From IMG/VR virus record IMGVR_UViG_3300046460_000106, positions 1-26,154 of that record: DNA of 26,154 nucleotides. One strand, 5' to 3'. Positions within the stretch are counted from its first letter, which is position 1, and every line of letters begins with the position of its first letter. The notes below the pieces were generated by a model. It did not search any database. It worked only from the letters and a program-made list of their open reading frames with translations, and had not been told where the DNA came from. This DNA is from a virus. Both the position numbers and the translations under genes were made by a program. This document shows, one piece after another, positions 1 through 26,154 of this stretch.

Positions 1-1
1 T

Positions 2-133
2 CCGGGCTACCTGCCTCACCTGAGCCTCAAGTACGACCCGACAGAGGATGAGCTGGCGGCGATTCGCGCCAATCCACTACCCCTGACCTCAATCGTTCTC
101 GGCGGTGAAGAATGGAAGCCAGTAAAAAGCTGA
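2..133 (+). CDS. C-terminal end of portal-type protein with 2H phosphoesterase-like (Acb1-like) tail, partial
   Basis: The open frame entering from the left edge encodes the last 43 residues of a protein ending at the TGA at 131-133, overlapping the next gene by 22 bases. It sits directly before the Mu-F-like head gene, where DUF1073-type portal proteins are found in such phages. The fragment contains PHLSLKYD, a match to the H-hydrophobic-[ST]-hydrophobic motif of 2H phosphoesterases, about 37 residues from the C-terminus, then an IVLGGEEWKPV ending typical of that fold's last strand. Phage Acb1 anti-CBASS enzymes, which cleave cyclic nucleotide signals, have this fold with the second motif at about this distance from the end. 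The first HxT motif lies outside the window, so catalysis cannot be judged. The family call is inferred from a short fragment. Confidence 0.5.
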   Translation, partial: PGYLPHLSLKYDPTEDELAAIRANPLPLTSIVLGGEEWKPVKS

Positions 134-1068
134 CGTCGACCCAGAAGCTTGCTGCGGCCAACACGGCGCTGCTTGAGAGTCGGAAGAGGAAGCCCAAGGC
201 CCCAAAGCCGGTGATGCCCAGCAAGGAGGCTGAGCGCTACTACCTCGGCCAGTTGCGCGCACTGGTCAGGGCAATGGCTTCCGAGCTGATCGCCTCGCTT
301 GAGCCAGCATTGAAGCGCCTGAAGCCTGCCTACATCGCAGACAGCCGCGTGACGCTCGATGGCAGCTGGACCGACGAGATCCTCAAGTCGATACGCAGCG
401 TCTCCCAGCGCTTCACCTCTCCACTGTTCGAGGCGCAGATCCAGCGGGTGGCGGCTACGACTATCAGCCGTGCTGAGGCCGACAACGCCGAAGATTTCCG
501 CGACTCGATCAACAAGGCCGTGGGCATCGACTTCCAGCTGATCACCAAGCCCAAGGGCATGACGGATTATCTGGAAGCCTCCACTGCCGAGAACGTCAAC
601 CTGATCAAGTCCATCCCGGCCGACTACTTCAAAAAGGTCGAGACGATTGTTCTGGGCGGCATGAAGGACGGCCTCGCGCCTACCACCATCGCCAAGCAGA
701 TTCAGGAAGAGACGGGCGCCAGTGCTCGCCGGGCAAAGCTGATTGCGCGGGACCAGGTGTCGCAACTCAATTCAGACCTGACCCGGCAGCGCCAGACCGC
801 AGCCGGGATCGTGCACTACAAGGTCCAGGATGCTGACGACGTACGGGTATCCGGCAACCCGTCCGGCAAGTACCCCAACGCAAAGATCAGCTGCTGGGGG
901 ATTGCGCGGCAAGACATCGGCTACGGGCCTGGGGTTTACAAGGTGGCGGAAGGGGCAACCTGGAAGGGTGTGACCAATCTGCACCCGGGCAAGCACCACC
1001 CGCTTTGCCGTTGCGTCGGTATCGCCATGATCCCCGGCGTGAACTATTTCCCCGACCAGAACGGGTAA
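112..1068 (+). CDS. Head morphogenesis / minor head protein (Mu gpF, SPP1 gp7-like)
   Basis: 318 residues. Minor capsid proteins of this family bind near the portal and are needed for head assembly or DNA ejection. The central stretch around residues 200-235 (RRAKLIARDQVSQLNSDL and on) is the usual family core, with an ARDQ-type motif after a helical segment. Near the C-terminus is the hallmark cluster HHPLCRC (residues about 298-304), the H/C-rich ending of Mu-F-like proteins. The ATG at 112 overlaps the upstream portal-type gene, and the next gene starts 3 bases after the stop, as expected in a translationally coupled head operon. The N-terminal 40 residues are Lys/Ala-rich and may be disordered. 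Confidence 0.85.
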   Translation: MEASKKLTSTQKLAAANTALLESRKRKPKAPKPVMPSKEAERYYLGQLRALVRAMASELIASLEPALKRLKPAYIADSRVTLDGSWTDEILKSIRSVSQRFTSPLFEAQIQRVAATTISRAEADNAEDFRDSINKAVGIDFQLITKPKGMTDYLEASTAENVNLIKSIPADYFKKVETIVLGGMKDGLAPTTIAKQIQEETGASARRAKLIARDQVSQLNSDLTRQRQTAAGIVHYKVQDADDVRVSGNPSGKYPNAKISCWGIARQDIGYGPGVYKVAEGATWKGVTNLHPGKHHPLCRCVGIAMIPGVNYFPDQNG

Positions 1069-1071
1069 CCC

Positions 1072-2181
1072 ATGAAAAGAATGACCATCGACGAGGCCTT
1101 CAAGCCTTCGTCGCGCACTGTCACGCCTGAAGGCTACCTCTGCGTGAAGGGAGTGGCGGCCCGTACCGGTGTTTATCAGTACGTGTCGACCGAACTGGAT
1201 CTCGACGGTCCAGAGCGCATCGTCAACGTCTACCGGCCGCCGGCCCAGGTGTTCGCGCCCGAGTCGATGGCAACCTTCCCTGACAAGGATGTGACCAACG
1301 ATCACCCGGATGACCTTGTCGACTCGACCACGTTCAAGGAAGTGTCGGTCGGGCATGTCCGCGGCGTCGAGCAGGACGGCGACAACCTGGTGGTCGACCT
1401 GATCATCAAAGACCAATCAGCCATCGACGACATCCAGTCCGGCAAGGCTGAGCTCTCCCCTGGCTACCTCGCCGAGTACGTCGAAGCCCCGGGCATCGAC
1501 CCGGTGTCCGGCACCGCCTACGAGTTCGAGCAGCGCGACATCCAGATCAACCACGTCGCCGTTGTAGAAGCAGCGCGAGGCGGCAAGATCGCCCGCATTT
1601 TTGACCACAAACCGAAAGGTGTACCAATGGCACAACGGAAAGTCTTTTTAGACTCCAAGAAAAGCCGCTCCATCATCCTTGACGAAGAGGCTGCTTCGGT
1701 AGTCGAAGACGCCGTTGCAGCCCTTCAGAAGTTCGCTGATGAAGAGTCGGCTCGCGCAGACAAGGCTGAAGCCACCAAGGACGAAGCGGAAGAGAAGCTG
1801 GAAGAGGCCAAGAAGGAAACTTCGGACGCTGCTATCGGCGCTCGCGTGAAATCCACCCTCGACACCATCGCCCTGGCGGCCCGTGTCGTGAAGTCGTTCG
1901 ACGCGAAGGGCCTGGTGTCCCCGCTCGAAATCAAGCGCGCCGCAATGGCGCAGCTCAAGCCGACCCGCGACTGGGCGACCAAGTCAGAGGCCTACGTGCT
2001 GGCCGCCTTCGACGCCGCTGCTGATGAGGCAGAGGAAACCAAGGACGAAGAAGAGGACGACGACAAGTCGAAAGTCAACGACAGCCTGAAGCGCTTTGCG
2101 GACGACGCAGCCAAGCGCGGCCTGAAGCCGACAACTGACGGCACCGATGCGTATAACACATTCCTGCGAGGTGGCAAGTAA
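1072..2181 (+). CDS. DUF2213 prohead protease fused to scaffold-like domain
   Basis: 369 residues with two parts. Residues 1 to about 180 match DUF2213: a conserved TNDHPDD (possible catalytic His) and, after a G-x-V strand, the AELSPGY motif (possible catalytic Ser), then NHVAVVEAARGG. This pattern resembles HK97/U35-type prohead proteases; the catalytic roles are inferred. Residues about 186-369 are very different: long charged helices rich in Glu, Lys and Ala with an acidic DEEEDDD run, typical of scaffold proteins. The gene lies between the minor head protein and the cement and major capsid genes, where maturation protease and scaffold are expected. An internal in-frame start could produce the scaffold alone (separate entry). 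Confidence 0.85.
   Translation: MKRMTIDEAFKPSSRTVTPEGYLCVKGVAARTGVYQYVSTELDLDGPERIVNVYRPPAQVFAPESMATFPDKDVTNDHPDDLVDSTTFKEVSVGHVRGVEQDGDNLVVDLIIKDQSAIDDIQSGKAELSPGYLAEYVEAPGIDPVSGTAYEFEQRDIQINHVAVVEAARGGKIARIFDHKPKGVPMAQRKVFLDSKKSRSIILDEEAASVVEDAVAALQKFADEESARADKAEATKDEAEEKLEEAKKETSDAAIGARVKSTLDTIALAARVVKSFDAKGLVSPLEIKRAAMAQLKPTRDWATKSEAYVLAAFDAAADEAEETKDEEEDDDKSKVNDSLKRFADDAAKRGLKPTTDGTDAYNTFLRGGK
1627..2181 (+). CDS. Nested scaffold protein from internal start in the protease gene
   Basis: In frame within the DUF2213 gene, an ATG at 1627 is preceded by AAAGG at 1615-1619 with a 7-base spacer, a plausible ribosome-binding site. It starts exactly where the protease-like domain ends (after RIFDHKPKGVP) and would give a 184-residue protein that is almost wholly charged helix with an acidic C-terminal stretch, i.e. 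a free capsid scaffold. The layout matches lambda C/Nu3, in which a scaffold is translated from within the protease gene. Both the site and the domain boundary are visible; actual use of the start is inferred. Confidence 0.5.
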   Translation: MAQRKVFLDSKKSRSIILDEEAASVVEDAVAALQKFADEESARADKAEATKDEAEEKLEEAKKETSDAAIGARVKSTLDTIALAARVVKSFDAKGLVSPLEIKRAAMAQLKPTRDWATKSEAYVLAAFDAAADEAEETKDEEEDDDKSKVNDSLKRFADDAAKRGLKPTTDGTDAYNTFLRGGK

Positions 2182-2690
2182 TGGGCACTGCGATTGATAC
2201 CTTCGGCCAGTACGCCGGCAAGGCCTACGAAGGCCAGATCAATGACCTGTCTATGGCGGACGTCACTACCGCCGTCGGCTCGGTCGCCATTCCGTTCGGT
2301 CGCGTCGTTGTCTCTGACACCGCAGACCGCTCGGGCAAGCTGCCTGCCGCCGGTGCCGGCTTCTTCCTCGGCATCTCGGTGCGCAAGCCTGTTGGCGTGA
2401 GCGGCAGCTACCTGACCGGTCAAGTGTCCGACAGCGGTAACGCCGTCGGCGGCTACCGCGCAGGCGAAGAAGTCAGCCTGCTTTCGCATGGCCGCATCTG
2501 GGTCAAGACCCTGGCCGGTGCCGTCAAGGGCGCCAAGGTCTACGCCCTGCCAACCACCGGCGAGATCACCAACGCCGCCACCGCTGGCAACCATGAATTG
2601 GTCGGCTGCACCTTCCTGACTGCCGCCGCCGCTGGCGAGCTGGTACTGGTTCAGGTCAAGGCTGTCGCAACCACCACTCTCGCCGCATAA
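2181..2690 (+). CDS. Structural cement / head decoration protein (Gp24-like)
   Basis: 169 residues. The start codon shares a base with the upstream stop (TAATG), so translation is coupled. The protein is rich in Gly, Ala and Val in short beta-strand-like segments (VAIPFGRVVVSD, GFFLGISVRK, VSLLSHGRIWVKT), the usual composition of small beta-barrel proteins that stabilise the capsid surface. Its place immediately before the major capsid protein agrees with 'structural cement protein' families in related prophages. There are no catalytic motifs. The assignment rests on composition, size and gene order. Confidence 0.7.
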   Translation: MGTAIDTFGQYAGKAYEGQINDLSMADVTTAVGSVAIPFGRVVVSDTADRSGKLPAAGAGFFLGISVRKPVGVSGSYLTGQVSDSGNAVGGYRAGEEVSLLSHGRIWVKTLAGAVKGAKVYALPTTGEITNAATAGNHELVGCTFLTAAAAGELVLVQVKAVATTTLAA

Positions 2691-2700
2691 GGACTGACCA

Positions 2701-3678
2701 ATGCGAACTTTCGACGCTTCCCCCCAGGCGCAACTGGGCTTCCTGATTGGTCAACTGACCTACGTTGAACAGGAAGTTCTGCGCCAGCCGTACCCGGATA
2801 TCAAATACCCGACAATCCTGAACGTGGACACCTCGGCCCCGGATTACACCGAGTCCATCGCGTTCAAGGTACTCGACTACAAGGGCGAGCCGGCCCCCAT
2901 CGGCGACGTGTCCCATGACTTCCCGCTGGCTGAAATCGCAGCCAAGGTCGGTGGCGTGGACGTCATCCAAGGCGGCCTGGGTTACAAATACACCCAGATC
3001 GAAGTGGGCAAGGCCCAGGAAATGGCGAACGCCGTTGGCTTCGGTGGCGCCATCAATTACCTGGCCGAGAAGCCAATCGCTGTCCGCACCCTGACCGAGC
3101 AATGGTTGGATCGCGTGGCCATGGTCGGTGACGCCCGCTGGCCTTCGCTGGCCACTGGCGGCCTGCTGAAGTACCCCGGCGTTCCTGTCGTAGCGACCGG
3201 CACCCTGCTCGGCGGCGCGAACAAGACCATCGCCGCAATCCTGGCCGGTGGCGGCGAAACCGCGGCAAACGAGATCCTGACCCTGCTGAACAACGCGATC
3301 CTGCGTGTTTACAGCACTCAGACCAACTCGATTTTCCGCCCGACTCACATCCTACTGCCGCTGACCGAATACGGCCTGCTGACCACCTTCCGGATTCCGA
3401 ACACTTCGGAAACCCTGGTGAGCTACCTGGAACGGGTGCTGAAGATCACCATCGAGCCAATCCTGCAGGCGGCAACCGCCGGTGCTGGTGGCGGTAACCG
3501 CATGATGATCTACACCAAGAATCCGCAGTTCGCCAAGTTCCACCTGCCAATGCCTTACACCCTGAATGCGCCGATCCCCGCGCATGGCGGCCTGGTGTTC
3601 GAGGCAGCAGGCGTGGTTCGCACCGCTGGTACCGAGCTGCGCGTACCGGCATCCCACCTGTACGTCGACGGTATCTAA
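2701..3678 (+). CDS. Major capsid protein (DUF2184 type)
   Basis: 325 residues, the expected size for an HK97-fold DUF2184 capsid protein. Family-like features include an N-terminal FLIGQLTYVEQEVLRQPYPD segment, a central GFGGAINYLAEKPIAVRTLT region, and a C-terminal KFHLPMPYTLNAP segment leading to a hydrophobic end. An AAGGA ribosome-binding site lies just before the ATG. The gene follows protease/scaffold and cement genes, the standard head order. It should be the most abundant virion protein. No N-terminal propeptide can be recognised, so maturation cleavage is uncertain. Confidence 0.88.
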   Translation: MRTFDASPQAQLGFLIGQLTYVEQEVLRQPYPDIKYPTILNVDTSAPDYTESIAFKVLDYKGEPAPIGDVSHDFPLAEIAAKVGGVDVIQGGLGYKYTQIEVGKAQEMANAVGFGGAINYLAEKPIAVRTLTEQWLDRVAMVGDARWPSLATGGLLKYPGVPVVATGTLLGGANKTIAAILAGGGETAANEILTLLNNAILRVYSTQTNSIFRPTHILLPLTEYGLLTTFRIPNTSETLVSYLERVLKITIEPILQAATAGAGGGNRMMIYTKNPQFAKFHLPMPYTLNAPIPAHGGLVFEAAGVVRTAGTELRVPASHLYVDGI

Positions 3679-3687
3679 GGAGGCTTC

Positions 3688-3870
3688 ATGGCAACTCTGA
3701 CCAATTCCAGCGTTCACCCGCTGGTACTGGCGGATCTGACGATCCAGCCAGGCGAAGTGATCGAGGACTTCGACGACAAGGCCGCTGAAGAGCTGAAAGA
3801 CAGCCTGTTCGTCAAGGCTAAATGGCTGAAGATCGAGCAGGCGCCAAAGCCTGATTCGAAAGCCAAGTAA
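3688..3870 (+). CDS. Small conserved head-region protein, function unknown
   Basis: 60 residues, behind a strong AAGGAGG ribosome-binding site at 3677-3683. The first half is beta-like (HPLVLADLTIQPGEVIEDFDD), the second helical and charged (AAEELKDSLFVKAKWLKIE) with a Lys-rich tail. Short proteins like this often follow the major capsid gene in related phages and may be head accessory or head fibre proteins. No motif shows a function. A transcription-terminator-like hairpin begins eight bases after its stop codon. Confidence 0.7.
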   Translation: MATLTNSSVHPLVLADLTIQPGEVIEDFDDKAAEELKDSLFVKAKWLKIEQAPKPDSKAK

Positions 3871-3877
3871 CACCGAT

Positions 3878-3906
3878 AGCCCCGCCCAGTGCGGGGCTGT
3901 TGTTTT
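3878..3906 (+). terminator. Hairpin with T-rich tail between head and connector genes
   Basis: A perfect 8-bp stem, AGCCCCGC (3878-3885) with GCGGGGCT (3891-3898), and a CCAGT loop, followed by GTTGTTTTCT. It has the shape of an intrinsic terminator but lies inside the structural operon, 16 bases before the GGAGG of the next gene. The T-tract is imperfect, so it is more likely a partial attenuator or mRNA-stability element separating the highly expressed capsid gene from lower-copy genes. Confidence 0.65.
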
Positions 3907-3921
3907 CTGGAGGTTGCAACC

Positions 3922-4356
3922 GTGGCTGAACTGACCATTGAAGTGACGCCGGCGATCATTGCTGACTTCCGAGCGTTCTACGAAGAATTTTCCAGCAGTG
4001 CCGCCTGGCCTGACACAAAGATCACCAAGGCGCTGTATATCGCACGCGGCGAGCTCGATGCCTGCCGATGGGGCGACTACAAACCCTATTCGCTCCTGCA
4101 GCGCGGCTGGTTCGCCCTGGCGGCGCATTACCTGACCTGGAACACGGCGACGACCGACGCCACGACGGCAGACGGCAGCGCCTCGACACCCTACGCGGTG
4201 GCCAGCAAGGGCGTGCGTGATGAATCGGTGTCCTACGCCATCCCGGCGGCGAACGCCAACCTGACGACGTGGGAAGCGGCTCTGGCCCTGACTCCCTACG
4301 GCGTCGAGTACCTGCACCTGCGAGGGCGGGCCGGCATGGGGGCCGTCTGCGTATGA
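3922..4356 (+). CDS. DUF4054 head-tail connector protein
   Basis: 144 residues from the GTG at 3922, chosen because GGAGG (3909-3913) lies 8 bases upstream; the longer frame from 3889 would start inside the hairpin. The helical pattern TPAIIADFRAFYEEFSS, then WPDTKITKALYIARGELDACRWGDY, then RGWFALAAHYLTW is typical of DUF4054 and gp6-like connectors that form the first ring under the portal. It opens the neck gene block and overlaps the next gene by four bases (ATGA). Confidence 0.75.
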   Translation: MAELTIEVTPAIIADFRAFYEEFSSSAAWPDTKITKALYIARGELDACRWGDYKPYSLLQRGWFALAAHYLTWNTATTDATTADGSASTPYAVASKGVRDESVSYAIPAANANLTTWEAALALTPYGVEYLHLRGRAGMGAVCV

Positions 4357-4850
4357 TTCGGCCGACCGTTAGTCTGATCGGCAAGCAGCAGGTCGAGCAA
4401 GCGATGAAGCAACTGGCCAAGAAGCTGGAAGGTGATGCTCGCGTGCTGGCCGGCGTTCCGAAAGGCGCCGGCACTTACGAAGACGGGCTGACCCTGGCGA
4501 CCATCGCAGCGGTCAATAACTTCGGCTCTGCTGACGGCAAGATCCCTGCGCGCCCCGTGCTCGGGCCGGCCATCGAGAAAGGCACTCCGCAATATCTGCG
4601 ACTGGCAGAGGTGATGATTCCCAAGGTGCTCAGCGGTGAAATGACCATGCGCATTCTGCTCGAGCAGATGGGACAACTCGCCGAGGGGCACATCAAGCAG
4701 GAAATCACCGACCTGAAGGATCCGCCCAACGCCGCATCGACGATTGCTGCAAAGGGTTCCGACAACCCGCTGATCGATACCGGCGCCTTCCGTCAATCCA
4801 TTCGCTACGTCATCGCCGAGGTAGGCGACCCAATCGAAGAGGGCTTGTGA
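4353..4850 (+). CDS. Neck / tail-completion protein, HK97 gp10-like
   Basis: 165 residues, start ATG inside the upstream ATGA overlap. The pattern is that of minor tail or neck completion proteins: an N-terminal helix with QQVEQAMKQLAKKLEGD, a central NNFGSADGKIPARPVLGPAIEK segment (the 'IPARPF'-like motif of gp10-type proteins) and a C-terminal NPLIDTGAFRQSIRYVI motif. Gly/Pro/Thr in LIDTGAFRQSI is strongly conserved in this class. It lies between the connector and other neck genes, so it likely acts at the head-tail joint. Confidence 0.75.
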   Translation: MIRPTVSLIGKQQVEQAMKQLAKKLEGDARVLAGVPKGAGTYEDGLTLATIAAVNNFGSADGKIPARPVLGPAIEKGTPQYLRLAEVMIPKVLSGEMTMRILLEQMGQLAEGHIKQEITDLKDPPNAASTIAAKGSDNPLIDTGAFRQSIRYVIAEVGDPIEEGL

Positions 4851-5269
4851 TGGGCTTGAACATGCGCGGCCACATCAGCGGCCCCTTCGTGACGCACAAG
4901 GGCGTGGTCCTGAATCGCTACACCAGCGAGATCATCGACTTCGAGCCGGCCCTGACCCTCAGCTACACCGACACCTTCAACGCCAACGTGCAGCCGGTCA
5001 GCGACAAGGAGATCGAATTCCTGCAGATCGGTGCCGAGCGAATCAACGACGTGCGGGTGATTCACCGCAGTGACGGCAAGGGCATCGAGGTTTCGACCCC
5101 GGGCAAGCTTGCCGACATCCTGGTGTTCGCCGAGACGCCAGGCAAGCCGATCACCTGGTGGAAGTCCATCGCGACCGACTTCAGGCCCTGGCACAACTTC
5201 TGCCGCGCGGTTGTGGCCAAGCTGGACCCGGCCGAGATCGCCAGCCTGGAGGCGCATGCCGATGCTTGA
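4850..5269 (+). CDS. Neck-region virion protein, unknown
   Basis: 139 residues from the ATG at 4850, which overlaps the upstream TGA by one base; a GTG one codon earlier is possible. The protein is mixed beta/alpha, with GHISGPFVTHKGVVLNRYTSE at the N-terminus, a WWKSIATDFRPWH aromatic stretch near residue 105, and a helical C-terminus. No family was recognised with certainty. Its place between the gp10-like protein and the neck terminator suggests a head-closure or connector role. It overlaps the next gene by eight bases. Confidence 0.7.
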   Translation: MGLNMRGHISGPFVTHKGVVLNRYTSEIIDFEPALTLSYTDTFNANVQPVSDKEIEFLQIGAERINDVRVIHRSDGKGIEVSTPGKLADILVFAETPGKPITWWKSIATDFRPWHNFCRAVVAKLDPAEIASLEAHADA

Positions 5270-5819
5270 CGAAAAAGCGCTTTCGAAGGCTGTGTGTCGC
5301 ATCGTTGTAGCTGCGACAGGTCTGCCGGCCAACAAGGTGATTCTCGCCGACAACAACACGGCTGCCCCTGCGGGCAGCTACTGCGCGGTACGCCTGCAAA
5401 ACCCCGAACAGTTCGGCCAGGCGCTGAACTCCCAACGCAACGTGCCGGCCGAGGATGATCCGCAATACACGGACATCATCGCCAAGGTCGCCACCCAGTT
5501 CACCCTGGGCTTCAGCATCAACTTCTACCGGTCTGGCGCTATGGGTTACGCCTCTGCCCTGTGCGAGGCGAACAAGCGCGAACCGATCAAAGCCCTCCTT
5601 CGCACCGCCAAGCTGGGATGGTCCCGCGTATCACCGATCAACAACCTAACCGGCCTGTCTCAGGCGGCCATGGAAGAACGATCGCAGCTCACCCTGTACC
5701 TGTATGGCGAATCCGTCGCCGAGGACCGCATCCAGCGGATCTATCGCGTGGGGTTCTCCGCGCAAACCGAACAATCTGGCGCCATTGCGCAAGGGGAAGT
5801 AAATGGCTTATCCGGCTGA
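5262..5819 (+). CDS. Phage neck terminator protein (gp12616-like)
   Basis: 185 residues. The ATG at 5262 overlaps the previous stop; an in-frame extension upstream to 5070 runs wholly inside the previous gene and is rejected. Features of the family are the N-terminal helix DEKALSKAVCRIVVAATGLP, an aromatic FTLGFSINFYRSGAMGYA segment and a C-terminal beta hairpin with RIQRIYRVGFSA. These proteins cap the tail tube and join it to the head. The gene overlaps the sheath gene by 17 bases. Confidence 0.75.
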   Translation: MLDEKALSKAVCRIVVAATGLPANKVILADNNTAAPAGSYCAVRLQNPEQFGQALNSQRNVPAEDDPQYTDIIAKVATQFTLGFSINFYRSGAMGYASALCEANKREPIKALLRTAKLGWSRVSPINNLTGLSQAAMEERSQLTLYLYGESVAEDRIQRIYRVGFSAQTEQSGAIAQGEVNGLSG

Positions 5820-6933
5820 AAGCATCATCAACATCACCACGCTGATCAACTCGGCCGGGCTTGGCACTTCCAACTTCGGTGCGGGCATGGTGTTTGCTGA
5901 CTTCGACTCGTCGAGTGACGAGACCTTCATCGAGGGCACCTACCGCGACTACGGCTCCGCATCGCAAGTGGCGGTGGACTTCGACGTCGCATCCGACCCG
6001 TACAAGGCGGCGCTGGCCTGGTTCTCGGCAGTGCCAAAGCCAAAGACGCTGCGTATCTACCTGCGCGTCGAGCTGGACACCCCGGTCGAGTCCCTGAATG
6101 ACGCGATCAACAAGCGCATCTGGTTTTACTGGTTCGAGTTCGAGACCGCCATTCGGGCCAACGACGCAGACGTCCTGGCCCTGGCACAAGCGAGCGATGC
6201 CGCTGGCAAGTTCTTCGCCTACACCAGCAACCAGTCGACCGTGCGCGACCCCTCGATCACGACTGACATCGTCAGCAAGGCAGTAACGCAAGGCTCCCGC
6301 CGCATGTTCGTAGCGAGTCACGCGACTGAGCTGTATGAAGGATTCGAGATTGCCGCAGTGTTCAGCCGCGTCAACTTCAACGCGGCGAACTCGACCATCA
6401 CCGGCGAATTCAAGAAGCTGCCAGGTATCGACGCCGAAGACCTGACCCAGACCGCGTACAGCGCCATGAAGCAGAAAGGCGCCGTGTTCTACACCGTTGT
6501 TGAGACGGGCGGCGAGAAGGACAACGGTCGAGTCATCAACTCGAAGACCACGTCGACCTTCGGCGAGTACATCGACGATGTATTCAACCTGGACGCCTTC
6601 ACCAACTTTATGACTGTTGCCCTGTACAACGCGCTGGCCAAGGTCCCGACCAAACTGCGCCAGACCCCCGCAGGTCAGCAGATCCTGATCGACGCCGCCG
6701 CACAGGTCGGCGAGAAGTTCATCGGTAACGGCTACCTGGGCGCACGCTTGTATCTCGACGATGAGACCGGCGAGGAAGTTCTGAGCCGCGGCTACGAGAT
6801 GCTGACCAAGGCCGACGACATCTTGCTGCTATCCGATGCGGAGCGTGCTGCTCGCGGTGCAGCTCCAATCAACATGCGGATCTTCCGTGCCGGCGCCATC
6901 CACACCGTCGACCTGACGGCCAACGTAGAATAA
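5803..6933 (+). CDS. Contractile tail sheath protein (DUF3383)
   Basis: 376 residues, the usual length for the compact DUF3383 sheath family. Seen: an N-terminal domain with FGAGMVFADFDSS and DYGSASQVAVDFD, a central region with SRRMFVASHATELYEGFEIAAVFSRVNF, and a conserved C-terminal half including TTSTFGEYIDDVFNLDAF and GYEMLTKADDILLLSDAERAARGAAPINMRIFRAGAIH, which forms the inner sheath core. It is followed by the tube gene in the usual sheath-tube order. This gene is the main evidence that the phage has a contractile tail. Confidence 0.88.
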   Translation: MAYPAESIINITTLINSAGLGTSNFGAGMVFADFDSSSDETFIEGTYRDYGSASQVAVDFDVASDPYKAALAWFSAVPKPKTLRIYLRVELDTPVESLNDAINKRIWFYWFEFETAIRANDADVLALAQASDAAGKFFAYTSNQSTVRDPSITTDIVSKAVTQGSRRMFVASHATELYEGFEIAAVFSRVNFNAANSTITGEFKKLPGIDAEDLTQTAYSAMKQKGAVFYTVVETGGEKDNGRVINSKTTSTFGEYIDDVFNLDAFTNFMTVALYNALAKVPTKLRQTPAGQQILIDAAAQVGEKFIGNGYLGARLYLDDETGEEVLSRGYEMLTKADDILLLSDAERAARGAAPINMRIFRAGAIHTVDLTANVE

Positions 6934-6946
6934 GGGGCGCTAGAAC

Positions 6947-7351
6947 ATGGCACTTTCAGATCTTTCCGTAGAAAACACCATTGTGGTTATCACCGGCGTC
7001 GGCGTGATTGACGACTGGGGCCGCACTGACCCCCCATTCACCGTTGAGCCGATCGATGATCAGGCTGTGCTGAGTCGCGGCCTCGGCGGTAACGCTGTGC
7101 GCTTCCACCGCAAAAACCCTGGCCTGCGCCTGACCCTGAACCTGATGCCGGGCAGTCCGCAGGCATTGGCCCTGCAGGCCCAGGTAAACGCCAAGTCGGA
7201 AGTGTCCGGCTCCTACGCCTCGATTGCCGGCCTTGAAGGCGCGGTGTTCTCCGAGGGCGTTATCACTCGCGGCAAGTCGATGGCCCGCGGCGGCCCTGGC
7301 ATGAACGACGCGACCTTCGTTCTGGAATTCAACAAGGACTACATCGTATGA
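6947..7351 (+). CDS. Tail tube protein (DUF3277)
   Basis: 134 residues, 13 bases after the sheath gene with an AAGGGG-type ribosome site. The sequence is beta-rich and matches DUF3277: VENTIVVITGVGVIDDWGR, then VLSRGLGGNAVRFHRKNPGLRLTLNLMPGSP, ending in a hydrophobic NDATFVLEFNKDYIV strand. Tube proteins of this size form the inner hexameric tube. The stop overlaps the chaperone start (ATGA). Confidence 0.85.
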   Translation: MALSDLSVENTIVVITGVGVIDDWGRTDPPFTVEPIDDQAVLSRGLGGNAVRFHRKNPGLRLTLNLMPGSPQALALQAQVNAKSEVSGSYASIAGLEGAVFSEGVITRGKSMARGGPGMNDATFVLEFNKDYIV

Positions 7352-7833
7352 GTTCGGCTGAAGCGCATATCCGCTCCATCGAGCATGACGGCGTTACCTA
7401 CCGCTTTGGCATGCCCAGCGCCGAGAAACAGCGAGCCGTGCTGTTTCGCCTGGGCAAGTATGGCGTCGAGCCGATGATTCGCGGCCTGGCGCTGGCCGAG
7501 GTTGGAGCTGCGTCTTCCTTCATGGTTGCCGGCGGCATCGTCGGCACCATGCTGTCCCGCATGCCCGAAGACGACTTCAACTTCGTTTGCGACTCCATGC
7601 TGGGCAAGCTGTTCAAGGAGGGCTCGGCCACGCCGCTGACGATGGAAGACTTCTCGGGCCGACTGAAAACCTACTTCACCCTGGTGGTGATGGCTCTCGG
7701 GGCGGTATTCGAGGATTTTTCAAATCTCCTGACCCTCTTCCAGAAATCTACCGATTCAGCCGCGGCGGTGGATTCGAGTCAGGAGGCCGCCTCAACCCAG
7801 CCGTCGACTGGGAGCTCTGGCGACCCTGCGTAG
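7348..7833 (+). CDS. Tail assembly chaperone, short (unshifted) form
   Basis: 161 residues. It lies between tube and tape measure, the constant place of tail assembly chaperones that coat the tape measure during tail polymerisation and are absent from the virion. The N-terminal two thirds is compact (residues 1 to about 125, ending in VMALGAVFEDFSNLL); the last 35 residues are low-complexity Ser/Ala/Thr (STDSAAAVDSSQEAASTQP), as expected for a tail read only when no frameshift occurs. The alternate -1 frame continues well beyond this stop with conserved-looking sequence (see long form). Confidence 0.82.
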   Translation: MSSAEAHIRSIEHDGVTYRFGMPSAEKQRAVLFRLGKYGVEPMIRGLALAEVGAASSFMVAGGIVGTMLSRMPEDDFNFVCDSMLGKLFKEGSATPLTMEDFSGRLKTYFTLVVMALGAVFEDFSNLLTLFQKSTDSAAAVDSSQEAASTQPSTGSSGDPA

Positions 7834-7982
7834 GCATACCGGGCCTGTGCCCGCCGCTGTGCACCTACAAAGACCTCACGGACGGCACCTATTCGCTCGG
7901 CTGGGTCAAGCGGGCGAATCTGGTCATGGATGAAATGATCTACGCCCGTCACCTGGCCGCCGAAGCCAGTCGCCAAAAATAG
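7348..7982 (+). CDS. Tail assembly chaperone, long form by -1 frameshift
   Basis: The -1 frame is open from before 7716 to the TAG at 7980-7982. Past the zero-frame stop region it encodes a structured sequence, DWELWRPC, then CTYKDLTDGTYSLGWVKRANLVMDEM, resembling DUF6889-type proteins seen at this place in related phages. It has no credible start of its own near the junction (only a TTG far upstream inside the chaperone), which argues for fusion by frameshifting as in lambda G/GT. The join would read VFEDF then FKSPDP. Total length is about 212 residues. Frameshifting is inferred. Confidence 0.6.
7714..7722 (+). promoter_or_regulatory. Candidate -1 ribosomal slippery site (GATTTTTCA)
   Basis: In the zero frame the codons are GAT TTT TCA. 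Phe-tRNA on TTT (7717-7719) can re-pair perfectly with TTT one base back (7716-7718), after which TTC is read and the long frame follows. It does not match the classical X XXY YYZ heptamer fully, since the A-site codon changes from TCA to TTC, so P-site slippage would be needed. It is the only homopolymer in the overlap close to where zero-frame protein order is lost. Confidence 0.45.
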
Positions 7983-8004
7983 CCCTGCGCTCGCGGGGCT
8001 TTTT
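7981..8004 (+). terminator. Hairpin plus T-run before the tape measure gene
   Basis: AGCCCTGC (7981-7988) pairs with GCGGGGCT (7993-8000) with one G-T wobble and a GCTC loop, followed directly by TTTTT. It begins at the stop codon of the frameshifted chaperone and lies 11 bases before AAGGAG of the tape measure gene. It looks like an intrinsic terminator, but genes downstream continue in the same operon, so partial termination or antitermination is likely. Its arms resemble those of the hairpin at 3878. Confidence 0.65.
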
Positions 8005-8022
8005 GTTCTCAAGGAGCCGGCC

Positions 8023-9600
8023 GTGAAGGTCCTAGAATCATTTCTCATTGCGCTCGGCCTCAAGGTTGACGACAACTCGTTCAAGGCGGCTGACACGGCG
8101 TTTGGCGGCCTGACCAAATCGGCTCTGCAGCTCGGCGCGGTGCTGGCGGGCAAGCTGGCCATCGACAAGGTGGTCGCCGACTTCAAAAACGCCGGTACCG
8201 AGCTAAACAACTTCAACAAACTGACCGGGCTGAGCACGCAGAACGTGCAGACGCTCGGACAGGCGCTCACAGCCCAGGGCGGCAGCGCTGAAGACGCCTT
8301 CTCGGCCATGCTGAAGATGCAGGATCTGATGGCCTCCCCGATCACCGGGGATACCGGATGGTTTGGCGAGGTGGCCAAGCTGGGCGTCAACCCGGACGCC
8401 ATCATCGGCGCGCAGGATACGGCCGAAGCCATGGCCAACATCGCGGGCGAGTTCGAGAACATGAGCGAGCTCAATCAGCGATTGGCTGGCAAGGCCCTGG
8501 GCCTGGACGATTCCACCGTCCGCCTGTTGATGCGCGGGCGTGATGAGGTCGAAAAGCAGCTGGACTCTCGCGGCAAGCTGGCTGTGATGACTCAGCAGCA
8601 GATCGCAGACTCGGCCCGCCTGACCAAGGCGAGCAGCGAGCTTGACCTCGTCTTCACTGACATTAGCAACACAATTGCCGGCGAACTGGCCCCGGCCTTT
8701 GCCGATATGGCCGAGGACTTCGTCGCCTTCTACCGCGACAACAAGGACCTGGTCGACTCTGGGATCAAGGAATTCTTCGGCGGCCTGGCCGACAATATCG
8801 AGCTGGTGTCCATTGCCCTGGCACTGATGGGCGGCGGCGCTGCACTCAAGGGCTTGGCGGCGCTTCGTGCCCTTATTGGCTTGGGCGGTGCCGGTGCGGG
8901 GGCTGGCGCGGCTGCAGCGGCTGGTGGTGCCTCGCTGCTGGCGGTTGCCGGCGGTAGTGCTGCGGCCTTGTTCTATTCCAGCAAGCTCAATGAAAACGAA
9001 GACACCGAACTGCTGAACAATCGCCTGAAGAAAGGAGGGGGCGAGGCGGTAGGTGCGACGGTCGACTTCTTCATCAATAAAGGCTGGTCCCGCGAACAAG
9101 CGGAAGGTATCGCGGCCAACCTGGAGCAAGAAAGCGGATTCAAGGCTGACGCCGAAGGCGATGGCGGGAATGCCTATGGTCTAGCTCAGTGGCACCAGGA
9201 TCGGCAGGACGAATTCGCCAAGCAATACGGTAAGGACATCCGCAAGTCTACCGGTGCCGAGCAGCTTGAGTTCATCAACCATGAGTTGAGCCGCGGCAAC
9301 GAGAAGACGGCTGGCAAGAGCCTGCGCTCGGCGACCAGCGCCTACGATGCGGCCTCGATCGTCTCTCGCGAATACGAACGTCCCGCCGACACGGAAGGCG
9401 AAGCGTCACGCCGTGGCGAGAAGGCCGAAGGCTACAGCAATCAAGGCGGCTCCGGCGGCAAGGCCGCACCCTCTTACATCGACAATCGCCAGTTTCATAT
9501 CCACGGCGCCGACCCCGAGAAGGTCAAGCAACTGTACACGGAGCAGTTGAGCAACCTCACCGAACAAACGATGCAGGACTTCAGGAGCCCTGAAAAATGA
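8023..9600 (+). CDS. Tape measure protein with embedded tail lysozyme domain
   Basis: 525 residues from GTG at 8023, with AAGGAG (8011-8016) six bases upstream. Residues 1-260 are mostly helical tape measure sequence; about 262-320 is a hydrophobic Gly/Ala-rich segment (LGGAGAGAGAAAAAGG) typical of membrane-active tape measure regions. Residues about 338-460 match the phage tail lysozyme family (Phage_lysozyme2): FFINKGWSREQAEGIAANL, QESGF with likely catalytic Glu370, GGNAYGLAQWH, and an ASIVSREYERP ending. The enzyme would open the peptidoglycan during DNA entry. At 525 residues it is short, implying a tail of well under 100 nm by the usual length rule. Confidence 0.85.
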   Translation: MKVLESFLIALGLKVDDNSFKAADTAFGGLTKSALQLGAVLAGKLAIDKVVADFKNAGTELNNFNKLTGLSTQNVQTLGQALTAQGGSAEDAFSAMLKMQDLMASPITGDTGWFGEVAKLGVNPDAIIGAQDTAEAMANIAGEFENMSELNQRLAGKALGLDDSTVRLLMRGRDEVEKQLDSRGKLAVMTQQQIADSARLTKASSELDLVFTDISNTIAGELAPAFADMAEDFVAFYRDNKDLVDSGIKEFFGGLADNIELVSIALALMGGGAALKGLAALRALIGLGGAGAGAGAAAAAGGASLLAVAGGSAAALFYSSKLNENEDTELLNNRLKKGGGEAVGATVDFFINKGWSREQAEGIAANLEQESGFKADAEGDGGNAYGLAQWHQDRQDEFAKQYGKDIRKSTGAEQLEFINHELSRGNEKTAGKSLRSATSAYDAASIVSREYERPADTEGEASRRGEKAEGYSNQGGSGGKAAPSYIDNRQFHIHGADPEKVKQLYTEQLSNLTEQTMQDFRSPEK

Positions 9601-10217
9601 GCCTGATGAGCATCTTCGCAAAAACGCTGCCGAAAATTGGCACCCTGGAGTTTGACGCCATGCTTGAAGGCGCCACCGATAAGGCCGTGTACCTGACGCA
9701 GTTCCCGGTGGAATTCGGCGCCAATACCAACGACCACGCCATTCTGCTGCCGAACCGCTACCTGCTGACCGGGGCCGTCTCGAACACCCCGCTTGGCCTC
9801 GACCTGAGCGACATCGGCATGATGGGGGCCGGCGCACTGGCGTCGGTGGTCGGTGGTATTGGTGGAGCAGCGATTGGTGCGGTGTCGGCCTACCTGCTGT
9901 CTGGCAGCGACGAGACTCGGGCTTCAACGGCCTGGGCCTCGCTGACCGCCATCCTCGAGGCGCGCGCCAAGTTCGATCTGGACACCGGCAAGGAAATCCT
10001 GCGCGACATGATGCTGATCCGGCTGAACGAACGCACCCGGCCCGAAAACGAGGACGGCCTTGTATTTGTTGCTGAGCTTCAGCAGGTTCGCATTGTCCGG
10101 TCCAAGATCGGCCAGGGCGTTACCTCGGCGGACCAGCTCATGAAGAACGACAGCGTTACCACTCAGGGTGCGCCAATGGTCGCCACCGGTGACGCGTCAG
10201 TCGAGGTGATCAAGTGA
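9597..10217 (+). CDS. Baseplate / Dit-like tail protein
   Basis: 206 residues, starting in an ATGA overlap with the tape measure gene. Gene order (after tape measure, before plug, hub and spike) and the N-terminal GTLEFDAMLEGATDKAVYLTQFPVEFG, with a later DHAILLPNRYLLTGAVS, agree with Dit-like N-terminal domains of phage baseplate proteins. Residues about 77-102 are a Gly/Ala-rich hydrophobic stretch that looks like a membrane-inserting or buried helical hairpin, unusual for a soluble baseplate protein. Dit-like proteins link tube to baseplate. Confidence 0.65.
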   Translation: MSLMSIFAKTLPKIGTLEFDAMLEGATDKAVYLTQFPVEFGANTNDHAILLPNRYLLTGAVSNTPLGLDLSDIGMMGAGALASVVGGIGGAAIGAVSAYLLSGSDETRASTAWASLTAILEARAKFDLDTGKEILRDMMLIRLNERTRPENEDGLVFVAELQQVRIVRSKIGQGVTSADQLMKNDSVTTQGAPMVATGDASVEVIK

Positions 10218-10516
10218 GCCGATACAAGGTAGCCGTCCAGGCCCTGCCCGCGCAGACGTTCAGCGCTCGGCTGGGCACGAACTCACTGACCATCGAGCTG
10301 CAATGGATGGCCCGGCTGGAAGTGTTCCGCGTGAACATCCTGACCGCCTTGGGCGTCACCCTGACCGCAGGACGCATCTTGCTTCCAGGCGTCGACCTGC
10401 TCGCCGGCCTGTACCCGCCGCCACAACTTAGCTACGGCTCCCTGACGCTGGAGGGGGATCAACCGACCCCGGACAACCTGGGAGTCGCCAACCTACTGGT
10501 GTGGTCCGATGAGTGA
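10214..10516 (+). CDS. Baseplate plug protein (Pam3 gp18-like)
   Basis: 100 residues from GTG at 10214 (GTGA overlap with the preceding stop). The sequence is beta-rich: FSARLGTNSLTIELQWMARLEVFRVNIL, LTAGRILLPGVDLLAGL and NLGVANLLVWSDE. This is the pattern of the baseplate plug domain described in cyanophage Pam3, found between Dit-like and hub genes. It would close the tube end inside the baseplate until contraction. It overlaps the hub gene by eight bases. Confidence 0.7.
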   Translation: MSRYKVAVQALPAQTFSARLGTNSLTIELQWMARLEVFRVNILTALGVTLTAGRILLPGVDLLAGLYPPPQLSYGSLTLEGDQPTPDNLGVANLLVWSDE

Positions 10517-11462
10517 TGAACTGTTTCTGCGCAGCTACAGGCTCAAGGTTGGTCGCCTCACGGGTTCGCGGACTTACGAAATGCGGGTCGGCGAGATCGC
10601 CCCGGGTAGCAATGACGGTCTTCGCATCACCTTTCAGGCGACTCACTTTGCCGGCGGCGCCTTCAGCGTGGCCGAGATCACCATTTTCAACGTGTCCGCC
10701 TATGCCGAGCGCCAAATGCTCGGTGATGGAGTCGCCAACAAATACGAGTTCATCTCGCTTGAGGCCGGATACAGCGGCCTGTTCGGGTCGGTGTTTGTCG
10801 GACAGATCGTCAACGTGCAGCGCCACTTGGAAGACGGCGGTGCCACTAAGGGCATCCGATTCTTCTGCAAGTCGGCAGCCAAAGAGCGCGACCAGAACCT
10901 GATCAACATCACCCTGTCGCCCGAAACCGACCCGGTGCAGATTATCGAGGAGTGCGCGCTGCCGTTTGGCGCTGAAATTCAGTTCTACGGTGACTTCTCC
11001 GAGCTCAAGCGGCGATCGCGCGGCACCATCCTGCAAGGCAGTCCTACAGACTGCATGAATGAACTGGCCCAAACATTCCAGTTCGATTGGATGGTCGAGA
11101 ATGGCGCAATCAAGATCATCAAGCGCGATTTCGCGCTGCCCAACCAGGTCTACGTTATCAGCGCGGGCACCGGGATGATCGGCTCGCCAGTGGTGAGCGA
11201 TACCGAGGTCGGCATCCGATACGCGCTCAACCCCAAGATCAAGCTCGGCGACACCATCAAGCTGGAATCGATGGCGCCTCGCTTCGAGTTCTCCGGGGCG
11301 TTCTTCTATGACATTCCTCGCACCATTGGCGAGGGCTTCTACAAGGTCAACTCGCTGGTGTTCGCTGGGGATTCCCACGGCGACCAGTGGGAAGTCCAAC
11401 TTAGCTGTCTGCGCCTCAACGCGGCGGCACAGGCCGGAATTTCCGAAAGGGCTACCCGATGA
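10509..11462 (+). CDS. Baseplate hub protein (gp27/gpD-type)
   Basis: 317 residues. It lies between the plug and the spike, where the hub that holds the spike is encoded. The sequence has alternating beta segments and a KRRSRGTILQGSPTDCMNELAQTFQFDWMVENGAIKIIKRD region around residues 160-210, which is the usual 'late control D/hub' core in which a short helix is followed by beta hairpins; the C-terminus (FYKVNSLVFAGDSHGDQWEVQLSCLRL) is also typical. Family membership is judged from order and pattern. It overlaps the spike gene by four bases. Confidence 0.72.
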   Translation: MSDELFLRSYRLKVGRLTGSRTYEMRVGEIAPGSNDGLRITFQATHFAGGAFSVAEITIFNVSAYAERQMLGDGVANKYEFISLEAGYSGLFGSVFVGQIVNVQRHLEDGGATKGIRFFCKSAAKERDQNLINITLSPETDPVQIIEECALPFGAEIQFYGDFSELKRRSRGTILQGSPTDCMNELAQTFQFDWMVENGAIKIIKRDFALPNQVYVISAGTGMIGSPVVSDTEVGIRYALNPKIKLGDTIKLESMAPRFEFSGAFFYDIPRTIGEGFYKVNSLVFAGDSHGDQWEVQLSCLRLNAAAQAGISERATR

Positions 11463-12133
11463 CCGATCCACTCGCCTCACGAACGCAGGCAGAGTTCTCC
11501 AAGATGCTGCGCGAAGTCTTTGGCGAGTACCTAAAGGGCAACATGCGCACAAGCATCCCTGGGCACGTCCTGAAGTTCGACCCGGTCACCCAGATGGCGG
11601 AAGTGCAGATCGGCCTGATGCTCGAGGATCGACAGGGACGACAGGAAGCGCGCCGCCCGATTATCTGCGTGCCGGTCCAGTTCTGGGGGGCTGCCGGCGG
11701 CACTCTGGAATGCCGGGTCGCCAATGGCACCGAGGGCGTTCTGTTCTTCTCGCAGGAGTGCATCGACTCCTGGGTTGACCAAGGCGGTGTGGCGATCAAG
11801 TCCGAGCCACGGCGCTTCTCGATCAACGACGCCTACTTCATCCCGGGCGTTCGGTCGATTCCGGGGGCGATCAGTAGCTTTTCCAACGACGGTATCCGCC
11901 TGCGCAGCAATGACGGCACGGCCTACTTCTGGATTCACGACGACAAGACGCTGGAGGTCGACGGCGTGTCGCTCAACGTCAAGTGCTTGGCCAACTTTGA
12001 AAAGCCGGTCAACTTCGAACAGGCCGTGACCACCGAGACCACCATCCACAACCAGGCCGTGAGCATTGGCTTCGAGCACGGGCATGTCGGTGTGGAGCAA
12101 GGCGACGACATTTCAGGAGCGGTTAACCCATGA
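11459..12133 (+). CDS. Membrane-puncturing spike protein (Gp138 family)
   Basis: 224 residues. Features: N-terminal OB-like domain (SIPGHVLKFDPVTQMAEVQIG), a middle part with CVPVQFWGAAGGTLECRVANGTEGVLFFSQECIDSW, then a repetitive beta region (GIRLRSNDGTAYFWIHDDKTLEVDGVSLNVKC) expected to form a trimeric beta-helix, and a tip with FEHGHVGVEQG. This matches Gp138-type needle proteins. An HxH pair near the C-terminus is the kind that binds iron at the apex of such spikes in P2 gpV and phi92 gp138; binding here is inferred. It overlaps hub and wedge genes by four bases each. Confidence 0.82.
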   Translation: MTDPLASRTQAEFSKMLREVFGEYLKGNMRTSIPGHVLKFDPVTQMAEVQIGLMLEDRQGRQEARRPIICVPVQFWGAAGGTLECRVANGTEGVLFFSQECIDSWVDQGGVAIKSEPRRFSINDAYFIPGVRSIPGAISSFSNDGIRLRSNDGTAYFWIHDDKTLEVDGVSLNVKCLANFEKPVNFEQAVTTETTIHNQAVSIGFEHGHVGVEQGDDISGAVNP

Positions 12134-12495
12134 CGGTACGAAAACTGGACGCAGACGGCGACCTGGCGCTGGGCAGGCAGGGATTTTTGACCGGCTACAG
12201 CGCCGAGGAAGTAGCGCAGAACGTGCTGACCAGCCTCAAGTTCTTCCTCGGCGAATGGTTCCTCGACACCGCGGACGGCACTGATTGGTTTGGCGGCGTA
12301 CTCGGCAAGGGCTCGCCTTTGGCCTCGCGCGAGTCAGTGATACGCCGTCGAATCCTGCTGACTCCAGGCTGTGCCGGCATGACCGCCTTCAGCGTGACCG
12401 CGGACATCGCTACGCGGACGCTCACAGTGAGCGCATCGATCGTCAGCAGCTCAGGCGATAGCGCCGAAATCAATTATGTTCAGGCGGTTATCTAA
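12130..12495 (+). CDS. Baseplate wedge protein, gpW/gp25-like
   Basis: 121 residues, ATGA overlap with the spike gene and TAATG junction with the gpJ-like gene. The order spike, gp25-like, gpJ/gp47-like is fixed in contractile tails. The sequence begins with DLALGRQGFLTGYSAEEVAQNVLTSLKFFLGEWFLD, a helix followed by an aromatic segment typical of gp25/Mu gp46 proteins, and ends in beta strands (LTVSASIVSSSGDSAEINYVQ). It would nucleate sheath assembly from the baseplate. Confidence 0.78.
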   Translation: MTVRKLDADGDLALGRQGFLTGYSAEEVAQNVLTSLKFFLGEWFLDTADGTDWFGGVLGKGSPLASRESVIRRRILLTPGCAGMTAFSVTADIATRTLTVSASIVSSSGDSAEINYVQAVI

Positions 12496-13754
12496 TGGCT
12501 CAAATCACCGATCAAGGAATCATCGGGCGCTCGCTCAACGAGTACCTGGGCGACATCGAGACAAGAACACTGGCGATCGATCCTGACTGGAACATTGATC
12601 CCGACTCCCCGGACGGACAGCGCATCGGTATCGACGCCGAGCTGATGGCCAACCTGGACGAGGCTGTCGTCGCCGCTTACCGCAGCAAAGACCCCGACAG
12701 TGCCACCGGCGAGGGCTTGCGCAACATTGGCAAAATTTCTGGGGTCCGGATCAGGCCGGCGACCTATTCCGTCGCCCCTATCACCGTGATCGGCTCAGCA
12801 GGGACCGTGATTCCGCAAGGCTCCCAGGTGCGCAGCCGCATCGACAATACTCGATGGCTCACAACAGCGCCGATCATTATTAGCATCAGTCAGTCGGCGA
12901 CGGGGTTTGCTACGTGTGTCACGCCAGGCCGAGTTTTGGCATCGGCTGGCGAACTGAGCATCATCGGAACGCCGGTGGCGGGGTGGTCATCGGTCACCAA
13001 CACCGAAGCCGCGCCGGGCGACGAAGCTGAATCGGACGAGGTGTTTCGTGCGCGCCGCGAGCGCTCGGTTGCTCTGGCCGGAAGCAACATGCTCGATAAT
13101 ATGATTGGCAGCATTGCCAACGTACCTGGCGTCACCGATGTGGTGGTACTGGTGAATGACAGCGTATCTCCGGCAGATTCTGACGGCGTGCCGGTCAATT
13201 GCTTGGCGGTCATCGTCAACGGCGGTACCGATGCGGATATCGGCCTCGCCATGTACCAGAAGAAAAACCCAGGCTGTGGCATGTTTCCGCGCTACAACCA
13301 AAAGACCGACGCTTGGATCGACGCCCCTGGCGCAAACGGCGTCAAGGTCGAGGTTGTGTCGCCGGTGACTGGCAATATTGCCATCATGACTTTTCAGCGC
13401 GCTATCGGCCTCCCGGTATTCGTGGCGGTCAACGTGAAGAAAAAAGGCGATCTGCCTGGAGACATCGCTGCGGAGATTCAGCAGGCCATTGTTGCCGACT
13501 CGACCAAAGGCCTGTTTTCCGGTGAAACAGCGACCGGCTTCAATAAGGGCGGATATGATATCGGTGAGGTGGTGCCAGTCGGTCGCCTCTACACGCCGGT
13601 CAACAAGGTTCTGGGCAAGTATGGCGACAGCTACATCGTCACGCTGACGATCGGGCTTAGCGCTGGCGCACAGGGCCTGACACCAATTCAACCGACCATC
13701 GCTCAGCTCGCCACCTTTGAGGCCGCCAATATAGCGGTTACGGTGACGCCATGA
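12495..13754 (+). CDS. Baseplate wedge protein, gpJ/gp47 family
   Basis: 419 residues. Baseplate J-like motifs are visible: an N-terminal helix region (NPDSPDGQRIGIDAEL-like at about 33-55), EAAPGDEAESDEVFRARRERSVALAGSNMLDNMIGSIANVPGV in the middle (the 'E-D-E-x-x-R-x-R' helix strongly conserved in this family), and DVVVLVNDSVSPADSDGVP after it. A late segment, FSGETATGFNKGGYDIGEVV, with VNVKKKGDLPGDIAAEI before it, resembles the C-terminal domain. Together with gp25-like and DUF2612 proteins it builds the baseplate wedges. Confidence 0.88.
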   Translation: MAQITDQGIIGRSLNEYLGDIETRTLAIDPDWNIDPDSPDGQRIGIDAELMANLDEAVVAAYRSKDPDSATGEGLRNIGKISGVRIRPATYSVAPITVIGSAGTVIPQGSQVRSRIDNTRWLTTAPIIISISQSATGFATCVTPGRVLASAGELSIIGTPVAGWSSVTNTEAAPGDEAESDEVFRARRERSVALAGSNMLDNMIGSIANVPGVTDVVVLVNDSVSPADSDGVPVNCLAVIVNGGTDADIGLAMYQKKNPGCGMFPRYNQKTDAWIDAPGANGVKVEVVSPVTGNIAIMTFQRAIGLPVFVAVNVKKKGDLPGDIAAEIQQAIVADSTKGLFSGETATGFNKGGYDIGEVVPVGRLYTPVNKVLGKYGDSYIVTLTIGLSAGAQGLTPIQPTIAQLATFEAANIAVTVTP

Positions 13755-14410
13755 TCATGGATCACGCAGCACGTGCCAGGTCGCGGATCATCAATCAATA
13801 CCGCGGCAAACCGCGCATGGATAAATGGCTAACGCTCCTTCCTGATATCGCCGACGCGCATCTCGAAAAGCCTCTTGATCAGGTGAGCAACAGCTACGAC
13901 GTGGATACCGTAACTGGCGAGCAGCTAGACGTCATCGGACGAATCGTCGGCATGCCTAGGCCGATCCTGCGCGGAGCAGCATACGACGTCTTCGGTTATG
14001 ACGGGAACGACAGCTACACGAACTACAGCGTTGCGCCCTACATCGGCGATGGCGACATGATGGATGCGCCCCTTAATAACGACCTTTATCGGAAGCTGAT
14101 CAAGGCCAAGATCGCCCGAAACATCAGCGATGGCACATCCGACAGCATCATCCAGCTGGTGGAAATGATCATCGGTATCGAGGTGACGGCGCTGGTTGAT
14201 AACGGCGACATGTCTTTCGATATCGGCATCGCCTCCGAGCTGGACAACACGACCGAGTACCTGCTGAACAACTTCGACATCATCCCGTGCCCACAAGGCG
14301 TAAGACTCAGCTCGATATTTATCCTGCCGACCAACATCGGAGGGGTCGAATTCACCTCGTCGCGCATTTACACCTTCGCAAACTTCACCCTCCCTGGAGA
14401 TTTAGCCTAA
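13751..14410 (+). CDS. Baseplate protein, DUF2612 (gpI-like)
   Basis: 219 residues, start ATG in an ATGA overlap. The N-terminal part contains LLPDIADAHLEKPLDQVSNSYDVDTVTGEQLDVIGRIVGMPR, the typical DUF2612 opening in which a helix leads to the GxxLDxxGxxVG motif. A DDG-type loop (ISDGTSDSIIQLVEMIIG) follows. Proteins of this class act like P2 gpI at the outer wedge and dock the tail fibre, encoded immediately next. The start shares codons with two in-frame ATGs (13751, 13763), of which the first is preferred by overlap. Confidence 0.82.
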   Translation: MIMDHAARARSRIINQYRGKPRMDKWLTLLPDIADAHLEKPLDQVSNSYDVDTVTGEQLDVIGRIVGMPRPILRGAAYDVFGYDGNDSYTNYSVAPYIGDGDMMDAPLNNDLYRKLIKAKIARNISDGTSDSIIQLVEMIIGIEVTALVDNGDMSFDIGIASELDNTTEYLLNNFDIIPCPQGVRLSSIFILPTNIGGVEFTSSRIYTFANFTLPGDLA

Positions 14411-15429
14411 TGGCACGACAGCCTTTCAATACGCGCTGGGCTCAGGGCGTGGAGTCGCAAAACAACCCGAACACTTTCCAGGTTCCGCCCGGCACTCGGC
14501 TGAACGCTGGATGGGAGGGCGGTCAAGACAAGGACGCGCCACCGGCCGGTCAGGAAAACTGGTGGCATAACCGGGTGGATAGCGCCCTTCAGGATCTTGA
14601 GCGCCAGGGCGCAATGGCTTGGCACGCTCAAGCGGTCTACGGTCTTGGCGCACCCTGCTACGCCACGGACGGTTATTACTACGAGTCACTGATCGCCAAC
14701 AACACCAACAACAGCCCGCTGACGAGTTCGGCCTACTGGCGCCAGATTGGTCAGTCGCTTTATTCGTCCTTCAGTGCTGGCGAGTACAAGGATGTTGCGC
14801 ACAACGGCAGCCCTGAAACAGGCTGGCTGAAGGCAAACGGCGCGGTTCTGCTGAGAGCGGCCTACCCAAAGCTGTTTGCCAAGATAGGGACGGCTTACAA
14901 CGCCGGCGGCGAGCTGAGTACGCAATTCAGGTTGCCTGACTGGCGCGGCGCCTTTCCGCGCTGCCTGGATGATGGGCGCGGTATCGATAGTGGAAGGGTC
15001 CTAAATAACTCATTGCAGCCCAGCCAAAACCTGAGCCATGCGCACGGCGCCTCGGTGGCTGCGGACGGCCTCCACAATCACGCCGCCGAATCTTACGCCG
15101 CAGGCAGCCACATTCACTCAGCATGGACCGATGCTCAGGGCGCGCACGCGCACAGCGTTAAAGAGGGCAGCGTGCAGCCAAATGGTTCTGGTGACGAGCT
15201 GATGGCATCTGGCGACGATTACACGCGGATCGTCGGGGCGTACTCGACAACGACAACGGCTGGATCGCACGGGCACAACGTCGGAATCGGCTACGCCGGA
15301 GACCACGCGCACGGCGTCGGCATTTACAACGGCGGCTCGCACTCGCACGGCATATCCGTCTCTGCAAGCGGCGGGACAGAAGCCAGATCGACCAACTTGG
15401 CGCAAGTTCGATGGATCCGTTACCTATGA
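14410..15429 (+). CDS. Tail fibre with collar domain and seven HxH motifs
   Basis: 339 residues from the ATG at 14410 (TAATG junction); an open frame upstream is only overlap. The N-terminus (to about residue 110) would attach to DUF2612. Residues about 138-185 are a phage tail collar domain (TGWLKANGAVLLRAAYPKLF, then FRLPDWRGAFPR). The C-terminal half is Gly/Ser/Ala-rich with HxH motifs starting at residues 210, 222, 234, 246, 287, 299 and 311: exact 12-residue steps in two blocks of four and three. In T4 gp37 HxH motifs bind iron inside a trimeric fibre tip, so a metal-stabilised receptor-binding tip is likely here. No chaperone is obvious except the small gene downstream. Confidence 0.85.
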   Translation: MARQPFNTRWAQGVESQNNPNTFQVPPGTRLNAGWEGGQDKDAPPAGQENWWHNRVDSALQDLERQGAMAWHAQAVYGLGAPCYATDGYYYESLIANNTNNSPLTSSAYWRQIGQSLYSSFSAGEYKDVAHNGSPETGWLKANGAVLLRAAYPKLFAKIGTAYNAGGELSTQFRLPDWRGAFPRCLDDGRGIDSGRVLNNSLQPSQNLSHAHGASVAADGLHNHAAESYAAGSHIHSAWTDAQGAHAHSVKEGSVQPNGSGDELMASGDDYTRIVGAYSTTTTAGSHGHNVGIGYAGDHAHGVGIYNGGSHSHGISVSASGGTEARSTNLAQVRWIRYL

Positions 15430-15617
15430 CCCAGAAAATCGTTTACCAGTACGACGAAGCCGGTTGGTACATGGGCGAGACGCTGGCCGATGCCGACCCG
15501 GTAGTGATCGGCAACTGGCTGCTGCCGGCGCGCACAACTGAAACCAAACCACCGCTGTTCACTGCCGGGAAAATCCCGAAGTGGGTCGGCTACAAGTGGA
15601 AACTCATCAACCCGTAG
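15426..15617 (+). CDS. Small protein after the fibre, possible fibre assembly factor
   Basis: 63 residues from the ATG at 15426 (ATGA overlap with the fibre stop); a start at 15411 would sit deeper in the fibre gene. The protein reads MTQKIVYQYDEAGWYMGE, then ADADPVVIGNWLLPARTTETKPPLF, ending in PKWVGYKWKLINP. Aromatic, Pro-rich starts like this are seen in small tail proteins that follow fibre genes in Pseudomonas prophages and resemble the N-terminal half of fibre assembly proteins. Function is inferred only from place and pattern. Confidence 0.65.
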   Translation: MTQKIVYQYDEAGWYMGETLADADPVVIGNWLLPARTTETKPPLFTAGKIPKWVGYKWKLINP

Positions 15618-15625
15618 GTGCAGAT

Positions 15626-16075
15626 ATGGATAGGCCTCGCAAGCGCCGCTTCACCGACAAGATGGAGGCGTTTTGCCTCGTCTACATGGAAACGAACAAC
15701 GCTTCCGAGGCCTACCGCCGCTCCTACAACGTCACCAACATGGCAGAGAAGACAGCCGCTCGAGAGAGCTGGATCGTCCTGCAAAAGCCGCAGGTTCAGG
15801 CCCGGATCGCCGAACTAAGGGAAGCCGTCATGGACAGGCATCAGATCACCGTCGACTCGCTGCTGGCTGAGCTGGAAGAGGCGCGCACGGCCGCCCTGAG
15901 CGCAGAGACCCCTCAAACATCGGCGGCAGTATCAGCCACCATGGGCAAGGCCAAACTTTTGGGCTTGGACAAGAAGATCGTCGAAATATCCGGCAAGAAT
16001 GGCGGCGCTATTGAAACGAAGTCGCAAGTCACAGTGGACAAGAAGACCCTTGAATCTGTGCTTGATCGCCTATGA
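15626..16075 (+). CDS. Terminase small subunit
   Basis: 149 residues from the ATG at 15626 (eight bases after the preceding stop; an earlier in-frame start lies in the previous gene). The sequence fits a DNA-recognition subunit: RKRRFTDKMEAFCLVYMETNNASEAYRRSY is the helix-turn-helix region of the terminase_2 type, followed by a long helix (QVQARIAELREAVMDRH and LLAELEEARTAAL) for oligomerisation. The C-terminus should bind the large subunit, whose gene overlaps it by four bases. The place after tail fibre genes is unusual. Confidence 0.82.
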   Translation: MDRPRKRRFTDKMEAFCLVYMETNNASEAYRRSYNVTNMAEKTAARESWIVLQKPQVQARIAELREAVMDRHQITVDSLLAELEEARTAALSAETPQTSAAVSATMGKAKLLGLDKKIVEISGKNGGAIETKSQVTVDKKTLESVLDRL

Positions 16076-17682
16076 GTGCGCTTCTCGACTGGGATTCAAT
16101 GAGTCGGGAGGAGAAGGAAGCGTCAAAACTGATCAGCGAGCATTCCCCGCTTGCCTTCATGCGCGTCTTCTTCCAGATCAACCAGGGGATGAAGTTTCTC
16201 TGCAACTGGCATCACCGTTACATGGACTACACGGCCAAGCAGGTGCTGGCCGGCGAGCTTAAAAACGTCGTTTTCAACATGCCCCCGGGCGGCACCAAGA
16301 CCGAGTATTGGTCGATCCACCTGCCTGCCTTCGTGATGACCAAGTTCGGCCGCACGCGCAACCTGAGCGTGTCCTACTCGAAGTCGCTGGTCGAAGAGAA
16401 CTCCAATCGCATCAAGTCAATCATCACCAGCTCCGAGTACCAGGAGCTGTGGCCGTGCGACCTGGGCAAGGCCGACGTCGCGAACTGGATCATCACTGAC
16501 GAGAACGGGCGCAACAAACACCAGATCTTCAGTCGATCCACCGGTGGCCAGATCACTGGTGTGCGCGGCGGGTATATCTCCGAGGGCTTCACCGGGTTCA
16601 TCAACCTGGACGACCCGGAAAAGGCCGACAGCGCGTTCAGCGCAACCATGCGAGCCAAGGCTCAGCGGATTGTCACCAACACCCTGCGTAGCCGGCGGGC
16701 ATCGCCTGACACCCCTGTCATTTGCACCCAGCAGCGCCTGCACACGGACGACGTGTCGGGCTTCTTGCTCAAGGGGGGCATGGGACTGGACTTCAGTCAC
16801 ATCAAAGTCCCGGCCCTGGTCACCCGTGAATATATAGAAGGACTTCCACCGGAGATCCGCGAGCACGCCGAGCGCGATGTCTTCAACAGTCCCTCAATCG
16901 TCCGTGGCGGTGTCGAATACTGGTCCTACTGGCCAGCCAAGGAAACCGTCGCCGATTTGATGGCGCTTTGGGACCGCGACCCGTACACCATGGTCAGTCA
17001 GTACCAGCAGGAGCCGGTGGCCCTGAGCGGCGGCATGATCGATGCCGACTGGTTCAAGACCTATCAGCAACTGCCTTTCCTGGTCTGGCGCGGCGTGTAC
17101 GTGGACACCGCGCAGAAGACCGGCGAGCAGCACGACTATTCGGTCTTCAGTCATTGCGGCCTGGGTGTCGATGGAAACCTGTACATCATCGAGGTGCATC
17201 GGGGCAAATACGACGCGGGCGACCTTGAGGCCACCGCCTTACGCCTGTGGCAGCAATGGAAGCCTTGGGATCAGTTCCGACCCGCCGCGCTGCGCTACAT
17301 GCGCGTCGAGGATAAGTCGAGCGGCACCGGCCTGATCCAGACCATCAGCAAGAAAGGTTCGATCCCGATCGAGCCTCAGCCGCGCGGCCCGGCAGCCAAC
17401 AAGGTAACCCGCTGCATGGATGCCGTGCCCTGGCTCAAGTCGGGCCGGGTGTTCGTGCCGGCCATCTACGACGACCAGGGTTGCAAGATCGAGCATGTAC
17501 GCGACCACCGCGGCGAGATCGTCGCCCAGACCGACTGGGTTGCCCCATTCCTCACGGAAGCCTCGTCCTTCACGGCTGATGACACCCACGCGCACGACGA
17601 CCAGATCGACACCATCTTCGACGCCGTCGCCGACATGCTGATCAGCAACGGCGGAGAGTTCTTCTCCGGTAACTGGCTTTAA
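16072..17682 (+). CDS. Terminase large subunit
   Basis: 536 residues. ATPase part: Walker A-like PPGGTKTE (about 71-78) and a Walker B-like FINLDDP (about 176-182), with an ATPase coupling region after it (RAKAQRIVTNTLRSRR, then PVICTQQRLH). The nuclease part begins near 340 with VYVDTAQKTGEQHDYSV (Asp345) and ends with the conserved HDDQIDT region (about 508-514), giving acidic residues expected for an RNase H-like nuclease. Walker A is a variant with GGTKTE in place of the common GxGKT; the Lys and Thr are kept. This motor translocates DNA into the prohead with the portal, which is encoded over 16 kb upstream. Confidence 0.9.
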   Translation: MSALLDWDSMSREEKEASKLISEHSPLAFMRVFFQINQGMKFLCNWHHRYMDYTAKQVLAGELKNVVFNMPPGGTKTEYWSIHLPAFVMTKFGRTRNLSVSYSKSLVEENSNRIKSIITSSEYQELWPCDLGKADVANWIITDENGRNKHQIFSRSTGGQITGVRGGYISEGFTGFINLDDPEKADSAFSATMRAKAQRIVTNTLRSRRASPDTPVICTQQRLHTDDVSGFLLKGGMGLDFSHIKVPALVTREYIEGLPPEIREHAERDVFNSPSIVRGGVEYWSYWPAKETVADLMALWDRDPYTMVSQYQQEPVALSGGMIDADWFKTYQQLPFLVWRGVYVDTAQKTGEQHDYSVFSHCGLGVDGNLYIIEVHRGKYDAGDLEATALRLWQQWKPWDQFRPAALRYMRVEDKSSGTGLIQTISKKGSIPIEPQPRGPAANKVTRCMDAVPWLKSGRVFVPAIYDDQGCKIEHVRDHRGEIVAQTDWVAPFLTEASSFTADDTHAHDDQIDTIFDAVADMLISNGGEFFSGNWL

Positions 17683-17728
17683 CTTAGGCGGCCTGATCGC
17701 CACCCTTCAAATCCCCAAGGAAATACAC

Positions 17729-19636
17729 ATGGCAGACCAGACCCAGCGGCTAGAGATCGCCACGGTAAAGGCGGAGATCGGCAGCGATATTCTCTCGCGC
17801 TTCTCAAATGACGCGGTCGATGCTGATCCAATCCCGACCGAAACGGGCGACATTCAGAACCTCAAGCAGGTAGTGGCGGAGATCAAGGTCGATGGCCAGG
17901 TAGCTGTGGACGCTGCTGTAGCCGAGGGAATCGTTGATTTAACCGGTTCCGTCGAATCGGCAAGTGATTCTGCGGGTCGCGCCGAGCTCGCCGCAGATGT
18001 CGCCGCAGCCACGGCAAATCAAAAGCTGTCTATTTCAGATGGATTGGCTTCGACGTCAGGAACTGGTCCGGACAATCGTTTTTTTTCGGTTCCCGGAACA
18101 GGGAACACCTTTTCCATTCAATACCGAAATGATGCAGGGGTTCCCGTTGAAATTGGCCGGGCATCTAATGCAGATGTCGTCGAGGCGCTGACTAAGCTGG
18201 TGCAGTCGTTTAGTTCGACGGACTTGGAGGCAGATCTTCTTTTTTTGATCGATCCTGAAGGCGGGCTGCAGGCCAGGTTGACAAACAAACGACTATCTAC
18301 CGTCCCGTTTGAAATCGCATCGCAGGCTGGATCTACTTCAATTGGCGATGATGAGGGTGGTGTGACTTTTTATTCTGATGAGTTCGGGACCATTGTTGGT
18401 CAGCTTGAAATGAGGGTTACAGACCTTCCTGGCATATTTGTTACCGACATCTATGGATCAATTCTTAATGCGCTGAGCGATCCAATTGATATTTCTAGCC
18501 TTGTCCCGGCCCCGGTCGATCCATTTGAGGGCGGTCTTCTCTTTAATCCTCTGATTGTTACTGGCGCAAACGCCGACTCATTTATCCATGTAAAGAGTCT
18601 TCTTCCGCGAAGAGAGCAGGCTGAAATCCTGACGGCGACCCTTTCCAGCACATCAACGAGCGCGGCATCGAGCGGGCAGGTGCTGCCGGTAAGCCAGCTT
18701 CGCTTCGGCGATCAAGCGGTGCTGAATCTCCGAGCGACCTCTGACATCAATAGTCGTCGCTTCATGACTCTCAATCTAAAGAACGTGCCCGTTCAAAGTG
18801 GATCGCCTACGGTGAAGGTCCTGATGATCGGCGACAGCATTACGAACTACGCCGGCGCGTATTTGCTGAAGCAGTACCTGCAGGATCTTGGTTACGTTCC
18901 AGAGTTCATCGGGACAATGTTAGGTGCCGGCCCAGGTGAGTCATCTACCGGAACAAGCGGCCCCCTTGGCGAAGGGCGGCACGGATGGCAAGCCAGAGAC
19001 TACACCTGCGCAATCAACCGAAAAACGATTATTGCGGTTGGTGGGGAGGCCGCTTACATGGCGATGGCGAAGGCCAGCAAACTTGGTTACAACCCATTTT
19101 TGCGCGAGGCCATAGCGGGCGACAACGAAGCCCTGGTGCGCAACGGGTATGTCTTTGACCCTGCGTTCTATCAGTCTCGTTTCGGGCTGGCCACGCCAGA
19201 TATTGTTATCACTTCGCTTGGCACAAACGATGCGCTCAACGTGCCGGCAAATGAGATTTATGCATCCACCTTGGATGCCGACCGAATCATGCATTCACAA
19301 ATTCTGGCAGCGTGGCCCTCGGCAAAAATTCTGAGGGCGCTGCCTGGGACCGCGGTGGATACAAGCAGAAATGCGCTGTGGACCTCTACGTATACCCAGC
19401 TGATCGCGGCGCTTCAGCAGTCTGCCCGGGACCTGGGGTCGCGAGTGACTGTCGCCCCGCTTTGGGCGATGACGAATCCAGAGGGCGGATATGGCCCTCC
19501 TGCCGGATCGCCTGGGACAGACGGCTTCATCATCGGCAACTGGAGTGATGACATCCATCCAGTCGGGGCTTCTCGTTATGGCTATTACCAGGCCATGGCC
19601 CCATTTGTTGCCGCACAAAAACTCAATCTAATCTGA
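17729..19636 (+). CDS. Tailspike with SGNH-hydrolase (esterase/deacetylase) domain
   Basis: 635 residues, with AAGGAAA upstream of the ATG. The N-terminal 170 residues (TQRLEIATVKAEIG and on) are likely virion attachment and helical stem, followed by a beta-rich middle. Residues from about 360 form an SGNH hydrolase: IGDSIT with nucleophile Ser370 (block I), GTND at about 498-501 (block III) and DDIHP with Asp607 and His610 (block V). Such domains remove acetyl groups from O-antigen or capsule during adsorption. From about 17950 on, the codons become clearly AT-richer with long T-runs (TTTTTTCGG near 18080), unlike upstream genes, suggesting exchange of the receptor-binding module. It lies after the terminase, not in the fibre block. 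Confidence 0.8.
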   Translation: MADQTQRLEIATVKAEIGSDILSRFSNDAVDADPIPTETGDIQNLKQVVAEIKVDGQVAVDAAVAEGIVDLTGSVESASDSAGRAELAADVAAATANQKLSISDGLASTSGTGPDNRFFSVPGTGNTFSIQYRNDAGVPVEIGRASNADVVEALTKLVQSFSSTDLEADLLFLIDPEGGLQARLTNKRLSTVPFEIASQAGSTSIGDDEGGVTFYSDEFGTIVGQLEMRVTDLPGIFVTDIYGSILNALSDPIDISSLVPAPVDPFEGGLLFNPLIVTGANADSFIHVKSLLPRREQAEILTATLSSTSTSAASSGQVLPVSQLRFGDQAVLNLRATSDINSRRFMTLNLKNVPVQSGSPTVKVLMIGDSITNYAGAYLLKQYLQDLGYVPEFIGTMLGAGPGESSTGTSGPLGEGRHGWQARDYTCAINRKTIIAVGGEAAYMAMAKASKLGYNPFLREAIAGDNEALVRNGYVFDPAFYQSRFGLATPDIVITSLGTNDALNVPANEIYASTLDADRIMHSQILAAWPSAKILRALPGTAVDTSRNALWTSTYTQLIAALQQSARDLGSRVTVAPLWAMTNPEGGYGPPAGSPGTDGFIIGNWSDDIHPVGASRYGYYQAMAPFVAAQKLNLI

Positions 19637-19654
19637 ATTAAATAAGGAATGCTC

Positions 19655-20410
19655 ATGGGTATCTTGCTGATCTCCAAGGACACTGTTGCACCATGGAATA
19701 CCAAAGTTATCGCGCCAGTAACGCGTGGCCTGGAGGCATGGTTTACATTCGATACCGACGCCGCGCGCTTCAGCTTCAACCGTGCACCAAATAAGCCGAA
19801 TGCAAAGATCGTTGGTGCGCCTGTTGCTTATTCCACGCACGGTCGCTTTACGTCACTTGTTAACTTCCTTCAGACGCAAGTTATGGATAGTGCAAAAGTG
19901 ACGATTATCGCTGTTGGCCGGTCGCCGGTAGCGCTTCCGGATCCGTTCCCGGTTCCAGATCCTCGGCCTGTTTACGCTAGTACGTTCAGTGGGCCATCGA
20001 TCACGCCTGGAATCGTGGGGACTTCGTTTGGGGTTACTCTTTCCAATAGCAGTGCGGCGCTCCTCAATTCCACAGCGGCCCGGAATAACGGGACTGGAGG
20101 CATCTCGACGGGTCAAGTTAATACAGCGGATACGCCGACTGCATGGGGGATTCGCGTCCTCCGCACCTCTGATGCCGAGGGCACCATGGTGCAGAACGTC
20201 ACTCAGGGCACCAAAACCGTCGGCACTACACTGACTCAACGAGCACTTACTGCAAACGCGTTCCGCATTGGCAGCTCAATCTCTCAATTCACGGGAGAAG
20301 TTGATATTTCTTCGATTGCAATTTATTCGGAGGCTTTGACCGACGACGAGATCGCCTTGGTTGCAGCGCGCATGAGGACTCGCATGCAGCGTCTTGGTAT
20401 TACGGTATAA
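19655..20410 (+). CDS. LamG/concanavalin-like surface protein
   Basis: 251 residues from ATG 19655; an ATG at 19649 touches the AAGGA ribosome site (19644-19648), so the second is preferred (spacer 6). Fold clues: GLEAWFTFDTDAARFSFNRAPNKP at the start and GEVDISSIAIYSEALTDDEIALVAARM at the end, the 'sugar-binding LamG jelly-roll then Asp-Glu helix' pattern seen in concanavalin-like phage tail proteins. The protein is Thr/Ser/Val-rich, as expected for a beta-sandwich. It follows the SGNH tailspike by 18 bases and is also AT-richer, so both probably form one host-range cassette. A carbohydrate-binding role is inferred. Confidence 0.7.
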   Translation: MGILLISKDTVAPWNTKVIAPVTRGLEAWFTFDTDAARFSFNRAPNKPNAKIVGAPVAYSTHGRFTSLVNFLQTQVMDSAKVTIIAVGRSPVALPDPFPVPDPRPVYASTFSGPSITPGIVGTSFGVTLSNSSAALLNSTAARNNGTGGISTGQVNTADTPTAWGIRVLRTSDAEGTMVQNVTQGTKTVGTTLTQRALTANAFRIGSSISQFTGEVDISSIAIYSEALTDDEIALVAARMRTRMQRLGITV

Positions 20411-20412
20411 AT

Positions 20413-20444
20413 AAAAAAGGCCGCTTAATTGCGGCCTTTTTTTT
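20413..20444. terminator. Bidirectional intrinsic terminator
   Basis: AAAAAA, then GGCCGC (20419-20424), loop TTAATT, GCGGCC (20431-20436), then eight T. Perfect 6-bp GC stem, with A-run on one side and T-run on the other, so it can stop transcription from both sides: the long structural operon from the left and the small minus-strand gene from the right. It starts two bases after the stop of the LamG-like gene. Confidence 0.9.
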
Positions 20445-20580
20445 ATTCCTCGAATCCTGCGTCAAGATCTTCGACTTTGGCTTTCTGAATTTCTTCTCGG
20501 ACAATTTGGCGAATTCGTTCTTCTTGAGCCTCGGTGAACACCTGAGGGAGATCGTTTGTTGCTTGAGAGTCAATGCTCAA
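20443..20580 (-). CDS. 45-residue acidic-helix protein, unknown (TTG start)
   Basis: A small minus-strand frame between the bidirectional terminator and the lysis genes. It starts with TTG at 20580-20578, seven bases after AAGGAA on the minus strand; an in-frame stop lies a few codons upstream, so this start is the only option. The 45 residues read SIDSQATNDLPQVF, then one charged helix with EEEIQK-like content (EAQEERIRQIVREEIQKAKV) and an acidic GFEE end. Its stop codon lies in the T-tract of the terminator. No family was recognised; the good ribosome site and exact fit to the terminator argue that it is real. Confidence 0.6.
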   Translation of the reverse strand: MSIDSQATNDLPQVFTEAQEERIRQIVREEIQKAKVEDLDAGFEE

Positions 20581-20759
20581 TTTAATTTCCTTACTGGGAG
20601 GCTATGGTGGATTGCTGGTGAGGGTATCGCTGTTCTGCGCATAGGTTAAGCGTTTGATGCGCAAAATTTTGATTGTTCCTGCCGCCTTGAGCGGTTTTTT
20701 TTGTTCCTGAAATTTGATGGCCCGCCAACCGGGGGCTTTCTTGCGCCTGGAGAAAGGTG
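20581..20759. other. Non-coding stretch between small minus gene and lysis genes
   Basis: No credible gene is seen, and in particular no short holin with membrane helices. The stretch holds the palindrome CAAAATTTTG (20662-20671), a terminator-like hairpin (next entry) and a weaker GC-rich repeat around 20720-20745. The divergent promoters for the small gene and the lysis genes should be here, but no convincing -35/-10 pair could be picked by eye. Confidence 0.5.
20682..20702 (+). terminator. Terminator-like hairpin ahead of lysis genes
   Basis: CCGC (20682-20685), loop CTTGA, GCGG (20691-20694), then eight T. The stem is only four base pairs plus a possible G-T pair, but the T-run is good. 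It lies 58 bases before the endolysin start, so it could attenuate read-through into lysis genes. Confidence 0.5.
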
Positions 20760-21185
20760 ATGACTGATAATGAAAAGGCCCGCGACATTCTCGCTCGTAC
20801 GCTGTGGGGCGAGGCTCGGGGCGAGGGGCTGGCCGGCCAGATAGCTGTAGCTTGGACAATCCGAAACCGCGTCGATGATGGCAGGGCCAGGTCCTGGTGG
20901 GGGGAGGGCTACGCTGGTGTGTGTCAGAAGCCATACCAATTCAGCTGCTGGAATAGGAATGACCCCAACTTCGCTTATCTGAGTGGAGCGAAGGCAATCC
21001 CGCTCCGCGAGTTTGCTCAAGCGCAGATTGCCGCTGAGCAGGTGATGTCCGGCAAGGTTCCGGATCCTACTGGCGGCGCCACGCACTATTACGCGACCGT
21101 CATGCCGAAGGCACCGGCCTGGACTGTGGGCGCAAAACGGACGCTGAAGTTAGGGCGCCACGTATTCTTCAAGGACGTTCCATGA
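20760..21185 (+). CDS. Endolysin, SleB-type cell-wall hydrolase
   Basis: 141 residues from ATG 20760, seven bases after GGAG (20749-20752); a GTG one codon earlier would put the ribosome site too near. Hydrolase_2 (SleB) family features: ILARTLWGEARGEG with likely catalytic Glu18, AVAWTIRNRVDD, the QFSCWNRNDPN motif around residue 60, and GGATHYYA near residue 105. These enzymes are lytic transglycosylase-like muramidases that cut peptidoglycan. There is no signal peptide, so export needs a holin, but none is found next to it. Its stop overlaps the Rz start. Confidence 0.85.
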   Translation: MTDNEKARDILARTLWGEARGEGLAGQIAVAWTIRNRVDDGRARSWWGEGYAGVCQKPYQFSCWNRNDPNFAYLSGAKAIPLREFAQAQIAAEQVMSGKVPDPTGGATHYYATVMPKAPAWTVGAKRTLKLGRHVFFKDVP

Positions 21186-21697
21186 CTCCCGATACATTGA
21201 AGGCGGCACTAGTCGGTGTGTTGGCGCTATTGCTGATTACCGCTGGCGGTGTGTGGAAGGTCCAGAACTGGCGCTTCGGTATGCAACTGGCCGAGCAGGC
21301 CGGTTTGCATAAGGACGATTTGGCCACCATAAGCAACGCGGCCGCTGCACAAGTGCGCGCCGATCAGGACAAGAGAATCGCGTTGGAGCAGCGCTTGTCG
21401 GCCAGCGACCAAACCCACCACAAGGCTTTGACCAATGCACAAAAAGACCAAGCTCGCCTGCGCGATCGCCTTGCCACTTCTGATTTGCGGCTGTCAGTCT
21501 TTCTTGACGCCGCCGGGTCAGGCGGTGGCTGCTCAATGCCAGCCGGTACCAGCGCCGCCGGCATGGTTCATGGAGGAACACGAGGACAACTTGACCCAGC
21601 GCATGCTCAACGAATTATCGCCATCACCGATGACGGCGATCGTGGATTGATTGCGCTCAAGGCTTGCCAAGCCTATGTGCGTGAAATTCGCCAATGA
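21182..21697 (+). CDS. Inner-membrane spanin (Rz-like)
   Basis: 171 residues, ATGA overlap with the endolysin. The N-terminus has one membrane helix (LKAALVGVLALLLITAGGVW, residues about 5-24) and is followed by a periplasmic charged helix (residues 40-105, rich in Gln, Ala, Asp, Arg), the i-spanin topology. A Gly/Ser/Cys loop (AAGSGGGCSMPAG) and a short C-terminal helical domain follow. With the nested Rz1 lipoprotein it would span the periplasm and fuse inner and outer membranes in the last lysis step. Confidence 0.82.
   Translation: MTPDTLKAALVGVLALLLITAGGVWKVQNWRFGMQLAEQAGLHKDDLATISNAAAAQVRADQDKRIALEQRLSASDQTHHKALTNAQKDQARLRDRLATSDLRLSVFLDAAGSGGGCSMPAGTSAAGMVHGGTRGQLDPAHAQRIIAITDDGDRGLIALKACQAYVREIRQ
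21435..21650 (+). CDS. Outer-membrane spanin lipoprotein (Rz1-like), nested in Rz
   Basis: 71 residues wholly inside the Rz-like gene in another frame. Signal: MHKKTKLACAIALPLLICGC with a lipobox ending ICGC, acylated at Cys20, cut by signal peptidase II. The mature part is short and has a Pro-rich stretch (PVPAPPAWF), both hallmarks of Rz1. A nested Rz/Rz1 arrangement like lambda's is evidence that both are true genes. Confidence 0.85.
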   Translation: MHKKTKLACAIALPLLICGCQSFLTPPGQAVAAQCQPVPAPPAWFMEEHEDNLTQRMLNELSPSPMTAIVD

Positions 21698-21738
21698 GCC
21701 GTAGAGTGCACGAACGCTATACAAATACCCTCTCTCTC

Positions 21739-21766
21739 TTGACTACCGTATCGCGTAGTATTTAAC
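21739..21766 (+). promoter_or_regulatory. Putative sigma-70 promoter of the HEPN gene, with inverted repeat
   Basis: TTGACT (21739-21744), 16 bases, then TTTAAC (21761-21766); the -35 is good, the -10 moderate. Inside the spacer ACTAC (21742-21746) and GTAGT (21755-21759) form an inverted repeat overlapping the -35, which could be a repressor operator. A CT-repeat precedes it. It would let the accessory gene be expressed apart from the late operon. Positions are by eye. Confidence 0.45.
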
Positions 21767-21797
21767 TTTTCGCCATAAATGTCAGGGAGGGGGTTTC

Positions 21798-22568
21798 TTG
21801 GAAAAGCTGATGCGCAGGCTAATGGAATTAAAGGTACTAAGTGAAAATCTCAGTTCTCGGCTGTGCGAGAGTCATGAAGTGATACATAACTTTATGCCTA
21901 TAAGCGGGCTAAACATGGCTCACAACCATATTGTTTATGCTTATGAGGTGGCGAGTTACTATAGGTCCGTTTTGCCAATGCCTTCGCGGGGGAGTTTGGA
22001 GGACTTCATGCGAGACGAGCCAGAGTCAACTGAACGCATTAATGTAATGTTAAATTCCTGTTATATATCCATTTTATCTTCTTTAGAGTCGTGCGCGCGT
22101 AAAGCGATTCAAACGGCTGTGCACTTATATGGTCATGTTGGAAATACAATACATCTCAATAATATTATGCAGAGAAGTCGGAAGCTTGGGTGGATAAGCG
22201 ATTCTGATGAGTTGATGTGGTTGAACCTTGTTAAAATTCGAAACTATATGGTGCACAATAATGGTGAGGGGCAAAGAAATGAGTGGTTCGCATTGCCTAG
22301 CGGGTTGATTTGGGAAACTCGCATCGGACTGCAGTCCCAAGTAACACTAAGGCACGTTCCCGAAAGCTTGAAGTGGATTTTGTTAGCTTATGCGAACTGG
22401 TGTGATGAGTTCATGAAACGATGGAACGCGGCGTTCGACTATAGCCCAAAATGGAATAAGCCTTATTCCTATCACTTGAGTGCTACTCGGGTAATTCCTC
22501 AGATGGGTGGGGATACATGGGCGGGTTATGGAGCCTGGTCGTGGCGCGAGCAGCCTCCAAACAGGTGA
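21798..22568 (+). CDS. HEPN-like candidate RNase, accessory (moron) gene
   Basis: 256 residues from TTG 21798, chosen because GGGAGG ends seven bases upstream; ATG 21810 is the alternative. The gene is clearly AT-richer than the phage genes around it (runs such as TTATATATCC), and has its own promoter-like sequence, both signs of a late-acquired gene. The protein is mostly helical. At residues 148-154 it has RNYMVHN following LNLVKI, a match to the RNxxxH motif by which HEPN RNases and toxins cleave RNA. A preceding helix (SILSSLESCARKAIQTAV) fits a four-helix HEPN bundle. Lysogen-encoded HEPN proteins often cause abortive infection, so defence against other phages is a likely role. No partner gene is seen. 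Confidence 0.55.
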   Translation: MEKLMRRLMELKVLSENLSSRLCESHEVIHNFMPISGLNMAHNHIVYAYEVASYYRSVLPMPSRGSLEDFMRDEPESTERINVMLNSCYISILSSLESCARKAIQTAVHLYGHVGNTIHLNNIMQRSRKLGWISDSDELMWLNLVKIRNYMVHNNGEGQRNEWFALPSGLIWETRIGLQSQVTLRHVPESLKWILLAYANWCDEFMKRWNAAFDYSPKWNKPYSYHLSATRVIPQMGGDTWAGYGAWSWREQPPNR

Positions 22569-22577
22569 GGCAGTTAC

Positions 22578-23273
22578 TTAGAACAAGCCGTCTTCCTCGG
22601 CTGGCTTGATCAAATCAGGCCCCTGATTGCGCACATTTCCAATCGCGCGGTCAACCTTGAACCACTCGAACGCCTCAGTTGGCTCGCCCTGGTGCATCAC
22701 CATCACTTCGGCGCGCTCCTTTGGCGTGGCCGGGTCGAGCCATTCGCGGGCCAGTTCTGGCGATAGCGTCACAGGGCGCCGGTCGTGGATATCGACCATC
22801 CCACCGGCGCTGTCGGCGGTGATTATCACGAAGCCGTCGTGCTCGCTGGGCCCGTGCTCGGCGTGTGGATATTGGCCGATCAAAGCGCACAGGATTGGCG
22901 CCCGGTCCCGCCGGCGGATGAGGTAGGGCTGCTTCTTCGGTCCGCCTTCATCCACCCATTCAAACCAGTTGTTGATTGCGATGATTGCCCGGTGCGGCCA
23001 GATGGCACGGAAGAACGGCCCGTGGGCGACTTTCTCCACCCTGGCATTGATCGGTGCTGCGCGGTCCTTGGCCCAGTGCGGGCGCCATCCCCAGCGCACC
23101 ATGTCGGCGTGCAGATATTCTCCTTCCTGGTGGAAGATGGCGAGCTGGGTTGTAGGGGCAGCGTTGTACCGCTCGAACGGTTGGTCACCGACGCTGTTTA
23201 CCAGAGGGTTTGGCATGCTGAGTGCCGCCACGAAATCGTGGATGCCATCGTATTGAGAAAGTCGTCCGCACAT
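22578..23273 (-). CDS. yedK: SRAP-domain abasic-site DNA-protein crosslink protein (YedK/HMCES-like)
   Basis: 231 residues starting MCGRLSQY. All key SRAP features are present: Cys2 at the mature N-terminus, which forms a thiazolidine link to abasic sites in single-stranded DNA, RYNAAPT (Asn37), the active Glu105 in NNWFEWVD and His163 in DIHDRRP, with NARVEK about residue 76-81. The family shields abasic sites at replication forks. It overlaps no neighbour; the coiled-coil gene ends two bases upstream of its start, with AGAGGGG as ribosome site, so the two form an operon. A LexA box lies at the head of this operon. A longer frame to 23675 is rejected, as it runs through the neighbouring gene. 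Confidence 0.88.
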   Translation of the reverse strand: MCGRLSQYDGIHDFVAALSMPNPLVNSVGDQPFERYNAAPTTQLAIFHQEGEYLHADMVRWGWRPHWAKDRAAPINARVEKVAHGPFFRAIWPHRAIIAINNWFEWVDEGGPKKQPYLIRRRDRAPILCALIGQYPHAEHGPSEHDGFVIITADSAGGMVDIHDRRPVTLSPELAREWLDPATPKERAEVMVMHQGEPTEAFEWFKVDRAIGNVRNQGPDLIKPAEEDGLF

Positions 23274-23275
23274 GT

Positions 23276-23596
23276 TCAGCCCCTCTGATAGCCTGCCTGC
23301 AGCTCGCGAATGATCCTTTCTTTTTGATCCAGGACCAGTGTCAGGCTTCGGATTTTGAAAAGCTGGTCGGTGGTTTCCGCCTCCAGGTTCGCCATCCATG
23401 CCAGCTTCTTTTGGAGTTCGATCGATAGCTGGTCGTTCATTTCCACCAGGGTGGAAATATTTTCCTTTGCCGCCTGCAGCTGACGCTTTAGATCCTGGAC
23501 ATCTTCCTCGAGCATGCTTGCGTAATGCTTGACGGTTTCCAGCCTGGTCGGGCTGCCGAGCCAATCGCTGGTGTCTTCGATTTCGTAGGGGTCCAC
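23276..23596 (-). CDS. Coiled-coil protein, SOS operon partner of SRAP gene
   Basis: 106 residues from GTG 23596, with AAGG eight to ten bases upstream. The sequence is nearly one continuous coiled coil (LEEDVQDLKRQLQAAKENIS, then LEAETTDQLFKIRSLTLVL, then RIIRELQAGY), with heptad-like Leu/Ile positions, preceded by an acidic N-terminus (EIEDTSDWLGSP). No membrane segment. No family was recognised; similar small coiled-coil proteins occur beside SRAP genes in Pseudomonas prophages. It ends two bases before the SRAP start. Its start lies 16 bases from a LexA box, so it should be SOS-induced. Confidence 0.7.
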   Translation of the reverse strand: MDPYEIEDTSDWLGSPTRLETVKHYASMLEEDVQDLKRQLQAAKENISTLVEMNDQLSIELQKKLAWMANLEAETTDQLFKIRSLTLVLDQKERIIRELQAGYQRG

Positions 23597-23612
23597 GGTG
23601 ATGCCTTACAGC

Positions 23613-23632
23613 TACTGTTTGGATATACAGTA
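23613..23632 (-). promoter_or_regulatory. LexA (SOS) box
   Basis: TACTGT, eight bases, ACAGTA: a perfect 6+6 inverted repeat holding CTGT(N8)ACAG, the consensus of gammaproteobacterial LexA boxes. It lies 16 bases before the GTG of the coiled-coil/SRAP operon and away from any other gene start. LexA would repress the operon until DNA damage. Confidence 0.85.
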
Positions 23633-23681
23633 AACGAGCCCGGGCGCGATGGCGAATGGCGGCGACGGAATGCAAAGCTGA

Positions 23682-23891
23682 TCACTCTGGCGTCATCAGC
23701 ACCGCGAGCGTCAGCTTGATGAACTCTTCATTTTTATCGATGGTGTCCAAGGCGCCGCGGACGTTATCGGCGACGTCCGCCGCGCCGCGTTGCTCAACCC
23801 AGTTCGAAAGCTCCATGATGGCGGCCTCCAGGGCGAGCTGGTTTTCATTGATCTTGAACAGCAGGGAAGGGAGCAGGTCTGAGTTGGGCAT
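23682..23891 (-). CDS. 69-residue helical protein, unknown
   Basis: Starts at ATG 23891 with GAGG seven bases upstream (minus strand); the longer frame to 24041 lacks a ribosome site and starts near the attachment region. Residues read PNSDLLPSLLFKINENQLALEAAIMELSNWVEQRG, then helix with AADVADNVRGALDTIDKNEEFIKLTLAVL. The pattern is all-helical, without motifs or signal. Proteins like this are common at this end of Pseudomonas prophages. It lies upstream of the LexA box but ends 50 bases before it, so it has its own promoter. Confidence 0.65.
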   Translation of the reverse strand: MPNSDLLPSLLFKINENQLALEAAIMELSNWVEQRGAADVADNVRGALDTIDKNEEFIKLTLAVLMTPE

Positions 23892-24110
23892 CGCGATTCC
23901 TCTATAGATGAGGGAAAGCGTAGTAGCCGCGGTCAGGTTAGGCATGGATGTGTTCGATCGGCAGAACGCCGGGATGCGGGGACTTTCTCGTCGAAAGCCT
24001 GTAGGGACTTTTGCGGGGAAACGTGAATCACGGTTAAGCACGGTTCGGCATCGATTGCAGTGGGCGCCGTTCCAAAGGGCTGATCTGTAAAGCTTTTTAG
24101 CGCCCCTGCA
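23892..24110. other. Attachment-proximal non-coding region
   Basis: No gene is seen. The stretch holds two short direct repeats, GGGACTTT at 23979-23986 and 24004-24011, and CACGGTT at 24029-24035 and 24039-24045 (10-base step). A small hairpin CTTTC-TCGTC-GAAAG begins at 23983. The repeats lie 65-180 bases from the attachment site, the distance at which arm-type integrase or Xis binding sites of lambda-like integrases usually lie. Confidence 0.5.
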
Positions 24111-24158
24111 AGCATGGGGTGCTAGGGGTCGAGTGTTCGAATCACTCCGTCCCGACCA
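24111..24158 (+). other. Prophage attachment site: 3' half of tRNA-Pro(GGG)
   Basis: The stretch has the anticodon loop ATGGGGT (anticodon GGG), GCTAGGGGTC, a T-arm with GAGTG-TTCGAAT-CACTC, acceptor strand CGTCCCG, discriminator A and CCA (24156-24158). No D-arm or 5' acceptor strand lies upstream, and the 5' anticodon stem strand (CAAGC) pairs imperfectly with GCTAG, so the tRNA is cut within the anticodon stem. This is the duplicated 3' end left when a phage integrates in a tRNA gene. The intact tRNA-Pro should be at the left end of the prophage, outside the window, reading in the same direction. The core limits are approximate. Confidence 0.85.
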
Positions 24159-24166
24159 TATAATTC

Positions 24167-24202
24167 AAGGGGTTGTGAGATTTTATCTTGCGACCCTTTT
24201 TT
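24167..24202 (+). terminator. Native tRNA terminator just after the att site
   Basis: AAGGGGTTGTGAGAT (24167-24181), loop TTT, ATCTTGCGACCCTT (24185-24198) and a T-run. The arms pair over 14 base pairs with one bulged G and some G-T pairs. It lies nine bases after CCA and would be the original terminator of the tRNA-Pro gene, now left behind the prophage. This places the host boundary at about 24158. Confidence 0.75.
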
Positions 24203-24365
24203 ATTTTTGATCGTTTTTACCCCTATAAAACGACTGGCTTTGGGTGGAATCCTCACCTCTTTCGGAGGAGATGGGCGCAAGATTTCTGGGTGCCAATGTC
24301 CCCCCGCAGTAATTTCGGCGATGGAGGGCAGGGATGGACCTAGTTGACGGCTCGTCAGGCAGTTT
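24203..24365. other. Short non-coding stretch beyond the tRNA terminator
   Basis: No gene is seen between the tRNA terminator and the stop of the DUF4365-like gene. A small hairpin, CCTC-TTTCG-GAGG near 24257-24269, is visible, without a T-run. Confidence 0.4.
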
Positions 24366-25169
24366 TCAGCTTTTGCTGTGGGAGTAGCTGATGGCGACTA
24401 CTTGCCTCGCTCGCTCTGAAAGACCTCCTGAGCGTTGCAATGCAATTGATTTGTCGATTTTTTTCTCAAGTTCCGGATAAAAATCCATTACGAGGAGACG
24501 TAACCGATCTAGAAGTTTAGGATCATTTTTAAGCTGGTCTCGTAAGTGGACTGCGTAACCGTAGTTGGAAGTTAAGGCATCGTCGGGCGCAAATGCCCGC
24601 ATCCACTTCAGCATGATATCTGCGTCCCCTCCGAAATTTATCAGCAGGTCGATGTAGCGAATCAGCTGGGCCGAAGCGTTATAAAGTGTATATCTGTTGA
24701 TGTCTAAGATGGACGTTTGATGTTCGACTGCGATCTTCTTGATGTCCTTCCATCCCTCACTGAGCTGGAAGGATCCTTTCATACTTACAGAGATTGTTTT
24801 GGCGGTGGGTTTACGTGGGGTCAAATGATCCTGTTCGACAGGTAGCGCCCGAATGGCTGCGGTAGTGACATTTACGTCGATCAGTAGCACGGGAATTAAC
24901 GAAACAGACAAATAACGCGCGGTCGTGGACTTCAGGCGGATTTTACCTCTATCAGTCCTGGTTCCTTTGATCTGCAATCGTATAAGTCCGCCGGTCACTG
25001 AGCCTCGCTTCTTGACAATCTCAATTTCCGCGTCCAGACCGTAGTCTTTTGGTAAGTCTCTATAAATCCAGCCTTTTTTTGCAACGGCTTTTTTTACTAA
25101 AGCGGTTGCTTGATCGTCAACTACATGGGACTTCGTTCTCATAGGAAGATTTTCTGTCATTAGGTCCAT
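24366..25169 (-). CDS. DUF4365 nuclease-like protein, candidate defence gene
   Basis: 267 residues. The N-terminal 100 residues match DUF4365: DDQATALVKKAVAKKGWIYRDLPKDYGLDAEIEIV, then LIRLQIKGT. Acidic residues (Asp46, Glu48/50) and the Gln66-x-Lys68 motif fit a PD-(D/E)xK nuclease core, found in many defence proteins. The rest (ISVSMKGSFQLSEGWKDIKKI, then helical to the end) is of unknown role. Three possible starts (25169, 25160, 25142) are present, none with a strong ribosome site; the first is listed. It is AT-richer than the prophage. It lies divergently from a DEAH helicase across 231 bases, so the two may form one system. Confidence 0.7.
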   Translation of the reverse strand: MDLMTENLPMRTKSHVVDDQATALVKKAVAKKGWIYRDLPKDYGLDAEIEIVKKRGSVTGGLIRLQIKGTRTDRGKIRLKSTTARYLSVSLIPVLLIDVNVTTAAIRALPVEQDHLTPRKPTAKTISVSMKGSFQLSEGWKDIKKIAVEHQTSILDINRYTLYNASAQLIRYIDLLINFGGDADIMLKWMRAFAPDDALTSNYGYAVHLRDQLKNDPKLLDRLRLLVMDFYPELEKKIDKSIALQRSGGLSERARQVVAISYSHSKS

Positions 25170-25400
25170 CTAACTCTGTCTCTTGCGCTTGTTGGAGGAG
25201 GGACATTCAATGCCGTTTTATTTTTGATCACTGGATAAAATGACGCATGTTTATTAGCTAACTACAAATGATCTCTGCAGGCCGGTGGTGATCAGTCGTC
25301 GGTGCTGAATTCACTTGCCCCGCAACCCAACCACACCCTTACCACTTGCACAAAAACGGCACCAGAGTACGCTTCAATCGGATCCAAAGGAGGGATTGCG
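25170..25400. other. Divergent intergenic region
   Basis: 231 bases between the two divergent genes. AT-rich part at about 25215-25265 (TTTTATTTTTGATC, GATAAAAT, TTAGCTAA) is the likely location of promoters, but no pair could be assigned with confidence. AAGGAGG at 25386-25392 serves the helicase gene. Confidence 0.5.
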
Positions 25401-26154
25401 GTGCCGAATTTTTTTGTTGAGCAAGCGGGGACGCTGAATCTGTTTCAACAGCAGCGTACTCCCAATCATGGATTCAGACCTGGACAGTTGGGTGCGTTGC
25501 ACGCAGTTTTGGCGCATTTTTCCGTGCAGGACGACCCTGCCATCGTCTGTTTGCCCACTGGCTATGGAAAGACCTCCTTGATGATGGCGCTTCCCATGCT
25601 GCTGGGGCCGGCGCGTGTACTGATAGTGGAACCTTCAAGCGCCTTGAGAAAACAGGTGCATTCACATATTTCGGTCATGTCCACACTCCGCCGGATTGGT
25701 GCGCTAGCTGAAGATTGTCCGCTTCCCGACGTGCACCTGCATATCGGCCGTCCTCAATCCCTTGAAGAATGGCAATTGCTTCAAGCCTACGACGTCGTCG
25801 TTTCGACACCTTCGAGCTCATCACCCGACCTAGCCCCTGGTGCGCCGTCGGATCTCTTCGATCTTGTGATCTTCGATGAAGCCCATCATGCTCCGGCCGA
25901 TTCCTGGATGGCCTACGTAGAACACTTCACAAAAGCTCGGTTCTTGTTTCTCACGGCAACGCCCTTTCGACGAGATGGGCGCGTCATTCCAGGGAAGCTC
26001 GTTTATCGATATCCGGTAATGCGGGCTGTCGATGAGGGGGCCTTTGAGCCAATTAACTTCTGTGCGGCACCGATCGAGGACGAACTCGATGATGAACACG
26101 TTGATCAAGCCATAGCTCGGGCGGCTGTTCAGCAGCTTAACGAGGACAGGGAAA
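25401..26154 (+). CDS. SF2 DEAD/DEAH-box helicase, N-terminal part (cut by window edge)
   Basis: 251 codons are visible from GTG 25401, with AAGGAGG seven or eight bases upstream; the gene continues beyond the window. Motifs: FRPGQ (Q-like motif, about 25-29), Walker A PTGYGKTS (52-59), Ia region VLIVEPSSALRKQ, DEAHH (159-163), and LTATPFRRDG (motif III, about 184-193). This order is that of SF2 helicases seen in restriction and defence systems. The second RecA lobe and any extra domains are outside. With the DUF4365-like nuclease beside it, a nuclease-helicase defence locus is plausible; the exact family is not known. Confidence 0.85.
   Translation, partial: MPNFFVEQAGTLNLFQQQRTPNHGFRPGQLGALHAVLAHFSVQDDPAIVCLPTGYGKTSLMMALPMLLGPARVLIVEPSSALRKQVHSHISVMSTLRRIGALAEDCPLPDVHLHIGRPQSLEEWQLLQAYDVVVSTPSSSSPDLAPGAPSDLFDLVIFDEAHHAPADSWMAYVEHFTKARFLFLTATPFRRDGRVIPGKLVYRYPVMRAVDEGAFEPINFCAAPIEDELDDEHVDQAIARAAVQQLNEDRE

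Follow-up and report, generated by a model that had tools for sequence, protein, structure and literature searches.

The HEPN-like gene and its prophage setting

The window, by which we mean the whole stretch of DNA analysed, is the 26-kb virus record IMGVR_UViG_3300046460_000106 (26,154 nt). Genes for a head maturation protease and a baseplate wedge subunit are located at 1.1 kb and 12.5 kb, respectively, a terminase-like domain at 16–17.7 kb, and a cell-wall hydrolase of the endolysin type together with an Rz-like spanin at 20.8–21.7 kb. The spanin gene (21182..21697, + strand; phrog_2466, E = 6e-55) forms the upstream border of a variable slot, and a genome scan placed 59 of 59 spanin relatives in Pseudomonas records. 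The downstream border is a convergent gene (22578..23273, − strand; PF02586, E = 4e-45) for an SOS response associated peptidase (SRAP), whose start we set at the ATG preceding CGRL. Between them, 100 bp after the spanin gene and 9 bp before the SRAP gene, an ORF at 21798..22568 (+ strand) encodes a 256-residue protein that we predict, from the ORF, its homologue, and profile-profile and structural matches, to be a metal-independent RNase of the HEPN superfamily. No known defence-system gene was recognised beside this HEPN-like gene on the prophage, and a consensus scan of positions 21400–22700 found no terminator-like site. Two minor features accompany the lysis genes. By eye, a lipoprotein-like ORF (LLICGCQS; 21435–21650, + strand) overlaps the spanin gene in a different frame, as an Rz1-type outer spanin would, and a stretch before the endolysin gene (20340–20445, + strand) gave three Rfam matches below the gathering score (OrzO-P and the Trp and Thr leaders), possibly reflecting a terminator-like hairpin.

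Further downstream, the 3′ end of a tRNA-Pro gene (24112..24168, + strand), comprising 57 bases that are identical in six Pseudomonas phage records, is the probable attachment core. A 33-base part of this core is the 3′ end of tRNA-Pro(ggg) in one locus (L101) and is present in 14 of 230 loci. The prophage lies to the left of 24112..24168 and host DNA probably to the right. If this is taken as the attachment site, the HEPN-like gene, approximately 1.5 kb away, belongs to the prophage's last accessory region. Past the site, at 24366–26154, there is a DUF4365 gene (− strand; PF14280, E = 2e-13; PADLOC Aga_REase-PNTD1-PNTD2, E = 2e-7), and the start only of a ResIII/DEAD helicase gene (+ strand) is also found beyond it. 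These two genes are probably host DNA, and possibly a host defence locus adjoining the tRNA-Pro site.

The GC content of the HEPN-like gene is 45%, versus 47–63% in 1-kb windows of the record, which agrees with a preliminary description of the gene as AT-rich; the length of 256 residues and the RNYMVHN motif given there were also recovered, the latter at residues 148–154. The start given there, 21739, had to be corrected, as it is that of an upstream TTGACT hexamer; the gene itself begins at 21798 with a TTG codon. One clear homologue, a protein of 260 aa that is 54% identical over its whole length, was found in another Pseudomonas prophage (L141) in a draw of 398 genomes of one genus, and is identical to the protein of the prophage record L162. 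Since the two proteins align without an internal gap from the same TTG start, with 61% identity between the gene DNAs, the HEPN-like gene is real and conserved in its coding sequence. Over residues 216–256, the proteins of the two phages share 56% identity.

The upstream DNA of the two phages has mostly diverged, with two notable exceptions, the TTGACT hexamer and a stretch in L162 that resembles the 3′ end of a spanin gene. TTGACT lies 59 nt upstream of the TTG start in the window and 57 nt upstream in the homologous prophage. By eye, a second hexamer follows it at 17 nt in the homologue, where it reads TCTAAT, and at 16 nt in the window, where it is the poorer TTTAAC. From this upstream alignment, with the spacing judged by eye, we mark TTGACT-N16-TTTAAC (21739..21766, + strand) as a putative promoter. 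The suggestion that the gene is self-promoted is therefore upheld insofar as both phages share TTGACT, but a consensus scan found no + strand promoter in the intergenic stretch. Also by eye, a Shine-Dalgarno-like sequence, GGGAGGGGG (21784..21792, + strand), is located 5 nt upstream of the TTG start, and AGGAG precedes the TTG start of the homologue in L162. The second exception, at L162:7850–7900 directly before the homologue, resembles the spanin gene of the window at its 3′ end, even though L162 also possesses an entire spanin gene 2 kb upstream. This stretch is most simply read as the end of a neighbouring spanin gene, carried along when the accessory gene moved. Downstream of the homologue, L162 has a GNAT gene where the window has SRAP, and a D12 methyltransferase gene and two small ORFs, which have no Pfam match at E 0.01, lie upstream.

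The family is rare, with one further prophage carrying a homologue in what was searched. No relative of the window protein was returned by a single-sequence search of genome contigs and viral contigs, by tblastn of phages and plasmids, or by blastn of E. coli genomes and phages, and the homologue used as a query against plasmids and phages gave no match. Used as queries in viral scans, A1, A2, A3 and the homologue each led to the same single prophage, and no further full-length relative emerged when the profile was run over overlapping draws of class (369), family (398) and phylum (398) genomes. The 45 other rows of the 398-genome draw (43 genomes, E 0.03–0.90) were treated as chance, with no relative in the frames inspected for L142, L143 and L148. 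Genomes with related spanins were likewise negative (0 of 32), as were the 139 other loci of two spanin scans (L002–L140; tblastn, best E 0.14), several of which end shortly after the spanin. Related phages thus mostly manage without the HEPN-like gene.

Relationship to HEPN proteins

HEPN domains are described in PMC3710099 as all-alpha folds of two helical hairpins, with an Rx4-6H motif, a polar residue (N, D or H) after the arginine and, often, an upstream Ex3[KR]. The window protein has these sequence features: R148-N-Y-M-V-H153 (22239..22256, + strand) is a putative catalytic Rx4H motif with a polar residue after the arginine (R148-N149-x3-H153), which aligns with the RNxxxH of HepT families, and E97-S-C-A-R101 (22086..22100, + strand), identical in the homologue, places the upstream acidic residue in an Ex3[KR] motif (E97-x3-R101) in both sequences. 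R148, N149, H153, E97 and R101 are unchanged in the homologue, which keeps the pattern R148-N-Y-x-V-H153; the motif is therefore conserved, in the single homologue found, and its conservation is that of two sequences. In shuffles of the window protein, RNx3H occurred in 4.7% and R[NDH]x3-5H in 24%, and Ex3[KR] is found at five places in the protein, three of which are common to the homologue. As RNx3H is not rare by chance and Ex3[KR] is a common pattern, the motif carries little weight by itself, and other support was sought.

The window protein had no Pfam match at E 5 and no PADLOC match at E 10, and in PHROGs it gave three rows of unknown function (E 0.4–0.6). Across Pfam, NCBIfam, PADLOC and PHROGs the only named-family matches of the two proteins were to HepT, none of which reached a curated cut-off: NF047751 (HepT) matched both members at E = 0.14, with 12 bits versus a cut-off of 60, and PF01934 (HepT-like) matched the homologue only, at E = 0.027. 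There was no PF08780 row for either protein, and the PDB sequence searches returned one chance-level row each. When a two-row profile was run over the 369 class genomes, the next match after the homologue was a HepT protein (L163; E = 0.011, an unremarkable value with 369 genomes), identified as such by PF08780 (E = 2e-35), and its LGWIS...W...RNxxxH register matches HepT. Two weak rows of the same search, L164 and L165, are not HEPN-like. Another locus, L166, appeared HepT-like by eye but had no Pfam match at E 0.01 and was not counted as evidence.

The RNxxxH motif of HepT is established, and we compared the two-member profile with three groups of HepT sequences using hhalign. The groups were drawn from 60 loci, 47 of which had a frame with an R[NDE]..H-type motif (24 of 30 and 23 of 30). 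Five loci with broken or wrong frames (L175, L187, L194, L198 and L209) were left out and L197, also marked as suspect, was kept by the group rule; sequences were cut to the last 150 residues, giving final groups of 22, 11 and 9. The scores were 30.7, 30.3 and 28.4 with the motif in register, a register that is partly built in because the frame filter requires the motif. Shuffles gave means of 12.7, 12.6 and 13.7, and none of 200 reached the observed score in any group; reversed profiles scored 12.2, 18.7 and 12.8. The hhalign probabilities were 19–39%. Masking seven motif residues lowered the scores to 19.3, 14.4 and 21.3, indicating that the motif carries much of the signal. In single-sequence controls with 162 ORFs found after spanins, possible HEPN proteins included, no protein reached the score of the window protein in two HepT groups, and 21 of 162 did so in the third.

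An AlphaFold model built from the two-row alignment had a mean pLDDT of 60 and a pTM of 0.64, with pLDDT below 50 at residues 154–182 and 213–256; a single-sequence model (pLDDT 42) was discarded. The best-modelled part is the first helix (residues 2–26), and the HEPN-like alignment spans approximately residues 28–212. Foldseek found no match at E 0.001. Ranked by E-value, its first two matches are unrelated proteins, She2p (probability 0.38) and a GPCR complex (0.23), and the highest probabilities, 0.97, 0.90 and 0.90, belong to HepT-type chains at E 0.35–0.5. A viral structure library gave nothing above a probability of 0.63 among the best 50 matches listed. In VIA, ranks 1–13 were all HepT-type chains (Z 10.2–11.4), including 1jog, 6m6u and 5yep; 1jog and 1ylm, the titles of which lack 'HEPN', we take to be HepT-type chains. 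The first unrelated VIA chain is a rhodopsin at Z 10.2, so that the best Z of 11.4 is about 1 above it and in the range flagged for helical bundles. The HEPN bundle anticipated for this protein is thus favoured by the HepT-type chains being the best VIA matches, but tempered by the pLDDT of 60 and by unrelated bundles scoring only about 1 Z lower. The tail (residues 213–256) is rich in aromatic residues and glycine and is modelled without confident structure; together with the first helix, it is a candidate for sensing or restraint.

Taken together, the library, profile-profile and structural lines, none of which is conclusive alone, make a HEPN fold highly probable. By sequence profile and a low-confidence model the gene is HEPN-like, and it sits in a variable accessory region. 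We accept the protein as a HEPN RNase, with its RNase activity predicted, of a family absent from the searched libraries.

Comparison with known systems and possible function

As described in PMC11087260, Tha is a single-gene HEPN defence of S. aureus prophages, a non-specific RNase with RNxxxH that is triggered by tail proteins, and its autoimmunity is prevented by an antisense inhibitor gene, ith. Tha-1 of phage 80alpha is, like the window protein, a prophage-encoded single HEPN protein with RNxxxH; it is 301 aa long, carries R265-NSIM-H270 and, in that account, no other recognised domain, and its AlphaFold model resembles HEPN-MNT toxins (PMC11087260). The HEPN domain of Tha is reported there as C-terminal (184–296), whereas the motif of the window protein is central, with approximately 100 residues after it, and the Tha gene is given as being under the cI promoter with ith antisense, whereas the window gene follows lysis genes. 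Homology to Tha was rejected, as no sequence similarity between the window protein and Tha-1 was detectable (BLASTP best E 2.3; hhalign probability 0.3%). An antisense ORF of 71 codons with a TTG start lies opposite the HEPN core in the window (22125–22340, − strand), and an antisense ORF of 61 codons covers the corresponding place in L141; the ORF at 22125–22340 may have arisen by chance or may be an inhibitor gene of the Tha type.

HepT, the HEPN-MNT toxin of type VII TA systems (PF01934/PF08780/NF047751), shares the W...RNxxxH register with the window protein and provides its best structural matches, but is approximately 130 aa long versus 256 aa. The tyrosine of the HepT Rx4HxY is the AMPylated residue. 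In place of the H-x-Y of HepT, the window protein and its homologue have H153-N154-N155, without a tyrosine. No MNT gene adjoins either copy, the neighbours being spanin and SRAP in the window and GNAT, D12 methyltransferase and two ORFs in L162. Membership in HepT was therefore rejected, on the missing tyrosine, the missing MNT gene and scores far below the family cut-offs. AbiF is one of the HEPN families surveyed in PMC3710099, and AbiF/Abi_2 of a C. difficile prophage is described as a phage-borne toxic abortive-infection protein (PMC12373285), like the role proposed here. Abi_2 was rejected as well, as neither the window protein nor the homologue had an Abi_2 row in Pfam at E 10.

We consider the best explanation, with a probability of approximately 60%, to be that the gene encodes a solitary prophage-borne HEPN effector of abortive infection that would work like Tha without sequence similarity to it. 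Abortive infection is plausible from the location of the gene, its solitary state and the Tha precedent, and we infer the RNase activity, the dimer, the promoter, the trigger and the defence role. On this proposal, the HEPN endoribonuclease gene would be an accessory gene of a Pseudomonas prophage. In the lysogen the protein would be made from its own promoter and held inactive, and when another phage infects, a phage product would switch on the dimeric RNase, which would then cut cellular and phage RNA, halting the cell and aborting the infection in the manner of Tha. The direction of the gene raises the question of self-harm, as the prophage's own late transcripts would run into it. Its co-directionality with the late lysis genes speaks against the proposal to the extent that read-through would have to be tolerated in the prophage's own lytic cycle. 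Self-harm might be avoided if the RNase rises only once lysis is due, or if the phage lacks or blocks the trigger.

That this would be an undescribed abortive-infection system, as had been suggested, applies to the family, within the searched libraries and literature, and not to the kind, as single-gene HEPN defence on prophages has already been described. In the literature searched, which covered few subscription journals, no description of the HEPN-like family or of the spanin-SRAP slot was found. If the reading is true, it adds a compact family, absent from the searched libraries, to the single-gene HEPN systems of prophages, and it opens to testing the question of how a phage can keep an RNase gene as the last of its late operon without harm to its own burst.

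Three other explanations were weighed against abortive infection. The protein could be the HEPN toxin of a TA or addiction module with an unrecognised antitoxin, protein or RNA, stabilising the prophage without an anti-phage role. The nearest families, HepT, are TA toxins, an RNA restrains the AbiF of a C. difficile prophage according to PMC12373285, and the two small ORFs without an assigned role in L162 leave room for an antitoxin. However, neither copy adjoins an MNT gene, the downstream neighbour is not the same in the two phages, and Rfam at E 1 gave no match near the gene in either the window or L162, and we regard a TA toxin as unlikely. Slightly less likely again is a HEPN-fold protein that binds or processes RNA and tunes host or phage transcripts, as a regulator or in lysis timing, and is no defence effector. 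The position of the gene directly behind the lysis genes in the same direction would suit such a role, and HEPN proteins without RNase roles exist (PMC3710099). Against it, the complete Rx4H, the polar residue after the arginine and the kept Ex3R form the pattern of predicted active HEPN RNases as set out in PMC3710099, and none of the 139 other spanin loci, several of which end shortly after the spanin, encodes a relative.

Least probable of the three, in our estimate, is that the protein is not HEPN at all but an unrelated helical protein in which RNxxxH arose by chance. The frequency of RNx3H in shuffles and the five occurrences of Ex3[KR] leave room for this, as do the low model confidence and the middling scores that helical bundles obtain against many folds. 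The profile-profile controls, the restriction of named-family matches to HepT and the best structural scores being those of HepT-type chains all argue against it.

Variation in the slot behind the spanin gene

For P2-like phages and others, it is established that prophages carry hotspots of anti-phage genes flanked by conserved phage genes (PMC9122126). In 24 loci, the gap, counted from where the spanin match stops to where the SRAP match begins, measured 2–976 bp, with some lengths being upper estimates because several SRAP matches are partial; seven gaps were shorter than 230 bp and 17 were at least 350 bp, 12 of these 17 having a GC content of 39–45%. The count excludes the window itself and L092, in which SRAP precedes the spanin, and it includes two pairs of loci (L029/L030 and L041/L087) that each appear to represent a single piece of DNA. 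The occupants of the slot vary between phages, and include membrane proteins, by eye (L021, L029 and L033), small proteins and others.

HEPN-like motifs were also found in several ORFs located after the spanin, these being considered whether or not SRAP follows. Among 35 clusters of AT-rich ORFs of at least 150 aa within 1.5 kb after the spanin, R[NDH]x3H was present in six versus 1.2 in shuffles (2000 shuffles, P 0.002), and a looser form in eight versus 3.5 (P 0.015). This enrichment is a lead only, as it was counted after some of the proteins had been seen and two of the six strict matches are, by eye, not HEPN-like (L037, resolvase-like; L048, membrane-like). Ten motif-bearing slot proteins gave no match in PADLOC at E 0.5. 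It is conceivable, though we hold it doubtful, that the slot between the lysis genes and the tRNA-Pro site is an exchange site for several unrelated and undescribed one-gene HEPN RNase defences, whose place as the last gene would give late expression and make an RNase low in cost at lysis. Were this true, late RNase expression would be another answer to autoimmunity than the antisense inhibitor of Tha, and more such genes might be findable in this accessory region of Pseudomonas prophages by position rather than by similarity.

Five further slot genes are AT-rich and carry HEPN-like motifs. Library matches below the cut-off were obtained for L079:6519–7538 (DUF4145, E 0.06; RiboL-PSP-HEPN, E 0.11), L055:6626–7360 (HEPN_Apea, E 0.10) and L070:6498–7451 (a weak MauJ match, E 0.002), while L088:7242–8108 and L040:4920–5648 have the motif only. 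All five are candidates for undescribed HEPN families.

Follow-up and report, generated by a model that had tools for sequence, protein, structure and literature searches.

A predicted LexA-controlled accessory operon with a coiled-coil leader and an SRAP gene in temperate phages of Pseudomonas

The SRAP protein YedK crosslinks abasic sites in single-stranded DNA (PMC9436759), and a gene of the same family lying behind an apparent host LexA operator in a viral genome raises two questions: whether such a phage is equipped to switch on damage protection for itself, and what the coiled-coil protein encoded between the operator and the SRAP gene has to do with it. The window analyzed here is the whole of a virus record of 26,154 bases that carries head, tail-sheath, tape-measure, baseplate, tail-fiber, and terminase genes together with a lysis cassette. 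Judged by this gene content the window phage is a contractile-tailed temperate phage, and its relatives come from Pseudomonas. The module of operator, coiled-coil gene (hereafter coil), and SRAP gene sits past the lysis genes and on the opposite strand, convergent with a cassette that includes an endolysin gene (20757-21185) and a gene for an Rz-like spanin (21182-21697, plus strand), the neighbor that the module abuts in homologues. The first-pass annotation had placed this locus in a prophage, a setting borne out by the structural, terminase, and lysis genes and by homologous modules that adjoin tRNA or tmRNA genes.

The predicted operator and the genes it precedes

The sequence TACTGTTTGGATATACAGTA at 23613-23632 matches TACTGT-N8-ACAGTA at 12 of 12 positions, and no other site in the window comes within two mismatches of the operator, 0.24 such sites being expected; the perfect LexA box claimed in the first-pass annotation is thus present. 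Read on the minus strand as 5'-TACTGTATATCCAAACAGTA-3', this predicted operator ends 16 nt before the GTG start codon of the coil gene, and its 12/12 box conforms to the Pseudomonas LexA consensus, published for P. aeruginosa as CTG-TATAA-ATATA-CAG (PMC13114513). The looser pattern CTGT-N8-ACAG, when one mismatch is allowed, shows no enrichment there, 7 sites being found and 8.1 expected. Motif statistics within a single window are a poor judge of chance, and conservation among homologues was therefore tested instead, as described below. Directly before the box, a putative promoter block at 23633-23667 (minus strand) reads CGTCGC ... TTCGCC ... GCTCGT, and homologues keep it as CTCGTCGC-N-CCTCGC ... 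GCCTCGAT. No sigma-70 promoter was found by consensus scan. An open reading frame directly upstream of the operator (23682-24041, minus strand) matches PHROG 12397, of unknown function, and is also found upstream of the coil gene in some relatives.

Both genes behind the operator are on the minus strand. The coil gene (23276-23596, GTG start) encodes 106 residues and the SRAP gene (22578-23273) encodes 231, nearly the length of YedK. The SRAP ATG starts 2 nt after the coil stop codon, a gap that makes an operon likely. Purifying selection acts on both genes, with a median dN/dS of 0.17 for the coil and 0.055 for SRAP. The SRAP protein belongs to the YedK/HMCES family (PF02586, PHROG 1599), its match to the Pfam model being full-length (positions 1-214 of 214, E=3.5e-45) and its best matches in the PDB being YedK structures (E about 5e-52). 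Residues C2, N76, E105, and H163 align with C2, N75, E105, and H160 of YedK, and the catalytic Cys2 directly follows the initiator Met, in agreement with the earlier reading of an SRAP protein with all of its active residues.

Other genes flank the module in the window. An open reading frame of 256 residues at 21798-22568 (plus strand) is convergent with the SRAP gene, their stops lying 9 nt apart, and carries R-N-Y-M-V-H, an HEPN-type Rx4H motif; nothing in Pfam, PHROGs, NCBIfam, or PADLOC matches it, and it is possibly a defense or toxin accessory gene. A DUF4365 protein encoded at 24366-25169 (minus strand) is weakly similar to the N-terminal part of a restriction-enzyme-like PADLOC model, and a ResIII/DEAD helicase frame (25302-26154, plus strand) runs past the window end.

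Persistence of the operator and exchange of the leader gene

Searches with the coil protein returned 79 loci on viral contigs and 39 more in genomes, all of the latter Pseudomonas. Among loci with available upstream DNA, 73 of the 74 viral ones and 37 of the 39 genomic ones carry a LexA box no more than 80 nt from the coil start, and the distance from box to start codon is nearly always 34 to 39 nt. The operator is therefore stronger than chance, since the box is retained at a nearly constant position in 110 of 113 homologous loci, as compared with 1 of 113 control stretches taken within genes. The two genomic loci lacking a box (L110 and L117) both look decayed. A single 31-kb contig holds two coil copies (L034 and L053), each with its own LexA box, one followed by SRAP and the other not. 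In phage VW-6S (L007) a second LexA-like box, TGCTGTATATCCATACAGCT, occurs at about 1183-1202, just upstream of the oppositely oriented gene VW6S_20.

The same question was asked from the side of SRAP, for the 74 phage SRAP loci whose upstream sequence reaches 500 nt or more, with a box sought within 1,200 nt upstream. One is found in 70 of the 74, versus 2 of 74 equivalent downstream controls. These loci have three layouts: box, coil, and SRAP (42 loci); box, a leader of 241 residues belonging to PHROG 19595, and SRAP; and SRAP with no leader, the box lying 77-79 nt ahead of it. The corresponding operon of F116 begins with gene 69, which is distantly related to the 241-residue leader. On an SRAP tree of 81 rows, whose bootstrap values are rough, the layouts need at least 15 changes and the box is present in most rows, being absent from 9 of 81, including three chromosomal ones. 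Because the layouts switch on the tree while the box persists, the SOS promoter appears to stay in place as the leader gene in front of SRAP is exchanged. The conserved block directly upstream of the box (CGTCGC / TCGC / CTCGAT) is common to the coil gene and the unrelated 241-residue leader, and is perhaps the site of a second regulator. Taken with the coil loci, these comparisons strongly support the SOS control proposed in the first-pass annotation, and the operon is very likely under LexA control.

The host presents a different picture. SRAP is encoded in all 59 Pseudomonas genomes sampled. In the chromosomal type examined, which is about 27% identical to the phage type, a LexA box precedes none of 23 loci, a set in which a few genomes are represented by two overlapping loci. 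For all the resemblance of the window protein to YedK, the E. coli protein is encoded on the chromosome, as is the universal SRAP of Pseudomonas, and of the phage type and the sampled Pseudomonas chromosomal copies it is the phage type that has the box. In a further group of Pseudomonas genomic loci (L215, L216, and L218-L225), an SRAP 42-49% identical to that of the window has a LexA box directly 77-86 nt upstream.

The association of SRAP with the SOS response was drawn from gene neighborhoods by Aravind et al. in 2013, who noted prophage copies and proposed a role for them as a sensor and lysis switch (PMC3765255). Like the operons of that study, the phage loci are SOS-linked and include prophage copies; however, the earlier operons contain imuB, dnaE2, dinB, or umuC, whereas here SRAP follows a phage-specific leader, of the coil or PHROG 19595 type, behind a conserved LexA promoter at the attachment end. 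A parallel in regulation is PP_3901 from a prophage of P. putida KT2440, which is reported to belong to the regulons of LexA1 and LexA2 and to have a promoter responsive to nalidixic acid (PMC4595014). Located by means of the published primers, this gene starts with a GTG preceded at 17 nt by a perfect LexA box, a geometry that matches the one at the coil gene, but it encodes an unrelated protein of 86 residues and is not in an SRAP operon; homology with the coil was considered and rejected, BLAST giving no match. By analogy, PP_3901 supports a LexA function for boxes of this kind rather than a common protein function. In the literature searched, which covered few subscription papers, neither LexA-controlled SRAP operons of Pseudomonas phages nor the coil family is described.

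The coiled-coil leader and the slot at the attachment end

The coil protein consists of a conserved N-terminal peptide (MDPYEIEDTSDWLGxPT) and one long helix. In the predicted structure an extended peptide of 17 residues is followed by a single helix spanning residues 18-105 (pLDDT 91), and a structure search with this model returned nothing, as expected for one helix. The invariance of EIEDTSDW is partly an artifact of the search, the peptide having been among the search patterns, and a diverged branch found otherwise keeps EDTxxWLGxPTPL only. The protein has no match in PHROGs and none above the cut-off in Pfam or NCBIfam, where weak coiled-coil similarities occur, so the description of the coil as unstudied holds for the family libraries searched. 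By these comparisons it is a new family, with more than 100 members found and a strictly conserved predicted SOS operator. A marginal match to BrxC in PADLOC was discarded, and the GenBank names of two homologues, 'minor tail protein' (L002:4642-4980) and 'defense against restriction protein A' (L007:3989-4348), are annotation noise, the proteins probably being misnamed. A conserved peptide carried on a modeled helical rod points most simply to an adaptor, and the coil is probably one.

Selection on the coil gene extends beyond its protein. Codons 7-9, GAAGACACC (23570-23578, minus strand), are conserved at synonymous positions too, with almost no synonymous change across the coil family, most of the diverged branch included. 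Such conservation in the alignments is a nucleotide-level constraint and, together with the block upstream of the box, suggests further control of the operon.

The first-pass annotation had treated coil and SRAP as a fixed pair, and the homologues do not bear this out. In 33 of the 79 viral loci and 23 of the 39 genomic ones, or 56 of 118 in all, SRAP comes next after the coil, and it also occurs with another leader or with none; because over half of the coil loci are without an adjoining SRAP, coil and SRAP are weakly linked in function. Other genes behind the coil encode acyltransferases, a C5-epimerase-like protein, a hexapeptide transferase, and a ClpP-like SDH protease, and only cargo with family matches is named here, calls based on open reading frames being confounded by antisense frames in GC-rich DNA. 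In some loci the cargo lies on the opposite strand, which makes the slot a site for accessory genes in general and not in every case a single operon. The position of the slot is also recurrent. Of 34 records, 26 have the coil no more than 8 kb from one end and an integrase no more than 3.5 kb from the opposite end, and four more have the integrase 0.4-2 kb upstream of the coil, as in a circular or permuted genome. A tRNA or tmRNA gene is found 190-540 nt from the coil in four genomic copies. Coil and integrase at opposite ends and adjacency to tRNA or tmRNA genes together place the module usually just inside the attachment site. Its own predicted LexA operator, the patchy presence of SRAP beside the coil, the alternative cargo, and the absence of a structural role in the virion are the marks of a moron.

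Proposed mechanism, alternatives, and consequences

We consider it likely that the locus is an SOS-inducible, LexA-repressed accessory (moron) operon of a Pseudomonas temperate phage whose SRAP protein would shield abasic sites. In this mechanism, which is read from sequence comparison, the operon occupies the attachment-site end of the prophage, would be transcribed toward the lysis genes, and would be kept silent by LexA bound to the operator. RecA filaments formed upon damage would cause LexA to cleave itself, allowing the coil and SRAP genes to be transcribed together without any need for the phage repressor to fall. Where single-stranded DNA has abasic sites, the SRAP protein would then capture them in a protective thiazolidine crosslink, which may protect the DNA of both host and phage against strand breaks at times of damage and replication. 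As the exchangeable first gene of an SOS promoter cassette, the coil would probably encode an adaptor, its helical rod holding a partner bound by the conserved N-terminal peptide.

The first-pass annotation had further supposed that induction by DNA damage couples lesion protection to induction of the prophage. The SOS control in that proposal is strongly supported; the coupling is conjectural. A repressor of the S24-peptidase type, which is of the RecA-cleavable kind, is encoded in 31 of 36 carrier records, the window itself being a fragment. Given its own LexA operator and the S24 repressor in most carriers, the operon should answer the SOS response in parallel to, and not through, prophage induction.

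Tum of phage 186 and its relatives are LexA-controlled antirepressors, and as temperate-phage genes run by host LexA they resemble the operon described here. An alternative account is accordingly that the operon is part of the lytic switch, with the coil acting as a LexA-controlled antirepressor or induction aid in the manner of Tum or PP_3901, and SRAP serving as a damage sensor for the phage decision. The proposal of Aravind et al. is of this kind, and a passage of PMC4595014 that cites Abella et al. has PP_3901, which is under LexA1 and LexA2 and shares the operator geometry, needed to induce other prophage genes. However, the S24-type repressors of most coil phages should need no antirepressor, and the coil, besides being no homologue of PP_3901, is a predicted single helix with no predicted DNA- or repressor-binding fold. 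We regard a role in the lytic switch as unlikely.

A second alternative, to which we give somewhat less credence still, is that the promoter mainly yields RNA antisense to the convergent lysis genes, which would delay lysis while the SOS response is on, and that the coil reading frame is secondary. In many loci without cargo the coil stop codon overlaps or abuts the convergent Rz stop, and no terminator in the correct orientation was found in the window region, both as such an arrangement would have it. Selection at the protein level is nonetheless clear in the dN/dS of both genes, and cargo of up to about 1.7 kb often separates the promoter from the lysis genes. Least probable of all is that SRAP is an anti-defense factor hiding the abasic sites that host immunity of the glycosylase type makes in phage DNA, with LexA control incidental: SRAP chemistry would shield such sites and a DNA-glycosylase phage defense exists (PMC11078745), but deletion of yedK left that immunity unaffected (PMC11078745), SRAP matches no defense family in PADLOC, and retention of the operator through leader exchanges argues that SOS timing is what was selected.

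The SOS-inducible accessory operon is thus the reading we favor, and it leaves room for a bolder and much more tentative view of the coil. The family could be a new class of phage-encoded SOS effector, in which a short, conserved acidic peptide carried on a helical rod takes hold of some host component of SOS or replication when lysogens are damaged. The LexA promoter at the attachment end could then be a dedicated slot that Pseudomonas phages fill with exchangeable cargo expressed at times of damage, SRAP being the commonest.

The comparative evidence indicates that phage SRAP genes in Pseudomonas are kept under host LexA and that the host's own SRAP is not. Dormant Pseudomonas viruses, on the basis of their conserved operators, probably turn on protection against damage by themselves, and the SRAP gene of the host appears not to be switched in this way. 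The purpose of a prophage SRAP thereby becomes directly testable, and a recurring slot for accessory genes is defined next to the attachment site. If this account is true, the response of lysogens to DNA-damaging antibiotics would be written in part by their prophages.
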